Of a stretch of 64,000 nt of DNA, positions 1-64,000 are shown piece after piece (the stretch's first letter is position 1; every line of letters begins with the position of its first letter). Made by a program: the position numbers and the translations under genes. Location of the stretch: NCBI RefSeq assembly GCF_003259225.1, contig NZ_QHJF01000015.1, forward strand, positions 1 to 64,000, given 5' to 3'. The DNA is from Marinomonas arctica. GTDB taxonomy: Bacteria; Pseudomonadota; Gammaproteobacteria; Pseudomonadales; Marinomonadaceae. The notes below the pieces were generated by a model. That model was not told the DNA's origin and ran no database searches. It saw only the letters and a list, made by a program, of their open reading frames with translations.

Positions 1-1750
1 TAATGGCACCGGCATTATGAAAGAAGATCTTTCGTTGGCCTTGAGTCGTCATGCGACAAGCAAAATTGTCACCTTGGATGACTTGGAGGCGGTTCGCACT
101 CTCGGTTTTCGTGGTGAAGCATTGGCCAGTATTAGCTCTGTATCTAGGATGCACCTTACGTCTCGAGCCGAAAACGAACAAGAGGCTTGGCGTGTTGAAG
201 CTGAGGGGAAAGACATGGCCGCAGCGGTTCGTCCTGCGTCTCATCCTCAGGGCACGACCATTGAAGTGCGAGATTTGTTTTTTAATACCCCCGCCCGTCG
301 TAAATTTTTGCGTACTGAAAAGACCGAGTTCGTCCATTTGGAAGAAGTGGTGAAACGACTGGCATTGAGTCGTTACGAAACGGGTTTTCGTCTAAGTCAT
401 AATGGTAAGCAGGTTTATGATCTTCGGCCCGTAACCGATCAGCTCCATGCTGAGCATAGACTCGCCACTTTGTTGGGAAAAAAGTTTATAGAAAACGCGT
501 TGACGCTTGATGTTGAAGCGGCGGGATTGCGTCTGTGGGGATGGATTGGTCTACCGACATTCTCTAGGTCTCAGGCGGATCTGCAGTATTTCTTTGTGAA
601 TGGTCGTGTGGTTAAAGATAAGTTGGTGGCTCATGCTGTGCGCCAGGCTTATCGTGATGTTTTATATAACGGTCGGCACCCTACGTTTGTTTTGTACCTT
701 GAGTTAGATCCTTCTACCGTGGATGTTAACGTGCATCCTACTAAGCACGAAGTGCGTTTTCGCGATGGGCGCTTAGTGCATGATTTTTTATTCAGTCGAA
801 TTCATAAGGCAATCGCGGATGTTCGGCCAGAGTCTGATGCTGCTCCTACAGGTATGAATGACCCTGTAGGGAGTGTCGAAGGTGCGCGCGCAGCGGATAT
901 TACTGAGCAATCGGCTTTGCCTTTATCTAATCGCGCTACAGCGTCCTCTATGGATTGGATGAGATCAGCGACGAATTCGGTGGGCACCTCGGAGGTGCGC
1001 GGGCAGCTTGATGGCATGCGTCGTCTATCGGGTTATGCGCAACAATATGTGTCTTCAACGGAAGTGGTTGACCCTGAAACAGGAGAGGTCAGGGAGGTCG
1101 CTCCTTTAAGCGATGTGGGGCAAAATGAGAACCCATTCGAGAGGTCAGAGTCTGATTATCAAACCGTGCCGCCATTAGGCTTTGCCGTGGCGCAGTTGCA
1201 TGGTGTGTACATTCTATCAGAAAGTGAGCAAGGGCTTATTTTGGTGGATATGCATGCCGCTCATGAGCGCATTGTGTATGAGCGTATGAAGGCGGCTTTT
1301 TATCAAAAAAACATTTCATCTCAACCCCTTTTAGTTCCCATTAATATTGCTGTGTCGCAAAGTGAGGCAGATCTTGTTGAGGAAAGTGGTGAGGTGTTTG
1401 GTGCGTTTGGGTTCTGTGTAGAAAGAACAGGGTTAGAAAGTGTTATGGTGCGTGAAGTCCCCGTTATACTTATACGGGGTGATGTGGAAGGTCTAGTGCG
1501 TGACGTCATCAGTGATTTGTCGGCGAACGGCGTCTCTGATTTGTTGGCGTCACGGGCAAATGAGTTGATGGCGTCAATGGCTTGTCATGGTGCGGTGCGT
1601 GCGAATCGTAAGTTAACCATTGCAGAAATGAACAGTCTTCTTCGTGATATGGAAGTCACCGAGCGGAGCGGGCAGTGTAACCATGGTAGGCCAACTTGGG
1701 CGCATTTGAGTATGTCTGATTTAGATAAACTCTTTTTGAGGGGGCGTTAA
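1..1750 (+). CDS. mutL: DNA mismatch repair protein MutL, 5' truncated by the window edge
   Basis: MutL couples mismatch recognition by MutS to strand removal. The frame is open from the first base, and the first codons read NGTGI, the DxGxG ATP-binding motif of GHKL ATPases. About 60 N-terminal residues with the catalytic Glu therefore lie outside the window, and the first in-frame ATG (position 17) is not the true start. The N-terminal domain continues with the [10 protein letters not shown] and NTPARRKF motifs. A variable linker precedes the C-terminal dimerisation domain, which holds [12 protein letters not shown] at 1247-1282, [10 protein letters not shown] and CNHGRPT. DMHA(x)2E(x)4E is close to the DQHA(x)2E(x)4E nuclease motif of MutL proteins with endonuclease activity. 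E. coli MutL lacks that motif. miaA follows after 1 nt, so the two are probably co-transcribed. Confidence 0.97.
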
Positions 1751-1751
1751 T

Positions 1752-2684
1752 ATGGCAAAGCCACATGTAGTTTGCTTGATGGGGCCGACGGCTTCAGGGA
1801 AGACTGGGTTGGCGGTTGAGCTTGCCCAGCATCATGATTTTGAAATTATTAGTGTGGATTCGGCGCTTGTGTACAAGGGTATGGACATAGGAACCGCAAA
1901 GCCAGATGCTGCTTTGTTGGCAAAGGCGCCACATAGACTGATTGATATTATCGATCCTGTTGAATCCTATTCGGCTGCCGATTTTGTTTTGGATGCCGTC
2001 GAGCATGCACAAGACATTTTGTCTAAAGGGAAAACCCCGCTTCTGGTCGGGGGGACTATGATGTATTTTAATGCCTTGCAAAAAGGTTTGGCTGAAATGC
2101 CTAATGCAAATGCTGAAATGCGCGCTATGATTGAAGAGGAAGCATCAATAAAAGGCTGGGCGTCGCTGCATGAAGAGTTGCAAAAAGTGGATCCTGAAGC
2201 GGCTTTGCGGATTCATCCCAATGATCCTCAGCGGTTACAAAGAGCGATAGAGGTGTTTCGCTTGACAGGGAAGTCGATGACTCAGCTTTGGGCGGAGCAG
2301 GAATCTGTGTCGTTGCCGTTTGACATGATCAATTTGGCCGTTATGCCGAAAGAGCGCAGTGTTTTGCATCAGCGTATCGAGCAGCGCTTTTACGATATGA
2401 TGGATCAAGGTTTTTTGGCGGAAGTGGAAGGGCTTTATCGACGTGGCGATTTGTCTATTGAGATGCCTTCTATGCGTTGTGTCGGTTATCGGCAATTATG
2501 GCAATATTTAAACGGTGACGATTTGCTAGATGATGCTATCTTTAAAGGTATCGTCGCCTCACGTCAACTGGCTAAGAGACAGCTTACTTGGCTAAGAGGA
2601 TGGGAGGATTTGATGATTTTTGACAGTTTGTCAAAAGATCTTGTGCCTGATGCCTTGAATTACATCGAAAGCAGGATTATATAG
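1752..2684 (+). CDS. miaA: tRNA dimethylallyltransferase MiaA
   Basis: MiaA transfers a dimethylallyl group from DMAPP to the N6 of A37 in tRNAs that read UNN codons. The 310-residue product starts with the P-loop [15 protein letters not shown] (about residues 11-25). It continues with [16 protein letters not shown], the DxxQxY-like substrate loop with A-L for the usual Q, then HRLIDI and a [10 protein letters not shown] segment. The C-terminal part has the RCVGYRQLW motif near residue 240. Length matches the family (about 310-320). It starts 1 nt after the mutL stop and precedes hfq, the order seen in many gammaproteobacteria. Confidence 0.97.
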
Positions 2685-2774
2685 GGGAAATAGATAAAAA
2701 ATTGGTGTAGTATCTACAGTATTGTTTTATCAATATTTAATTTAATTTTTTGCGCTTAACTTAAGGAGATTCCA

Positions 2775-3020
2775 ATGTCAAAAGGGCAATCATTACAAGA
2801 CCCTTATCTAAATATTCTACGCAAAGAAAGAGTGCCAGTGTCTATCTTTCTTGTAAATGGAATTAAACTTCAAGGTCAAATCGAATCATTCGATCAGTTT
2901 GTGATTCTGTTGAAAAATACCGTCAGTCAAATGGTTTATAAACATGCCATTTCTACGGTAGTACCTTCTCGTACTATCCGCGTCCCGTCTCCTGATCAGC
3001 CGGAAGATGCTGCTGAATAG
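2775..3020 (+). CDS. hfq: RNA chaperone Hfq
   Basis: Hfq forms a hexameric ring that helps small RNAs pair with mRNAs and controls their stability. The 81-residue product carries the Sm1 motif ([20 protein letters not shown]) and the Sm2 signature [12 protein letters not shown] near residues 55-66. The short acidic tail (PDQPEDAAE) is shorter than the E. coli tail, as in Pseudomonas. A clear ribosome site (TAAGGAGA, 2761-2768) lies upstream of the ATG. The 90-nt AT-rich gap after miaA could hold a promoter, since hfq often has its own, but no site is strong enough to call. Confidence 0.98.
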
Positions 3021-3055
3021 TTTGTCTTTCACAGGGCAAGCAGAGGAATACCAGA

Positions 3056-4345
3056 TTGTTTTTTGAACGTCCAGATAGTGGTGAAATAGCTGTATTGGTC
3101 CATATAGATTTTCGTGATCAAAGTGAAACTTATGGACCTGAAGAGTTTGTTGAGCTTGCTATTTCGGCTGGCGCAGACCCCGTTGCGGTTGTAACGGGGT
3201 CTCGTCAGCGTCCTGATGCTAAGTACTACATTGGTACTGGCAAGCTAGCTGAAATAAAAGACATTGTTGATCGTGAAGGTGCGCAAGTCGTGCTTTTCGA
3301 TCATGCTTTGTCTCCTTCCCAAGAGCGTAATTTAGAAAGTGTTTTTCAATGTCGTGTGCTTGATCGCACAGGTTTAATTCTTGATATATTCGCACAACGC
3401 GCACGCACCCATGAAGGTAAGTTGCAAGTTGAGTTAGCTCAGCTTCAGCATATGTCAACTCGTCTTATTCGAGGTTGGACGCACTTGGAACGCCAAAAAG
3501 GCGGGATAGGTATGCGTGGGCCCGGTGAGACGCAGCTTGAAACTGACCGTCGCTTGTTAAGAGAGCGTATCAAGTCTATTCAGAAAAGATTGGAAAAAGT
3601 CGAGTCACAGCGCGACCAGAGTCGTCGATCTCGTGACCGATCTGCTGTACCTACTGTGTCATTAGTGGGTTACACAAACGCAGGTAAGTCGACTTTATTC
3701 AACCGAGCGACAGGGGCGGATGTGTATGCCGCAGATCAGCTATTTGCAACATTGGATCCAACCTTACGTCGCCTTGAGATGGAGCAAATTGGCTCTATCG
3801 TATTGGCGGACACGGTTGGGTTTATTCGTCAGTTGCCACACCGATTGATCAAGGCATTTCAGGCGACCTTGAAAGAGTCATCTGAAGCGGATTTGCTTTT
3901 GCATGTCGTTGACGCTGCCGATATTTCGCGTGATGAGAATATGGCGCACGTTGATTCTGTGTTAAAAGAAATTGGTGCCGATGAGGTGCCGATGTTAAAA
4001 GTATTTAATAAAATAGACGCTTTGGCAGATACGGAACCTCGTATCGATAGAGACGCTGACGGGAACCCTTTCCGAGTTTGGTTGTCTGCTCGTGATGGTC
4101 AAGGTGTTGATTTGCTTAAACAGGCCATCTCTGAGCTATTGGCGGAGGATGTTTTTAGTGAAACACTTTATTTGTCCAGTAAGTATGGGCGCATAAGGGC
4201 GATGCTGTTTGAGCATGGTGCTGTCAGATCGGAGCGTTTCGATGAAAGTGGTCGTTCTGTTCTTGATGTGAAGTTGCCTAAAAAAGACTATTTACAGATT
4301 TTGGCTCGCGCAGGTATGTCTGAGGATCAGATAGAAACTGCATGA
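3056..4345 (+). CDS. hflX: Ribosome-associated GTPase HflX, TTG start
   Basis: HflX is a GTPase that binds 50S subunits and splits stalled 70S ribosomes. The 429-residue product has an N-terminal HflX domain (DPVAVVTGSRQRPDAKYYIG), a glycine-rich linker (GGIGMRGPGETQLETDRR) and a G domain. The G domain shows GYTNAGKSTLFN (G1), DTVGFIRQLP (G3) and NKID (G4). The start is a TTG at 3056, preceded by AGAGGAA at 3042-3048 at good spacing. No ATG is available near the conserved N-terminus. It lies 35 nt after hfq in the usual hfq-hflX-hflK-hflC order. Confidence 0.96.
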   Translation: MFFERPDSGEIAVLVHIDFRDQSETYGPEEFVELAISAGADPVAVVTGSRQRPDAKYYIGTGKLAEIKDIVDREGAQVVLFDHALSPSQERNLESVFQCRVLDRTGLILDIFAQRARTHEGKLQVELAQLQHMSTRLIRGWTHLERQKGGIGMRGPGETQLETDRRLLRERIKSIQKRLEKVESQRDQSRRSRDRSAVPTVSLVGYTNAGKSTLFNRATGADVYAADQLFATLDPTLRRLEMEQIGSIVLADTVGFIRQLPHRLIKAFQATLKESSEADLLLHVVDAADISRDENMAHVDSVLKEIGADEVPMLKVFNKIDALADTEPRIDRDADGNPFRVWLSARDGQGVDLLKQAISELLAEDVFSETLYLSSKYGRIRAMLFEHGAVRSERFDESGRSVLDVKLPKKDYLQILARAGMSEDQIETA

Positions 4346-4385
4346 GTCGTACAGGGTTATCATTAAAATAAAGTGGAGACGTAGT

Positions 4386-5633
4386 ATGGCCTGGAATGAA
4401 CCGGGTAATAACGACAATGACCCATGGAATCCAGATAAGAACCGTAATAATGGTGCTGGGCGCCCGGACGGAGGTCGTGAGAAAGACGCCGATAATGATC
4501 CTTGGGGTCGTAAGCCGGCTGGAGGTAAAGATCAAAGTCCTCCAGATTTGGATGAGGCCTTCCGTAAACTGATGGATATGTTGGGAGTTAAAAAATCCCG
4601 CAAATCTGGTGGTTCTAACGGTGGTGATTCCGGCATGTCTGGCAAATTTGGTGGCAGTTTAATTGCTATTATTTTGTTGGCGTTGCTTGCCTTATGGGCG
4701 GCAACAGGCGTGTATCAGGTGGATCAACAAGAGCGAGGCGTTGTGCTTCGTTTAGGTAAGTATCATTCTACGGTTATGCCTGGGTTACATTGGAATCCAC
4801 CAATGATTGACTCTGTCAGTAAAGTGAATGTTACTAAAGTTCGTTCTCATGATCACAAAGCACTCATGCTGACGGTTGATGACGCTATTGTTGAGGTAGG
4901 TGTTTCGGTTCAGTACTCAGTGCAGGATCCGAAGGATTTCTTGATCAACGTCCGTAATCCTGAAGAATCTCTTGCTCAGATAACAGAAAGTGCGCTTCGC
5001 CATGTTGTCGGTAGTTCTGAGATGGATCAAATTCTAACGCAAGGTCGAGAATTGCTTGCGGAAGAAGTGAAAGTAAGAATTCAGGATTACAGCACAGCTT
5101 ACGGTACTGGTGTGTTGATATCGAAAGTGAACGTGGAAAATACTCAGGCGCCAACTCAGGTGCAGGAAGCGTTTGATGACGTTATCAAGGCGAAAGAAGA
5201 TGAGTTGCGTGTACGAAATGAAGCTGAGTCTTATGCGAATGGTATCATTCCAGAAGCTCGTGGTCGTGCGCAGCGTATTCGTGAAGAAGCTGAAGCTTAC
5301 CGCTCTGAGATTGTTGCTCGTGCAAGTGGTCAGGCAGATCGTTTTGATCGTTTGTACCGTGAGTACACGAAAGCACCAGATGTAACACGTCGCCGTCTGT
5401 ATATTGAAACGATGGAAACGGTTTATAAAGATGTGAATAAGGTTGTTGTTGACACTGAAGGTGGCAATAACATGATGTATTTGCCTTTGGATCAGCTTAT
5501 GAAGCAGCGTGCTGAATCATCTACAGGTACAGGTTCTATGAGCTCTGGAAACATTGGGGCGTTGACAGATCAGGTGCTTGACGAGATACGTAAGCGTCAA
5601 AGTGCAACCATTCGTAGAGAGGGCAGAAACTAA
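4386..5633 (+). CDS. hflK: FtsH modulator HflK (SPFH/band 7 protein)
   Basis: HflK and HflC form a large inner-membrane SPFH complex around the FtsH protease and modulate its activity. The 415-residue product has a long Gly/Asn/Asp-rich cytoplasmic N-terminus (residues 1-88). One membrane segment follows (about 91-110, IAIILLALLALWAATGVY), then a band 7 domain (GVVLRLGKYHSTVMPGLHW). A charged coiled-coil region comes next (about 265-320, rich in EAES, RGRAQRIREEAEAYR). The stop overlaps the hflC start as TAATG, which implies translational coupling for two subunits made in equal amounts. Confidence 0.97.
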   Translation: MAWNEPGNNDNDPWNPDKNRNNGAGRPDGGREKDADNDPWGRKPAGGKDQSPPDLDEAFRKLMDMLGVKKSRKSGGSNGGDSGMSGKFGGSLIAIILLALLALWAATGVYQVDQQERGVVLRLGKYHSTVMPGLHWNPPMIDSVSKVNVTKVRSHDHKALMLTVDDAIVEVGVSVQYSVQDPKDFLINVRNPEESLAQITESALRHVVGSSEMDQILTQGRELLAEEVKVRIQDYSTAYGTGVLISKVNVENTQAPTQVQEAFDDVIKAKEDELRVRNEAESYANGIIPEARGRAQRIREEAEAYRSEIVARASGQADRFDRLYREYTKAPDVTRRRLYIETMETVYKDVNKVVVDTEGGNNMMYLPLDQLMKQRAESSTGTGSMSSGNIGALTDQVLDEIRKRQSATIRREGRN

Positions 5634-6514
5634 TGAAAGGCTTTTCTTTTTCAGTTTTATTTGTTGTTCTTCTCGGTGTATTGATTGCTTCTCAGACACT
5701 TTTTGTTGTCAAAGAAACAGAGCGCGCGGTTGTGCTTAAGTTTGGTGAGATTGTTCGGGAAGATGTTCAGCCTGGCATTCACTTTAAGCTCCCGATTATG
5801 AATGAAGTTAAGAAGTTTGATGCTCGAATTCTAACAATGGACTCTCGTCCTCAGCGTTATTTAACGTTAGAGAAGAAGGCCGTTATTGTGGATTCTTATG
5901 TCAAATGGAAGATTGATTCTGTCGCGAAGTTTTATCAAGCTACATCGGGTGATGAGTTTGTTGCGAACCGAGTGTTGTCTTCTCGTGTTGATACCGGGCT
6001 AAGAAATAAGTTTGGTGAGCGAACCATGCATGAGGTGGTTTCTGGTCAGCGAGACCAGTTAATGACCGAGTTGCGTGATGATTTAAACCAAGTTGCTCAG
6101 AGTGAGTTGGGTATTTCTATCGTTGACATTCGTGTTAAGCGAATCGATTTGCCGCCTGATGTCAGTGAATCTGTTTATCAGCGTATGAGAACAGAGCGTG
6201 AGCGTGAAGCTCGTGAGCACAGATCGAAAGGTTTGGAGCTGGCTGAGGGGATACGTGCTGACGCTGATCGTCAACAGGTCGTTCTTGAAGCGGAAGCTCA
6301 GCGTGATGCAGAGATGATACGCGGTGACGGTGATGCTAAAGCGGCGGCTATCTATTCTAAAGTGTATACGCAGGATCCAGAATTCTATGAGTTTTATCGT
6401 AGTCTTCAGGCATACCGCGAAAGCTTCAGTGGTAGCAATGATTTGTTTGTACTTGAACCAGATAGCGAATTCTTCAAATATTTGAATGGTTCGACTCGTG
6501 GTGGTACGAAATAG
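5633..6514 (+). CDS. hflC: FtsH modulator HflC (SPFH/band 7 protein)
   Basis: HflC is the partner of HflK in the periplasm-facing SPFH complex that regulates FtsH. The 293-residue product has an N-terminal membrane anchor (about residues 5-20, FSVLFVVLLGVLIASQ) and a band 7 domain opening with VKETERAVVLKFGEIV. A helical region (RAREHRSKGLELAEGIRAD-type repeats) follows, and then the conserved FYRSLQAYRESF segment near residue 255. It shares one base with the hflK stop. A hairpin terminator at 6583-6606 closes the operon. Confidence 0.97.
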   Translation: MKGFSFSVLFVVLLGVLIASQTLFVVKETERAVVLKFGEIVREDVQPGIHFKLPIMNEVKKFDARILTMDSRPQRYLTLEKKAVIVDSYVKWKIDSVAKFYQATSGDEFVANRVLSSRVDTGLRNKFGERTMHEVVSGQRDQLMTELRDDLNQVAQSELGISIVDIRVKRIDLPPDVSESVYQRMRTEREREAREHRSKGLELAEGIRADADRQQVVLEAEAQRDAEMIRGDGDAKAAAIYSKVYTQDPEFYEFYRSLQAYRESFSGSNDLFVLEPDSEFFKYLNGSTRGGTK

Positions 6515-6582
6515 CATCCATATTCGTTAATAATCGTACGTGAAGCCTATTTGTTAAAATGGGAAACATGATACTATTACAC

Positions 6583-6606
6583 AAACCGGGCCAAGCCCGG
6601 TTTTTT
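6583..6606 (+). terminator. Terminator after hflC
   Basis: A 7-bp stem ACCGGGC/GCCCGGT (6585-6591 with 6595-6601) with a CAA loop is flanked by A residues and followed by a T run. This is a classic intrinsic terminator, 70 nt after the hflC stop. Confidence 0.85.
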
Positions 6607-6629
6607 AATGGTCAAAATAAAGAGAATCT

Positions 6630-6827
6630 ATGCAGGAATTGTTGCAGTCGCTGCTGGTTGGCGTCAGCCTTTTATTGATCGCCGAGGGTGTTTTGCCTTT
6701 TCTGGCTCCCAATGTGTGGAGGGAAATAATGGTGAAAGCAATCGCGAGCTCAGATTTGAATTTGCGCATTCTGGGGGCGGTTAGTATGTTTCTTGGATTA
6801 ATGCTTCTTTTGCTGACACGAAGCTAA
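6630..6827 (+). CDS. DUF2065 small inner-membrane protein (YjeT-like)
   Basis: This 65-residue protein consists of two predicted membrane segments (about residues 5-25 and 45-63). They are joined by the conserved LAPNVWREIMVKAI stretch that typifies DUF2065/YjeT. The function of the family is unknown. Its position between hflC and the hisZ-purA pair is conserved in gammaproteobacteria, and it starts after the hflC terminator and ends 12 nt before hisZ. That spacing suggests it is transcribed with hisZ. The start ATG at 6630 follows AAAGAGA. Confidence 0.85.
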   Translation: MQELLQSLLVGVSLLLIAEGVLPFLAPNVWREIMVKAIASSDLNLRILGAVSMFLGLMLLLLTRS

Positions 6828-6839
6828 GAGGATAATTTA

Positions 6840-8018
6840 ATGACATTAGCAGATCGTTGGTTGCTTCCTGAGGGCGTTGATGAGGCGTTGCCAGAGCAGG
6901 CCGCTAAAATCGAACACCTTAGAAGAACTCTGCTTAATCTCCACGAAAGCTGGGGATATCAATTAGTAATACCCCCTCTTTTAGAGTATTTGGATTCCCT
7001 TCTTACGGGTGCTGGTTCAGACCTAGAAATTGAAACCTTTAAAGTGATTGACCAGCTATCGGGTCGGCTTTTGGGGATACGCGCTGATTTTACTTCCCAA
7101 GTGGCTCGTATCGACGCTCATTGTCTTAAGGATGATGGGGTTCAGCGTTTGAGTTATTGCGGTAGTGTCTTGAGAACTATGCCGGCTGGCTTAGATGGTA
7201 CTCGTAGCCCTATTCAGTTAGGAGCGGAGGTTTACGGTCATGGCGGTGTAGAAAGTGATATTGAAGTATTGTCTTTGATGTTGCAAACCTTGTCTGTTGC
7301 TGGCTTGTCTAATGTTGTGCTTGATTTGGGGCATGTCGATGTTGTCAGTGGTGTTCTTTCCGCTTGCGATCTAACTGCAGAACAGGAGGGTAAATTAATT
7401 GAGCTTTACAAAGCGAAAGATTTGCCTGAGTTAGATCGATATGTGGATGGTCTTAACGGCCTGCGCGACGTTCAGAAGCAGTGGTTGGTAGGGTTGCCGC
7501 GTTTGTGTGGTGACAAGGATGTGTTGCAGCGCGCTTCTGAATTGCTTGGCGGTGTGAATGAATCCATTCGTGATGCCATTGTTTTGTTGCAAGATGTGAG
7601 CCGTTCTATTTGTCAGCGTTTTCCTAATGTTGGGCTGCATTTTGATTTAAGTGATTTGGTTTCTTATAGCTATCACACGGGTGTGGTATTTGCGGCTTAC
7701 GTTCCAGGTCACGGTAATGCGATTGCGCGTGGCGGGCGTTACAATAATATCGGCGAGGTCTTTGGTCGATCCAGGCCCGCGACCGGTTTTAGCACGGATG
7801 TAAAAGCCTTGGTTGCTTTGACGGATATTGTTGTCAATAAACCAAAAACAGTACTGTCGCCAATTTGCTCAAGTAACGAGTTGTGGTTGAAGGTGAATTC
7901 TCTGCGTGCTGAAGGTTACCAAGTTGTAGAGGTTTTGGATGACCATTACACTGGAAAAGCAGATTTTAAGTTGGATTTTGTGGATGGGGCTTGGCAGTTG
8001 CTGCCGGTTCGAAGCTAG
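6840..8018 (+). CDS. hisZ: ATP phosphoribosyltransferase regulatory subunit HisZ
   Basis: HisZ is a catalytically inactive paralogue of histidyl-tRNA synthetase. It joins the short form of HisG to make the first enzyme of histidine synthesis and gives it feedback control. The 392-residue product has class II synthetase-like motifs (LRRTLLNLHESWGYQLVIPP, RADFTSQVARI, QLGAEVYGHGG, ARGGRYNNIGEVFGRSRPATGF) but no C-terminal anticodon-binding domain. Such an organism is expected to carry a short HisG elsewhere. It sits immediately before purA, as in Pseudomonas. Confidence 0.95.
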   Translation: MTLADRWLLPEGVDEALPEQAAKIEHLRRTLLNLHESWGYQLVIPPLLEYLDSLLTGAGSDLEIETFKVIDQLSGRLLGIRADFTSQVARIDAHCLKDDGVQRLSYCGSVLRTMPAGLDGTRSPIQLGAEVYGHGGVESDIEVLSLMLQTLSVAGLSNVVLDLGHVDVVSGVLSACDLTAEQEGKLIELYKAKDLPELDRYVDGLNGLRDVQKQWLVGLPRLCGDKDVLQRASELLGGVNESIRDAIVLLQDVSRSICQRFPNVGLHFDLSDLVSYSYHTGVVFAAYVPGHGNAIARGGRYNNIGEVFGRSRPATGFSTDVKALVALTDIVVNKPKTVLSPICSSNELWLKVNSLRAEGYQVVEVLDDHYTGKADFKLDFVDGAWQLLPVRS

Positions 8019-8041
8019 ACTTTTCTTTAAGAACTATCTAA

Positions 8042-9355
<1,314 letters not shown>

Positions 9356-9380
9356 GTCGTAGCGTATTTTATTGTGTAGT

Positions 9381-9408
9381 AAAAAAAGCCGCATTTTGCG
9401 GCTTTTTT
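9381..9408 (+). terminator. Terminator after purA
   Basis: A stem AAAAAAGCCGCA/TGCGGCTTTTTT with a TTT loop lies 25 nt after the purA stop. It is A-rich before the stem and T-rich after it, so it is a strong intrinsic terminator. Confidence 0.9.
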
Positions 9409-9564
9409 CGTTCTTGCGAGTAGCTAAGTTCATCATATTAGTATTCTTTGTAAATAGAGTGAAAAGAGGGGGAGGAGTTTGCTGGGCACTAAGGTAATAT
9501 TTACAATTGAATTTATGGCGATGTAACCATCTGCTAAATAATGGAAAAATGAGAGGAAATATTT

Positions 9565-10263
9565 ATGGTTAAGTTATTGCTTGCTGATGATGATGCTCGT
9601 TTGTCGGATCTAATAAAGGAATACTTTGATGGTGAGGGTTATGAAGTTGCTCATGCTTGGAATGGGCGTGAGGCTTTAGAACTGATGGCGGCTGATATGC
9701 CAGATATCATTATTCTGGATGTGATGATGCCGGAATTAGATGGTTTTGAAACGTTAAAACAGATTCGTAACAAGAGCGCTGTGCCCGTTATTATGTTGAC
9801 AGCAAAAGGCGATGATATTGATCGTATCCTTGGCTTAGAGATGGGCGCAGACGATTATTTGTCAAAACCGTTCAACCCGCGTGAGTTGCTGGCGCGTATT
9901 AAAGCGATTCTGCGTCGAGCTAGTCAAGAGCGCGAAGATGATCCAACGGCCGATATCGATCTTTCTGGTGTGTTGTTGCGTCGTAAAGATCGTACGGTTT
10001 ATCTTGAGGGTGAATTAGTAGAGTTAACGACCTCTGAATATACTTTGTTAGAGTGTATGTTGATGGCCCCAGGTCAAGTGCTAACTAAGCAGGAGCTTTC
10101 TGAAAAAGCATTAGGCCGTAAGTTGACTATGTATGACCGTAGTTTGGATATGCATATTAGTAATCTGCGCAAGAAGATCGGCAATTTGGAAAATGGCGAC
10201 CCGCGAATTAAAACGGTGCGTGGTGTTGGCTATATTTTTGTGTCAAATGAGCAGGGTGCTTAA
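9565..10263 (+). CDS. OmpR/CpxR-family response regulator
   Basis: This 232-residue DNA-binding response regulator has an N-terminal receiver with the acidic pocket D8-D10, phosphoacceptor D52 (LDVMMPELDG), T79 and K101 (SKPFNP). The C-terminal half (about 130-228) is an OmpR-type winged helix ending in KTVRGVGYIF. It resembles CpxR in the receiver and in its pairing with a CpxA-like kinase, but the signal is unknown. The ATG follows AGAGGAA at good spacing. The kinase gene starts 6 nt downstream, so the two form an operon. Confidence 0.93.
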   Translation: MVKLLLADDDARLSDLIKEYFDGEGYEVAHAWNGREALELMAADMPDIIILDVMMPELDGFETLKQIRNKSAVPVIMLTAKGDDIDRILGLEMGADDYLSKPFNPRELLARIKAILRRASQEREDDPTADIDLSGVLLRRKDRTVYLEGELVELTTSEYTLLECMLMAPGQVLTKQELSEKALGRKLTMYDRSLDMHISNLRKKIGNLENGDPRIKTVRGVGYIFVSNEQGA

Positions 10264-10269
10264 TTTTTT

Positions 10270-11577
10270 ATGAAAAATACTTTTCTGCGTGTGTTTCTGG
10301 TGGTGTTACTGTCCAATATTATTGTGGTTAGTATTGGTTTAGGGATGGTGCAGTTTATTCAGAAACGCAACCAGGTGTCCGCTGATTTGTTGGGTGATGT
10401 TGGTGTTCAGTTGGTCGCTGGGTATGAAAAGTTTGGTATTGTTTCTTTGCAAGAAGAAACGAAAAAGGCTGAGAAGCGTTTGTCTGGGACCATTTACTTG
10501 TATCAAGAAAATGGTCGACCTCTTCTTAAGCCTTTGCCGCGTAATTTTAGAGAGCAGAATACGCCGAGTTCATCCACTCGGCCAGCGGCGGATTTTTTAC
10601 ACAGTCAGTTTATTCAGGTGATTGGTGGTAATAATGTCCAATATCTACTGATATTCAAGCCTGATCCTGAAATTAGTTCGTTAGCGCCTGAGGCTGTGGT
10701 TGGTTTCTCTTTGCTTGGCTTGTTTGTTTCAAGTGGTGTGTTGGCTTATTGGTTGTTGGGGCCTTTGCTCAAGTTGCAGCGCGTGGCGCGCTCTTTTGGG
10801 CAAGGGGATATGACCGCTAGGGTAGAAAATAAGTTAGCACGAAGAAGCGATGCCGTCGGTAAGTTGGCGCGTGAGTTTAACGAGATGGCGGTGAGGATTG
10901 AAACGTTACTGTCGTCCAAAGAGCGTTTGATGCGAGATGTTTCTCATGAGTTAAGAACGCCGCTTGCTAGGATTGAGGTGGCGCTCACTATTGCGGAAGA
11001 TAAGTATGGAACGGAAGCGCAAAAGGGGTATCTTCACCGCATACGCACCGAGCTTCATGAGCTTGATGAATTGATTGGACAGGTGTTGACTTTAAGTCGC
11101 CTAGAGGCCGCTTCTCTTATAAAAGAAGAGATGGATCTTCAGGAATGGTTAAGTGAAATTGTTGCGGATGTGAGTTTTGAGAGTCAGCTTAAAGGGATTT
11201 CGGTGACGAAAATTGGTCGTATCCCGAAAACCATTTTAGGTGATCCTCTTCAATTGCGTCATGCTATTGAAAACGTGCTTCGTAATGCGTGTTTTTATGC
11301 AGGTTGTGGTGGAGTGATTGAGGTTGAAACTCAGGAAAAGGCAGGCACGGCCTTTATTTATGTGCGTGACAATGGCCCTGGTGTTTCTGATGATAAGTTA
11401 GAGAAAATATTTCATGCCTTTTATCGCTCTTCTGAGGCGAGAGAGGCGAATAGCGGTGGTTTTGGTGTCGGTCTTACTATTTCTCAGCGTATTATTCGTG
11501 CGCACAAGGGGCAAATAATGGCTCGCAATCGTGAAGAGGGTGGATTGGAGGTGTGTTTCCAGCTGCCAGTGGCTTAG
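10270..11577 (+). CDS. CpxA-like sensor histidine kinase
   Basis: This 435-residue kinase has a first membrane segment at about residues 7-29, a periplasmic sensor region of about 110 residues, and a second membrane segment at about 142-164. HAMP follows to about 215, then the HisKA box with H226 (DVSHELRTPLARIE). The HATPase domain shows IENVLRNACFYAG (N box), VRDNGPGVSDD (G1) and GGFGVGLTIS (G2). It is the cognate partner of the regulator 6 nt upstream. The H-box and domain order match CpxA. The periplasmic region is not similar enough to name the stimulus. Confidence 0.92.
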   Translation: MKNTFLRVFLVVLLSNIIVVSIGLGMVQFIQKRNQVSADLLGDVGVQLVAGYEKFGIVSLQEETKKAEKRLSGTIYLYQENGRPLLKPLPRNFREQNTPSSSTRPAADFLHSQFIQVIGGNNVQYLLIFKPDPEISSLAPEAVVGFSLLGLFVSSGVLAYWLLGPLLKLQRVARSFGQGDMTARVENKLARRSDAVGKLAREFNEMAVRIETLLSSKERLMRDVSHELRTPLARIEVALTIAEDKYGTEAQKGYLHRIRTELHELDELIGQVLTLSRLEAASLIKEEMDLQEWLSEIVADVSFESQLKGISVTKIGRIPKTILGDPLQLRHAIENVLRNACFYAGCGGVIEVETQEKAGTAFIYVRDNGPGVSDDKLEKIFHAFYRSSEAREANSGGFGVGLTISQRIIRAHKGQIMARNREEGGLEVCFQLPVA

Positions 11578-11659
11578 GTGGTTTTCTAGAAAGTGTGTTG
11601 TATTGCTCTTTTGGAAAAAAGCCCTTGTTATTGTCTTCATAGGTAAGTAACATGCCCGT

Positions 11660-12008
11660 CGCAAGTTGGCTAGGCAGTCGCCGCTCAATTTATTGGGGGG
11701 AGGAAAGTCCGGGCTTCGCAGGGTAAAGTGCCAGGTAACGCCTGGGGGGCGTGAGCCTACGGAAAGTGCAGCAGAAAATACACCGCCTAAGCAGTTTACT
11801 GCCGGTAAGGTTGAAATGGTGCGGTAAGAGCGCACCGCGCGACTGGCAACAGTTCGTGGCTAGGTAAACCCCACTTGAAGCAAGACCAAATAGGAACTCT
11901 TTGGCGTGACCCGCGCTGAGTTCGGGTAGGTTGCTAAAGACGTGCAGTGATGTACGTATTAGATGAATGACTGTCCACGACAGAACCCGGCTTATCGGCC
12001 AACTTGCA
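11660..12008 (+). ncRNA. rnpB: RNase P RNA (rnpB)
   Basis: This is the catalytic RNA that trims tRNA 5' leaders. Visible landmarks are the 5' strand GCAAGTTGGC (11661-11670), which pairs perfectly with GCCAACTTGC (11998-12007) as helix P1. AGGCAGTCGCCGCT, GGAGGAAAGTCCGGGC, GTGCCAGGTAACGCCTGG, the P10/11 core and AGATGAATGACTGTCCACGA with ACAGAACCCGGCTTATCGGCC follow in the right order. The total of about 349 nt is short for a type A RNA. The P3 arm is reduced to a small hairpin (about CTCAA/TTGGG near 11683-11697), much shorter than in E. coli. Confidence 0.97.
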
Positions 12009-12050
12009 ATTTCTTCTTCCTTTTATGTTTCCCTTTCAGGCTCGCGCTGT

Positions 12051-12075
12051 CGACCTAATAGCTAGGTTGTTTTTT
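12051..12075 (+). terminator. Probable rnpB terminator
   Basis: A 7-bp stem CGACCTA/TAGGTTG (one G-T pair) with a 5-nt loop is followed by a run of six T at 12070-12075. It lies 43 nt after the P1 helix of rnpB. Confidence 0.65.
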
Positions 12076-12132
12076 AGTCTCTCATTGCCTGAATCTTCAT
12101 TTTATTCTTTTTTGTTTTGTTTTTAATCAAAT

Positions 12133-12155
12133 GCCGCTTCATAAGCGGCTTTTTT
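12133..12155 (+). terminator. Second terminator before the dcw cluster
   Basis: A perfect 7-bp stem GCCGCTT/AAGCGGC with a CAT loop is followed by six T. It isolates the mraZ promoter region from rnpB transcription. Confidence 0.85.
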
Positions 12156-12227
12156 GTGCCCGCTTTTTATCTGTTTTCATTTTTACGCAATATTTTTTTA
12201 CTATTTTGATAAAAAGGTGTTAAATTG

Positions 12228-12272
12228 TGGGATAAAGTGTCGATAAGTGGGATATGACAATGTTTCGTGGGA
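12228..12272 (+). promoter_or_regulatory. MraZ-type TGGGA boxes on a 10-nt grid
   Basis: TGGGA occurs at 12228, 12248 and 12268, with a degenerate TGTCG in register at 12238. The 10-nt phase equals the TGGGN-N5 repeats to which MraZ binds upstream of E. coli mraZ, so autorepression of the dcw operon is likely. The third box lies inside the first codons of mraZ. The second box also overlaps the best ribosome site. Confidence 0.7.
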
Positions 12273-12715
12273 TTCATCAAGTAAGTATGGATGCAAAGGG
12301 GCGTATGTCGCTTCCTGCACGCTTGCGTGATGATCTTGCCCAATACGACGATGACGGCGTAGTGGTTACCATAGATCCTGTTTCTCGATGTTTACTGCTT
12401 TACCCCTTGTCTGAGTGGGAGTTGATTCAGCAAAAGCTAGACAAGCTGCCAACTTTTCAGCCTCAGGCTAGACGTCTTCAGCGTCTACTGGTGGGGCATG
12501 CAACTGATCTGGAAGTGGATAACGCGGGCAGAATTTTATTGCCTGCACCGCTGCGTGAATTTGCACGCTTAGATAAGAAACTGACCATCCTTGGACAAGG
12601 CAAAAAATTAGAAATTTGGAGCCAAGAGGAATGGGAAGCTCAGCGTGAAGATTATTTATCCCAAGATGCTCTTGCGGACTTACAAACAGAAACCATGATG
12701 GATATTTCTTTATGA
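12260..12715 (+). CDS. mraZ: Transcriptional regulator MraZ
   Basis: MraZ is an AbrB-like DNA-binding protein that represses the dcw promoter. The product carries two copies of the MraZ fold, each with a DxxGR signature (MDAKGRMSLPARLR near the N-terminus and VDNAGRILLPAPLR around residue 90). The start at 12260 (MFRGIHQV) gives 151 residues, the family length. It is preferred over the ATG at 12254, which would leave only 1 nt between GTGGGA and the start codon. It overlaps rsmH by 4 nt (ATGA). Confidence 0.95.
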   Translation: MFRGIHQVSMDAKGRMSLPARLRDDLAQYDDDGVVVTIDPVSRCLLLYPLSEWELIQQKLDKLPTFQPQARRLQRLLVGHATDLEVDNAGRILLPAPLREFARLDKKLTILGQGKKLEIWSQEEWEAQREDYLSQDALADLQTETMMDISL

Positions 12716-13650
12716 CAAAGACGATGGCAGAACACATAAGCGTCATGCTTAATGAGTCCGTCGATATGCTAGTAACCGACGCGAATGGTCTTTATGTAGA
12801 TGGCACGTTTGGTCGTGGTGGCCATACTCGTTTGGTGCTGGAAAAACTTAATAACGGACGTTTGCTCGGTTTTGATAAAGATCCGGTGGCCATTCGTCAT
12901 GGTAAATCTTTAGAGCAAGAAGATACTCGTTTCACTATCGTTCAAGACAGCTTTGCCAATATGGCTGAGCACATTACGGACGTCTTTGGTGTGGATAGAG
13001 TGGATGGTGTGATGATGGATTTGGGGGTTTCTTCTCCTCAAATCGATGATGCTGAGCGTGGCTTTAGCTTCATGAATGATGGCCCATTGGATATGCGAAT
13101 GAATCCAGAGAAGGGCATTAGTGCCGCTCAATGGATTGCTTCTGTTCATGAAAAAGAGTTGGCGGATGTGATGTATCAATATGGTGAAGAACGTTTTTCC
13201 CGCCGCATTGCAAAAGCCATCTGTGAGTACCGTTCACATACGCCGATTTTAACCACGCTGCAACTGGCAAAAATTATTGCGGAAGCAAACCCAGCTTGGG
13301 AAAAAGGCAAAAATCCGGCTACTCGAGCTTTCCAAGGTATTCGAATCCATATTAATAATGAGCTAGGGGATTTGGAAGTGGGCTTGGAGGCCGCCGCGCA
13401 GGCTCTAAAAGTGGGTGGTCGCTTGGCCGTTATTAGCTTTCACTCTCTTGAAGATCGAATTGTTAAGCGCTTTATGAAGTTAAAAGCAAAAGGGCCTGAG
13501 TTGCCAAGACATTTGCCGATTCAAAATGCACACCTTGATATTAAGTTTAAAACCGTCGGTAAGGCAATCAAACCATCTCAAGCAGAGGTGAGTGAGAACG
13601 TTCGATCCAGAAGTGCTGTGTTGCGTGTTTTGGAGCGAGTCAGTGATTAA
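12712..13650 (+). CDS. rsmH: 16S rRNA m4C1402 methyltransferase RsmH (MraW)
   Basis: RsmH N4-methylates C1402 in 16S rRNA using SAM. The 312-residue product starts near EHISVMLNESV and contains YVDGTFGRGGHTR (SAM motif I), LLGFDKDPVAI, GVMMDLGVSSPQID and the C-terminal VISFHSLEDRIVKRF motif. The ATG at 12712 overlaps the mraZ stop. An alternative ATG lies at 12724 (MAEHISV). The length is typical. The stop lies inside the start region of ftsL. Confidence 0.96.
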   Translation: MTKTMAEHISVMLNESVDMLVTDANGLYVDGTFGRGGHTRLVLEKLNNGRLLGFDKDPVAIRHGKSLEQEDTRFTIVQDSFANMAEHITDVFGVDRVDGVMMDLGVSSPQIDDAERGFSFMNDGPLDMRMNPEKGISAAQWIASVHEKELADVMYQYGEERFSRRIAKAICEYRSHTPILTTLQLAKIIAEANPAWEKGKNPATRAFQGIRIHINNELGDLEVGLEAAAQALKVGGRLAVISFHSLEDRIVKRFMKLKAKGPELPRHLPIQNAHLDIKFKTVGKAIKPSQAEVSENVRSRSAVLRVLERVSD

Positions 13651-13921
13651 CGCGCGTTTCTTGCCGCTGATATTCATTGTTGGGGTTTTGGTGTTGACCA
13701 CAGTGTCCATGGCTGTGGTGATTCAAGTGTACGATTTTAGAAAAGACTTCTCTTATCTTCAGACGTTGAAGCAGGATGAAGTGGATTATGAAGTGAAATG
13801 GGGGCAGTTGTTGCTTGAGCAAAGTGCACTAACCCAGCCAAGTCGCCTAGAGCAGGCGGCGATTAAAGATTTGCAAATGCATGCACCTTCTCAGGATGAA
13901 TTGATAATAGTGAAACCATGA
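13643..13921 (+). CDS. ftsL: Cell division protein FtsL, GTG start
   Basis: FtsL is a small bitopic protein that forms the FtsQLB complex and activates septal wall synthesis. The GTG at 13643 (VINARFLPLIF) is preceded by GGAG at 13632-13635 with 7-nt spacing. It gives 92 residues, with a membrane segment at about residues 7-29 and a periplasmic coiled coil (YSLQTL-type heptads, about 35-80). The open frame extends upstream to 13592, but that part lies inside rsmH and is not FtsL-like. It overlaps rsmH by 8 nt and ftsI by 4 nt. Sequence conservation is low, so the call rests on position and architecture. Confidence 0.88.
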   Translation: MINARFLPLIFIVGVLVLTTVSMAVVIQVYDFRKDFSYLQTLKQDEVDYEVKWGQLLLEQSALTQPSRLEQAAIKDLQMHAPSQDELIIVKP

Positions 13922-15681
13922 ATATTGAAAACAGTGTTCAAACCCCAGGAAAATGGCGCTTCATCTTTGTATACGGCATCGCATTGCTGTTGTTTCTTGT
14001 CGCCGGAGGTCGCCTCTTCTACTTAACGGTAGTGGATAAGGATTTTTTGCAAAATCAGGGCGAAATTCGTGCAGTGAGAACAGAGGCTATTCCAGCCACC
14101 CGAGGCATGATACTAGACCGCCGTGGCGAGCCTTTAGCAGTGAGTACGCCGACGTGGACCATTATTGCCAATCCTAAGGCGTTGTGGAAGTTGCCACGAG
14201 ATCCATCTCAAAACGTGGGGCCTGAAGAGGAGATTAAGCGTCTCGCTGAGGTGATGGGCGTTGGTAGAGCTTGGTTGCAAGAAAGATTTGAAGCGAATAA
14301 AGGTCGCTCTTTTATGTATTTGAAGCGGCAAATACCCCCCCATGAAGCCGACGCTATTATGGCGGCGAACGTGGTGGGTGTGAGCAAAACAAAAGAATAT
14401 AAACGCTTTTACCCTGCTGGTGAAGTGGCTTCTCATGTTGTTGGTTTTACCAATATTGATGATAAGGGGCAAGAGGGTATTGAGCTTGCTTATGATCAGG
14501 CTTTAGAAGGGCAGCCGGGCCGTCGCAGTTATGTAAAAGATCTGACCGGCAATATTATTCGCGGTGTGGGTGTGGAAGAAGCAGAGCATCCAGGCGAAAA
14601 TATTGAGTTGAGTATTGATCTAAGATTGCAATATTTGGCTTATCGAGAGCTAAAGGCAGCAGTGACTGAACATCGCGCTACATCGGCGTCTGCGGTGATT
14701 TTAGATGTAAAAACGGGCGAGATTCTGGCGATGGTGAACCAGCCGTCTTACAATCCTAATGATCGCTCTAAACTTGAATATGAAGAACTGCGCAATCGTG
14801 CAGTGATTGATTTGTTTGAGCCTGGCTCCACCATGAAGCCATTCACCATTTCTGCTGCTTTGATGTCTGGGCAGTATACGACAGAAACGACGATTAATAC
14901 GTCACCAGGCTTTATGCGATTTGGGCGTTTTACCATTCGTGATGCGGCCAATTATGGTGTTATCGATTTTGAAAAACTATTAATCAAGTCAAGTAACGTT
15001 GGTGCCTCTAAGATTGCCTTGTCACTGCCACAGGATGCCATTTGGAATATGGATTATGAGTTAGGGATTGGTTCTCCAGTGGGTATTGGTTTCCCTGGCG
15101 AGGCGTCTGGTGTGTTGCCTTCTCATCCTAAGTGGCACCCGTCTGAGATTGCCACTTTATCCTATGGTTATGGCTTGTCTGTTTCCACTCTTCAGCTGGC
15201 GCAAGCTTATATGACACTGGCTAATGGTGGCTATCGAGTGCCGGTTACTATTTTTAAACAGGATGCTCCAGCCGATGGTAAGCAAGTGATTCCGAATAAG
15301 GTTGCTCAAGATGTGGTGAAAATGATGGAGGCCGTTGTGCAGCGCGGATCCGGCAAGGCCGCACAAATCCCAGGATACCGTGTGGCAGGTAAGACGGGTA
15401 CGGTTCATAAAGTGGGTTCAAAGGGGTATGAATACGATCAATATATCGCTCTTTTCGCGGGCGTTGCTCCAGCATCTGACCCAAGACTGGCAATGGTCGT
15501 CATGATCAATGACCCTAAAGGTCGAGAATATTATGGTGGTGAAGTTGCTGCTCCTGTTTTTTCTCGGGTAATGGAAGGGGCGCTGACGACATTGAATATT
15601 TACCCAGATTTGCCAGAAGGGCTTAGAGAAGTGCGTTTGCAGCCTAAGAAAGCGCCTTACCAAGTGGTGCAGGGTGGTTAG
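13918..15681 (+). CDS. ftsI: Septal peptidoglycan transpeptidase FtsI (PBP3)
   Basis: FtsI cross-links septal peptidoglycan and is the target of several beta-lactams. The 587-residue product has a short cytoplasmic N-terminus and one membrane anchor (about residues 15-36). A pedestal domain follows (RGMILDRRGEPLAVST). The transpeptidase domain shows the catalytic GSTMKPF (SxxK), KSSNVG (SxN) and AGKTGTVHKVG (KTG) motifs. The overlap with ftsL (ATGA) and the abutting murE start indicate operon expression. Length fits the class B PBP family. Confidence 0.97.
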   Translation: MNIENSVQTPGKWRFIFVYGIALLLFLVAGGRLFYLTVVDKDFLQNQGEIRAVRTEAIPATRGMILDRRGEPLAVSTPTWTIIANPKALWKLPRDPSQNVGPEEEIKRLAEVMGVGRAWLQERFEANKGRSFMYLKRQIPPHEADAIMAANVVGVSKTKEYKRFYPAGEVASHVVGFTNIDDKGQEGIELAYDQALEGQPGRRSYVKDLTGNIIRGVGVEEAEHPGENIELSIDLRLQYLAYRELKAAVTEHRATSASAVILDVKTGEILAMVNQPSYNPNDRSKLEYEELRNRAVIDLFEPGSTMKPFTISAALMSGQYTTETTINTSPGFMRFGRFTIRDAANYGVIDFEKLLIKSSNVGASKIALSLPQDAIWNMDYELGIGSPVGIGFPGEASGVLPSHPKWHPSEIATLSYGYGLSVSTLQLAQAYMTLANGGYRVPVTIFKQDAPADGKQVIPNKVAQDVVKMMEAVVQRGSGKAAQIPGYRVAGKTGTVHKVGSKGYEYDQYIALFAGVAPASDPRLAMVVMINDPKGREYYGGEVAAPVFSRVMEGALTTLNIYPDLPEGLREVRLQPKKAPYQVVQGG

Positions 15682-17148
15682 ATGAGTCAAATTCATCATA
15701 CTCAATTACTCGATTTGGCGGGGTATCCTTTAGAGGATATCCCGCATTCTGCTGTTTATAGCCATTTGGAGACCGACAGTCGAAAAGTGGATGGCGATGC
15801 GGTGTTTTTTGCTTTGCCGGGCGTCGCATCAAATGGCTGGGATCATTTGGATCAGGTGGTTGCATTAGGTTGCAAAGTAGCGGTCGTTCCTGAATATCTT
15901 CATTTGCAGCGCAATGATATTGAGCTTCTGTCGGTTGCTGATCCAGCTAGGTTGTTAGTGGTATGTTTGCATGCATATTTTGGTCGCATGCCGAAAAAAA
16001 TGGTGGCAGTTACTGGTACGAATGGAAAATCTTCTATTTGTTTCTATGTGGCTCAACTGGCTCAATTTGTTGGTTTTAAGAGCGGGTTGGTGGGGACGTT
16101 TGGTGTGGGCCCCTTGGATAAGTTGTCTGAGTCAAAACAAACAACGCCAGATCTGTTGTCTATGCACCTTATTTTGATGGCAATGGCGGACTCGGGTGTG
16201 GATTTTGTCGCTTTTGAAGCCTCTTCTCATGCTTTGGATCAGGGGCGTCTTGAAGGGGTGCCCTTTCAGACGGCGGTGTTTTCAAACCTTTCCCGCGATC
16301 ACCTTGATTATCATGGTGATATGAATTCATATGCTCTGGCCAAGCAGCGATTGTTTTCGTTTCCCAGTGTGACGCATTCCGTATTTTGTTTGGATGATGC
16401 TTATGCAGGTTTCATGGCTGAAAGCGCTGTTGATTCACGCCACTATTATTATAGTGAGCAAAACTCAAAGGCCGATTTTTATGTTAAGCAGTTAGCGCTG
16501 GAGTCAGCAGGATGCCGATTTGTTCTGTGTCATCCAGACGGTGAAGTGCCAGTGTTTTTGCCCTTATTGGGTCGATTCAACGTGCAAAACGCATTGGCTG
16601 CGTTGGCCAGTCTTTGGGCTTATGTTGATGACAAACAGCGTTTGATTGCGGGTTTGTCCTGCTTGTCTGGCGCGCCTGGTCGAATGGAAAAAGTCCATTT
16701 ACCTCATTCACCACTTGTTGTGGTGGATTATGCTCATACTCCCGATGCGCTAGCAGTGGCGTTACAGGCCTTGAAGGCGCATTCCAGTAGTCGATTGATT
16801 TGTGTATTTGGTTGTGGTGGTGATAGGGATAGAGGCAAGCGACCTTTAATGATGGCGGCAGCTATGCAAAATGCTGATTGCGTATGGTTAACATCTGATA
16901 ATCCTCGCACTGAGTCGATAGAGCAAATTTTTTCCGATATTTTAGCGCAAACCAATCAAGGTGAGGCGTTTAGTTTTGAGCCTGATCGTCGCGTTGCGAT
17001 ACGTCAAGCTATCTTGTCGGCTGGCCCAAATGATGTGGTTTTGATTGCTGGTAAAGGGCATGAGACTTATCAAGATATTGAAGGTATTAAGCATCATTTT
17101 GATGATAAAGAAGAGGCGTTGAAGGCGGTAGAAGCTTATGTTAATTGA
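15682..17148 (+). CDS. murE: UDP-MurNAc-L-Ala-D-Glu:meso-DAP ligase MurE
   Basis: MurE adds meso-diaminopimelate to the peptidoglycan precursor in an ATP-dependent step. The 488-residue product has VTGTNGKSSICFYVAQ (ATP P-loop, about residues 111-126), the carbamylated-Lys region around SSHALDQGRLEGV, and AVFSNLSRDHLDYHGD. The DNPR motif in SDNPRTESIEQI near residue 410 marks meso-DAP rather than lysine specificity. It begins immediately after the ftsI stop and overlaps murF by 11 nt. Confidence 0.97.
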   Translation: MSQIHHTQLLDLAGYPLEDIPHSAVYSHLETDSRKVDGDAVFFALPGVASNGWDHLDQVVALGCKVAVVPEYLHLQRNDIELLSVADPARLLVVCLHAYFGRMPKKMVAVTGTNGKSSICFYVAQLAQFVGFKSGLVGTFGVGPLDKLSESKQTTPDLLSMHLILMAMADSGVDFVAFEASSHALDQGRLEGVPFQTAVFSNLSRDHLDYHGDMNSYALAKQRLFSFPSVTHSVFCLDDAYAGFMAESAVDSRHYYYSEQNSKADFYVKQLALESAGCRFVLCHPDGEVPVFLPLLGRFNVQNALAALASLWAYVDDKQRLIAGLSCLSGAPGRMEKVHLPHSPLVVVDYAHTPDALAVALQALKAHSSSRLICVFGCGGDRDRGKRPLMMAAAMQNADCVWLTSDNPRTESIEQIFSDILAQTNQGEAFSFEPDRRVAIRQAILSAGPNDVVLIAGKGHETYQDIEGIKHHFDDKEEALKAVEAYVN

Positions 17149-18484
17149 TTTGACTCTTTCGGATATCGCTCTGGCTTGTAATGGCAAGCTGGTTGGTGAG
17201 AACTGCGCGCTTAATGCAGTTGTTACTGATACGAGAAAGCTATCTCCTGGTTGTCTTTTTGTGGCGTTGAAAGGCGCCCGCTTTGATGGGCATGATTATG
17301 TGAAGCAGGCGGTTGATAATGGCGCGATCGCGGTTGTGTCTGAGCATGATGTTGATGTGCCTAATTATGTCAAAGTGGCAGATACCTCATTGGCTTATGG
17401 TGCCATTGCCCGCTTGATCCGTGGCGCTTTTAAGGGTCCTGTTGTATGTATTACTGGCAGTAATGGTAAAACAACCGTAAAGGATTGGTTGGCGCAGTCA
17501 CTTTCTGGCAAAAATGTGTTAAAAACACGCGCCAATTTGAACAATCAGATAGGTGTGCCGCAAACGCTGCTTGAATTAGAAAAGCATCATGATGTTGCTG
17601 TGATTGAGACAGGTACTAGTTTTTTGGGTGAAATCCCTTTATTGGCTAGAATTGCGTTTCCTGACGTGGTGATTTTAACGAATGCGAGTGGCAGTCATTT
17701 TGAAGGCTTGGGTAGTCTCGAAGGTATTGCTAAAGAAAAAGGTGGTTTGATTTCGGGGGCGGCTCCTGATGCCAGTATTATTCTTAATGCAGATGATGCC
17801 TTTTTTGATTATTGGTGTGGTATCGCAGCCGGTAGAAAAGTGTATTCTTTTGGTTTTACTGAGTCTGCGGACTTATATGCCTCTGATCTAGTATTGGGGG
17901 CGGAATCCAGTACAGCGATATTCCATTATAGTGGGACAGCGCTTCCTGTTCTTATTGCTGGTGCAGGTCGACATCAAATCGCGAATGGCATGGCAGTGGT
18001 GTTAGCCATGTTAGTCATCGGGGTTGATTTTAAAGAAGCGGTCGCTAAATTGGCTTCGCCAGTGTTGGTTTCAGGCAGGTTAGAGCGTCTTAAGACAAAA
18101 AATGGCGCGCTATTAATTAATGATTGTTACAATGCCAGCCCGTCATCAGTCAAAGCGGCAATTGATGTATTGGCGATACAGTCGGTAGAAGAAACTTGGT
18201 TGATTTTAGGTGCGTTAGCCGAGCTTGGGGATCAGCGAGACAGTATTCATAACGAGTTAGGGATGTATGCTAAGGGTAAAGGGATTTCGTGTTTGATTTG
18301 TGTTGGTCCTGTAGCGGGTATTGCTGGCGCGGCTTTTCGAAGCGCAGGTGGTAATGCAATATTTTGTAATACGCATAATGAAGCGGCGACAGTAGTTCGT
18401 CCGTTAGATAAAAAACACGCTATTTTAGTCAAAGGTTCTCGCTCGGCTAAGATGGAAAATGTCATTGAAGCATTAATTAATTAG
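17138..18484 (+). CDS. murF: UDP-MurNAc-tripeptide:D-Ala-D-Ala ligase MurF
   Basis: MurF adds the D-Ala-D-Ala dipeptide to complete the muropeptide stem. The 448-residue product shows an N-terminal domain with [19 protein letters not shown], the ATP loop [16 protein letters not shown], and a central ligase domain ([22 protein letters not shown]). The C-terminal domain contains [16 protein letters not shown]. The start overlaps the last 11 nt of murE and mraY follows after 14 nt. Length is typical of the family (about 450). Confidence 0.97.
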
Positions 18485-18498
18485 GATATTCCTTACCA

Positions 18499-19581
18499 AT
18501 GTTACTTCTCTTAACGGCTTATTTAAGTAAATACCATACATTTTTTACTGTATTTAATTATTTGTCTCTGCGCGCTATTTTGGGTGTTCTTACGGCATTG
18601 GCTATTTCTCTTCTGATTGGCAATAAAGTCATTGTCTTGTTGCAACGTTTACAGATTGGTCAAGCAGTGCGTAATGACGGTCCTCAGACGCATTTATCGA
18701 AAGCGGGAACGCCAACAATGGGCGGGGCGTTGATTATTTTTTCAATCTCCGTGAGCACGCTTTTGTGGGGGGATTTACGCAACGAGTATGTATGGGTTGT
18801 GCTGCTGGTGATGTTGGCATTTGGCGTTGTGGGTTGGGTAGATGATTATCGAAAAGTGGTAGAGAAAAACCCACGTGGTCTCCCTGGTCGCTGGAAATAT
18901 TTTTGGCAAAGTGTGTTTGGTCTCGCCGCTGCGTTTTATTTGTATTACACCGCCAGTACACCCGCGGAAACGGCGTTGATTGTGCCTCTGTTTAAAGATG
19001 TGGCTATTCCTTTAGGTGTGTTTTTTATTGTGCTGACGTATTTCGTTATCGTGGGTACCAGTAATGCGGTGAATTTAACCGATGGTTTGGATGGGTTGGC
19101 TATTTTACCAACGGTCTTGGTGGGCGGTGCGCTGGGGGTTTTTGCGTATTTAACCGGTAATATTCGCTTTGCTGATTACTTGCTCATCCCTTATGTACAT
19201 GGTTCTGGAGAGCTGCTGGTGTTTTGTGCTGCGCTGGCTGGGGCGGGGTTGGGCTTTTTATGGTTTAACACCTATCCTGCTCAAATTTTTATGGGGGACG
19301 TGGGTTCTCTGGCGTTAGGTGCGGCGTTAGGCACGATTGCTGTTATCGTCCGTCAAGAGTTGGTGTTGTTTATTATGGGTGGCGTTTTTGTGATGGAAAC
19401 AGTCTCTGTAATACTGCAAGTCGCTTCCTATAAATTAACCAAACGACGAATATTCCGAATGGCACCGATTCACCATCATTTTGAGTTAAAAGGTTGGGCT
19501 GAGCCAAAAGTCATTGTGCGTTTTTGGATTATTACGGTTTGCCTTGTTTTAGTGGGTTTTGCCACCTTAAAAGTACGTTAG
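18499..19581 (+). CDS. mraY: Phospho-MurNAc-pentapeptide transferase MraY
   Basis: MraY moves phospho-MurNAc-pentapeptide onto undecaprenyl phosphate to make lipid I at the inner membrane. The 360-residue polytopic protein contains the conserved cytoplasmic motifs [47 protein letters not shown] and the HHHFELKGW loop near the C-terminus. These carry the catalytic Asp and His residues. About ten membrane segments are visible. Its place between murF and murD is the standard dcw order. Confidence 0.98.
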
Positions 19582-19590
19582 GAGTTTAGC

Positions 19591-20940
19591 ATGTCGTTGA
19601 TCGGGTCAGATCGGGTAAGAGCCGTTGTCGGCTTGGGTGCGACAGGCTTGTCTTGCGTACGCTTTTTAGCCAGCAAAGGCATTGAGTTTTATGTGGTGGA
19701 TTCCCGTGAGAATCCTCCGGGTTTAGAGCAAGCAAAAGCGTTTTGTTCCGAAGATCGTATTTTTACCGGTGATTTAGATGTGCTTGAAACGCTAGGGGTG
19801 ACTGAGTTGTTTGTCAGTCCTGGTATCGCATTGCGTACACCTGTTTTGGCGCGTTTGGCTGAGCGTGGTGTGGCGATGCGCGGTGACATCGATTTGTTTT
19901 GTGATTATGTTGACGCGCCCTTTGTTGCTATTACAGGGTCTAATGCGAAAAGTACGGTGACGACTTTAGTGGCGATGTTGCTGCAAGCTTGTGGTAAAAA
20001 TACCAAAGCAGGCGGTAATTTAGGCTTGCCAGCGTTGGATCTTCTTTCTCCTGGTACGGATTTCTACGTGCTTGAGTTGTCTAGCTTCCAGCTTGAAACA
20101 ACTCACGCCCTACAAGCTGATTTGGCTTGTCTACTGAATGTGTCTGAAGATCATATGGATCGTTACAAGGATCTTTATGAATATCAACGAGCCAAACAGA
20201 AAGTCTATCGCGGCTGTAAAGCCGCTGTTTGCAATAAGCAAGATATTTTAACCGCTCCCCTGTTGGCGGAAGGTGTTCCTGTTCGTGCTTTCACTACAAA
20301 GAGCCCTGATCTCAAAGAGTATGGCATGCTCAAAGATGGGGATGGCGCTTGGTTGTGCAAAGGTGTTGAGCGCCTTTATCATACGTCTCAAATTGCCCTA
20401 AAAGGCTCGCATAATCACGCTAATGTGCTGGCGGCTTTGGCCATGCTTGAGTTGCTTGGTGTAGACGTTATGTCTGATGCGGTAGGGGAGGTATTGAAAA
20501 CCTTTGGCGGTTTGCCTCATCGCTGTGAAACCGTTCGAGTGCTAGATGGTGTAACGTATATTAATGATTCTAAAGGAACCAATGTCGGCGCTACGTTAGC
20601 GGCGTTACAGGGGCTTGGTTCTACAGCCAATAAAAAGGTGTTGTTGATAGCCGGTGGTGAAGGAAAGGGGGCTGATTTTCGTGCTCTTGCTAAGCCTATT
20701 CAGGATCTTGTGCGCATTGTTTATTTATTTGGTAAAGACGCGAATCGTATTGCTGACGTGTTGTCCTCAGATGTCGAGGTTAAGCATTTTGATACCTTGG
20801 ATCAAATTGTATTAAGTATTGCTCAAGACAGTCAGGAAGGGGACATTGCTTTGTTTTCTCCAGCCTGCGCGAGCTTAGATATGTATAAAAACTACGAAAT
20901 GCGCGGTCAGCACTTTGCTCGTTTGGTTGCAGAGTTATGA
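19591..20940 (+). CDS. murD: UDP-MurNAc-L-Ala:D-Glu ligase MurD
   Basis: MurD adds D-glutamate to UDP-MurNAc-L-Ala. The 449-residue product has a Rossmann-like N-terminal domain (VGLGATGLSCVRFL). The ATP loop is ITGSNAKSTVTTL, with Ala where E. coli has Gly, a substitution I recall from pseudomonad MurD proteins. ELSSFQLETT, NVSEDHMDRYKDL and the C-terminal YINDSKGTNVGATLAAL and SPACASLDMYKNYEMRG segments follow. It lies 9 nt after mraY and overlaps ftsW by 4 nt. Confidence 0.97.
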   Translation: MSLIGSDRVRAVVGLGATGLSCVRFLASKGIEFYVVDSRENPPGLEQAKAFCSEDRIFTGDLDVLETLGVTELFVSPGIALRTPVLARLAERGVAMRGDIDLFCDYVDAPFVAITGSNAKSTVTTLVAMLLQACGKNTKAGGNLGLPALDLLSPGTDFYVLELSSFQLETTHALQADLACLLNVSEDHMDRYKDLYEYQRAKQKVYRGCKAAVCNKQDILTAPLLAEGVPVRAFTTKSPDLKEYGMLKDGDGAWLCKGVERLYHTSQIALKGSHNHANVLAALAMLELLGVDVMSDAVGEVLKTFGGLPHRCETVRVLDGVTYINDSKGTNVGATLAALQGLGSTANKKVLLIAGGEGKGADFRALAKPIQDLVRIVYLFGKDANRIADVLSSDVEVKHFDTLDQIVLSIAQDSQEGDIALFSPACASLDMYKNYEMRGQHFARLVAEL

Positions 20941-22136
20941 CATGGCTCAGCATATTTGATCGAGTGTCTTGGCGCGAGTTTGTAAAGGTTGATGCGCTTT
21001 TTCTTGTCGCTGTCATTTCTATTTTGGCACTGGGTATGGTGATGGTGTCTAGTGCATCCATTTCTATATCAGAAAGTATTCACGGCCATCCGTATTTTTT
21101 TATGAGGAGGCAGTTACTTTATCTGGTTTTGGGTTTGGCGTTTGGCTGGCTTCTTTTGTCGTTACCGACGAGCCAGTTACAGCAATGGGGCATCCTTATG
21201 ATGGGGTTGTCCTTGATCTTGCTCATTCTTGTGCTGGTTCCCGGTATTGGGAAAAGCGTCAACGGCAGTCGTCGTTGGATCAATTTGGTGGTGTTTAACC
21301 TTCAGGCCTCTGAGGTCGCAAAAGTTTGTATGGTGGTCTATGTCTCTGGCTATTTGGTGCGAAGAGCCGACCGTGTCAGGGAAAGTTGGGTAGGGTTCGT
21401 TTTACCTCTTTGTCTATGTAGCATCTTTCTTCTCTTTTTGCTATTTGAGCCAGACTTTGGGGCTTCTGTTGTGTTGCTGGGCACCGTGATGGTGCTGCTC
21501 TTTTTGGGCGGTGCTCCCTTGTATCAGTTTTTATTACTGATGGTAGCGGCGGTTTGTATGCTTGGTGTCGTGGCGATTTCGGAAAGTTACCGTTTGAAGC
21601 GTTTGTTGAATTTCATTGATCCATGGGCCGACCCTTTTAACGAGGGGTATCAACTTAGTCAGGCGTTAATTGCTTACGGTCGAGGTGAGTGGTTTGGTCT
21701 GGGCTTGGGGAATAGCGTACAGAAATTGGCTTATTTGCCGGAAGCGCATACGGATTTTGTGTTTTCTATTTGGGTCGAAGAGACGGGCATGTTTGGTGGG
21801 CTGCTGCTGATTTGTTTGTTTGCTTTACTGGTCGGACGTGCTTTCAAAATCGGTCATAAAGCCATGGCTCTTTCTCGTCCTTTTGCTGGTTATATGTGCT
21901 TTGGTTTTGCCATTTTGGTTCTGGCGCAAGTGATTATAAACATCGGAGTAAATACGGGTTTTTTGCCGACAAAAGGTTTGACATTACCTTTGATCAGCTA
22001 CGGTGGTAGTAGTCTAATTATCACGTTGGGTAGCCTGTTTGTGGTAGCGCGAGTGGATGTTGAGAATCGTCGAGTTGAGTATGGTGGTGACACAGACTCA
22101 TCTGGTGTAAGTGGCCTGAAAGAGAGCAGGAAATGA
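20937..22136 (+). CDS. ftsW: Septal peptidoglycan glycosyltransferase FtsW
   Basis: FtsW is the SEDS-family lipid II polymerase that works with FtsI at the septum. The 399-residue polytopic protein shows GIGKSVNGSRRWI, FQASEVAK-like NLQASEVAKV and LLFEPDFGASVVL, which carries the catalytic Asp of SEDS proteins. GLGLGNSVQKLAYLPEAHTDF and the C-terminal NTGFLPTKGLTLPLISYGGS follow. About ten membrane segments are visible. It overlaps murD and murG by 4 nt each. Confidence 0.97.
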   Translation: MTWLSIFDRVSWREFVKVDALFLVAVISILALGMVMVSSASISISESIHGHPYFFMRRQLLYLVLGLAFGWLLLSLPTSQLQQWGILMMGLSLILLILVLVPGIGKSVNGSRRWINLVVFNLQASEVAKVCMVVYVSGYLVRRADRVRESWVGFVLPLCLCSIFLLFLLFEPDFGASVVLLGTVMVLLFLGGAPLYQFLLLMVAAVCMLGVVAISESYRLKRLLNFIDPWADPFNEGYQLSQALIAYGRGEWFGLGLGNSVQKLAYLPEAHTDFVFSIWVEETGMFGGLLLICLFALLVGRAFKIGHKAMALSRPFAGYMCFGFAILVLAQVIINIGVNTGFLPTKGLTLPLISYGGSSLIITLGSLFVVARVDVENRRVEYGGDTDSSGVSGLKESRK

Positions 22137-23206
22137 ATAAGGTAAGAAAAGTCATTATAATGGCTGGCGGAACAGGGGGGCATATTTACCCAGCTTTGGC
22201 CTGTGCGCAGAACTTTAAGGATCAAGGGTTCCATGTTCAGTGGCTTGGCTCTAAAGGTGGAATGGAAGAGTCTCTTGTGCCTAAACATGACATAGAGTTG
22301 CATTCTTTGTCGATCAAGGGAGTAAGGGGTAAGGGTATACTTGGCCTGCTGGCGGCCCCTTTTAGAATTTTGCACGCTGTTGGTCAGGCGGTGGCCGTTT
22401 TGCAAAAAGTGAAACCGGATATTGTTTTAGGTATGGGGGGGTTCGTTGCAGGACCAGGAGGTTTGGCCGCTCGACTGTTAGGTATTCCACTGGCTATTCA
22501 TGAGCAAAATGCCGTTGCTGGAACAACGAATAAGCTGCTTGCCAGAGTTGCGAGTGTGAGGTTGCAGGCTTTCGACGGCGCGCTTACCAATGCTATTAGT
22601 GTCGGCAACCCTATTCGCAGTAATATTTTAGAGCAGCGTGTTCGTGAGCCAAGAAACGGTTCGGCAAGGCCGTTGCGATTGCTGGTTGTTGGGGGGAGTT
22701 TAGGGGCAAAAGCCATTAATGATGTCATGCCTCAAGTCTTAGCCGAATGGCCTTTCTCTCAGCGTCTGGATATTTGGCATCAAACGGGTATGCGTCATTT
22801 TGAAGCGGTATCTGAGTTGTATGAAGAGGCTGGTGTAAAAGCCCGTGTACAGGCTTACTTGGATAACATGGATCAAGCGTATTATTGGGCAGATCTTGTA
22901 TTGTGTCGAGCGGGAGCGATGACAGTAAGTGAGTTAGCTGTTGCAGGCCTACCTTCTATTTTGGTGCCTTTTCCGCATGCCATCGATGATCACCAAACAG
23001 CGAATGCTCGTTATTTAGAGCAGGTTGGAGCAGCCTACCTACTGCCTCAGACGCAGTTGAACTGCGAAAAAGTTATTTCTTTGCTTTCTGAATTTGTAGA
23101 GGGCGATGAGACGTTATTGAAAATGGGTGAGCAAGCGAAGTCAATGGCTCATCCCAATGCGACACAAGATGTTGTTGCACATTGTTTAAGGTTAATAAAA
23201 TCATGA
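22133..23206 (+). CDS. murG: Lipid II synthase MurG (GlcNAc transferase)
   Basis: MurG transfers GlcNAc to lipid I, forming lipid II on the inner leaflet. The 357-residue GT-B enzyme begins [19 protein letters not shown] with the glycine-rich GGTGGH loop. [49 protein letters not shown] and the UDP-GlcNAc-binding [19 protein letters not shown] follow. The stop overlaps the murC start (ATGA). Confidence 0.98.
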
Positions 23207-24624
23207 TTGATAATAAAGCTCAGTACGATATTCCTACCATGCGCCGTATTCAGAATATCCATTTCATTGGTATTGGTGGTGTGGGCATGTGTGGTATCGC
23301 CGAAGTGTTGCATAACCAGGGTTACCAAGTGTCAGGTTCTGATCTGAAATCGTCGTCGACAACAGAGCGCTTAGAAGGGCTCGGTATTAAGGTGTATCTT
23401 GGGCACGTGGAAGAAAACGTTTATGACGCTCACGTCATTGTTGTTTCTACGGCGATAAATGAGCAAAACCCAGAAATTATTTGGGGTAAAGAGAATCGTA
23501 TTCCCATCGTCCGTCGAGCGGAAATGCTAGCCGAGTTAATGCGCTATCGTCATGGTATTGCGGTTGCGGGTACGCATGGAAAAACCACGACCACGAGTTT
23601 AATGGCGTCTATTTTGGCGGCGACAGGTGAAGCGCCAACCTTTGTAATAGGCGGACGTTTGACCAGTGCTGGTGCTAATGCGCAGCTGGGTAGTAGTGCT
23701 TATCTTGTGGCAGAAGCAGACGAGAGTGATGCGTCATTCCTGCACTTACAGCCACAAACCGTGATCGTCACCAATATTGATGCAGATCATATGGACACTT
23801 ACGACGGTGATTTTGAGAAGGTCAAGCATACCTTTATCGAGTTTGTGCATAATTTGCCTTTTTACGGCCTCGCTGTGATGTGCGTTGATGATGAAAACGT
23901 GCGTGAGATTTTGCCATCATTAAGTCGACCTATTTTGACGTATGGCATTGATCAAGAAGCGGATTTTTATGCGACGGATATTGTGCAGATCGGGCGCTAT
24001 TGTGAGTTTTTGGCGCACCGTCCAGATGGTGAGCCGCTGAAAATTCGTTTGCCTATGCCGGGTCGTCATAATGTGCTGAATGCCCTGGCGACCATTGCGG
24101 TTGCAACAGATTTGGGTGTGGATGCCACGGCCATTCAAGCCGGTCTGATGGGGTTTGAGGGGGTTGGTCGTCGTTTCCAAGAGCAAAAGCCACTCGCATT
24201 ATCTGACGGCTCAAGTGTGATGTTTGTTGATGATTATGGTCACCACCCAAGCGAGGTTTTGGCCACAATAAAAGCGATACGTGCAGGCTGGCCTGAAAAG
24301 CGTTTGGTGATGGTCTATCAGCCGCACCGCTACACTCGAACTCGTGATCTGTATGAGGATTTTGTGCGCGTTTTGTCTCAAGTGGATGTATTGCTGTTGC
24401 TTGATGTGTATTCGGCAGGTGAAAACACCATCAATGGGGCGGACAGTCGTTCATTATGCGGCAGCATTCGCCAGCGCGGCAATGTTGATCCAATTCATGT
24501 TGGTGGTGAGGCGGATTTGCGTTCTATTTTGAGCAACGTTTTGCGTGATGGGGATTTGTTGATCACGCAAGGGGCAGGCGATATTGGTATGGTATCCAAA
24601 AATTTATCAGTGAGTGGTATTTAA
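23203..24624 (+). CDS. murC: UDP-MurNAc:L-alanine ligase MurC
   Basis: MurC adds L-alanine to UDP-MurNAc, the first peptide step. Motifs are [20 protein letters not shown] (UDP binding), [14 protein letters not shown] (ATP loop), [28 protein letters not shown] and [15 protein letters not shown]. The frame is open from a TTG at 23182. The ATG at 23203 overlaps the murG stop by 4 nt in the pattern of this operon and gives 473 residues with a normal N-terminus, so it is chosen. Confidence 0.97.
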
Positions 24625-24625
24625 T

Positions 24626-25579
24626 ATGGCACAAACACTTAAAGATTCCGTTATCGCCGTGATTTATGGTGGGCGTTCTGCTGAGCGTGATGTTTCCATG
24701 CAGAGTGGCCCTTTGGTTGCTGAGGGGCTGCGTTCGAAAGGGTTTAATGTTGTCGAACTCGACCTTTATGGGCCTGGTGCGTCATTCGATCCTATTGTTC
24801 AGTTGCAATCGATTGAGTTTGATCTGGCTTTTATTGCTCTTCACGGCGGTGAAGGAGAGGACGGGCGAGTTCAGGCTTTGCTTGAAATGCTTGGTAAGCC
24901 CTATACCGGAAGTTCGCCTTTGTCATGTGGTCTGGCAATGGACAAGGTCTTAACGAAGCGTTTTTGGAATGGTATTGGCATTCCGACGCCGGCTTATCTG
25001 TCTTTTGTCAATCATGCTGATGCGGATGCGATTGAGCAGCAAATGTCTTATCCAATGATTGTTAAGCCTTCTAGAGAAGGTTCTACCATTGGTATTAACA
25101 AAGCGATGAATCGATCTGAGCTTGATGAGGCTCTTTTGAAGGCGCTTGAATATGATTCTGACATCTTGGTTGAAGAGTTTGTTGATGGGCCTGAATTCAC
25201 GATTACGATTATTGATGATGTCGCTTATCCACCAATAGGTTTAAAGCCTGCTCCAGATCATAAGCTTTATGATTATGAGGCGAAGTACATAGCGAACGAT
25301 ACGCAGTACCTGTTGCCGTGTGGGTTGAATGAAGATGATGAAAATGAATTGCAAATGTTGGCGCTAGATGCGTATCGATCATTAGGTTGTTCTGGTTGGG
25401 GGCGTGTTGATGTAATGCGTGATCAAGCGGGCGTGTTTTGGGTGTTAGAAGTTAATACAGCGCCTGGGATGACGTCGCACAGTTTGGTTCCTATGGCGGC
25501 CAAGTATGTGGGGATTGATTATGCTTCATTAGTTGAAAAAATTGCGCAAAATGCTTGGGATAAAGTAGGGCGTGATTGA
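24626..25579 (+). CDS. ddl: D-alanine-D-alanine ligase (DdlB-type)
   Basis: Ddl joins two D-alanines for the MurF reaction. The 317-residue ATP-grasp enzyme starts at the ATG at 24626 (MAQTLKDSVIAVIYGGRSAE), 1 nt after the murC stop. The earlier in-frame GTG at 24614 lies inside murC. Motifs are ALHGGEGEDGRVQALLEMLG, YTGSSPLSCGLAMDKVLTK, KPSREGSTIGI and the metal and ATP site EVNTAPGMTSHSLVPMAA. Its position in the dcw cluster before ftsQ marks it as the DdlB orthologue. Confidence 0.96.
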   Translation: MAQTLKDSVIAVIYGGRSAERDVSMQSGPLVAEGLRSKGFNVVELDLYGPGASFDPIVQLQSIEFDLAFIALHGGEGEDGRVQALLEMLGKPYTGSSPLSCGLAMDKVLTKRFWNGIGIPTPAYLSFVNHADADAIEQQMSYPMIVKPSREGSTIGINKAMNRSELDEALLKALEYDSDILVEEFVDGPEFTITIIDDVAYPPIGLKPAPDHKLYDYEAKYIANDTQYLLPCGLNEDDENELQMLALDAYRSLGCSGWGRVDVMRDQAGVFWVLEVNTAPGMTSHSLVPMAAKYVGIDYASLVEKIAQNAWDKVGRD

Positions 25580-25582
25580 TTT

Positions 25583-26263
25583 ATGAGGATAGCGGCACTA
25601 ATAGGGGCGATTTTATTGATAATCGTTGCCACTTTTCAGGGCGACGATTCCCCCGATACCTGGTTTGCTATTCAAAAGGTTGAAATAAAGGGTCAACTAA
25701 AGTACGCAACGGAAGAAGAGCTGCAGTCTAATTATTCTTCTTTGTTGGGTCAGAGTCTTTTAAGAGTCTCTTTGTCGAGTGTGATGGATGTCGTTTTGTC
25801 ATCAGAGTGGGTGGCAAGCGCAGAGATTCGTAAAGTTTGGCCAAATACGTTGCAGGTCCTTGTTCATGAACATACGCCTCTTGCATACTGGGGAGATAGG
25901 CAATTGATCTCCACCTCAGCGGTTATTATTGCGCCGCCTAAGTTACCAGATTTGCCGCTTACGCGGTTTTATGGTCCCGAAGACTCCAGTGGTGTCGTGC
26001 TTGAGCAGTTTGGTCTGATTAGTCAGGTGCTTGCGTCTACTTCTTTGCGTGTTGCCACTCTTACTTTAGAGCCAAGGGGCGCTTGGAATATAATTTTTAC
26101 CAATGGTGTAGAGGTTAAGCTGGGTCGAGAGGATATTTTAGAAAGATTACAGCGCTTTATAGCCGTGTATAAGAGTGATTTATCGGGTAGAATAGATCAG
26201 ATAACATCAGTCGATGCTCGTTATCCTCATGGGATAGCGGTAGGTTGGAAGCAAAATAAATGA
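25583..26263 (+). CDS. ftsQ: Cell division protein FtsQ
   Basis: FtsQ is a bitopic division protein that recruits FtsL and FtsB. The 226-residue product has a very short cytoplasmic tail and a membrane segment at about residues 3-19 (IAALIGAILLIIVATF). A POTRA domain starts at WFAIQKVEIKGQLKYAT, and the beta domain contains VRKVWPNTLQV-like IRKVWPNTLQVLVHEHTP and AYWGDRQLIS. It is shorter than E. coli FtsQ (276) mainly at both ends. It lies 3 nt after ddl. Confidence 0.94.
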   Translation: MRIAALIGAILLIIVATFQGDDSPDTWFAIQKVEIKGQLKYATEEELQSNYSSLLGQSLLRVSLSSVMDVVLSSEWVASAEIRKVWPNTLQVLVHEHTPLAYWGDRQLISTSAVIIAPPKLPDLPLTRFYGPEDSSGVVLEQFGLISQVLASTSLRVATLTLEPRGAWNIIFTNGVEVKLGREDILERLQRFIAVYKSDLSGRIDQITSVDARYPHGIAVGWKQNK

Positions 26264-26338
26264 TATTGGCCTGTTTGTTGCTTTTTTAAACAGTAATGAA
26301 GGGCTTGTCATAACAACACGTGATGCCGGGAAGGTGAA

Positions 26339-27610
26339 ATGATAGTCGGTTTGGATGTAGGCACATCGAAAGTTATTTGTTTGGTTGGCGAAGTTCTGGC
26401 TGATGGTAGTTTGGAAATTGTCGGTATTGGCTCTCATAGTTCAAAAGGCATGAAGCGTGGTGTTGTTATAAACATAGAGTCAACGGTTCAATCGATTCAA
26501 CGTGCAGTTGAAGAGGCGGAGCTAATGGCGGGTTGTAACATACATTCAGTTTATGTCAGTGTGGCAGGTAGCCATATTCGAAGCTTGAACTCGCATGGCA
26601 TTGTTGCTGTTAAAAATGGTGAAGTGCAAAAAGAAGATATTGATCGAGTGATTGATGCGGCTCAAGCTGTGCCGATTTCTTCTGATCAGCGAGTATTGCA
26701 TATTTTGCCTCAGGAATACCACATAGACTCTCAAGAAGGCATTAAAGATCCTTTGGGTATGTCTGGTGTTCGTCTTGAAGCGAATGTGCATTTGATTTCT
26801 GGTGCGGTTAACGCCGTAATGAATGTTGAGAAGTGTATTAAGCGCTGTGGGCTTGGGGTTGATGGCGTTATTTTGTCTCAGCTCGCTTCCAGTGAGTCAT
26901 CTTTGAGTGAAGATGAAAAAGACTTGGGTGTGTGCCTGATTGATATTGGTGCCGGAACATCTGATATTGCCGTCTGGCTTGATGGTGCGCTACACCATAC
27001 TGCCGTTGTGCCTGTTGCAGGTGATCAGGTGACTAATGATATTTCAATGGCTTTGCGTACCCCGACTCAACATGCTGAAGAGATTAAAGTAAAATACGCT
27101 TGTGCTATGTCCTCAATGGCGTCTGCAGAGCAGGTTTTGCAAGTGCCCAGTGTGGGCGATCGTCAGCCAAGATCCATCACTCGTCATGCTTTGACTGAGG
27201 TGGTTGAGGCTCGATATGAAGAAATTTACAATTTAATTTTAGATGAGTTAAGACGCAGCGGTTATGCCGAGCGAATCCCTGCAGGTATTGTAATTACTGG
27301 GGGGACGTCGCTTATGGAAGGTGCGGCAGAGCTGGCAGAAAAGGTATTTCAGATGCCAGTTCGATTATCTTTACCAGATTGTACTAAAGGAATGTCTGAC
27401 ATTGTCGATAACCCTATATATTCAACAAGCGTTGGATTATTGGCTTATGGTAGTAAAGAGGCTGACGTAACTGAAATCTCGAAACGGATGATGTCTAAGA
27501 CGCAAACTAAACGAGAAACATCAGTTCTGGCTCCTAAAGAAATCGGACCATCTTTCAGTGCAACGAAGGCGTGGCAGAAATTAAAACACTGGTTTCAAAG
27601 TTATATTTAG
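26339..27610 (+). CDS. ftsA: Cell division protein FtsA
   Basis: FtsA is the actin-like membrane tether of the Z ring. The 423-residue product begins with the phosphate-1 loop MIVGLDVGTSKVICLVGE. It contains the 1C domain (GVVINIESTVQSIQRAVEEAE), DIGAGTSDIAVW (phosphate 2), GIVITGGTSLMEG (adenosine loop) and a C-terminal amphipathic helix AWQKLKHWFQSYI for membrane binding. The ATG follows GGAAGGTG, and an in-frame TGA lies 18 nt upstream, so the start cannot move far. The 75-nt gap after ftsQ may hold an ftsAZ promoter. Confidence 0.97.
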   Translation: MIVGLDVGTSKVICLVGEVLADGSLEIVGIGSHSSKGMKRGVVINIESTVQSIQRAVEEAELMAGCNIHSVYVSVAGSHIRSLNSHGIVAVKNGEVQKEDIDRVIDAAQAVPISSDQRVLHILPQEYHIDSQEGIKDPLGMSGVRLEANVHLISGAVNAVMNVEKCIKRCGLGVDGVILSQLASSESSLSEDEKDLGVCLIDIGAGTSDIAVWLDGALHHTAVVPVAGDQVTNDISMALRTPTQHAEEIKVKYACAMSSMASAEQVLQVPSVGDRQPRSITRHALTEVVEARYEEIYNLILDELRRSGYAERIPAGIVITGGTSLMEGAAELAEKVFQMPVRLSLPDCTKGMSDIVDNPIYSTSVGLLAYGSKEADVTEISKRMMSKTQTKRETSVLAPKEIGPSFSATKAWQKLKHWFQSYI

Positions 27611-27649
27611 TCAGAATTGATTATGAATTTATTGAGGAGCGATAAGCCC

Positions 27650-28882
27650 ATGAATGTCTTTGATTTAGCCGAAGATAATCTATCAGATAACGCTGTTATA
27701 AAAGTAATTGGTGTTGGCGGTGGCGGTGGTAATGCTGTTCGTCACATGCTTGAAAATCGTTTGGAAGGTGTTGAGTTTATTTGTGCCAACACGGATTCCA
27801 AAGCATTAATCGGTTTCGAAACGGGTGTTTCTTTGCAGTTAGGGTCAACCATCACCAAAGGGTTGGGTGCTGGTGCGAATCCAGAGGTTGGTCGTGATTC
27901 TGCTTTGGAAGATCAGGAAAAAATCACCCAGTTACTAACGGGTGCTGACATGGTGTTTATTACGGCCGGTATGGGCGGTGGTACGGGAACAGGGGCTGCA
28001 CCAGTTATTGCAAAGGTCGCTCGTGAACTCGGTATACTGACGGTCGCTGTTGTGACCAAGCCTTTTCCTTTTGAAGGTCGTCGTCGTGCCAGAGTGGCAG
28101 AAGAGGGTGTAAGAGAGTTGCGAGAAAATGTCGACTCTTTGATCACGGTTCCGAATGAGCGTCTTTTGCCTGTTTTAGGTAAGAATATTTCGTTATTGAA
28201 GGCATTTGGTGAAGCGAATAACGTTTTGTTTAATGCCGTTCAAGGTATAACGGATTTGATTATGCGCCCAGGTTTAATCAACGTCGACTTTGCAGATGTA
28301 AGAACGGTTATGTCTGAGATGGGTATGGCGATGATGGGAACAGGGTCTGCTTCTGGTGACGATAGAGCAAGAGTGGCTGCTGAGGCGGCAATTCATAACC
28401 CGTTATTGGAAGATATCAATCTCAGGGGTGCGCGAGGCGTACTGGTAAACATTACTGCTAACGAAGAAGTTGGTTTGTCTGAGTTTACTGAGGTTGGCGC
28501 GATTATTGAAGAATATGCGTCTGAGGACGCTACCGTCGTGATTGGTTGTGCAATTGATCCTAGCGTAGGGGATGAAATGCGAGTCACGGTGGTTGCAACT
28601 GGTTTAGAGGGTCGCTCTACAGCTGAATTTCAATCTGCTGTTGGTGAATCTGTTGTCTCTCAACCGGTTATGGCAAAGGTCGGGCAATCTGCTGAAAGTA
28701 GTAATGATGTAAAAGCGGCGGTTGCTCAGCCTGTGTCGAAGCCTTCATCAACGATGAAGGTGGAAAAGGTGGAGAAAAGCTTGAGCGAGAAGAATGAGTC
28801 AGTGGATTCAACTTCGATTTCAAGTGGCGATAAATTATCGTATTTGGACATTCCAGCATTTTTACGTCGTCAAGCTGACTAG
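27650..28882 (+). CDS. ftsZ: Cell division GTPase FtsZ
   Basis: FtsZ is the tubulin-like GTPase that assembles the division ring. The product has [15 protein letters not shown], the tubulin signature [15 protein letters not shown], the T7 loop ([15 protein letters not shown]) and a variable linker (about residues 320-390). The conserved C-terminal peptide [12 protein letters not shown] binds FtsA and ZipA. The start ATG at 27650 has GAGGAG upstream and gives 410 residues. The frame is open from a TTG at 27617, but that would add an extension not seen in the family. Confidence 0.97.
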
Positions 28883-28936
28883 TTTGAGTAAAAACGATGC
28901 AATATCAGTATGTTGGATTGTATAAAAAATGTGTTA

Positions 28937-28965
28937 TTGATACTATTTTTTATAAGAATAGTATC
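28937..28965 (+). promoter_or_regulatory. Possible lpxC promoter within a 9-bp inverted repeat
   Basis: TTGATA (28937-28942) and TAGTAT (28959-28964) are 16 nt apart and end 25 nt before the lpxC ATG. The same bases form a perfect inverted repeat GATACTATT/AATAGTATC (28939-28947 with 28957-28965). No T run follows, so this is more likely a promoter or operator than a terminator. Confidence 0.45.
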
Positions 28966-28989
28966 CAGTCATAAAAATGTAGGAATATA

Positions 28990-29907
28990 ATGGTACGCCA
29001 ACACACACTAAAAAACATTATTCGAGCAACTGGAGTGGGACTACACTCTGGCGAAAAAGTGTATTTGACACTAAAGCCTGCCCCTGTTAACACAGGTATT
29101 ATATTTGTTCGTACAGACTTGGATCCAGTTGTTGAGATTCATGGTGATGCACGAGCAGTTGGGTCAACAAATTTTGCTACGGCTTTATGTCAAGGTGATG
29201 TGAAGGTAAGTACTGTAGAGCATTTGTTGTCTGCCATGGCAGGATTGGGTGTTGATAACGCTTATGTAGAAGTGAGTGCTAGTGAGATTCCGCTTATGGA
29301 TGGAAGTGCTAGTCCCTTTGTTTTTCTTCTGCAGTCAGCTGGTCTAGAAGCGCAAAATGCTTTGAAACGATTCATTCGAGTCAAAAAACCGATTCGCGTT
29401 GATGAAGGTGATAAGTTCGCTTCATTGGAGCCTCACTCAGGTTTTCGCTTGTCCTTTACTATTGACTTTCAGCATCCAGCCATAGGTGAAGATGTTCAGA
29501 GCACATCATTTGATTTCTCAACGACAACTTTTGTTAAAGAGATTAGTCGTGCAAGAACATTTGGTTTTATGAAGGATCTTGAGTACTTTAAAAACAATAA
29601 CCTTGCTCGTGGAGCAAACATGGAAAACGCCATCGTTCTTGATGACTACCGTGTTTTAAACGATGAAGGTTTACGTTACCGCGATGAATTAGTGCGCCAC
29701 AAGATATTGGACGCGATTGGTGATCTATATCTTCTTGGGCACAGCCTTATTGGTGAGTATAAAGCTTACAAATCAGGTCATGCACTAAACAACAAGCTTT
29801 TGCTGGCGTTACTTGAACATCAAGATGCTTGGGAATACGTGGTATTTGAAGATGAAGCTCAAATGAATCCGATTTCTTATGTAGAGCCAGCATTTGTTGG
29901 TGCTTAA
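28990..29907 (+). CDS. lpxC: UDP-3-O-acyl-GlcNAc deacetylase LpxC
   Basis: LpxC is the zinc deacetylase that commits precursors to lipid A. The 305-residue product starts [18 protein letters not shown]. It contains the zinc His in [17 protein letters not shown], the [15 protein letters not shown] segment, [13 protein letters not shown] and the second zinc site [19 protein letters not shown] follows GTAGGAATATA. It ends the dcw region, with an intrinsic terminator just downstream. Confidence 0.98.
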
Positions 29908-29935
29908 TAAGTGATTAATTCTTGATCGGATTGTG

Positions 29936-29964
29936 AAAAACCAGACTATATGTCTGGTTTTTTT
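29936..29964 (+). terminator. Terminator after lpxC
   Basis: Stem AAAAACCAGAC/GTCTGGTTTTT with a TATAT loop, then a T run. It begins 29 nt after the lpxC stop and closes the dcw cluster. Confidence 0.9.
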
Positions 29965-30050
29965 GTATTTAGGTCCTTGATATTTCATGTTTTGTCACAC
30001 ATTACCATGATAGACTGTCTTTATTACTAATTGGCTACGATGAGTTCAAG

Positions 30051-32753
30051 ATGTTAGGAACTGTAATTAAAAAAATTGTCGGCACAAAGAATGACCGAGA
30101 AGTAAAACGATACAGAAAAATCGTTGTACAAATTAACCAACTTGAAGAGTCCTTCCATAAGTTATCTGATGATGATCTATCTGGGAAAACCAGTGAGTTT
30201 CGTGATCGTCTTGATAAAGGGGAATCACTGGATTCTATTCTACCGGAGGCATTTGCTGTTGTCCGTGAAGCAAGTCAGCGTGTGATGGGAATGCGTCATT
30301 TTGACGTTCAGCTCATTGGCGGGATGGTGCTTAACGAAGGTAAAATTGCAGAAATGCGGACGGGTGAAGGTAAAACACTGGTTGCGACACTGGCTGTTTA
30401 CCTAAATGCTTTGTCTTCTAAAGGTGTCCATGTTGTTACAGTGAACGATTATCTGGCGAAGCGTGATGCTAACTGGATGAGACCTCTTTATGAATTTCTA
30501 GACATGAGTGTCGGTGTGGTTTTTTCCGGACAAGACCGTGAAGATAAAAAAGCGGCTTATCTGTGCGATATTACCTACGGTACTAATAACGAATTTGGTT
30601 TTGATTATTTGCGTGACAACATGGTCTTTCGTTTAGAAGACCGTGTGCAGCGTGATTTGCACTTTTCTGTTGTCGATGAGGTTGACTCTATCTTGATCGA
30701 CGAGGCCAGAACGCCGCTCATTATTTCTGGTGCGGTTGAAGACAGTTCTGAGCAGTATCGAAAAATCAATATGCTTGCTCCTCTTTTGGTTAAACAGGAA
30801 GAAAGTGAGACCGAAGAGTCCACTGGGCACTATATTTTTGATGAATCACAACGCAGTATTGAATTGACTGAAGAAGGCCACTCGTTTGTTGAAAATTGGC
30901 TGGTAGAGCAAGGAATGTTGGGTGAAGGAGAGAGCCTCTACGCAGCAGGTAATCTTTCTTTGTTGCATCATGTGCATGCCTGTTTAAAAGCCCATGTTAT
31001 TTTCAAGAAGAACGTAGATTATGTTATTCAAGGTGATCAGATTGTCATCGTGGATGAACATACTGGTCGTACCATGGTTGGGCGTCGTTGGTCTGAGGGT
31101 ATTCATCAGGCGGTTGAAGCGAAAGAGGGTGTGACTATCCAAGCGGAAAGTCAAACGCTTGCCTCAACTACCTTTCAGAATTACTTCCGTTTGTATGAAA
31201 AACTGTCTGGTATGACAGGTACGGCTGATACCGAGGCGTTTGAGTTTCAGCAAATATACGGATTGTCGGTTATTGTTATTCCGACCAATCGTCAAGTGCA
31301 GCGTAAAGACTTCAATGATTTGATTTACATGTCAACGGAAGACAAGTTTGAAGCCATTGTGTTGGACATTGAAGAGAATGTAAAACAAGGCCGACCTGTT
31401 TTGGTGGGTACCGCTTCTATTGATTATTCAGAGCTCCTTTCTAACTATCTTCTTAAAAAGAACGTTAAGCACAATGTTTTGAATGCGAAGCAGCATGAGC
31501 GTGAAGCTGAGATTGTTGCTGAAGCCGGTCGTCCAGGAGCGGTTACCATTGCGACAAACATGGCTGGTCGTGGTACTGACATTGTTTTAGGTGGCAATTT
31601 ACAGGTTGAGTTGGCACAGTTGGGCGAAAATGCCAGTCAAGAGCGTATTGACGCGTTAAAGGCTGACTGGAAAACGCGTAACGAGTCGGTGTTGGCAGCA
31701 GGTGGTTTGCATATTATTGGTACTGAGCGTCACGAATCTCGACGTATAGACAATCAGTTGCGTGGTCGTGCAGGTCGTCAGGGGGATGTGGGGTCGTCTC
31801 GCTTCTACTTGTCTCTTGAAGACAACTTAATGCGCATCTTTATGTCTGATCGTATTAAAAAGATGATGATGGCGCTTGGTATGGAAAAAGGTGAGGCCAT
31901 TGAACATAAGATGGTTTCCAACGCGATTGAAAAAGCCCAGCGTAAGGTCGAGGGTCGTAACTTTGATATTCGTAAGCAGCTGTTAGAATACGATGACGTT
32001 GCTAACGATCAAAGACAGGTTATATACCGCCAGCGTTTTGAAATGATGGTGTCTGAAGATCTATCTGAAGCCATTTTAGCGATGCGTGAAGAGGTGGTTG
32101 CAGGGTTGATTGATGAGTTTATTCCGCCGCAAAGTATCTTTGATATGTGGGATCTTGCAGGGTTGGAAGAGAAGATCCGCAACGAGTTTGGCTTGTCCTT
32201 GCCTATTGTTAAATGGGTTGAAGAGGATAAGAAGCTTTATGAGGAGCCGCTGCGTCAGAAGATATTGGACAGTTTCTTAGAAGATTATCAAGCGAAAGAA
32301 GCGATTGCAGGTGAGCAGCCTTTTAGGGCGTTTGAGAAGCAGGTGCTTTTACAGGTGCTTGATACCTTGTGGAAAGAGCATTTGCAAACCATGGATATGT
32401 TGAGACAAGGTATTCATTTGCGTGGTTATGCGCAGAAAAACCCTAAGCAAGAATACAAGCGTGAGGCGTTTGAATTATTTCAGGGTTTGTTAGAGCAAAT
32501 TAAGTTTGAAGTGATTCAAATCATTACTCGTGTGAAAGTTCAGTCGGCTGAAGAGGCTTCGAAAATTGAAGAGGCCCGTAGAAAGCAAGAAGAGAAAATG
32601 ACGATGAGCATGATTCATGATTCTTTGGATGCACTGTCCGACTCTCCTGCAAGCGCGGATGATTCTCAGGAGTATCCTAAAGTGGGTCGAAATGAGCCGT
32701 GCCCATGTGGTTCTGGTAAAAAGTACAAACAATGTCACGGTCGTCTGATTTAA
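30051..32753 (+). CDS. secA: Preprotein translocase ATPase SecA
   Basis: SecA is the motor that pushes unfolded preproteins through SecYEG. The 900-residue product has Walker A in [23 protein letters not shown]-type [20 protein letters not shown], the preprotein-binding domain, motif VI-like [20 protein letters not shown], and helical scaffold and wing domains. The C-terminal zinc finger reads [19 protein letters not shown] and binds SecB and phospholipid. ATG at 30051 sits about 90 nt after the lpxC terminator, so secA has its own promoter region. Confidence 0.98.
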
Positions 32754-32768
32754 TTGGAGAGTGTTTAA

Positions 32769-33989
32769 ATGGCGGTAGGATTACATGATTTTCCAGCTAT
32801 CCCAGAAATAAAAGGGATTCGCATAGGTGTTGCTGAAGCGGGTATCAAAAGACCGAATAAAAAAGATGTCGTTATTTTTGAAGTATGTGAAGGCGCATCG
32901 GTAGCGGGTGTTTTTACGCAAAACGCTTTTTGTGCAGCTCCTGTTCGAATTTGCCAGCAGCATTTGGGGTTATCTGGAAGTCGCTATTTGCTGATTAATA
33001 CCGGTAATGCTAACGCAGGAACGGGCAAATTGGGTTTGGCTACTGCGTTAAAGACGTGTGAGTTTCTGGCTGATCAAGCAGGCGTGAATGTAGAAGCCAT
33101 CCTACCGTTTTCAACGGGTGTGATTGGCGAGCCGCTGCCGGTTGATAAGATTATTGCTGCTATTCCAGCAGCATTGGCTAACTTGTCGGCAAATAACTGG
33201 CATTCAGCCGGTGTTGGTATTATGACGACCGATACTTTGCCAAAGGGGTCGATTCGTACTTTTGATTTTGAAGGCAAAACTTACAGTATTGCGGGTATTT
33301 CAAAAGGCGCGGGTATGATTCGTCCTAATATGGCGACTATGCTGGGATACGTGTGTAGTGATATTGCTATGGATGTTTCAGTGCTCCAGTCAATACTCAA
33401 AGACGTTGTTAATAAAAGCTTTAACCGCATTACTATTGATAGTGATACGTCAACCAATGATTCTTGCGTTGCCATTGCGACAGGCATGGCGGGTAATGCC
33501 AAAGTAACGTCTGTTGATGAGCCCCTTGCTCAAGCCTTTATTGCGGCATTTACCGAAGTGATGCAAGAGTTGGCTCATGCTATCGTTCGAGATGGCGAAG
33601 GGGCGACGAAATTTGTGACGGTTGAAGTGGTCGGTGCTGCTATTCAGTCTGATGCAACCAAAACGGCATTTGAAATTGCACATTCGCCTTTGGTTAAGAC
33701 GGCATTGTTTGCTTCTGATCCAAACTGGGGGCGCATTTTAGCTGTTGTGGGTCGTGCTGGTGTGCAAGATTTGGATGTTGATAAAGTGCAGTTGCATATC
33801 AATGGTTTTGAGGTGGCTCGTAATGGTGGTCGTTCTCCAGATTATTTGGAGGAGCACGGTAAGCAAGCTATGGCACCACAAGAAATTCATATAGTGCTTG
33901 ATCTAGGTATGGGAGACGAATCTGACGTGGTTTGGACAACAGATTTTTCTCATGAGTACGTTACTATCAACGCAGAGTATCGCACCTAA
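32769..33989 (+). CDS. argJ: Bifunctional ornithine acetyltransferase / N-acetylglutamate synthase ArgJ
   Basis: ArgJ recycles the acetyl group from N-acetylornithine to glutamate in arginine synthesis. Many versions also use acetyl-CoA. The 406-residue precursor self-cleaves before the Thr in KGAGMIRPNMATMLGYV (about residues 179-195), giving alpha and beta chains. Other conserved parts are INTGNANAGTGKLG, PFSTGVIGEPLP, DSDTSTNDSC and FASDPNWGRILAVVGRAG. The ATG follows TTGGAGAG. The stop shares a base with the mutT start (TAATG). Confidence 0.96.
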   Translation: MAVGLHDFPAIPEIKGIRIGVAEAGIKRPNKKDVVIFEVCEGASVAGVFTQNAFCAAPVRICQQHLGLSGSRYLLINTGNANAGTGKLGLATALKTCEFLADQAGVNVEAILPFSTGVIGEPLPVDKIIAAIPAALANLSANNWHSAGVGIMTTDTLPKGSIRTFDFEGKTYSIAGISKGAGMIRPNMATMLGYVCSDIAMDVSVLQSILKDVVNKSFNRITIDSDTSTNDSCVAIATGMAGNAKVTSVDEPLAQAFIAAFTEVMQELAHAIVRDGEGATKFVTVEVVGAAIQSDATKTAFEIAHSPLVKTALFASDPNWGRILAVVGRAGVQDLDVDKVQLHINGFEVARNGGRSPDYLEEHGKQAMAPQEIHIVLDLGMGDESDVVWTTDFSHEYVTINAEYRT

Positions 33990-34378
33990 TGTTGGTGAAA
34001 GTGGCGGCTGGGGTCATTCTTCGGAATGACTCTGTTTTTATTGCCCTTAGACAATCGAACCAGCATCAAGGGGATTTGTGGGAGTTTCCTGGTGGCAAAT
34101 GTGAGCCTTCTGAGGCTGTCGATGCTGCCTTGGTGCGTGAATTAAAAGAAGAATGCGGTATTTCCGTTACGGAGCATTCTTTTTTTAAAACGATCTCGCA
34201 TGATTACGGTGATAAACAAGTTGAATTGCATTTCTATAAAGTCACTGGTTTTAAAGATGAGCCAATGGGTAAAGAAGGGCAAGAGGTACGCTGGGTGACG
34301 GTGTCTGATTTGCTGTATTATGAGTTTCCTGAGGCAAACAAAGTTATTGTTGAAGCTTTGATGGCGGAAGTGACATAG
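33989..34378 (+). CDS. mutT: Nudix hydrolase, MutT (8-oxo-dGTPase)-like
   Basis: MutT removes 8-oxo-dGTP from the nucleotide pool. The 129-residue product holds a complete Nudix box, G(x5)E(x7)REL(x)EE(x)G, reading GGKCEPSEAVDAALVRELKE then ECGI at about residues 36-59. VAAGVILRNDSVFIALRQ is at the N-terminus. Size and coupling to argJ and secA match mutT of Pseudomonas and relatives. The substrate is inferred from family and context. Confidence 0.9.
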   Translation: MLVKVAAGVILRNDSVFIALRQSNQHQGDLWEFPGGKCEPSEAVDAALVRELKEECGISVTEHSFFKTISHDYGDKQVELHFYKVTGFKDEPMGKEGQEVRWVTVSDLLYYEFPEANKVIVEALMAEVT

Positions 34379-34429
34379 TACAAGCGTAGACTGTCAATCA
34401 GTGTGCTGATATTAAGCGCCGTGTAGGTG

Positions 34430-34463
34430 AAAAAAAGAGCTTCAATTTGAAGCTCTTTTTTTA
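34430..34463. terminator. Bidirectional terminator between mutT and the double-receiver gene
   Basis: Perfect stem AAAAAAGAGCTTC/GAAGCTCTTTTTT with a small loop, A-rich on one side and T-rich on the other. It can stop transcription from both convergent genes. Confidence 0.9.
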
Positions 34464-34465
34464 TT

Positions 34466-35263
34466 TTAGCTGAGTATTTTAGCCAGCAGTTTTCTGACGA
34501 CGCTGGGTTCGAAAGGTTTGCCACATATCGCATCTACGCCTTCTTGGGCGATGTTGGATAGTTGACTGTCTTCTGAGTTTGAACTCACCATGAGTATGGG
34601 GATATGGGCCAGCGATGGGTCTTTTCTAACGGCTTCGGTCAATTCTCGACCATCCATTTCCGGCATATTATAGTCTGTCACAATTAGGTCAAATTCCATT
34701 CTACTGAGTAGTTCGATGGCTTCTTTGCCATTTTCTGCGAATTGTATGTCTTCTATTCCCATCGTATTGAGTGTTCTGCTGACGTGTTTTCGAGCCATAA
34801 GGCTATCATCGGTCACTAGCACGCGTAGCATTTTTGGGTCGAACATTTCTAGGTCTATTTCTTCTTCTACGATAAGATCCAGAGTCGCGTGAATGGCTCT
34901 CTGTAAGTCTGTTTTGCTGAAGGGCTTGGGAAGTATGGCAAGAACGCCAGATTGTCTTAAGTGTTCGAGGTGATCTCTATTACGCTCGCTGGAAATGAGC
35001 ATGAAGCATTGGTTTTCTGTTGCTTGATTGGCTCTGATTTTGTCAATTAAGTCATTTGCACTGCCATCAGGTAAGTACATGGATGAGATCACCAGATCGG
35101 GTGGGAATGACGCCAGGGATTCTATGGTTTCTTGAATGTTATTTGCATAGTCAATTTTACTTATGCCAGCATCTTCCAGTGCTTTGGTAATGATTTTCTT
35201 TTGAGTGTCTGAGGGTTCCACAAGGAGAAAGGAAAGATCACTTATTGCTGCGTAACTGCTCAT
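34466..35263 (-). CDS. Double-receiver response regulator, first receiver degenerate
   Basis: This 265-residue protein is two CheY-like receivers with no output domain. Receiver 2 (about residues 146-265) is intact: D152-D153, phosphoacceptor D197 in VTDYNMPEMDG, and K249 in GKPFEP. Receiver 1 (about 11-130) keeps the fold and K113 (LPKPFS) but has Ser61 where the phosphorylated Asp should be (DLVISSMYLPDG) and Glu16-Pro17 in place of the acidic pair. Receiver 1 probably acts as an unphosphorylated interaction module. No kinase is adjacent. A chemotaxis- or c-di-GMP-linked role is possible, but nothing here proves it. Confidence 0.85.
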   Translation of the reverse strand: MSSYAAISDLSFLLVEPSDTQKKIITKALEDAGISKIDYANNIQETIESLASFPPDLVISSMYLPDGSANDLIDKIRANQATENQCFMLISSERNRDHLEHLRQSGVLAILPKPFSKTDLQRAIHATLDLIVEEEIDLEMFDPKMLRVLVTDDSLMARKHVSRTLNTMGIEDIQFAENGKEAIELLSRMEFDLIVTDYNMPEMDGRELTEAVRKDPSLAHIPILMVSSNSEDSQLSNIAQEGVDAICGKPFEPSVVRKLLAKILS

Positions 35264-35404
35264 ACTGTAAAACCGCCTATATTGATGTTAATACTGCTTT
35301 TTTTGCTCAGACTAATTTAAGCTTAATGATTGCTTATAGTGAATTCCATTATACTAAATAGGTTAACATGTTTTATCTAGTAAATTTGAATAGTAGAGGT
35401 TTTG

Positions 35405-35683
35405 ATGGCAACGGCAAGTGCGTGTCATATTTTGGTGAAAACAAAGGCGGAAGCGGAGTCGCTTAAAGAGAAATTAGACAAGGGGGCCGATTTTCATAAA
35501 TTAGCCAAGCAGTTTTCTACTTGCCCATCAGGTAAGAAGGGTGGCGATCTTGGTGAGTTTCGTAAAGGTGATATGGTTGCTGCTTTCGATAAGGCTGTGT
35601 TTACTGGGCCTTTATTAAAAGTGCAGGGGCCAGTAAAAACCCAGTTTGGCTTTCATCTAATTAAAGTGTTATATCGTTCCTGA
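35405..35683 (+). CDS. ppiC: Parvulin-type peptidyl-prolyl isomerase (PpiC-like)
   Basis: This 92-residue single-domain parvulin interconverts cis and trans X-Pro bonds. Motifs are [46 protein letters not shown] and [10 protein letters not shown], which cover the active-site His and Cys positions. There is no signal peptide, so it is cytoplasmic, like E. coli PpiC. The ATG at 35405 follows GAGG. The upstream in-frame TTG at 35402 is ignored. It may be co-transcribed with the next gene 24 nt away. Confidence 0.93.
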
Positions 35684-35707
35684 GTCTATTTAAGAGGAGA
35701 AAAGGCT

Positions 35708-36133
35708 ATGAGTCATCCTGTTCAGCTTGATGAATTGTATTTTGTGGCGCCCCAGCTTGCTGAGTCTGATATCGCTTTACTTAAGGCGCAGGGGTTTGAG
35801 CGAATCATTAATAATCGTCCGGAGGCTGAGTCGGATGATCAGCCTTCTGGTGATAGTTTGCGTGCTGTGGCTGAGTCTTTGGGTATGGAGTATGTTAGCA
35901 ACCCTATTAATTTGGCGGCGCTTTCTCAGGATCAAGTTGATTTTCAGAGGCATGTTTTGTTGAGTGAGAAAAAGACCTTGGCGTTTTGCCGAACTGGTAC
36001 GCGTTCTTCGGTTTTATGGGTGTTATTAGAAAATAGTAAGGGTGTGGATTATAGCGAGCTGATCGAGCTGGTATCAGGCAAAGGGTTTGATCTTTCTCGT
36101 TGTGCGTCTGCCATGGCTCCATTGCTTAAATAG
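35708..36133 (+). CDS. DUF442/TIGR01244-type phosphatase-like protein
   Basis: This 141-residue protein resembles the N-terminal phosphatase-like domain of beta-lactamase-hydrolase-like (BLH) proteins. It has LDELYFVAPQLAESDIALLK, the IINNRPEAESDDQP segment and the catalytic-loop sequence AFCRTGTRSSVLW. That loop has Cys and Arg separated by four residues, as in rhodanese-type loops, rather than the CX5R of classic tyrosine phosphatases. In other bacteria the domain is fused to a persulfide dioxygenase-like hydrolase. Here it stands alone. A clear AGAGGAG ribosome site precedes it. Substrate unknown. Confidence 0.8.
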   Translation: MSHPVQLDELYFVAPQLAESDIALLKAQGFERIINNRPEAESDDQPSGDSLRAVAESLGMEYVSNPINLAALSQDQVDFQRHVLLSEKKTLAFCRTGTRSSVLWVLLENSKGVDYSELIELVSGKGFDLSRCASAMAPLLK

Positions 36134-36205
36134 ACTAATGAAAACGGATAAATTTTTTGCTTAATAGGCTTTTGTTAAGCTTTTTTAAAACAGTATTGGG
36201 AAATT

Positions 36206-36817
36206 ATGGTTAGTCGTCCGTCACTAGAAACTGCTACAGCGTCAGATCCAGACCGGTTTGTTGAGCCTTTGGAGCTTGGCAAGCGAGTAAAAGAAATTCG
36301 TCTTGCAAAAGGTTGGACACTTGAAGAGGTGGGAAAAAGAACAGGTATTGCTCGTTCTACATTGTCGAAAATTGAGAATGATCAAGTGTCGCCAAGTTTT
36401 ACCATTGTACAAAAGTTGATTAAGGGCTTGGAAATGGATTTGCCGCAACTGTTTGTTGAGGCCAGTGAGCATTCTATTGCGGGAAGGCGAGACATTACTC
36501 GAAAAGGTAAAGGTGAGCCTCATCCGACGGCGACATATGAGCATGAGCTTTTAAATTATTCCATTAGTCGTAAAAAGATGGTGCCTTTTAAAACAACCGT
36601 TCGAGCAAGATCTTTTACCGAGTTTAAAGAGTGGGTTCGTCATGATGGCGAAGAATTTCTGTTGGTGTTGCAAGGGAAGATTAATTTTTTCTCTGAACTC
36701 TATGAGCCAATTGAATTAAAAGAAGGTGACAGTGTGTATTATGATGCCACTATGGGGCATGCTGTTGTGTCGACATCAATAAAAGATGCAGAAATACTTT
36801 GGGTGGTTGCCCGTTAA
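36206..36817 (+). CDS. XRE-family regulator with C-terminal cupin domain
   Basis: The 203-residue product has an XRE helix-turn-helix at about residues 24-80 (GKRVKEIRLAKGWTLEEVGK, then RTGIARSTLSKIEND). A cupin sensor domain follows at about 115-200 (EEFLLVLQGKINFFS, GDSVYYDATMGHAVVS). Such proteins usually control amine, amino-acid or sugar-acid catabolic genes and bind a small ligand in the cupin. No catabolic operon lies beside it. The nearest gene is the DAHP synthase 33 nt downstream, so control of aromatic amino-acid synthesis or autoregulation is possible but unproven. Confidence 0.87.
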   Translation: MVSRPSLETATASDPDRFVEPLELGKRVKEIRLAKGWTLEEVGKRTGIARSTLSKIENDQVSPSFTIVQKLIKGLEMDLPQLFVEASEHSIAGRRDITRKGKGEPHPTATYEHELLNYSISRKKMVPFKTTVRARSFTEFKEWVRHDGEEFLLVLQGKINFFSELYEPIELKEGDSVYYDATMGHAVVSTSIKDAEILWVVAR

Positions 36818-36850
36818 TAAGTGATTTATAGAAGAAGGTTGTAGAACATT

Positions 36851-38197
36851 ATGAAGCAGTGGGAATTGACAAGTTGGAGAGAAAAAACGGCACTACAGCA
36901 GCCGGTTTATCCTAATGCAGAGCATTTGGCGCAGGTTGAGAAGACATTAGGGAAGATGCCTCCGCTGGTTTTTGCTGGTGAGGCGCGGCAGTTGAAAAAA
37001 GCCCTAGCGCAGGTCGCCAATAGACAGTCATTTCTACTGCAAGGTGGAGATTGTGCAGAGAGTTTCGCGGAGTTTCACGCGAATAATATTCGCGACACGT
37101 TTAAGGTTATGTTGCAAATGGCCGTCGTTTTGACTTATGCCGGTAAGTGCCCGGTTGTCAAGGTTGGGCGAATGGCTGGGCAGTTTGCTAAACCAAGATC
37201 GGCGGGTACAGAGACAATAAATGGTGTTGAGTTGCCAAGTTATCGCGGCGATATTATTAATGGTATTGAATTTACTGAGCAAGCTAGGGTTCCTGATCCT
37301 GAGCGTTTGGTGCAAGTATATAACCAGAGTGCATCAACCATGAATTTACTTCGTGCCTTTGCTCAAGGTGGATTTGCAGATTTGCATCAGGTGCATCAAT
37401 GGAATTTAGATTTTTTAAGTGCGAGCCCTGCTGGAAGTCGTTATCAAGGTGTCGCAGACAAAATCGACGATGCACTACAATTTATGGAAGCTTGTGGTAT
37501 CGGTCCTGGTTTGGCTCAACTGAGAGAGACAGATTTCTATACGTCTCATGAAGCGCTGTTGTTGCCATACGAACAATCTTTAACGCGTAAAGATAGCTTG
37601 ACGGGGGATTGGTACGATTGTTCCGCCCATATGTTATGGATTGGTGATCGGACTCGTCAGTTAGATGGTGCACACGTTGAATTTCTGCGCGGCGTAAAGA
37701 ACCCCATTGGTGTTAAAGCTGGCCCATCTATGGATCCTGAGGATCTGCTTCGTCTGTGTGATGTGTTGAACCCTGAGAATGAGCCGGGTCGTTTGAACAT
37801 CATTGTTAGGATGGGGGTAGATAAAGTGGCTGAGGGAATGCCTAAGCTGATTCGTGCCATTCAACGCGAAGGAAAGCAAGTGGTTTGGAGTAGTGATCCG
37901 ATGCACGGTAACACAGTGAAGGCATCAACGGGCTACAAAACGCGTCGTGTAGATGATGTGTTAAGGGAAGTTCAGCAATTCTTCCAAGTTCACAATGCAG
38001 AAGGTACTTATGCCGGCGGTGTGCATTTTGAAATGACAGGGCAAAATGTGACCGAATGCGTTGGTGGTGCCTTTGAAGTGACGGAAGCGGATTTGGCGGA
38101 TCGATACCACACACATTGTGATCCTCGTTTGAATGCAGATCAGTCTTTAGAGTTGGCTTTCATGATTTCTGAGACGCTAAAAAAAGCAAGAGCGTGA
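36851..38197 (+). CDS. 3-deoxy-7-phosphoheptulonate synthase, class II
   Basis: This enzyme condenses phosphoenolpyruvate and erythrose 4-phosphate, the first step of the shikimate pathway. The 448-residue protein is of the class II (plant and mycobacterial) type, unrelated in length to E. coli AroF/G/H (about 350). Signatures are [30 protein letters not shown] (with the metal and substrate Cys region), [51 protein letters not shown] and [21 protein letters not shown] follows AGAAGGTTG. A long bidirectional terminator lies downstream. Confidence 0.95.
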
Positions 38198-38212
38198 TGT
38201 ACTGATAGCATA

Positions 38213-38254
38213 AAAAAGGCCCAGATTGAACTGTCATCAATCTGGGCCTTTTTA
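38213..38254. terminator. Bidirectional terminator after the DAHP synthase gene
   Basis: A 17-bp perfect stem runs from AAAAAGGCCCAGATTGA to TCAATCTGGGCCTTTTT around a 7-nt loop. A-rich and T-rich ends serve both the plus-strand synthase gene and the convergent GIY-YIG gene. Confidence 0.92.
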
Positions 38255-38267
38255 TTTGCTGAGACAA

Positions 38268-38969
38268 TCAGCCTTTACGGCGACGAAATGCAGACGTGGC
38301 AGATTTGGACGTTACATCAATTTTTGCCATGATGAGTGCCATTTCTTCTGCTTCCGCTTGTTGCTGTGACTTTAATTTTTCTTCGCGTTCTTTTTTGGCG
38401 GCTCTTTCCGCCTCATTCAGCATTTTTTGAATGCTGGCTTTGCTTTTGGCGCGAGGGGGCGCTTTTTTCTTTTCAGTCGCGGTGGCAGCAACTGGTGTTC
38501 CTAGTCTGTCTTCACCGATAAGCTCGCCAAAAAAAGATTTGGCCGTTGGCGCGGGCTCAATTGTCTTTTTTGGTAGTTCTACTGTTTTTTTTTCCGCGAC
38601 TTTTCTTATTTTTTTGGGTTGTTCGGCTGTTGATACGCCATTTGCATCAAATAGCGCTTTTTTGCCAAGATTTAAAGTTGTGGCTTTTTCAGCCGTCTGC
38701 GCAATTTTGTAGCCGCGTAAACTTTCACCGTTATAAATAGAAATGTAATCCGTTTCTAATTCATAAAGCTCTTCTTTGTCGCTTGTTTCAAATAGTTCTT
38801 CAACTGTAAAAGCTTCAACGCCATTCTCCCTAATGTCGTTGTATAAAGGAAAGTCCAAACCTTCGCTTGTTGCTTCTACGTACTGTTCGAAACGTTGGAA
38901 GCCACTATTGAAAGACGTTCCAATGTAGTGTTTGCCGGAGATGTTATTTGTGATTTTAAAAACGACCAA
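38268..38969 (-). CDS. GIY-YIG domain protein with a charged Lys/Glu/Ala-rich tail, TTG start
   Basis: The N-terminal 80 or so residues match a GIY-YIG fold: VVFKITNNISGKHYIGTS, then an Arg-containing helix (NSGFQRFEQYV), and TDYISIYNGESLRGYKI with the catalytic-type Glu and Asn. The canonical GIY tripeptide is VVF here. The remaining 150 residues are low complexity, rich in Lys, Ala, Glu and Pro, with a predicted coiled coil (AERAAKKEREEKLKSQQQA) near the C-terminus. Start is TTG at 38969, the only start in the frame after an upstream stop, with AGAGG at good spacing. Function and target unknown. Possibly a nicking nuclease or DNA-binding protein. Confidence 0.8.
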   Translation of the reverse strand: MVVFKITNNISGKHYIGTSFNSGFQRFEQYVEATSEGLDFPLYNDIRENGVEAFTVEELFETSDKEELYELETDYISIYNGESLRGYKIAQTAEKATTLNLGKKALFDANGVSTAEQPKKIRKVAEKKTVELPKKTIEPAPTAKSFFGELIGEDRLGTPVAATATEKKKAPPRAKSKASIQKMLNEAERAAKKEREEKLKSQQQAEAEEMALIMAKIDVTSKSATSAFRRRKG

Positions 38970-39008
38970 AATCGCTGCCTCTTACGTAATATCTTTTTAA
39001 TAGCACAT

Positions 39009-39050
39009 AAACCCCAGTCACCTGAGGTAACCCAAAGGTGACTGGGGTTT
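39009..39050. terminator. 15-bp inverted repeat, probable terminator of the O-methyltransferase gene
   Basis: AAACCCCAGTCACCT (39009-39023) and AGGTGACTGGGGTTT (39036-39050) are perfect inverted repeats around a 12-nt loop. They lie between the 3' end of the O-methyltransferase gene and the GIY-YIG start on the minus strand. The T tract on the minus side is short (TTTATGTG), so termination may be weak. Confidence 0.6.
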
Positions 39051-39063
39051 ATAAGAAATGGGT

Positions 39064-39690
39064 TTAGTGTTTTACGACGATGTTGAGACCGTCACGAACA
39101 TTCAAGTGAACATTCTCAACTCGTGTGTCTTGCGCAATTAAGCGGTTGACCTGATTTACAGCGATATCGCTGTTTTCTTTTGGGTCTAGAACTCTTCCTT
39201 GCCATAAGGAGTTATCAATGATGATAAGGCCACCAGACTTTACAAGCGGTAGTACTGCTTGGTAGTAATTTAAATAGTTACGCTTATCGGCATCAATAAA
39301 GACAAAGTCAAATTCCCCTTCAAGGGATTCGATTATATCGAGTGCTGGGCCAAAAATCGTTTGGATTTTTGTGCCATGCTCGCTACGATCAAAAAATGAC
39401 TGAGCGAATTCAATCGCTCTAGGGTTAGTTTCACAGCAAATGAGTTTGCCATCATTGGGCATGCCTTCGGCGATAGAGAGTGCTGAATAACCAGTAAACA
39501 TGCCGATCTCTAGCGCGCGTTTAGGTTGAGCTATTTTTGCCAGAAGCTTCAAAGTGCGGCCAATGGTTTTTCCTGATAACTTGTTCGGATAGCCCATTTC
39601 AGAATAAGTTCTTTCAACTAATTCAATTAATAGGTCAGGTTCCGCTTGAGTTGTCTCAATGCAGTAGTCGTCAAGAGTTGAAAGATCCAT
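39064..39690 (-). CDS. SAM-dependent O-methyltransferase, class I (COMT type 3 family)
   Basis: The 208-residue product matches small cation-dependent O-methyltransferases such as catechol and caffeoyl-CoA enzymes. RALEIGMFTGYSALSIAEGM is the SAM-binding motif I near residue 75. Then follow ICCETNPRAIEFAQ, FDFVFIDADKRNYLNYYQAV with metal-binding Asp residues, and GGLIIIDNSLWQGRVLDP. The natural substrate of bacterial members is usually unknown. It stands alone on the minus strand, divergent from thrS with a 238-nt gap. Confidence 0.88.
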   Translation of the reverse strand: MDLSTLDDYCIETTQAEPDLLIELVERTYSEMGYPNKLSGKTIGRTLKLLAKIAQPKRALEIGMFTGYSALSIAEGMPNDGKLICCETNPRAIEFAQSFFDRSEHGTKIQTIFGPALDIIESLEGEFDFVFIDADKRNYLNYYQAVLPLVKSGGLIIIDNSLWQGRVLDPKENSDIAVNQVNRLIAQDTRVENVHLNVRDGLNIVVKH

Positions 39691-39883
39691 AGAGCCTTTT
39701 GATAAATGAAGTCTGTGTGAAACGGATGCTAATTTTACTCTGCATGCAGAGAATGTCTATGCCTTAAAGACAGAAAAAAGGCTTGATTTTTGTATGTTGC
39801 TGTTTAGCGCTACTATAAAGAGCAATTAAATTAGATTCGCATGCATAATCGAAAAATGCTAATTTATGCGCTGAAATTTACAT

Positions 39884-39904
39884 GTGCTCTTTGGTATGGA
39901 GCAC
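39884..39904 (+). promoter_or_regulatory. thrS leader hairpin resembling a threonine tRNA anticodon arm
   Basis: GTGCTCT (39884-39890) pairs with GGAGCAC (39898-39904), the innermost pair being T-G. The stem closes a 7-nt loop TTGGTAT, which has U at the position of U33, GGU in the place of the anticodon (GGU reads threonine codons) and A at position 37. It lies 24 nt before the thrS ATG, just upstream of the ribosome site. In E. coli, threonyl-tRNA synthetase binds a similar mimic in its own mRNA and blocks translation. A longer-range stem GCATAA/TTATGC (39843-39848 with 39864-39869) lies upstream. Confidence 0.6.
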
Positions 39905-39928
39905 CACTGACTCCGATAGGGGAATAAA

Positions 39929-41866
39929 ATGCCTGTAATTACTTTGCCTGATGGCAGCCAACGCTCTTTTTCAAATCCTGTGACTGTCATGCAAGTGGCT
40001 GAGGATATTGGTCCAGGTCTTGCTAAAGCCACTGTAGCTGGTCGTGTAAATGGTCAGTTGGTTGATGCCTGTGAGCTGATTTCTGATGACGCTACCTTAA
40101 GCATCATTACTGGAAAGGATTCAGAGGGTGTGGAGATTATTCGCCACTCTTTTGCACACCTTGTTGGACATGCTGTTAAGCAGCTATACCCAACTGCCGA
40201 AATGGCAATTGGTCCTGTGATTGATGAAGGGTTCTATTACGATATTGCGTATGAGCGTCCCTTTACTCCAGAAGATTTGGCGGCTATTGAAAAGCGCATT
40301 GGTGAGTTGGTCAAAACCGATTACGATGTTGTTAAGAAAATGACGCCGATTGGTGATGCACGTCAGCAATTTGTTGAGCGTGGCGAGACCTATAAGGTCG
40401 CCTTGATCGATGATATGGACGAATCTGTAAAAGAAGTTGGCTTGTATCATCATGAAGAATACATGGATATGTGTCGTGGCCCTCACGTGCCAAACACTCG
40501 AGTGTTGCGTCACTTTAAGTTGATGAAGCTGGCGGGTGCATACTGGCGTGGTGATTCTAATAATGAAATGCTTCAGCGTATCTATGGAACGGCGTGGAAT
40601 GATAAAAAAGAATTAAACGCTTATTTAACTCGAATTGAAGAAGCTGAAAAGCGCGACCATCGTAAGTTAGGTAAGAAATTAGATCTTTTTCATCTTCAAG
40701 AAGAAGCGCCTGGAATGGTATTTTGGCATCCTAAAGGGTGGCGTCTATACCAAGCCGTTGAGCAATATATGCGTCAGAAGCAACTTGATAACCACTATCA
40801 AGAGGTGAAAACACCGCAAATTGTTGACCGTGTGCTGTGGGAGAAATCTGGGCACTGGGGCAAATACCATGAGAATATGTTTACTACGCATTCTGAAAAT
40901 CGTGATTATGCCGTTAAGCCGATGAACTGTCCTTGCCACATTCAGGTTTATAATCAGGGGCTGAAAAGTTACCGTGATTTACCATTTCGTATGGCGGAAT
41001 TTGGCTCTTGTCACCGTAACGAGCCTTCTGGTGCGTTACATGGTATTATGCGTGTGCGTAATTTCGTTCAAGACGATGGCCATATTTTTGTAACAGAAGG
41101 GCAGATTCAACAAGAAGTGTCTGAATTTATTGCTTTGTTGCACGAAGTTTATGCAGACTTTGGTTTTGACAATATTATTTATCGCTTGTCTACTCGTCCT
41201 GAGCAACGTGTGGGATCAGATGAAGTTTGGGATAAGGCTGAAAAATCTTTATCAGACGCATTGGATTCTGCCGGTTTAGAATGGGAAGAGCTGCCAGGTG
41301 AAGGTGCTTTCTACGGACCTAAAATTGAGTTCTCTTTGAAAGATGCCATTGGTCGTGTGTGGCAATGCGGCACCATTCAAGTCGATTTTTCAATGCCAAC
41401 TCGCTTAGGTGCGCAATATGTGTCGGAAGATGGTTCACGTCAAACACCGGTAATGTTGCACCGAGCGATAGTAGGATCACTTGAGCGTTTTATCGGTATT
41501 TTGATTGAAGAGACAGAAGGTGCCTTTCCGGTCTGGCTTGCGCCTGAACAAGTTGTTATCATGAACATTACAGACCGCCAAGCAGACTATTGCTCTGATT
41601 TGGCAAAAACATTGAATTCAAATGGCTTTAGAGCAAAACTTGACTTGAGAAACGAGAAGATCGGGTTTAAAATCCGCGAGCATACTCTTCAACGAGTGCC
41701 GTACATGATCGTAGTTGGTGATAAAGAAGTAGAACAGAAACAAGTTGCTGTTCGTACTCGCACTGGTGAAGATCTTGGAGTGATGAGTATTTCCGAATTT
41801 GAAGGTTTGCTTCAAAAAGAAGTTGCTCGCCGTAGCCGTAAACAAGAAATGGAGATAGTACTATAA
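39929..41866 (+). CDS. thrS: Threonyl-tRNA synthetase ThrS
   Basis: ThrS charges tRNA-Thr and edits Ser-tRNA-Thr. The 645-residue product has an N-terminal TGS domain (about 1-62) and an editing domain with [16 protein letters not shown] and [13 protein letters not shown]. The class II core contains the zinc ligands in [30 protein letters not shown] and [15 protein letters not shown]. The C-terminal anticodon-binding domain covers about 545-640 ([20 protein letters not shown]). ATG follows AGGGGAA. It opens the cluster thrS-infC-rpmI-rplT-pheST-ihfA, and the leader hairpin suggests translational autocontrol. Confidence 0.98.
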
Positions 41867-41874
41867 AAGGTAAT

Positions 41875-42408
41875 ATGAATCGTGGACGTACCGCTAGTAA
41901 GCAGCGTCCTCTAATCAACGAGAACATTCGAGCTACCGAAGTGCGTTTGATCGCTGCTGATGGTGAACAAGTTGGCGTTGTCTCTCTTGAAGAGGCACTA
42001 AAAGCAGCTCAAGAAGCTACTTTAGACTTAGTGCAAATTGCTGATTCAGATCCGATTGTTTGCAAAATCATGGACTACGGCAAGCATATTTTTGAAGCGA
42101 AGAAAGCGAAAGCTGCGCAAAAGAAAAATGCGAAGCAGATCCAGGTTAAAGAAATGAAATTCCGTCCAGGGACGGAGGAAGGGGATTATCAGGTAAAACT
42201 CCGCAACCTGATACGTTTCCTTGAAGGCGGGGATAAGGCCAAAGTATCGTTACGATACCGCGGTCGTGAAATGGCCCATCAGGAGCTTGGTATGCAGCTT
42301 ATGAATCGAGTCGCAGCAGACTTAGAGGATTATGGTGTAGTAGAGCAAGCTGCGAAAATGGAAGGTCGTCAATTGACTATGGTGCTAGGCCCCAAAAAGA
42401 AGAAGTAA
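41875..42408 (+). CDS. infC: Translation initiation factor IF-3
   Basis: IF-3 keeps ribosomal subunits apart and checks start codons and initiator tRNA. The product (177 residues from this ATG) has [20 protein letters not shown], the [19 protein letters not shown] linker, [20 protein letters not shown] and [20 protein letters not shown]. The true start is uncertain. The ATG at 41875 has only AAAGG at 4-nt spacing. The upstream in-frame codons ATA-AAA-GGT-AAT (from 41863) align with the E. coli start AUU-AAA-GGC, and TGGAG lies 8 nt before that ATA. E. coli infC uses AUU for autoregulation. Confidence 0.95.
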
Positions 42409-42423
42409 TTTTAAATAATTTGG

Positions 42424-42447
42424 CTTTAAGGGCTTCGGCTCTTAAAG
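42424..42447 (+). promoter_or_regulatory. UUCG-capped hairpin between infC and rpmI
   Basis: A 10-bp stem (CTTTAAGGGC with GCTCTTAAAG, one G-T pair) closes a UUCG tetraloop and is not followed by a T run. It is therefore unlikely to terminate. It may be an RNA processing or stability element, or part of the control region by which ribosomal protein L20 represses rpmI-rplT in other bacteria. Confidence 0.5.
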
Positions 42448-42501
42448 ACTAAACTATGGAAAAATTACACTAACATTAACGAATGCGAGAGTGGTTTTAT
42501 C

Positions 42502-42696
42502 ATGTCCAAAATTAAGTCACACAGTGGCGCAGCTAAGCGCTTCAAACGTACCGCGAATGGTTTTAAACATAAACAGTCTCATACTAGTCATATTTTGACT
42601 AAAAAATCGACTAAGCGTAAGCGTCATCTTCGTCCTATGGGACAGATCGCGCAGTGCGATAAAGCGTCTATTGTACGCATGTTGCCATACATCTAA
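42502..42696 (+). CDS. rpmI: 50S ribosomal protein L35
   Basis: L35 is a small basic protein of the large subunit. The 64-residue product reads as the family consensus: [20 protein letters not shown] near the N-terminus, then [16 protein letters not shown], and RMLPYI at the end. It precedes rplT by 48 nt in the universal infC-rpmI-rplT order. ATG follows GAGAGTGG. Confidence 0.98.
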
Positions 42697-42744
42697 GTCT
42701 AGATTTTTTTTAGTTCATTAATTTATTAGTATAAGGTTTATATT

Positions 42745-43101
42745 ATGCCTCGCGTAAAACGTGGTGTTCAGGCTCGTCGCCGTCACAAAAAGATTTTAAA
42801 GCAAGCTAAAGGTTACTACGGTGCACGTAGCCGTGTATTTCGTGTAGCAAAACAAGCTGTTATCAAAGCTGGTCAGTATCAGTACCGTGACCGTCGTCAG
42901 CGTAAACGTCAATTCCGCGCATTGTGGATTGCTCGTATTAACGCTGCTGCACGTATCAATGGTCTGTCTTACAGCCGTTTCATTGCTGGCTTGAAACAAG
43001 CGGCAATTGAAATTGACCGTAAGGTTTTGGCTGACCTAGCTGTGTACGAGAAAGAAGTTTTTGCTGCTATCGTTGAAAAAGCGAAAGTAAGCTTGGCTTA
43101 A
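42745..43101 (+). CDS. rplT: 50S ribosomal protein L20
   Basis: L20 binds 23S rRNA early in large-subunit assembly and, in E. coli and Bacillus, represses its own operon. The 118-residue product has [20 protein letters not shown], the [18 protein letters not shown] core, [20 protein letters not shown] and [13 protein letters not shown]. Length equals the E. coli protein. ATG follows ATAAGGTT. Confidence 0.98.
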
Positions 43102-43178
43102 TTTCTGACGTAGCCTTAGGGTGATTCAATCTTGATAGATGTAATCTTAATAGAGCGAGTCATTCAATGCAGTCTTTG

Positions 43179-43219
43179 ATAGGGGGAGAGCCAATGGTTC
43201 TTCCCCTATTTTATTTTTT
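43179..43219 (+). terminator. Terminator or attenuator between rplT and pheS
   Basis: A 14-bp stem (left arm 43179-43192, right arm 43196-43209, three G-T pairs) with an AAT loop is followed by a T-rich stretch TTTTATTTTTT. It ends about 12 nt before the pheS start. E. coli pheST is controlled by attenuation, but the Phe-rich pheM leader peptide is not seen before this hairpin. It may be a partial terminator for the ribosomal protein genes. Confidence 0.6.
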
Positions 43220-43230
43220 GGAGTGTGTAA

Positions 43231-44226
<996 letters not shown>

Positions 44227-44248
44227 CCAGTCGACCTAGGATATTGTT

Positions 44249-46633
44249 ATGAAAATTAGTGAGAATTGGCTAAGAGAGTGGGTCAATCCAGGTATCAGTA
44301 GTGATGACTTGGCTGCTCAGATTACCCTAGCTGGCCTTGAAGTGGATGAAGTCTTGCCTGTGGCATCTGCATTTTCAGGTGTTGTCGTAGGCGAAATTAT
44401 CAGTGCTGAACCTCATCCGGATGCCGATAAATTGCAAGTGTGCAAAGTATCTGATGGCGTAGAAACGTTTCAGGTTGTCTGTGGCGCACCAAATGCACGT
44501 CCTGGTATCAAAATACCTTTTGCTAAAATTGGTGCCGTATTGGGTGCGGATTTTAAAATCAAAAAGGCCAAACTGCGCCAAGTGGAATCCTTTGGAATGC
44601 TTTGCTCTGCTTCTGAATTGGGCTTGAGTGATGACCATGACGGAATTATGGAACTGCCCGCCAGTGCCCAAACGGGCGAAGATTTCCGAGCGTTTTTAGG
44701 GCTTGATGATCAGATTATTGATGTCGACTTAACGCCAAACCGCAGTGACTGTTTGAGTATTGCTGGTTTAGCTCGTGAAGTGGGCGTGTTAAACAAGTTG
44801 GATGTGACTCCGGTACAAATTACACCCTCTACGGTTGTTGTGGATGATGTTTTCCCAGTGCGAGTTGAGGCGACAGACGCTTGTCCTCGTTATTTGGGGC
44901 GTGTTGTACGTGGCGTTGATGTAAGCACACAAACGCCTCTATGGATGGTAGAGAAGCTTCGCCGTAGTGGCATTCGCTCTATTGATCCAATTGTCGATAT
45001 TACCAACTACGTCATGCTTGAATTAGGCCAGCCTATGCACGCCTTCGATTTGGCGAATTTGTCGGGTTCGATCGTTGTGCGCATGGCGAAGAAAGATGAG
45101 CAAATTGTCTTATTGGATGGTCAGAAAGTAACGCTTCGTGATGATACCTTGGTGATTGCCGATGAGAATACGCCACTGGCTATTGCTGGTATAATGGGAG
45201 GTGAAGGTTCTGGTGTAAGTGCACAGACGAAAGACATCTTTCTTGAAAGTGCTTTCTTTGCTCCATTGGCGTTGGCTGGTAAGGCTCGTTCTTATGGTTT
45301 GCATACGGATTCTTCTCACCGTTTTGAGCGTGGTGTGGATGCTACACTTCAAGAAAAAGCCATTGAGCGTGCTACCGCGTTGGTGGTTGAGATTGCTGGC
45401 GGTCAAGTGGGGCCTATCACTCATGCCGTCGCTGAGTCGGCGTTGCCAGACGCTGCGATTGTGACGTTACGTCGTAAAAAGCTAGATCAGTATTTGGCAA
45501 TGTCGATTGACAAGGACTTGGTGACAGATATTCTGACTCGTCTTGGCTTAGAGATGGTTGAGGTGACAGACGATGCCTGGACGACCAAAGCGCCATCCCA
45601 TCGTTTTGATATTGCGATTGAGGCTGATTTAATCGAAGAGGTGGCTCGTATCTACGGTTACGATAACCTTCCTTCTTCTATGCCTCAAGCGGCGGTGAAT
45701 TTTACGCCTTTGCCAGAATCAAAAACACAAATTCAAGTGTTGCGTTCTATTCTGGTATCTCAGGGTTATCAAGAAGCGGTCACTTACAGTTTTATCGATC
45801 CCGTATTGAGTAAACAGTTTTTGCCGAATATTGAGCCAGTGCCATTAGCGAATCCTATTTCGGCTGATATGGGAGTAATGCGTCCTAGTTTGGTCCCAGG
45901 CTTAGTGAGAGCGTATCTTTATAATCAAAATCGTCAGCAGTCTCGTGTTCGTCTATTTGAAACGGGTCGTCGCTTCATTGGATCAGTTGAGGCATTGGCA
46001 GAATTAGACCAGCAGCAACAGGTCGCGGGTTTAATTGCAGGCTCTCGTCATGCTGAAGCTTGGTACCACGGCAATGAAAAAGTCGATTTTTATGATCTAA
46101 AAGCACATGTAGAAGCTTTGTTTGCTTTGAATAATGGCGGCAAACCAACTTATGAGCGTTCTGAGTGCGAGTTTTTACACCCAGGCCGTTCTGCTGATAT
46201 CTTCTTGGATGGTCAGTTTGTCGGTTTGATGGGGGAGTTGCATCCTCAGCTCTCTAAGACATTAGGTGCAAATCAGCCTATTTATGTTTTTGATATTGCT
46301 TTGTCGGCTGTGTTAAATGCGACCTTGCCAGAATACGAGGCGGTTTCTCGTTTCCCTGAAGTTCGTCGTGACTTGGCCTTGTTGGTTGATCGTTCTGTGC
46401 CTGTTAGCGCGTTGGAAAAAGTCATTGCTTCGGCTGCCGGTGAGGCGCTAAAAAATGTGTTGGTTTTTGATGTTTATCAGGGGCAAGGCATTGATGAAAC
46501 GAAAAAAAGTGTCGCTTTGGGCTTGACGTGGCAGCATCCTTCACACACTCTTAGTGATGAAGAAGTGAACAACTCAGTCGAACAAACTGTCGCAGCCTTG
46601 TCTGAGCAGTTGGGAGCCGTTGTAAGGGGGTAG
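44249..46633 (+). CDS. pheT: Phenylalanyl-tRNA synthetase beta subunit
   Basis: PheT carries the editing and tRNA-binding domains. The 794-residue product has an N-terminal EMAP-like tRNA-binding domain (about 40-150, [15 protein letters not shown] and [10 protein letters not shown]). The B3/B4 editing domain contains [19 protein letters not shown] and [18 protein letters not shown]5 and core domains ([16 protein letters not shown]) and a C-terminal anticodon-binding ferredoxin-like domain ([17 protein letters not shown]) follow. ihfA starts 4 nt after the stop. Confidence 0.98.
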
Positions 46634-46637
46634 ATTT

Positions 46638-46934
46638 ATGGGATCGTTGACAAAAGCGGATCTTGCTGAAAACTTGGTGGACACTATTGGTTTAAGCAAA
46701 AAAGACGCAAAAGACCTTGTAGAAGGTTTTTTTGATGTCGTGCGTCATTCTTTAATAGAAAGACAGCAAGTTAAGTTGTCAGGTTTTGGTAACTTTGAAG
46801 TGCGCGAGAAGAGTCAGCGTCCTGGTCGAAATCCTAAGACGGGCGAAGAAATTCCAATTACAGCGCGTACCGTTGTTACTTTTCGGCCTGGGCAGAAGCT
46901 TAAGTCGAAAGTGGAAGACTATATGCAAGAGTAA
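46638..46934 (+). CDS. ihfA: Integration host factor alpha subunit
   Basis: IHF-alpha pairs with IHF-beta to bend DNA sharply at specific sites. The 98-residue product has [40 protein letters not shown] (the beta-arm with the intercalating Pro) and [20 protein letters not shown]. The order pheS-pheT-ihfA is the same as in E. coli. A terminator follows. Confidence 0.98.
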
Positions 46935-46953
46935 GGTTGCTATTTAGGTTATT

Positions 46954-46982
46954 AAAAGCCATCCAGTAGGATGGCTTTTTTA
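46954..46982 (+). terminator. Terminator after ihfA
   Basis: Stem AAAAGCCATCC/GGATGGCTTTT with an AGTA loop and a T run, 20 nt after the ihfA stop. Confidence 0.92.
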
Positions 46983-47313
<331 letters not shown>

Positions 47314-47326
47314 AAATTTGAGAAAT

Positions 47327-47402
47327 GCCGCTATAGCTCAGTTGGTAGAGCATCTGACTTGTAATCAGAGGGTCCCGAGTTCGACTCTTGGTGGCGGCAC
47401 CA
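47327..47402 (+). tRNA. tRNA-Thr (anticodon TGT), copy 1 of 6
   Basis: 76 nt including CCA. Acceptor GCCGCTA/TGGCGGC (one wobble), anticodon loop CTTGTAA with TGT for ACA codons, T loop TTCGACT. Identical to the next five copies. Confidence 0.97.
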
Positions 47403-47465
47403 GTTTTGGTCGAAGTTCTTTTCTTAATATGGAAAAGAGTAAAAAAAGATTTTGCTTTTAGTAAA

Positions 47466-47541
47466 GCCGCTATAGCTCAGTTGGTAGAGCATCTGACTTG
47501 TAATCAGAGGGTCCCGAGTTCGACTCTTGGTGGCGGCACCA
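47466..47541 (+). tRNA. tRNA-Thr (anticodon TGT), copy 2 of 6
   Basis: Same 76-nt sequence as copy 1. It is followed by a 40-nt spacer that is repeated after copy 3. Confidence 0.97.
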
Positions 47542-47581
47542 CTTCTTAGGAAGTTTTTAAAAGTAAACTGCGTCATGTAAT

Positions 47582-47657
47582 GCCGCTATAGCTCAGTTGG
47601 TAGAGCATCTGACTTGTAATCAGAGGGTCCCGAGTTCGACTCTTGGTGGCGGCACCA
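47582..47657 (+). tRNA. tRNA-Thr (anticodon TGT), copy 3 of 6
   Basis: Same 76-nt sequence, with the same 40-nt downstream spacer as copy 2. This shows a duplication of gene plus spacer. Confidence 0.97.
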
Positions 47658-47697
47658 CTTCTTAGGAAGTTTTTAAAAGTAAACTGCGTCATGTAAT

Positions 47698-47773
47698 GCC
47701 GCTATAGCTCAGTTGGTAGAGCATCTGACTTGTAATCAGAGGGTCCCGAGTTCGACTCTTGGTGGCGGCACCA
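47698..47773 (+). tRNA. tRNA-Thr (anticodon TGT), copy 4 of 6
   Basis: Same 76-nt sequence. It is followed by a different, 45-nt spacer that is repeated after copy 5. Confidence 0.97.
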
Positions 47774-47818
47774 TTTACTTAGTGATAATAAGTAAATCAC
47801 AATTTGATTTAGCGTTAA

Positions 47819-47894
47819 GCCGCTATAGCTCAGTTGGTAGAGCATCTGACTTGTAATCAGAGGGTCCCGAGTTCGACTCTTGGTGGCGGCACCA
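47819..47894 (+). tRNA. tRNA-Thr (anticodon TGT), copy 5 of 6
   Basis: Same 76-nt sequence, with the same 45-nt downstream spacer as copy 4. Confidence 0.97.
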
Positions 47895-47939
47895 TTTACT
47901 TAGTGATAATAAGTAAATCACAATTTGATTTAGCGTTAA

Positions 47940-48015
47940 GCCGCTATAGCTCAGTTGGTAGAGCATCTGACTTGTAATCAGAGGGTCCCGAGTTCGACTC
48001 TTGGTGGCGGCACCA
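47940..48015 (+). tRNA. tRNA-Thr (anticodon TGT), copy 6 of 6
   Basis: Same 76-nt sequence. A unique 42-nt spacer leads to the Val-Asp repeats. Confidence 0.97.
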
Positions 48016-48057
48016 CTTACTTAATAAGTAAGCTTGGTAATGGCGTTAGATACTGTT

Positions 48058-48133
48058 GGGTGTGTAGCTCAGTTGGGAGAGCGTCGCCCTTACAAGGCGA
48101 ATGTCGGGGGTTCGAACCCCTCCACACCCACCA
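48058..48133 (+). tRNA. tRNA-Val (anticodon TAC), copy 1 of 3
   Basis: 76 nt including CCA. Acceptor GGGTGTG/CACACCC, anticodon loop CTTACAA with TAC for GUA codons (and other GUN by wobble), T loop TTCGAAC. Confidence 0.97.
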
Positions 48134-48184
48134 TCTTGCCGATGCAAAAGGCACGTCTGTTGAGACGTTAAAGACAATTGTGTT

Positions 48185-48261
48185 GGAGTGGTAGTTCAGT
48201 TGGTTAGAATACCTGCCTGTCACGCAGGGGGTCGCGGGTTCGAGTCCCGTCCATTCCGCCA
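48185..48261 (+). tRNA. tRNA-Asp (anticodon GTC), copy 1 of 3
   Basis: 77 nt including CCA. Acceptor GGAGTGG/CCATTCC (one wobble), anticodon loop CTGTCAC with GTC for GAC/GAU codons, discriminator G as usual for tRNA-Asp. Confidence 0.97.
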
Positions 48262-48293
48262 TCTTCTTCCCAGAGGATGTAAAACTAACGAGC

Positions 48294-48369
48294 GGGTGTG
48301 TAGCTCAGTTGGGAGAGCGTCGCCCTTACAAGGCGAATGTCGGGGGTTCGAACCCCTCCACACCCACCA
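48294..48369 (+). tRNA. tRNA-Val (anticodon TAC), copy 2 of 3
   Basis: Identical to copy 1 over 76 nt and followed by the same 51-nt spacer before the next tRNA-Asp. Confidence 0.97.
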
Positions 48370-48420
48370 TCTTGCCGATGCAAAAGGCACGTCTGTTGAG
48401 ACGTTAAAGACAATTGTGTT

Positions 48421-48497
48421 GGAGTGGTAGTTCAGTTGGTTAGAATACCTGCCTGTCACGCAGGGGGTCGCGGGTTCGAGTCCCGTCCATTCCGCCA
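48421..48497 (+). tRNA. tRNA-Asp (anticodon GTC), copy 2 of 3
   Basis: Identical to copy 1 over 77 nt. Confidence 0.97.
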
Positions 48498-48540
48498 TTA
48501 CTTACTTGATGAGTATGGCAAAGAGTATAGCTTTTCGAAC

Positions 48541-48616
48541 GGGTGTGTAGCTCAGTTGGGAGAGCGTCGCCCTTACAAGGCGAATGTCGGGGGTTCGAAC
48601 CCCTCCACACCCACCA
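48541..48616 (+). tRNA. tRNA-Val (anticodon TAC), copy 3 of 3
   Basis: Identical to copies 1 and 2, with the same downstream spacer. Confidence 0.97.
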
Positions 48617-48667
48617 TCTTGCCGATGCAAAAGGCACGTCTGTTGAGACGTTAAAGACAATTGTGTT

Positions 48668-48744
48668 GGAGTGGTAGTTCAGTTGGTTAGAATACCTGCC
48701 TGTCACGCAGGGGGTCGCGGGTTCGAGTCCCGTCCATTCCGCCA
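48668..48744 (+). tRNA. tRNA-Asp (anticodon GTC), copy 3 of 3
   Basis: Identical to copies 1 and 2. It is the last gene of the array. Confidence 0.97.
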
Positions 48745-49180
48745 TTATTTTTTTATCTAAATAATGGATGCTGTTAACGACTAAGTTTTGTGCTTAGCCT
48801 TAACGCAGAGTTAAACATTGTGAAGTAGGTGACGCTTTGCAAATCTATCAAAGTACGACAGTACATGTGACTCACTTCTCAGTTCATTCCTTTTATTTTT
48901 ACTTTCTCCTCTTACTTGCTCTGTCATAAGACATTTTTTGTCTTTATGTTACGTTATTTCCCAATATGTTAAATTCTCTGCTACCTTTTTATTAGCTCGT
49001 TATCTAGATGCTATTTTTTCCTAGCTGTTTTTGTTTTTTCGAATGATATTGTGTAAATATGCTATTGCGGAAGAAATACTTACTGGTAATATCAGGGTAT
49101 GTGCTTCTATACTTGAAGCGTATAAGTGTTTTGTAAGATAACAATATTATTCCCAATAAAAATAACAATGGAGCTTATTT
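48745..49180 (+). other. AT-rich intergenic region between the tRNA array and the FadL-type gene
   Basis: There is no convincing gene here. A 9-bp inverted repeat CCATTATTT/AAATAATGG (48742-48750 with 48759-48767) starts within the last tRNA's CCA end and might aid 3' processing or weak termination. The rest must hold the promoter of the porin gene, but I see no strong -35/-10 pair. Confidence 0.5.
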
Positions 49181-50494
49181 ATGACTACCTCCTCAAAATT
49201 CTTGTTTAGAGCAAGTCTTGTTGCGGCCTCTGTGGCAGCAGCGTCTTCTGCATACTCCGCAGGTTTTGCTTTAAATGATCATAGTGCGACAGCGTCAGGT
49301 AAAGCCTTGGCTGGTGTCGCGGCGTCTAATGCGGATATCTCTGCCAGTTTCTGGAACCCAGCGCTTTTTGTGAATGCTAAAGAAACGACTGTGTTCGTGT
49401 CCGGTGCTTACGTTATGCCGAGTATGGACGTGACGAATATTGCAGCCAATAACGCAGCTGCAGCAGGTGGAACGGCTATTGTAGGTTCTACGACAAACAG
49501 TGATTCTGTTGATGATACGTTTGTGCCGTCGTTTTACTTTGCAAAGCCTCTGTCTGATAAAACCGTCGCTGGCATATCTTTAAACGCCCCATTTGGTTTA
49601 TCGGGAGATTATGGCGATGACTGGGCGGGTCGTTTTCATGCCACTGAAACCTCACTTCAGGACATTGCGTTGAGTTTTTCACTAGCGCATCGAATTAACA
49701 GCTGGGCATCCGTTGGCGCCAGTGTACAGGCGCATAAAGCGGAAGTAGTGTTAGCGTCCGCTGTTGGGTTTGTTGGTCGAGAGGGTGATGGCCGTATTGA
49801 AGCTGATGATACTAGCTATGGATATAGCTTGGGTGTGGCGTTGGAACCAATTAAAGGGACACGGCTAGGGTTGGGTTATCGTAGTGAAGTGGACTTTGAT
49901 TTTAAAGGGGATGTTAAATATACGAATGTCACTGGTTTAAATGCTGCTCTAACAGGCTTAGGTCAACCAAACTTAATTAATACGACAGTCAGTGATTCGA
50001 TAACGCTACCTTCCGTACTGACTTTAAGCATGGAGCATGATTTAACCCAGAAATTAATAATTGGTTTTTCCGCCATAAAAACAGGTTGGGGTGCTCTTGA
50101 TGGTCTAAATATTGATTTTGAGAGCCCTAGCACTCAAGGTAATTCTGTGCTTACTTTTGGTTTTGAAGATCAATGGATGTATTCAACTGGTTTGACTTAC
50201 GCCTATTCTGATAAATTGACATTGCGAACCGGTGTGGCCATGGATAACTCTCCTGTGACGGATAAATATCGCTCAGCACGTACGCCAGATGGGGATCGTA
50301 AGTGGATCTCTGTGGGGGGCACGTATGATTTCAATGATATGACATCAGCAACTTTGGCCTTTACCCATGTGATGATCGACGATGTGTCTGTCAATCGTAC
50401 GAATCTTACAGAAGATACTGCCCGTGGCAAGCTAAAAGCTGACTATGAATCTTCAGCCAATGTTGTCTCTGTGGCTGTGAACATGGCGTTCTAG
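49181..50494 (+). CDS. FadL/TodX-family outer-membrane transporter for hydrophobic substrates
   Basis: The 437-residue product has a signal peptide (cleavage after about residue 26, SSAYSA then GFALNDHSAT). The mature N-terminus is the FadL hatch: GFALNDHSATASGKALAGVA, with NADISASFWNPALF. The rest is a beta-barrel with alternating aromatic strands that ends in VVSVAVNMAF, a C-terminal Phe. FadL proteins move long-chain fatty acids or aromatic hydrocarbons across the outer membrane. The substrate cannot be told from sequence alone. It stands as a single gene with its own terminator. Confidence 0.93.
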   Translation: MTTSSKFLFRASLVAASVAAASSAYSAGFALNDHSATASGKALAGVAASNADISASFWNPALFVNAKETTVFVSGAYVMPSMDVTNIAANNAAAAGGTAIVGSTTNSDSVDDTFVPSFYFAKPLSDKTVAGISLNAPFGLSGDYGDDWAGRFHATETSLQDIALSFSLAHRINSWASVGASVQAHKAEVVLASAVGFVGREGDGRIEADDTSYGYSLGVALEPIKGTRLGLGYRSEVDFDFKGDVKYTNVTGLNAALTGLGQPNLINTTVSDSITLPSVLTLSMEHDLTQKLIIGFSAIKTGWGALDGLNIDFESPSTQGNSVLTFGFEDQWMYSTGLTYAYSDKLTLRTGVAMDNSPVTDKYRSARTPDGDRKWISVGGTYDFNDMTSATLAFTHVMIDDVSVNRTNLTEDTARGKLKADYESSANVVSVAVNMAF

Positions 50495-50524
50495 CATATT
50501 CAGTTCGGTCATTTGATTTGATTC

Positions 50525-50560
50525 AAAAGCCAGTGTTCTATTATGAATGCTGGCTTTTTT
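50525..50560. terminator. Terminator after the FadL-type gene, possibly bidirectional
   Basis: Stem AAAAGCCAGTGTTC/GAATGCTGGCTTTT (two wobble pairs) with a loop of about 6 nt and a T run on the plus side. A-rich sequence on the other side may also stop the convergent EAL gene. Confidence 0.85.
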
Positions 50561-50608
50561 GTGTCTGAATTAAGAAAGGCATAGATATACGGGAAAGGGC
50601 TGATGGCG

Positions 50609-52861
50609 TCAGTATACCATGCGCAATTCTTTTGCTTTGGCATTGTCTTTAGCCGTCCAGTCCGACATTGGTGACGGTTTGGCGAAGTAGTAGCCTTGTA
50701 GTGTCTGGCAGCCCAGTGCAGCAAGAAGGTTGGCCTGCTCTTTGGTTTCTATGCCTTCAGCGATGACTGTCATACCAAGAGACTCTGCGAGCTGAATGGT
50801 GGATTTTACAATATCCACATGGCGCTGATCCCCAGGTAGCGGAGAAACAAAACGACGGTCTATTTTGAGTATGTTGGCAGGGATATCAACAAGCTGCCCT
50901 AACGACGCTTGGCCTGTGCCGAAGTCGTCTATGGCGATTGAGTAACCATATTGAGACAAACTCCTTAGGCGTTTATGGATAAGCGGATGTGTCATAACAG
51001 AGCTAGTCTCTGTTATTTCTAACTCTAACATGTCTTTTAGCCACGGGTTATCAGCAATTAGCGTCATTAACAATGCAAAAAAAGCATCGTTCATCAATTC
51101 TTGACCCGCTAGGTTAAAAGCAATCGGAGTGTAAATGCGTTCTTTGTGCCATGAGGATAGAGTATTAACAAGTTCGCGAACGAGATTTTCCGCAAGCAGT
51201 GGTAATAAACCCAGTTTTTCGGCAATTTTAATAAAGGTGGTCGGAGGAATAAATTGCCCGTCAGTTTGCCAGCGAGCTAGAGCTTCAAACGAGCAAATTT
51301 GCCCATTTGGCCTTACTTGAGGCTGCAGCCATATACTGACTTGTTTGTTCTTAATGGCTGTACTAAGTTTTAGGCCAAGTTTGTGTTCTTCTATCAGCTT
51401 GTTTTCTAGGGTGCGATTGTAATAGGAGAAACGCTCAGCGCTACTGGAATATTCTAATGCCATTTCACAGTGTTCTAGTAATTCTTCCGCTGTTTTACCA
51501 TCCGTTTGATAGTAGGCAATGCCTACTTGGTAGTCCATATTCAATTTACTGCCTTCAACGGTTATCTGGCTAGGCAGAACAGAATGAATCAGGGCGGAGA
51601 GATTTTTTTGAATAAGGTAAGCCTGACTCAGAGGCACGAAACACGAAAACTTAACGCCACGTAGTCGACCAATAATGGTGTGTTCTGAGAGCTTTTTTTG
51701 TAGCATTTTGGCGAAGTTAAGAATGATTTTGTTGGCATTGTCCTTGCCATATTGTTTATTAAGTAGTTTGAACTGACTAATGCGTATAATGAACATGGCG
51801 CCAGTTAGATGCCGATTTTGTTCATTAATACGTTGATTGGTTTGACTGCAAAAATGTCTGTAATTAGGTAAGAGAGTGAGTAAATCAAAATGCGCAAGTC
51901 GGCTATTTGTTTGTTGTGTGTTTTCAAGCTCTTGCTGGATGGCTTTTAGTTGCGTGGTGTTTTGTAAGTGCAAAACATAGTAGCCATGTTGTGTTAAAGA
52001 GGCTCGACGTACTTCAATATGAACGTTGGCTTTTTGCTTGAGAGTGCATTCTGCGACGTTAGATTGCCAGAAAAATCTTCCTGCTGCGCCTGTTGGCGAC
52101 AGCCAATTAGCGATAGTGGAATTGCTAACAGTATTTTGCTCCGAATCAGATAATAGCTCCCGAGCGAGTTGATTGGCTTTTAGTATTTTTCCGCGCTGGT
52201 CACACAGTAAGGTTGGTGTGCCTGTATTCTCAAAGAACTCTTCATAGAGTGCGTAATTGTCATTGAGTTTTTGGTAAAGCAGTTGCATGTGCGAAGCGTT
52301 GTTTTCGAGAGTCTGAATAATTCGAGAAACGGCAAGTGGTAAGCCAATATTGAGTGTGACAAAGGTGAGCAGTTGGAAGTAAAAAGACGCGGTAAGATCG
52401 GTTTGTATGTTGCTAAGGCTGTCTGTTGTCATCAAATAGAAAGGATATATATTGATCACCATTGCCGCCAGCGAGGCTTTAAAGCTAAAGAGCAGTCGTG
52501 TGATCAAGGGTAACGAATAAAGAGAGATGAGGGCGTACTTTTCAGCGTGAAATTCGTCACTCAGGGTCAACAATAAAAAACTGGTGGTGATTAATGTAAG
52601 TAAAAATAAGATGGCGGTGAGTTGGGTGTACTTTCTACTAAAGTAAAGTAAGCCAGTGAGTAAGCAGAGGTAGCCTGCGTTTATTGTTAGAAAAGAGGTT
52701 TCGTTAATAAAATAAAGAGTGTGAAATTCAGAGACAACAAAGATACAGATGGTGAGGGCGAGTAAAATCCTTAACGCGCTTTGCTGGAAGACTTTTTCAT
52801 GTCCTTCAGTCGCTGAGTCAGAATTAAGTAAAAAATACCGCTTTAGAAAATCAATAAACAT
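50609..52861 (-). CDS. Membrane c-di-GMP phosphodiesterase: 6-TM sensor, PAS-like, degenerate GGDEF, intact EAL
   Basis: The 750-residue protein has about six membrane segments in residues 28-190, then a PAS-like domain (about 205-310, ENTGTPTLLCDQRGKILKAN). The GGDEF domain (about 325-480) has its signature replaced by RLRGVKF near residue 402. The EAL domain (about 520-740) keeps FEALARW, FNLAGQEL, LELEITETS, IDDFGTGQASL, LKIDRRF, IAEGIET and LQGYYFAKP, so all usual metal and catalytic residues are present. It should hydrolyse c-di-GMP, with the GGDEF part as a regulatory module. The signal is unknown. It is transcribed alone after the iron operon terminator. Confidence 0.92.
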   Translation of the reverse strand: MFIDFLKRYFLLNSDSATEGHEKVFQQSALRILLALTICIFVVSEFHTLYFINETSFLTINAGYLCLLTGLLYFSRKYTQLTAILFLLTLITTSFLLLTLSDEFHAEKYALISLYSLPLITRLLFSFKASLAAMVINIYPFYLMTTDSLSNIQTDLTASFYFQLLTFVTLNIGLPLAVSRIIQTLENNASHMQLLYQKLNDNYALYEEFFENTGTPTLLCDQRGKILKANQLARELLSDSEQNTVSNSTIANWLSPTGAAGRFFWQSNVAECTLKQKANVHIEVRRASLTQHGYYVLHLQNTTQLKAIQQELENTQQTNSRLAHFDLLTLLPNYRHFCSQTNQRINEQNRHLTGAMFIIRISQFKLLNKQYGKDNANKIILNFAKMLQKKLSEHTIIGRLRGVKFSCFVPLSQAYLIQKNLSALIHSVLPSQITVEGSKLNMDYQVGIAYYQTDGKTAEELLEHCEMALEYSSSAERFSYYNRTLENKLIEEHKLGLKLSTAIKNKQVSIWLQPQVRPNGQICSFEALARWQTDGQFIPPTTFIKIAEKLGLLPLLAENLVRELVNTLSSWHKERIYTPIAFNLAGQELMNDAFFALLMTLIADNPWLKDMLELEITETSSVMTHPLIHKRLRSLSQYGYSIAIDDFGTGQASLGQLVDIPANILKIDRRFVSPLPGDQRHVDIVKSTIQLAESLGMTVIAEGIETKEQANLLAALGCQTLQGYYFAKPSPMSDWTAKDNAKAKELRMVY

Positions 52862-52880
52862 TAATCAACTTCATAATGTC

Positions 52881-52909
52881 AAAAAAGAAGCCGCAGTTAT
52901 TTGCGGCTC
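52881..52909 (-). terminator. Terminator after the iron-related operon
   Basis: On the minus strand, stem AGCCGCA/TGCGGCT with a 6-nt loop is followed by TCTTTTTT. It lies 65 nt after the DUF1513 gene and before the EAL gene. Confidence 0.82.
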
Positions 52910-52973
52910 GAAATGAGACATTACCTAAAAAATATGAATTTCACCACGTTAGTTTTAAATTTTAGATAAAAAT

Positions 52974-54080
52974 TTAAATATTAATGTGCCTAAAATGGTT
53001 ATCCCATTGAATGTTGGTATGATTCTTGACCATTTTGCTGATATTTTGTACTGGGTTGCTTTTTAGCTGCGCCCCTGTGCCACTGGTCAATAAAAACTCA
53101 TGGGCATTACTTGTTGCAACAAGACCACAAACATCGCGGCAATTTTCAACGCCTAAAAAGGTTTTTGTATCCACATGCCAATAGGCAACTAGGCCGCCTC
53201 TGGGGGTACTGATAGCCAAGATGTCACCAGACTTATCGAAACAAACGCTACCACAGTACTGCTTAAAGCGAATTCTAATGTCTTCCGGCATAGGAAGGTA
53301 ATCCAGTTCGGGGTGTTCTAGTCGAGATAAAGCCACCAATGGAACTTGATCCCATATATCGCCTTGATACTGAAAACCCAGTGCAACCGTCCCTTTAGGG
53401 TTCACATCAAGATGCCGAATACTCAATTGGTGTAATTCGTCACGATGGGAAGCTTGATTTAAAATACGACCATCTTTCAAGGAAAGGTAAGTGACATTGG
53501 GTTGCATGGTATCAAGATTTAATATGTCTCTGTCTTCTCTTGGGTGGGTCATGAGCCCACCGTTGGCGATAATCAACACTTGGTCATTTAAAAAAACAGA
53601 CTCATGGGGACCTATGCCATTGCTGTTGAACGATTGTAAAATGTTTCCACTTGGCCAATCCCGTATAAAGATCCTTCCTTCGCCAGTTGGATAGTAATTT
53701 TCCTGCGTAATGAGCTGAGTGCCATCGGCGGAAAAAAGTGCATGCCCGTAGAAATGATGGTCTTTACTTGGTTCAATACGTTTTATTCTCTGGCTGCTTG
53801 ACACATCAAAGAAATCCATAAAAAAACCTGGCCGTCTACCGACAATGCCAATGATGCTCTGGTTAGGGTGGACAACTGGCGCATGGGCCCGATCCGGTAA
53901 TGGCGCCGTCCAAAGGATCGTACCTTCATCGTTAAATAAGCCAAAAAAATGCGTGTTTTTGTCGAGTGAGTAGGCTGAAGCGTATAGTGTTTCGCCTGTT
54001 TTTTGCTGACTAAGAGCCGCCCAAGATGATGTAGTTATAAGAGCGCCACTCAACAGTAAAAATGATCGTCTCGATAACAT
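52974..54080 (-). CDS. DUF1513 protein with a Tat-type signal peptide
   Basis: The 368-residue protein starts with a twin-arginine signal (LSRRSFLLLSGALITTSSWA), so it is probably exported folded to the periplasm. The mature part (SLDKNTHFFGLF, EDRDILNLDTMQPNV, VCFDKSGDILAISTPRGG) looks like a seven-bladed beta-propeller and matches DUF1513. Members are found with imelysins and di-haem oxidoreductases in iron-regulated operons. Their role is not established. It starts 2 nt after the upstream imelysin gene and is the last gene of the operon. Confidence 0.87.
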   Translation of the reverse strand: MLSRRSFLLLSGALITTSSWAALSQQKTGETLYASAYSLDKNTHFFGLFNDEGTILWTAPLPDRAHAPVVHPNQSIIGIVGRRPGFFMDFFDVSSSQRIKRIEPSKDHHFYGHALFSADGTQLITQENYYPTGEGRIFIRDWPSGNILQSFNSNGIGPHESVFLNDQVLIIANGGLMTHPREDRDILNLDTMQPNVTYLSLKDGRILNQASHRDELHQLSIRHLDVNPKGTVALGFQYQGDIWDQVPLVALSRLEHPELDYLPMPEDIRIRFKQYCGSVCFDKSGDILAISTPRGGLVAYWHVDTKTFLGVENCRDVCGLVATSNAHEFLLTSGTGAQLKSNPVQNISKMVKNHTNIQWDNHFRHINI

Positions 54081-54082
54081 GC

Positions 54083-55141
54083 TTAATCTCCGTCCCTGCT
54101 GTTGAAGCCAATTTGAAAGCCAAGTTTCGTGACGAGACTGGATAAATAAGATTGGCTGTTTGAGATGGATTTTACGAGAGGTTGTGCAAGATCAAAGCGT
54201 TGCTCTTTTGTGTAGTTACCGTGAAAAAAGTCATCGGGCAACTGTAGCGCTAATTTGGTGTTTTCCGTTAACTGCTGCTCTAATTGCTCGGCCAGATTTG
54301 CATCGCTTTGCTTGGCAAGGTCAAACAAAGAAGGCGAACCCGTGTGATAAATTTCCCGGTAGGTTTGCACGTTTTTTTGTATAGCTTTTAAAGAGAGATT
54401 ACTGCGATAAAATTCAGCAAGTTTGAGATTTTCTCGGCCATTATAGCCAATGGGGGTTTCAAGCTTAGCGTCTTTTACTGCTGACATGTGCTCTAGCCAT
54501 TGTTGTAAAAATTGCTCTAATGCTACTTTTTCAGGATCAAAGCCCATACCCTCTTCGTCAAAGACCCAATCTTCTGCCTTGCCTTCTTGCCATTGTTTGA
54601 ATACAGCATCCGCACTCTTTGCGTGATGTGCTGTGATTTTCTCAAGTAGCAGACAATGGCTGGTTGATTGTACTGGCGTAAAATCAGGGTGATAAAGTAG
54701 GCTTTCGATGGCTGTTAAGCCTCTTACCGCTATGCTAGCGGATGTCCAAAATTTTGGCGCATCCATGATAGATGGATCACCTTGTGCCAGCGCTCTTAAC
54801 TGACGTTGGGTAACCCCTTTTTTATCTGGCCAATATTCGAAGGCGTAATAGCGCATGAAATACGTAACAGGACCGAAATTGAGCCACTGTACCTGCTGCC
54901 AATCTTGAGCGTTGATTTTAAAGGCGGTCTTTGCTGCTTCTAATGTTTGTGCTGATGGCGAAGCACACAAGGCGCTACTAAGATCTTGTAATGATTTTGA
55001 GGACGCTGAGTAGGCTTGATAACCTTGGGTAACAATCTGAGACGTGATGCCAGTAAGAGGGCCTTCCCACGTACCGGCTGATGCCAATAGAGGTGTAATG
55101 GTACTCATGGTGAATGCCATGAGTTTTGACAGATGTTTCAT
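54083..55141 (-). CDS. Imelysin-family periplasmic protein lacking the motif histidine
   Basis: The 352-residue protein has a signal peptide (about 1-21, ending PLLASAG) and the helical imelysin fold (LEAAKTAFKINAQDWQQVQW, WTSASIAVRGLTAIESLLYH). Imelysins are thought to bind iron or take part in its uptake through a GxHxxE motif. Here that motif reads G141-L-T143-A-I-E146, with Thr for the His. It may therefore bind metal differently or act as a partner of the intact imelysin encoded first in the operon. The start overlaps the upstream stop by one base (TAATG). Confidence 0.88.
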   Translation of the reverse strand: MKHLSKLMAFTMSTITPLLASAGTWEGPLTGITSQIVTQGYQAYSASSKSLQDLSSALCASPSAQTLEAAKTAFKINAQDWQQVQWLNFGPVTYFMRYYAFEYWPDKKGVTQRQLRALAQGDPSIMDAPKFWTSASIAVRGLTAIESLLYHPDFTPVQSTSHCLLLEKITAHHAKSADAVFKQWQEGKAEDWVFDEEGMGFDPEKVALEQFLQQWLEHMSAVKDAKLETPIGYNGRENLKLAEFYRSNLSLKAIQKNVQTYREIYHTGSPSLFDLAKQSDANLAEQLEQQLTENTKLALQLPDDFFHGNYTKEQRFDLAQPLVKSISNSQSYLSSLVTKLGFQIGFNSRDGD

Positions 55142-56514
55142 TAGAGAGACTCCAGAAAATAAATGAGTTTGTTGCGATGCTCTTTGTGTAGGCTTTTATA
55201 AAATTCTTGACTGCCTTTGGCTTCACCGCCATGCCATAAAATGGCTTCTTCAATATTTCTCGCTCGACCATCATGAAGAAAGCCCACTCTGCCAGACACT
55301 TTTTCAGACAAGCCGATTCCCCATAAAGGTGCTGTGCGCCATTCTCTTGGACTGGCTGAAAAGCTAGGAAATCCGCTAGCAAGACCCTCTCCCATATCGT
55401 GCAGTAGCATGTCAGTAAAAGGGTAAAAGGTACGGTTGTTGAGCACAGCAAAGCTTGAATGGTCACCAGTTTGCATTTTGGGAGTATGACAGCTGGCGCA
55501 GCCACCGTCGTCAAAAAGACGTTTCCCATCTAAAAAGTCTGTGCTGGTTAGGTTTCTCATTGCTGGGGGGGAGGAGAGGGAAATAAAAAGATCAACCAGT
55601 CTGGCTTGTTGCTTGTCAACTTCTAGGTTGTCTAAATGTGTACTGTTACCGTTTGCGCTGGTCATGCAGTCTGTCTGTAATGCGGTACAATCGCCAGAGG
55701 CTGACGGATTTAGTGGCGTTGATAGCCCCAAATCGGTATTAAAAGCGGACTGATTTTGCGCACTGATGTTGGCGACAGACGCCTTATAACCAAAACGGCC
55801 AATCACTTTTTCTTGCTTATTGAAAACCCAACTTACTCGGCCACTAATGCCATCGTTATTTTTATCATCAGGATCGGCATTTGCCATAATCATTTCGTCT
55901 GGAATGTTATCCAATAATCCCATTCCAACGAGGGCAGGTGATACCAGCATAGTAAACCCCGTGTCGGTTTCAAAATCGCCATAATGAAGCGTATTCCAAT
56001 GCAGGTTAGGTTGTCTCAGTGTGACTTGGGTGCCATCTTTTAATGTTTCAATGTGCGTGCTGTAGGTAAGAGAATAATCACCTTCCGGCAAAACGCCAAG
56101 GGTGCTTTGGCCTTGAAACTGATGGCCGTAACGTTTGTCACCAATGTGAGGGTAGATCGTGTTTTCATCCAATACGGGATAGCTCTTGCCTAGTCTAATT
56201 AAAAAAGACGGTACGGATAGGCCGCTAATATTCGCTTCTGGGGCGTGTCCTCGGCCATTGTTGATGTGACAATTGTTGCAAGAACGAGTATTGAATAGAG
56301 GGCCTAATCCATCGCTGGCTGTTGTCGAAGAGGGGGCAGGCACCCAAAATTTTTGAAAAACGCCTTCACCGATATGAAATTCAAATTTGTCTTCTACTCG
56401 AAGACCTGACAACGGCGTGGAATAATCACTGGCCATTGCTAGGTTCTGAAAGCAAAAAAAGCCAGCGCACGCGCCAGCAACGAAAAACACACAAGCCTTG
56501 AAATTTGCTGTCAT
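55141..56514 (-). CDS. Di-haem oxidoreductase (DUF1111, putative peroxidase)
   Basis: The 457-residue protein has an N-terminal signal or anchor (about 1-28) and two c-type haem sites, CNNCH (79-83) and CASCH (about 339-343). It matches the DUF1111 di-haem oxidoreductase family, distantly MauG-like. It is expected to be periplasmic, and in imelysin operons it may oxidise or reduce iron before transport. That role is inference. A segment DPDDKNNDGISG resembles a calcium-binding loop. Co-transcribed with the next gene by one-base overlap. Confidence 0.9.
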   Translation of the reverse strand: MTANFKACVFFVAGACAGFFCFQNLAMASDYSTPLSGLRVEDKFEFHIGEGVFQKFWVPAPSSTTASDGLGPLFNTRSCNNCHINNGRGHAPEANISGLSVPSFLIRLGKSYPVLDENTIYPHIGDKRYGHQFQGQSTLGVLPEGDYSLTYSTHIETLKDGTQVTLRQPNLHWNTLHYGDFETDTGFTMLVSPALVGMGLLDNIPDEMIMANADPDDKNNDGISGRVSWVFNKQEKVIGRFGYKASVANISAQNQSAFNTDLGLSTPLNPSASGDCTALQTDCMTSANGNSTHLDNLEVDKQQARLVDLFISLSSPPAMRNLTSTDFLDGKRLFDDGGCASCHTPKMQTGDHSSFAVLNNRTFYPFTDMLLHDMGEGLASGFPSFSASPREWRTAPLWGIGLSEKVSGRVGFLHDGRARNIEEAILWHGGEAKGSQEFYKSLHKEHRNKLIYFLESL

Positions 56515-56544
56515 AAACAGACGAATACCACAACTTAATATACA

Positions 56545-56575
56545 GAGACCTTTACCTTATGGTAGTAAAGGTCTC
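56545..56575 (-). promoter_or_regulatory. Intercistronic 11-bp hairpin inside the iron operon
   Basis: GAGACCTTTAC and GTAAAGGTCTC are perfect inverted repeats around a 9-nt loop, in the 123-nt gap after the first imelysin gene. No T run follows on the minus strand. It could stabilise or process the mRNA, or slow polymerase, to raise the first gene over the rest. Confidence 0.5.
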
Positions 56576-56637
56576 ATATGACACATTTTATTCATCCATG
56601 TTTTAAATGCAGAGCCGTTTTTATTGCAAGCGCATCA

Positions 56638-57936
56638 TTAATTATCAAAGACAGCACTAGGGTTATCCAAGCTGTCTGAACCTTCTAGCGCAATGCCCTC
56701 AAGGTTGAGTAGGTGAATAATGTCTTCGGTAGTGCGAGTTTCATCGACCAATGAATCGACAAAATTTTGCACAAGTTGATTGCCTTTGGTGTTGTTCATG
56801 GCAATCAAGACATCAAAGGTTTGGCCTTTTCCTGCAGCATCAACCATTGCTTGTGCTGCGGCCTCAGTGTCATTAAGTTTTTGCTTCATTTCGTTGTCGA
56901 GCTGTTTGTTTTGCTTAGCAACGAGGTTAGACAAAGACGCGCCTTTCACCCAGCTACCGTCGACACGCTGATATTCGCCTAAGTACGCATTTTTGATGCC
57001 TTTTGCATCATAGTAATGTGACCAATGTGTGTTATCAGAAAAGCAATCGTGCTCTTCTTCAGGGTCGTGTAACATCAAACCAAGTTTCGTTCTTTCGCCA
57101 CCCAACTCACCGTACGCAAGGCTTCCCATGCCGGTAAGAATAGTCGCCAGGCCTTGCTCAGGCGTTTGCTCTAATAAAGCAACACGAGCAGCACCACCTT
57201 GTTTCCAATTGTTTGCCATTTCTTCTAAGTCTGAAATAAGCAAATCGGTAGCCGCCACTAAATAATCACGGCGACGATCGCAGTTGCCATTTGTGCAGTT
57301 ATTTACATCAAAATCCGTTGCAGGGCGTTCGCCAGCGCCTGGATTGGTGCCGTTTAGATCTTGCCCCCATAGTAAAAACTCAATGGCGTGGTAACCACTG
57401 GCAACGTTGGCTTCAACGCCATCGGCTTCTTGCAAGCTTTCGGCAATAAGCTCAGGAGTAATATTAGTGGTGTCTACTTTTACGCCACCAATGACTAGGC
57501 TAGTGGATGCGATCACATTGGCTGCGTAAAGCGGGTTTAAATCGGATTCTGTACCGTAGCTATCCGCTGCTACATAATCAATCAAGCCTTCGTCTAGAGG
57601 CCAAGCATTCACCTTGCCTTCCCATTCATCTACGATCGGATTACCGAAACGGTAAACTTCACTTTGCTGATAAGGCACACGAGCTGCGATCCATGCCGTG
57701 CGCGCTGCTTTTAAGTTGGCTTCAGTAGGATTGGCTAACAAGGTGTTGATAGCGGTACGCAGAGTCTGTGCTGTTGTGAGTGAATCAGTGTAAACCGCTT
57801 CGGCAATGTCTGCATAATGAATCACGACGGAATGGGCAGTAACGGCCGCAGATTCATTTTTTAGGGCAGCAGGACTGCAAGCTGTGAGCATCGCACCAGT
57901 CACACAAATTGCGATAGGGGTTAACAATCGTTTCAT
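56638..57936 (-). CDS. Imelysin-family lipoprotein, likely iron-regulated
   Basis: The 432-residue protein carries a lipoprotein signal with lipobox LTAC (Cys20), so it is membrane-anchored in the periplasm. Two imelysin repeats are visible. The canonical GxHxxE motif is intact as G181-Y-H183-A-I-E186 in GYHAIEFLLWGQD. RVPYQQSEVYRFGNPIVDEW and the C-terminal NNTKGNQLVQNFVDSL are also conserved. It resembles IrpA and Pseudomonas imelysin-type proteins induced by low iron. It is the first gene of the operon behind a Fur-like box. ATG follows TTGGAG. Confidence 0.92.
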   Translation of the reverse strand: MKRLLTPIAICVTGAMLTACSPAALKNESAAVTAHSVVIHYADIAEAVYTDSLTTAQTLRTAINTLLANPTEANLKAARTAWIAARVPYQQSEVYRFGNPIVDEWEGKVNAWPLDEGLIDYVAADSYGTESDLNPLYAANVIASTSLVIGGVKVDTTNITPELIAESLQEADGVEANVASGYHAIEFLLWGQDLNGTNPGAGERPATDFDVNNCTNGNCDRRRDYLVAATDLLISDLEEMANNWKQGGAARVALLEQTPEQGLATILTGMGSLAYGELGGERTKLGLMLHDPEEEHDCFSDNTHWSHYYDAKGIKNAYLGEYQRVDGSWVKGASLSNLVAKQNKQLDNEMKQKLNDTEAAAQAMVDAAGKGQTFDVLIAMNNTKGNQLVQNFVDSLVDETRTTEDIIHLLNLEGIALEGSDSLDNPSAVFDN

Positions 57937-57968
57937 CTTAGAGACTCCAATATGTTCATGTGCTAGGC

Positions 57969-57998
57969 ATAGTATTAGAAATGAAAACGATTATCAAT
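57969..57998 (-). promoter_or_regulatory. Fur box overlapping the promoter of the imelysin operon
   Basis: On the minus strand, ATTGATAATCGTTTTCATT (57980-57998) matches 16 of 19 positions of the E. coli Fur consensus as I recall it. The same bases include a -35 TTGATA (57992-57997) and lead, after 17 nt, to a -10 TACTAT (57969-57974). Fur with iron would block this promoter directly. Confidence 0.75.
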
Positions 57999-58052
57999 GA
58001 TGATGTTTGCGCATTTTTTACAATTTATTGAATGCCTGTCGTGGCACAGTCT

Positions 58053-58634
58053 TCAGTGGCACTGGTACTGAAAGGTGTTACCAGCAGAGCTTGCTAAATC
58101 ATATTCACAAGCCTTATTGCGTAATAAACTTTGTCCTTCCCACGAGACACTCATACTAACAGGGGATTTATTTTTATAGCTAGGAATAAAGCGATAGGCT
58201 GCGATCACTTCGATGTTACTGTTTGGACCTAGCTGTACAGATTGGCCGATAAGTCTCTGACGTGTTTCTGTGTTATAGAGCGTGTAATCAGTGGTGTATT
58301 CTTGGTCGCCGTTTTCATGAGAAAAGTTCAACCAGATTTTGCGATAAGTTTGTGGGTCTTGCGTTGGATTACTAAAGCGTAACTTTGTGTAGATAATCTG
58401 TGCTCTAGACAAACTCGTTTGCGCATTTTGGTTGACTTTTACAAATGACATATCGTCTTCTTGCCAAGGCATATTAGTGCCAAACGATGCATCCACAATT
58501 TGAATGCTTTCCTTTGCTAAGACAGATTCTGTGAATTTCAGAAGGTCTTTCACTGGTGCATACAAGGCCAGTGCCACAACACCGAGTAGAGCGATTTTAT
58601 GAATAGTATGAGTAGGGCTTGGTAGCTTGATCAT
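58053..58634 (-). CDS. Unknown single-pass membrane protein behind tandem LexA-like boxes
   Basis: I do not recognise this 193-residue protein. It has one membrane segment (about residues 13-28, IALLGVVALALYAPV). An exported domain rich in beta-strand patterns follows (RKIWLNFSHENGDQEYTTDY, NSNIEVIAAYRFIP, SPVSMSVSWEGQS). Two Cys near the C-terminus (NKACEYD and QYQCH) could form a disulfide. Start is the ATG at 58634, with AAAGGA at 7-nt spacing. The GTG at 58640 lies too close to that ribosome site. Two SOS-type boxes overlap its promoter, so DNA damage control is likely. A division-inhibitor or envelope role is speculation. Confidence 0.8.
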   Translation of the reverse strand: MIKLPSPTHTIHKIALLGVVALALYAPVKDLLKFTESVLAKESIQIVDASFGTNMPWQEDDMSFVKVNQNAQTSLSRAQIIYTKLRFSNPTQDPQTYRKIWLNFSHENGDQEYTTDYTLYNTETRQRLIGQSVQLGPNSNIEVIAAYRFIPSYKNKSPVSMSVSWEGQSLLRNKACEYDLASSAGNTFQYQCH

Positions 58635-58657
58635 ATACACATCCTTTAAACTATCTT

Positions 58658-58706
58658 TACTGTTTATTTATACAGTACTGTATATCCGAACAGTATTGTA
58701 TTACAA
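58658..58706 (-). promoter_or_regulatory. SOS-like promoter with two tandem LexA boxes
   Basis: TACTGTTTATTTATACAGTA (58658-58677) matches 18 of 20 positions of the E. coli LexA consensus. TACTGTATATCCGAACAGTA (58676-58695) matches 16 of 20 and shares TA with the first. On the minus strand a promoter TTGTAA (58701-58706), 16-nt spacer, TATACA (58679-58684) lies across the boxes. The overlap also makes a perfect 12-bp palindrome TACAGTACTGTA. A TetR-type operator is the main alternative. Confidence 0.7.
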
Positions 58707-58924
58707 GTTGTTTTTTCAAAAATAGTTTGCATTTCTCAAAAAAATTATCGTGATTGTGCTGTTTGTCGCTTTTTTAAATTATTAAAAATAATGTTTGATT
58801 TTATTTAGTTGATTGAATTTAAAGGGAATATTCATGATTCCCACAGCCTTCTTAACGGTTTCTGTGGACAAGATTTTGACCTTCCTTTCTGTGTTCTGAT
58901 CGGAAAGTCTATTTGCCTGATTAG
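58707..58924. other. Non-coding AT-rich region between divergent genes
   Basis: There is no gene or strong motif here. Small inverted repeats such as GGGAAT/ATTCCC (near 58824-58842) and CCACAG/CTGTGG (near 58841-58868) are present but short. Confidence 0.4.
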
Positions 58925-58953
58925 ATGGCAATAAATGACGTAGACACTATAAT
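58925..58953 (+). promoter_or_regulatory. Promoter of the flavoprotein gene
   Basis: ATGGCA (58925-58930), a 17-nt spacer and a perfect TATAAT (58948-58953) end 29 nt before the GTG start at 58983. Confidence 0.6.
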
Positions 58954-58982
58954 GCAGCCACTAATAAGAGATGAGGTAGGTT

Positions 58983-60161
58983 GTGGATAAAGTGGATGTG
59001 ATCGTCATTGGTGCCGGAGCGTCAGGCTTAATGTGTGCGGCAACGGCAGGTTATCGTGGTAAAAAAGTGATGGTATTGGATCACGCAAACAAAGCAGGGA
59101 AAAAAATTCTCATGTCTGGCGGTGGTCGCTGTAACTTTACCAACATGGATGCATCACCCAAGCATTTTTTATCTGATAATCCATATTTTTGCATTTCTGC
59201 ACTACGTCGTTTTTCACCACAAGATTTTGTTGATCTCGTTGATCGTCATGGTTTGGATTACGTTGAAAAAACGCCTGGACAATTATTCTGCGAGCATTCT
59301 GCAAAAGACTTGCTTGATATATTACTGACAGAGCTTGAATGGTCCGGCGCAGAGTTAAAGTTAAACACCAAAATTCACCATATTGATTTTCAAGACGGAC
59401 AGACTGTCCTTAAAACTAATCAAGGGGATGTTGCTTGCGAATCTCTCGTTATAGCAACGGGTGGTTTGTCAATTCCAACCATGGGTGCGACAGGTTTTGG
59501 CTACGACATCGCCAAGCAAGTCGGCCATGACATATTACCGACTCGTGCCAGTCTGGTTCCTATTACCATTCAGCCTGATCGGAAAGCACAGCTTGCTGAA
59601 CTCTCTGGTATTGCTTGTGAGATAGCAGCAACAGCAGGGGGCGTCACTTTCCAAGAACCAATGTTGTTTACTCATCGCGGTGTCAGCGGCCCTTCCATTT
59701 TGCAAATTACCAATTTTTGGCAACCAGGCGAAATGCTTGCCATTAATATTGCACCGACCCTATCGCTAGACGACTTACTCGACGTTCGACAAAGCACTCC
59801 GAAAAAAAGCTATGAAGGTGTTTTATCTCATCTTCTACCAAAACGCTTAGTAGAACTGATTAAAATAGAATTCCCTTGGCTCAGCGAACGCAGCGCACAA
59901 ACATCCAATGAACAGATCGACAGTTTGTTTCGCTACCTGTCTCATTTTGATATAAAACCCAATGGCACAGAAGGGTACCGAACTGCCGAAGTGACGCTTG
60001 GCGGTGTGAACACCAATGAAGTGTCTTCGAAAACCTTCGAATCACAAAAACAAAAAGGGCTTTATTTTATTGGTGAAGTGCTCGATGTGACGGGTTGGCT
60101 CGGCGGCTACAACTTCCAATGGGCGTGGGCCAGTGGTTATTGTGCTGGGCAGTATGTTTGA
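58983..60161 (+). CDS. BaiN/HI0933-family FAD-dependent oxidoreductase, GTG start
   Basis: The 392-residue flavoprotein begins VDVIVIGAGASGLMCAATAG, a dinucleotide-binding fold for FAD. AGKKILMSGGGRCNFTN follows, the hallmark of the HI0933/YhiN group. ESLVIATGGLSIPTMGATG, the LFTHRGVSGPSILQ segment and the C-terminal FAD motif GLYFIGEVLDVTGWLGGYN complete it. Substrates are unknown for most members. The GTG at 58983 follows GAGGTAGG. It is a single-gene unit. Confidence 0.93.
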   Translation: MDKVDVIVIGAGASGLMCAATAGYRGKKVMVLDHANKAGKKILMSGGGRCNFTNMDASPKHFLSDNPYFCISALRRFSPQDFVDLVDRHGLDYVEKTPGQLFCEHSAKDLLDILLTELEWSGAELKLNTKIHHIDFQDGQTVLKTNQGDVACESLVIATGGLSIPTMGATGFGYDIAKQVGHDILPTRASLVPITIQPDRKAQLAELSGIACEIAATAGGVTFQEPMLFTHRGVSGPSILQITNFWQPGEMLAINIAPTLSLDDLLDVRQSTPKKSYEGVLSHLLPKRLVELIKIEFPWLSERSAQTSNEQIDSLFRYLSHFDIKPNGTEGYRTAEVTLGGVNTNEVSSKTFESQKQKGLYFIGEVLDVTGWLGGYNFQWAWASGYCAGQYV

Positions 60162-60242
60162 TCGAGTTAATTACATAAGCGTTTACTGAACCTATATTGG
60201 TGCTACTGCGTACAATCAATAACGATTACGAGGATGGTGCTG

Positions 60243-60794
60243 ATGAAAGGGTTTTTGTGGTTAATGTTATGTGTTTGGTCTGGCGTCAGTTGGGCGGATG
60301 CTGCGGCTTGGCAGGCGTGGCGAGATGGCAAGGCGGTGCTGATTATGCGTCATGCTTTGGCTCCAGGTGTTGGTGATCCTGTGGGCTTTGTGCTTGAAGA
60401 CTGCAACACACAACGCAATCTAAATGACGTAGGGCGGTCTCAGTCGTTGGCCTGGGGCAAACACATACGTGAGCAGTATTCTGGCTCCATTGAGGTGTAC
60501 AGCAGTCAATGGTGTCGTTGTTTGGAAACAGCGAGATTACTGTCTGAAGATGATGTGACGCCTTTACCAATACTAAATTCTTTTTTTGCCGGTCAGGGAG
60601 ATCGCGTAGGACAAACACAAGCCCTGCTGCAAAGGTTCTCTCAGCAAACCGTTGGCCAGCCAACCCTATTGGTAACACATCAAGTTAATTTTACAGCGCT
60701 CACACAGGTGTATCCAAGCTCAGCGGAAGCCGCTATTTTGTCTCTGCCTTTGACTCTGCCAGCAAAGATACTGGCGCGCATTCAGTTAGAGTAA
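60243..60794 (+). CDS. Exported histidine phosphatase-family protein
   Basis: The 183-residue protein has a signal peptide (about 1-19, ending SGVSWA then DAAAW). The histidine-phosphatase motif is IMRHALAPG, an RHA form of the RHG signature. Conserved parts include RNLNDVGRSQSLAWGKHI, YSSQWCRCLETARLL and LLVTHQVNFTALTQ, which supplies the second catalytic His. It is likely periplasmic, with an unknown phosphorylated substrate. The ATG at 60243 is chosen because GAGG lies 9 nt upstream. The ATG at 60234 abuts that site. Confidence 0.88.
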   Translation: MKGFLWLMLCVWSGVSWADAAAWQAWRDGKAVLIMRHALAPGVGDPVGFVLEDCNTQRNLNDVGRSQSLAWGKHIREQYSGSIEVYSSQWCRCLETARLLSEDDVTPLPILNSFFAGQGDRVGQTQALLQRFSQQTVGQPTLLVTHQVNFTALTQVYPSSAEAAILSLPLTLPAKILARIQLE

Positions 60795-60812
60795 AAAGAG
60801 CGATTTATAAAA

Positions 60813-60840
60813 AAGGGGCCGACATTACTGTTGGCCCCTT
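60813..60840. terminator. Bidirectional terminator between the phosphatase and gntP-type genes
   Basis: Stem AAGGGGCCGAC/TGTTGGCCCCTT (one wobble) with a small loop, A-rich before and T-rich after. It serves two convergent genes. Confidence 0.85.
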
Positions 60841-60858
60841 ATTATTTATTGAGGTTTA

Positions 60859-62343
60859 TTAGGCTATTTTTGCGTCTGGTTTACTTTGGCTTTTTACGAA
60901 CAAGACACAGGCTGCTAATACAACTAAAGGTAGTACAGGATCGTAGATGCTGCCTAGGCTGCCGAATATTAGGTTCAAAATCATGATGAGTGATCCACCA
61001 ATCGCCCACGCAATTGTTGTCGGAATGGTCCAGATGACTAATTGTTTTTTCACTTCAGTCACGCCCATCAGACGGTTAACAATATGGAAAAGGCTGTCGT
61101 TAAAGTAACCAGCGAACAAACTTCCCATGGTGGCGGCAGACGCGGCAAACAGCATGTTAACACCGTGCATTTCAGCGAGCACGGGCGCAGAGATAGAAGC
61201 GGCCGTGATCATTGACACCGTACCACTTCCTTGAATAATCCTAACCAAGGTCGCAATAATGAATGGAATCATGATAGGCGATATAGAAAGAGCAACAATT
61301 TGGTTAGCAATTTCGGCACCCGCACCAGACTCACGCAATACACTGCCTAATGCCCCGCCAGCCCCTGTTACTAAAAGAATGATGCCGCAAGTAGATATGC
61401 CATCTTCTAATTTTTTGGTGGTTGTCTCCTTGTCTAAATAAGGCGTCAGTGTGTAGACAGCGAGTAATGTACTGATGGAAAGGGCAATAATTGGATTGCC
61501 AAGGAAATTAAACAGGCTACCAACAGTGCTTGCGGATAGGCCTTCCATTGCAAATTGTTTTTCCGCCAAGCTCATCAAAGATTTAATCAAAATTAACACA
61601 ATCGGTACGATAATCGGCATGATTGATTTGATAAGCGAAGGTAGCTCTTTTGACTCTTTTGATGCCATGTAATCATCATGAATTTTTTTAAGATCAGCAT
61701 CGGCGGCTAATGTTGGTGAAACGGCAAATTCTGGAAAGTGTTTTTCTAACCAGCGTGCGTACAAAACAATGCCATATACGCAAGGAATTGCCACCAACAG
61801 GCCGAAGCCAAGCATAGAAGCTAGATCGACATTAAAAATACTGGCCACACCCAGTGGTCCTGGTGTTGGTGGAATGCAGTGATGGGCGACTACTAATCCG
61901 CCAGCTAAGGCGACGGTTAAGGTTAAGATTGAGCGATCGGATTTTTTCGCTAAGGATTTAGCGATGGGGTATAAAATAATCAATGCACTGTCCACAAAAA
62001 CCGGAATACTGACAATGTATCCTGTAATCGCCAATGCCGTTTCTTCTTTTTTCTTTCCTAACCATTTTATGAAGTGGTAAGCAATAGACTCGCCAGCGCC
62101 AGAGGTTTCTAGAATCGCCCCCATCATAACACCTAAGCCGATGACAATACCGATACCACCTAATGTTCCACCAAAGCCTTTGCTTATGGCCGACATGGTT
62201 TCGTCAACACTCAATCCACCGATTAAACCGGCAATACATGCTGCGATTAGCATGGCAATCAACACATGAACTCGCGTTCTTAATACTAAAAATATTAAAA
62301 CGAATACAGCTATTATTAAGCCGATTACAGATATAGGTAGCAT
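60859..62343 (-). CDS. GntP-family permease, probably for four-carbon sugar acids
   Basis: The 494-residue protein has about 12-14 membrane segments and GntP-family signatures: GGTLGGIGIVIGLGVMMGAI, IVSIPVFVDSALIILYPI, AHHCIPPTPGPLGVASIF and RIIQGSGTVSMITAASISAP. GntP transporters take up gluconate and related acids with protons. Its place after denD and otnI matches the Haemophilus HI1013-HI1015 order, so D-erythronate or threonate is the likely substrate. It is somewhat longer than E. coli GntP (about 447) because of a charged central loop. Its 3' end meets a bidirectional terminator. Confidence 0.9.
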   Translation of the reverse strand: MLPISVIGLIIAVFVLIFLVLRTRVHVLIAMLIAACIAGLIGGLSVDETMSAISKGFGGTLGGIGIVIGLGVMMGAILETSGAGESIAYHFIKWLGKKKEETALAITGYIVSIPVFVDSALIILYPIAKSLAKKSDRSILTLTVALAGGLVVAHHCIPPTPGPLGVASIFNVDLASMLGFGLLVAIPCVYGIVLYARWLEKHFPEFAVSPTLAADADLKKIHDDYMASKESKELPSLIKSIMPIIVPIVLILIKSLMSLAEKQFAMEGLSASTVGSLFNFLGNPIIALSISTLLAVYTLTPYLDKETTTKKLEDGISTCGIILLVTGAGGALGSVLRESGAGAEIANQIVALSISPIMIPFIIATLVRIIQGSGTVSMITAASISAPVLAEMHGVNMLFAASAATMGSLFAGYFNDSLFHIVNRLMGVTEVKKQLVIWTIPTTIAWAIGGSLIMILNLIFGSLGSIYDPVLPLVVLAACVLFVKSQSKPDAKIA

Positions 62344-62377
62344 GGTTTTTTCCTTTATTTTTATTAGTGATTGTTTT

Positions 62378-63325
62378 TTATTTTGCTGACTTTACATATT
62401 CACTGAATATCGAATTGAAACTGTGGTCTTTTATAAAACCTATTGATAACTCTTTTTCGTTGTTGATGGATTTTGGCCAACTTGAAACGATTTTCTCTAT
62501 CTTTTCGTCTTTTTCATAAGAAATAAAATCAAGATATGATTCGCCACGTTCGTTGGAAAGACAGTCAATCATTTCTTTTGGAGAGGTTTGTAATCCCGGT
62601 AGGTTAATGGTTCTAAACCCAACTAAATGATCTGTATTGATCTGGCTGGCATGAACAATATTTTTAATAACAGTGTTTGGACTGGATACCCACAGCGGTA
62701 AGTTTAGATCGACTGGACAGTTAGTTTTCTCATGCTTTAGTGGTTCACGAATGAGGCCACTGACGAAAGAAGAGGCTGCTTTGTTTGGCGCACCAGGACG
62801 AACGCAGATAGTTGGTAAACGCACCGACACAGCGTCAACAAAGCCTTTTCGAGCATAGTCATTCACTAATAATTCACAAATGGCTTTTTGCGTACCATAG
62901 GATGAACTAGGTTGCATCGCTGTCATGTAATCGATTTTTTCTGGTAACTTTCCACCGAACACAGCAAGGGAACTTGAGAAAACAAAACGAATATTTGTAT
63001 TGGCTTCGCGACAGCGATCTAATAAAAGCTGAGTCGCTTTTAGATTAACCAGCATGCCAAGCTCAAAGTCTTCTTCCGCATGGCTTGATACAATTGCCGC
63101 GAGATGAAAAACATGAGTCGTCTCTTTGTCGATAATTTTTTTAACTTCTTCTGCGACCGTAATATCAGCAACAATAGATTGTATTTTGTTGCTTGTTATT
63201 AAATTTTGACTCAGTTCAACTCTATCAACAATTTTAATGCTATGTATTGATGGGAAGTTTTCCAATAGGTATGTTAACAATTCAGTACCTAAGAAGCCCG
63301 CTCCGCCAGTAATAACGATATTCAT
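62378..63325 (-). CDS. denD: D-erythronate dehydrogenase-like NAD-dependent epimerase family protein
   Basis: The 315-residue short-chain-type enzyme begins IVITGGAGFLGTELLTYLL (NAD-binding GxxGxxG). It has VFSSSLAVFGG with the catalytic Ser region and SSYGTQKAICELL with the YxxxK pair. DenD oxidises D-erythronate at C2 in the tetronate pathway. Assignment rests on family and on its position between otnI- and gntP-like genes. A plain nucleotide-sugar epimerase is less likely in this context. The ATG is preceded by AAGGAAAA on the minus strand. Confidence 0.85.
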   Translation of the reverse strand: MNIVITGGAGFLGTELLTYLLENFPSIHSIKIVDRVELSQNLITSNKIQSIVADITVAEEVKKIIDKETTHVFHLAAIVSSHAEEDFELGMLVNLKATQLLLDRCREANTNIRFVFSSSLAVFGGKLPEKIDYMTAMQPSSSYGTQKAICELLVNDYARKGFVDAVSVRLPTICVRPGAPNKAASSFVSGLIREPLKHEKTNCPVDLNLPLWVSSPNTVIKNIVHASQINTDHLVGFRTINLPGLQTSPKEMIDCLSNERGESYLDFISYEKDEKIEKIVSSWPKSINNEKELSIGFIKDHSFNSIFSEYVKSAK

Positions 63326-63371
63326 ACTTTTTTCCTTATAATTTTTATTTGTATTTTTATATTTGTATCTT

Positions 63372-64000
63372 TTATAAATAAGGTTTGACCCAGGCTAAGC
63401 CGCTTTCTGTGGAATTTTTCGGATTGTATTCACAACCAATCCAGCCCTGATATCCAGACTCATCCAATACATTAAATAAATGCGGATAGTGTATTTCACC
63501 TTCAGATGGCTCATGCCTTTTAGGGACGGAAGCAATTTGAATATGACCCGTGACATCGGCAAGGTCTTGGATTAGACGGGTAAGATCCCCATCCATAATT
63601 TGCGCGTGATAGATGTCGAGCTGTAGTTTGACGTTTGGTCGATCTACTTGTCTGATTCGCTCAGCAGCTTCTCTTTGATGAGCAATAAAATAGTTAGGTA
63701 CATCACGGTTGTTGAGTGGCTCGATCATCAGTTCAATATCGTGCTTAGCAAATTCGTCTGCGGCAAAGCGAATGTTATTGATGAATGTGTTGATATGCTC
63801 TTTACGGCTGAAGTTAGGATCAACAATGCCAGACATAGCATGGACTTTTTTGCAGTTAAGCGCTTTTGCGTAGGTTAACGCCGTTTCTACACTACGCTGG
63901 AATTCTTTCTCGCGACCAGGAATCGCCGCAAAGCCTCGCTCGCCAGCCTCCCAATTACCGGGAGGCATGTTAAATAAAGCTTGTTCAAATCCAAATTGCG
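63372..64000 (-). CDS. otnI: 2-oxo-tetronate isomerase (hydroxypyruvate isomerase-like) OtnI, 5' truncated
   Basis: The frame is open to the window end, and residues upstream of the first visible Met read QFGFEQALFN, continuous with MPPGNWEAGERGF. About 70 N-terminal residues are therefore missing. The visible part is a TIM-barrel of the hydroxypyruvate isomerase family: VHAMSGIVDP, DIELMIEPLNNRDVPNYF (catalytic Glu), VKLQLDIYHAQIMDGDL and GHIQIASVPKRHEPSEGEI. OtnI isomerises 2-oxo-tetronate after DenD acts. Rare codon or composition changes are not evident. Confidence 0.88.
   Translation of the reverse strand, partial: QFGFEQALFNMPPGNWEAGERGFAAIPGREKEFQRSVETALTYAKALNCKKVHAMSGIVDPNFSRKEHINTFINNIRFAADEFAKHDIELMIEPLNNRDVPNYFIAHQREAAERIRQVDRPNVKLQLDIYHAQIMDGDLTRLIQDLADVTGHIQIASVPKRHEPSEGEIHYPHLFNVLDESGYQGWIGCEYNPKNSTESGLAWVKPYL

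Follow-up and report, generated by a model that had tools for sequence, protein, structure and literature searches.

The SOS division inhibitor SulA is a cytosolic protein. It acts on FtsZ (PMC13396833, in the portion available), and the SOS division inhibitors other than SulA, as described in the available portions of two papers, are often small integral membrane proteins which act late, on the synthesis of the septal wall (PMC13396833; PMC4211646). The DNA damage-induced membrane division inhibitors named in these portions are YneA, SidA, DidA, SosA and ChiZ (PMC13396833; PMC4211646). The gene described here, whose features are listed in Table 1, is located in a 64,000-nucleotide window (viz. 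the whole stretch of DNA that was analysed) from the Marinomonas arctica genome (4.45 Mb in 115 contigs), and for its product SOS control, a single membrane segment and an exported part are all predicted from the sequence. By this prediction it resembles YneA of Bacillus subtilis, which, in the text available, is SOS-induced and possesses one transmembrane segment and an extracellular domain (PMC13396833); however, the exported part of YneA is a LysM domain, and no such domain was found in our protein, LysM being absent among the families matched at E ≤0.1 by its 47 members. SidA and DidA of Caulobacter, SosA of Staphylococcus and ChiZ of Mycobacterium, as far as the same portions describe them, are similarly DNA damage-induced small membrane division inhibitors, a likeness which for our protein is again one of prediction, but the searches made revealed no family common to it and these proteins, and no division inhibitor related to it in sequence. 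DidA is 71 aa in length (PMC4211646, in part), in contrast to 193 aa for the protein described here. SulA (PF03846), which is found beside lexA in relatives, has in common with it the SOS control (predicted here) and the proposed role as a division checkpoint, whereas our protein differs from it in being anchored by a membrane segment and in its domain that is probably exported; in the genus, no match to PF03846 was seen. SidA is also much smaller than our protein, and the exported domain of the latter, at about 150 aa, far exceeds that in SidA.

Table 1. Coordinates, within the window, of the predicted SOS-controlled gene, its operator, the parts of its product and the divergent neighbour
Feature	Position	Strand	Basis or remark
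CDS, predicted SOS-controlled orphan membrane protein, 193 aa, ATG start	58053..58634	-	ORF and orthologue conservation
Predicted LexA box 1, gene-distal, TACTGTTCGGATATACAGTA	58676..58695	-	12/12 to TACTGTN8ACAGTA; starts at -61 from ATG
Predicted LexA box 2, proximal, TACTGTATAAATAAACAGTA	58658..58677	-	12/12 to TACTGTN8ACAGTA; starts at -43 from ATG
34-bp tandem operator, CTGTN8ACAGTACTGTN8ACAG	58660..58693	.	Adjoins the gene in each of the 46/48 family genomes that have it; none in reversed control
Hydrophobic (membrane) segment, from about residue 13, ending in YAPxKD (residues 25-30)	58545..58598	-	Hydropathy, conservation
Probably exported domain, about residues 44-193, invariant Cys176 and Cys192	58056..58505	-	Export and disulphide predicted
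Divergent neighbour, HI0933-like/BaiN flavoprotein, conserved locus partner	58983..60161	+	No sign of SOS control

The two boxes that precede this gene are each an exact TACTGT-N8-ACAGTA of 20 bp; their offset is 18 bp and they overlap by 2 bp, so that the dinucleotide TA is common to both, and the proximal box ends 23 nt before the ATG. The earlier note, which had described them as TACTG-N10-CAGTA boxes, had placed them correctly and zero mismatches were found on checking. Its scores of 18/20 and 16/20 against the 20-bp E. coli LexA consensus were also obtained when the count was repeated. The 16-bp core of this consensus is given, in the available part of one paper, as CTGTatatatatACAG (PMC3108266). 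Within the window, TACTG-N10-CAGTA at ≤1 mismatch is present at 6 sites, as against a mean of 1.15 in shuffled sequence, none of the 100 shuffles having as many as 6. A promoter of the form TTGTAA-N16-TATACA had also been proposed at this place, and while its sequence is indeed present, it was not found to exceed chance and was not listed by the sigma-70 scan of positions 57900-59000, whose four promoter-like sites did not exceed those in shuffles (mean 3.7); the -35 part of this promoter also differs among relatives. In the beta- and gamma-proteobacteria a member of the LexA regulon is recognised by a CTGT-N8-ACAG box at its promoter, and the gene described here has two exact boxes of this kind just ahead of its start codon, at a putative promoter.

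In the whole genome, exact TACTG-N10-CAGTA is found at 9 sites versus 2 for the reversed control, and exact TACTGT-N8-ACAGTA is found at 6 sites only, two of which are at our gene, one each (all 12/12) at dinB (IMS family), recA and yebG (PF07130), and one before an ORF resembling a REP transposase. The box of uvrA (a gene named by eye) matches at 11/12 positions, and the tandem boxes of lexA at 10/12 and 9/12. At ≤2 mismatches, TACTGT-N8-ACAGTA has 159 sites in the genome versus 293 in the reversed control; as such sites are no commoner than in the control, only the best-matching sites carry weight, and sites with 1-2 mismatches were never used as evidence by themselves. Our gene and recA, dinB, yebG, uvrA and lexA of this genome share one kind of box, and lexA is present in 48/48 family genomes. 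Palindromes of such an outline can be bound by regulators other than LexA, and this general consideration would allow a regulator of TetR or another type, rather than LexA, to act on the pair of boxes. However, the same word is present at recA, dinB, yebG and uvrA of this genome, the tandem geometry is found in other genera ahead of ORFs resembling lexA and recA (see below), and a nearby TetR-type regulator, which the earlier note had considered, was not seen in the seven ORFs scanned, where the gene is flanked by a divergent flavoprotein gene and, downstream, an imelysin gene. We consider control by another regulator to be very improbable.

An orthologue of this gene is present in 47 of the 48 family genomes, the genome without one being 77% complete, and the boxes are found upstream of the orthologues as they should be for a LexA-controlled gene. 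A pair of boxes with each ≥9/12, at the 18-bp offset and before the start, precedes 46/47 orthologues (both boxes are ≥10/12 in 45/47), and at the 47th locus the proximal box is exact and the distal box has decayed to half; at least one box of ≥10/12 is thereby present upstream in 47/47. Exact 12/12 boxes are seen in 39 of the 47 operators (two of them in 13), and in the 8 operators without an exact box the best box matches at 10 or 11 of 12 positions. In these 47 loci, sites of ≥11/12 number 79 in 5,217 upstream positions versus 2 in 207,587 other positions, and the mean information is 1.76 bits in the box columns, 1.22 in the spacers and 0.69 in the flanks. When the 34-bp operator was searched for as a single pattern (≤1 mismatch), it was found once in 45 of the 48 family genomes and twice in one, was absent in two, and gave 0 hits in the reversed control; adjacency to the gene was compared by eye on positions, and the extra site in the genome with two lies elsewhere than the gene. 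In none of the 31 lexA loci read do the boxes of lexA itself exceed 11/12, and due to this our operator is expected, from the consensus match, to be at least as tightly held as that of lexA in most species.

Outside of Marinomonas, the tandem operator was found in 24 genomes. At 16 of these loci, whose ORFs were read by eye, it lies before a lexA-like ORF in three and before recA in two, with a known SOS gene not evident at 10; at one outside locus it is beside a PF03846 match. In four further outside genomes it is again, as judged by position, beside PF03846 matches, with frames of 229-241 aa, which are probably ImuA; 20 of the 24 genomes were covered in these two ways. The presence of the tandem geometry before lexA-like ORFs and recA in other genera supports the view that it is a real SOS operator layout. 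The proposal of the earlier note that the gene is controlled by LexA had been made open to challenge from three sides, viz. orthologues lacking the boxes, boxes unlike those of this genome's own SOS genes, and a nearby TetR-type regulator; all three were looked at and none of them speaks against it. As judged from its operator, the gene is very likely under LexA/SOS control.

The earlier note had described the protein as unknown, which agrees with our finding of no family match above chance in Pfam, NCBIfam, PHROGs, PADLOC or the PDB sequences. In a profile search of the order, the protein was found in 18/390 genomes, all of which belong to one genus of the 142, and no further credible genome was found by this search among 369 of the class; one class-level match (E 0.003, over 37 positions and interrupted by a stop) was attributed to chance. 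A scan with peptide patterns of a collection holding one genome per species yielded 36 loci, of which 35 are from Marinomonas and one from Maribrevibacterium. In the searches made, the gene is known only from these two genera and belongs to no known family. Among open-licence papers, we found none on SOS or LexA in Marinomonas or on this gene or regulon, and also no relevant regulon study or work on lineage-specific periplasmic SOS genes.

The HI0933-like flavoprotein gene adjoins our gene in 35/36 flanked loci, in 34 of them divergently and in one on the same strand; one locus starts too near the contig edge to show this neighbour. Due to this adjacency, the gene appears to occupy a fixed chromosomal place rather than to be part of a prophage. 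This observation bears on the suggestion that the protein, under SOS control, assists lysis or the release of prophages or bacteriocins at the time of phage induction. Such a function would be in accord with M. mediterranea, in which mitomycin induces lysis and R-bacteriocin particles, as reported in the available part of PMC10870725; a word search of that part did not show the words filament, SOS, RecA, LexA or elongated. However, besides the constancy of the flavoprotein neighbour, searches of PHROGs, of 50,697 phage records and of 72,556 plasmid records gave no homologue, nor did scanning viral contigs with a pattern, and a helper function of this kind is, in our view, improbable. Downstream of the gene, positions 52974-57936 of the window hold a cluster of genes for an imelysin, a di-haem oxidoreductase (MauG), a second imelysin and a DUF1513 protein. 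This cluster is found downstream in 30/36 loci, with an EAL-domain gene in its place in the other 6. Membership of our gene in the cluster was considered and rejected, as six loci retain the gene and its paired boxes without the cluster.

The description of the product as a 193-residue protein with one membrane segment holds, as the CDS has a single hydrophobic segment, which is N-terminal. For the 47 members, the 17-residue hydropathy peak has a median of 1.7 and a lowest value of 1.12, versus 1.07 for the highest second peak elsewhere; the segment is weak in some members, and a net positive charge ahead of it is seen in 47/47. In the YAPxKD motif at the outer end of the segment, Y, P, K and D are invariant and A is nearly so. 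Mean conservation is 0.90 for residues 25-31 (YAPVKDL), 0.53 for residues 13-24, 0.43 for the linker (32-42) and 0.79 for the core of the exported domain (77-170). Exactly two Cys, corresponding to the two invariant ones, are present in 41/47 members and three in 6, and the exported domain probably contains one disulphide; that its fold is a beta-sandwich is a guess from the sequence pattern. Five close orthologue pairs differ mainly at third codon positions, from which it follows that the protein is under purifying selection.

These features also have to be considered in relation to the main alternative explanation, according to which the protein is an SOS-controlled envelope protein without a division role, which, once DNA has been damaged, would protect or remodel the envelope, or modify traffic at the surface or in the periplasm. 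Besides YAPxKD, the most conserved part of the protein is the core of its exported domain, an indication that the protein has its own partner in the periplasm, and the very weak matches to DUF5067 (in 6/47 members; best E 0.015), DUF7023 (in 4/47; best E 0.017, with 15.3 bits versus a cut-off of 27) and a fibulin Ig-like domain (in 1/47; E ≥0.015) would suit a beta-sandwich binding domain. However, all of these matches have E values of 0.015 or worse and the faint similarities to DUF5067 and DUF7023 should not be interpreted as showing membership in those families; the envelope role also leaves the lack of SulA, described below, unexplained. We regard an envelope role of this kind as possible, but doubtful.

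The protein shows no PF03846 match and, as the earlier note had stated, is not SulA-like. Further, SulA (PF03846) was detected in 0/48 family genomes, although the E. coli control was detected. In the order, PF03846 matches are present in 114/293 genomes and 54/118 genera, many of which have long frames and are probably ImuA. In the best 12 SulA-family loci of the order, lexA adjoins the match in 12/12, and in 8/12 the neighbour on the other side is p88, as named in Marinomonas; for Marinomonas, 31 lexA loci from the 48 genomes were examined, and in every one p88 comes directly after lexA, at a distance of 49-204 bp. As this gap is too short for SulA, the SulA slot beside lexA is closed. The idea of a role in division control gains from SulA being undetected. 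However, it will be incorrect to interpret the absence of SulA alone as implying its replacement, since 64/118 genera of the order also lack any PF03846 match, and the loss of SulA is for the same reason not peculiar to Marinomonas.

Based on the membrane anatomy, the very strong operator, the core status of the gene and the undetected SulA, a checkpoint that replaces SulA is the best single hypothesis. According to it, the gene would be a core member of a Marinomonas-type SOS regulon, in which the -10 region and the likely transcription start would be covered by LexA dimers bound to both overlapping boxes, and the gene thereby kept tightly off until DNA damage leads to active RecA, self-cleavage of LexA and expression of the gene. 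The product would be a bitopic inner-membrane protein with its N-terminus inside and an exported domain with one probable disulphide, and it would delay septation from the membrane or periplasm side, doing the work that SulA does in relatives, through contact of the membrane segment and YAPxKD with the septal cell-wall synthesis complex. Taken as a whole, viz. an SOS-controlled membrane protein that serves as the SOS division inhibitor in place of SulA, this is a tentative proposal, whose chance of being correct we place somewhat below even. The size of the exported domain relative to SidA, the failure to find a peptidoglycan-binding domain in the protein or a sequence relative among the division inhibitors, the weak hydrophobic segment of some members, the 8 operators lacking an exact box and the decayed distal box at one locus all speak against it. 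The more specific form of this proposal, in which the SulA/FtsZ checkpoint was lost and replaced by a lineage-specific bitopic protein with a new fold and with YAPxKD as its contact motif, is conceivable, although on balance we do not expect it to be right in all its parts. If this is true, a late-acting SOS checkpoint would have arisen independently within the Gammaproteobacteria, and a division checkpoint of this kind, with SulA replaced by a membrane-acting inhibitor, would provide a new handle on stopping septal wall synthesis. A core gene under one of the best-matching SOS operators of its lineage, for which no family was found, would in any case point to a gap in the DNA-damage response as known.

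Observations of a different kind were made at some of the other boxes. The exact box at recA (L007, on G000:C58) is shortly followed by a 67-aa stub of the recA 5' end (1605-1805; TIGR02012, E 2.7e-23), and the full recA, with a start sequence different from that of the stub, lies after it at 1927-2976; recA has possibly been replaced here, with its old 5' end and operator left behind. At L009:1501-1520 (G000:C106:94357-94376), an exact box is located about 23 nt before the GTG that was picked by eye as the likely start of an ORF similar to the REP-associated tyrosine transposases (NF047646, E 3.5e-9, below its cut-off), which is possibly an SOS-controlled REP transposase. The 11/12 box at L016:1501-1520 (G000:C38:83389-83408) is in a region that looks mobile and contains an ORF similar to P-loop kinases (TIGR03574, E 1.2e-5, below cut-off) and, by eye, HTH-like and radC-like ORFs, and it may be due to chance. 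Another 11/12 box (L021/L075; G000:C47:43093-43112) lies between a small Cro-like ORF and an HTH ORF, the C-terminal part of which gives a weak match to the lexA profile (E 2.9e-10) and which is followed by a csrA-like ORF, read by eye; this box is possibly the operator of the repressor itself. In a genus of the order (g55), the tandem geometry, with one mismatch, is present at three loci (L179, L180 and L181), which are among the 10 outside loci lacking an evident known SOS gene, 3-64 nt before a common small ORF of 86-109 aa which contains FTQVDYRQFRQHLADITTN, and this ORF is possibly another lineage-specific SOS gene.
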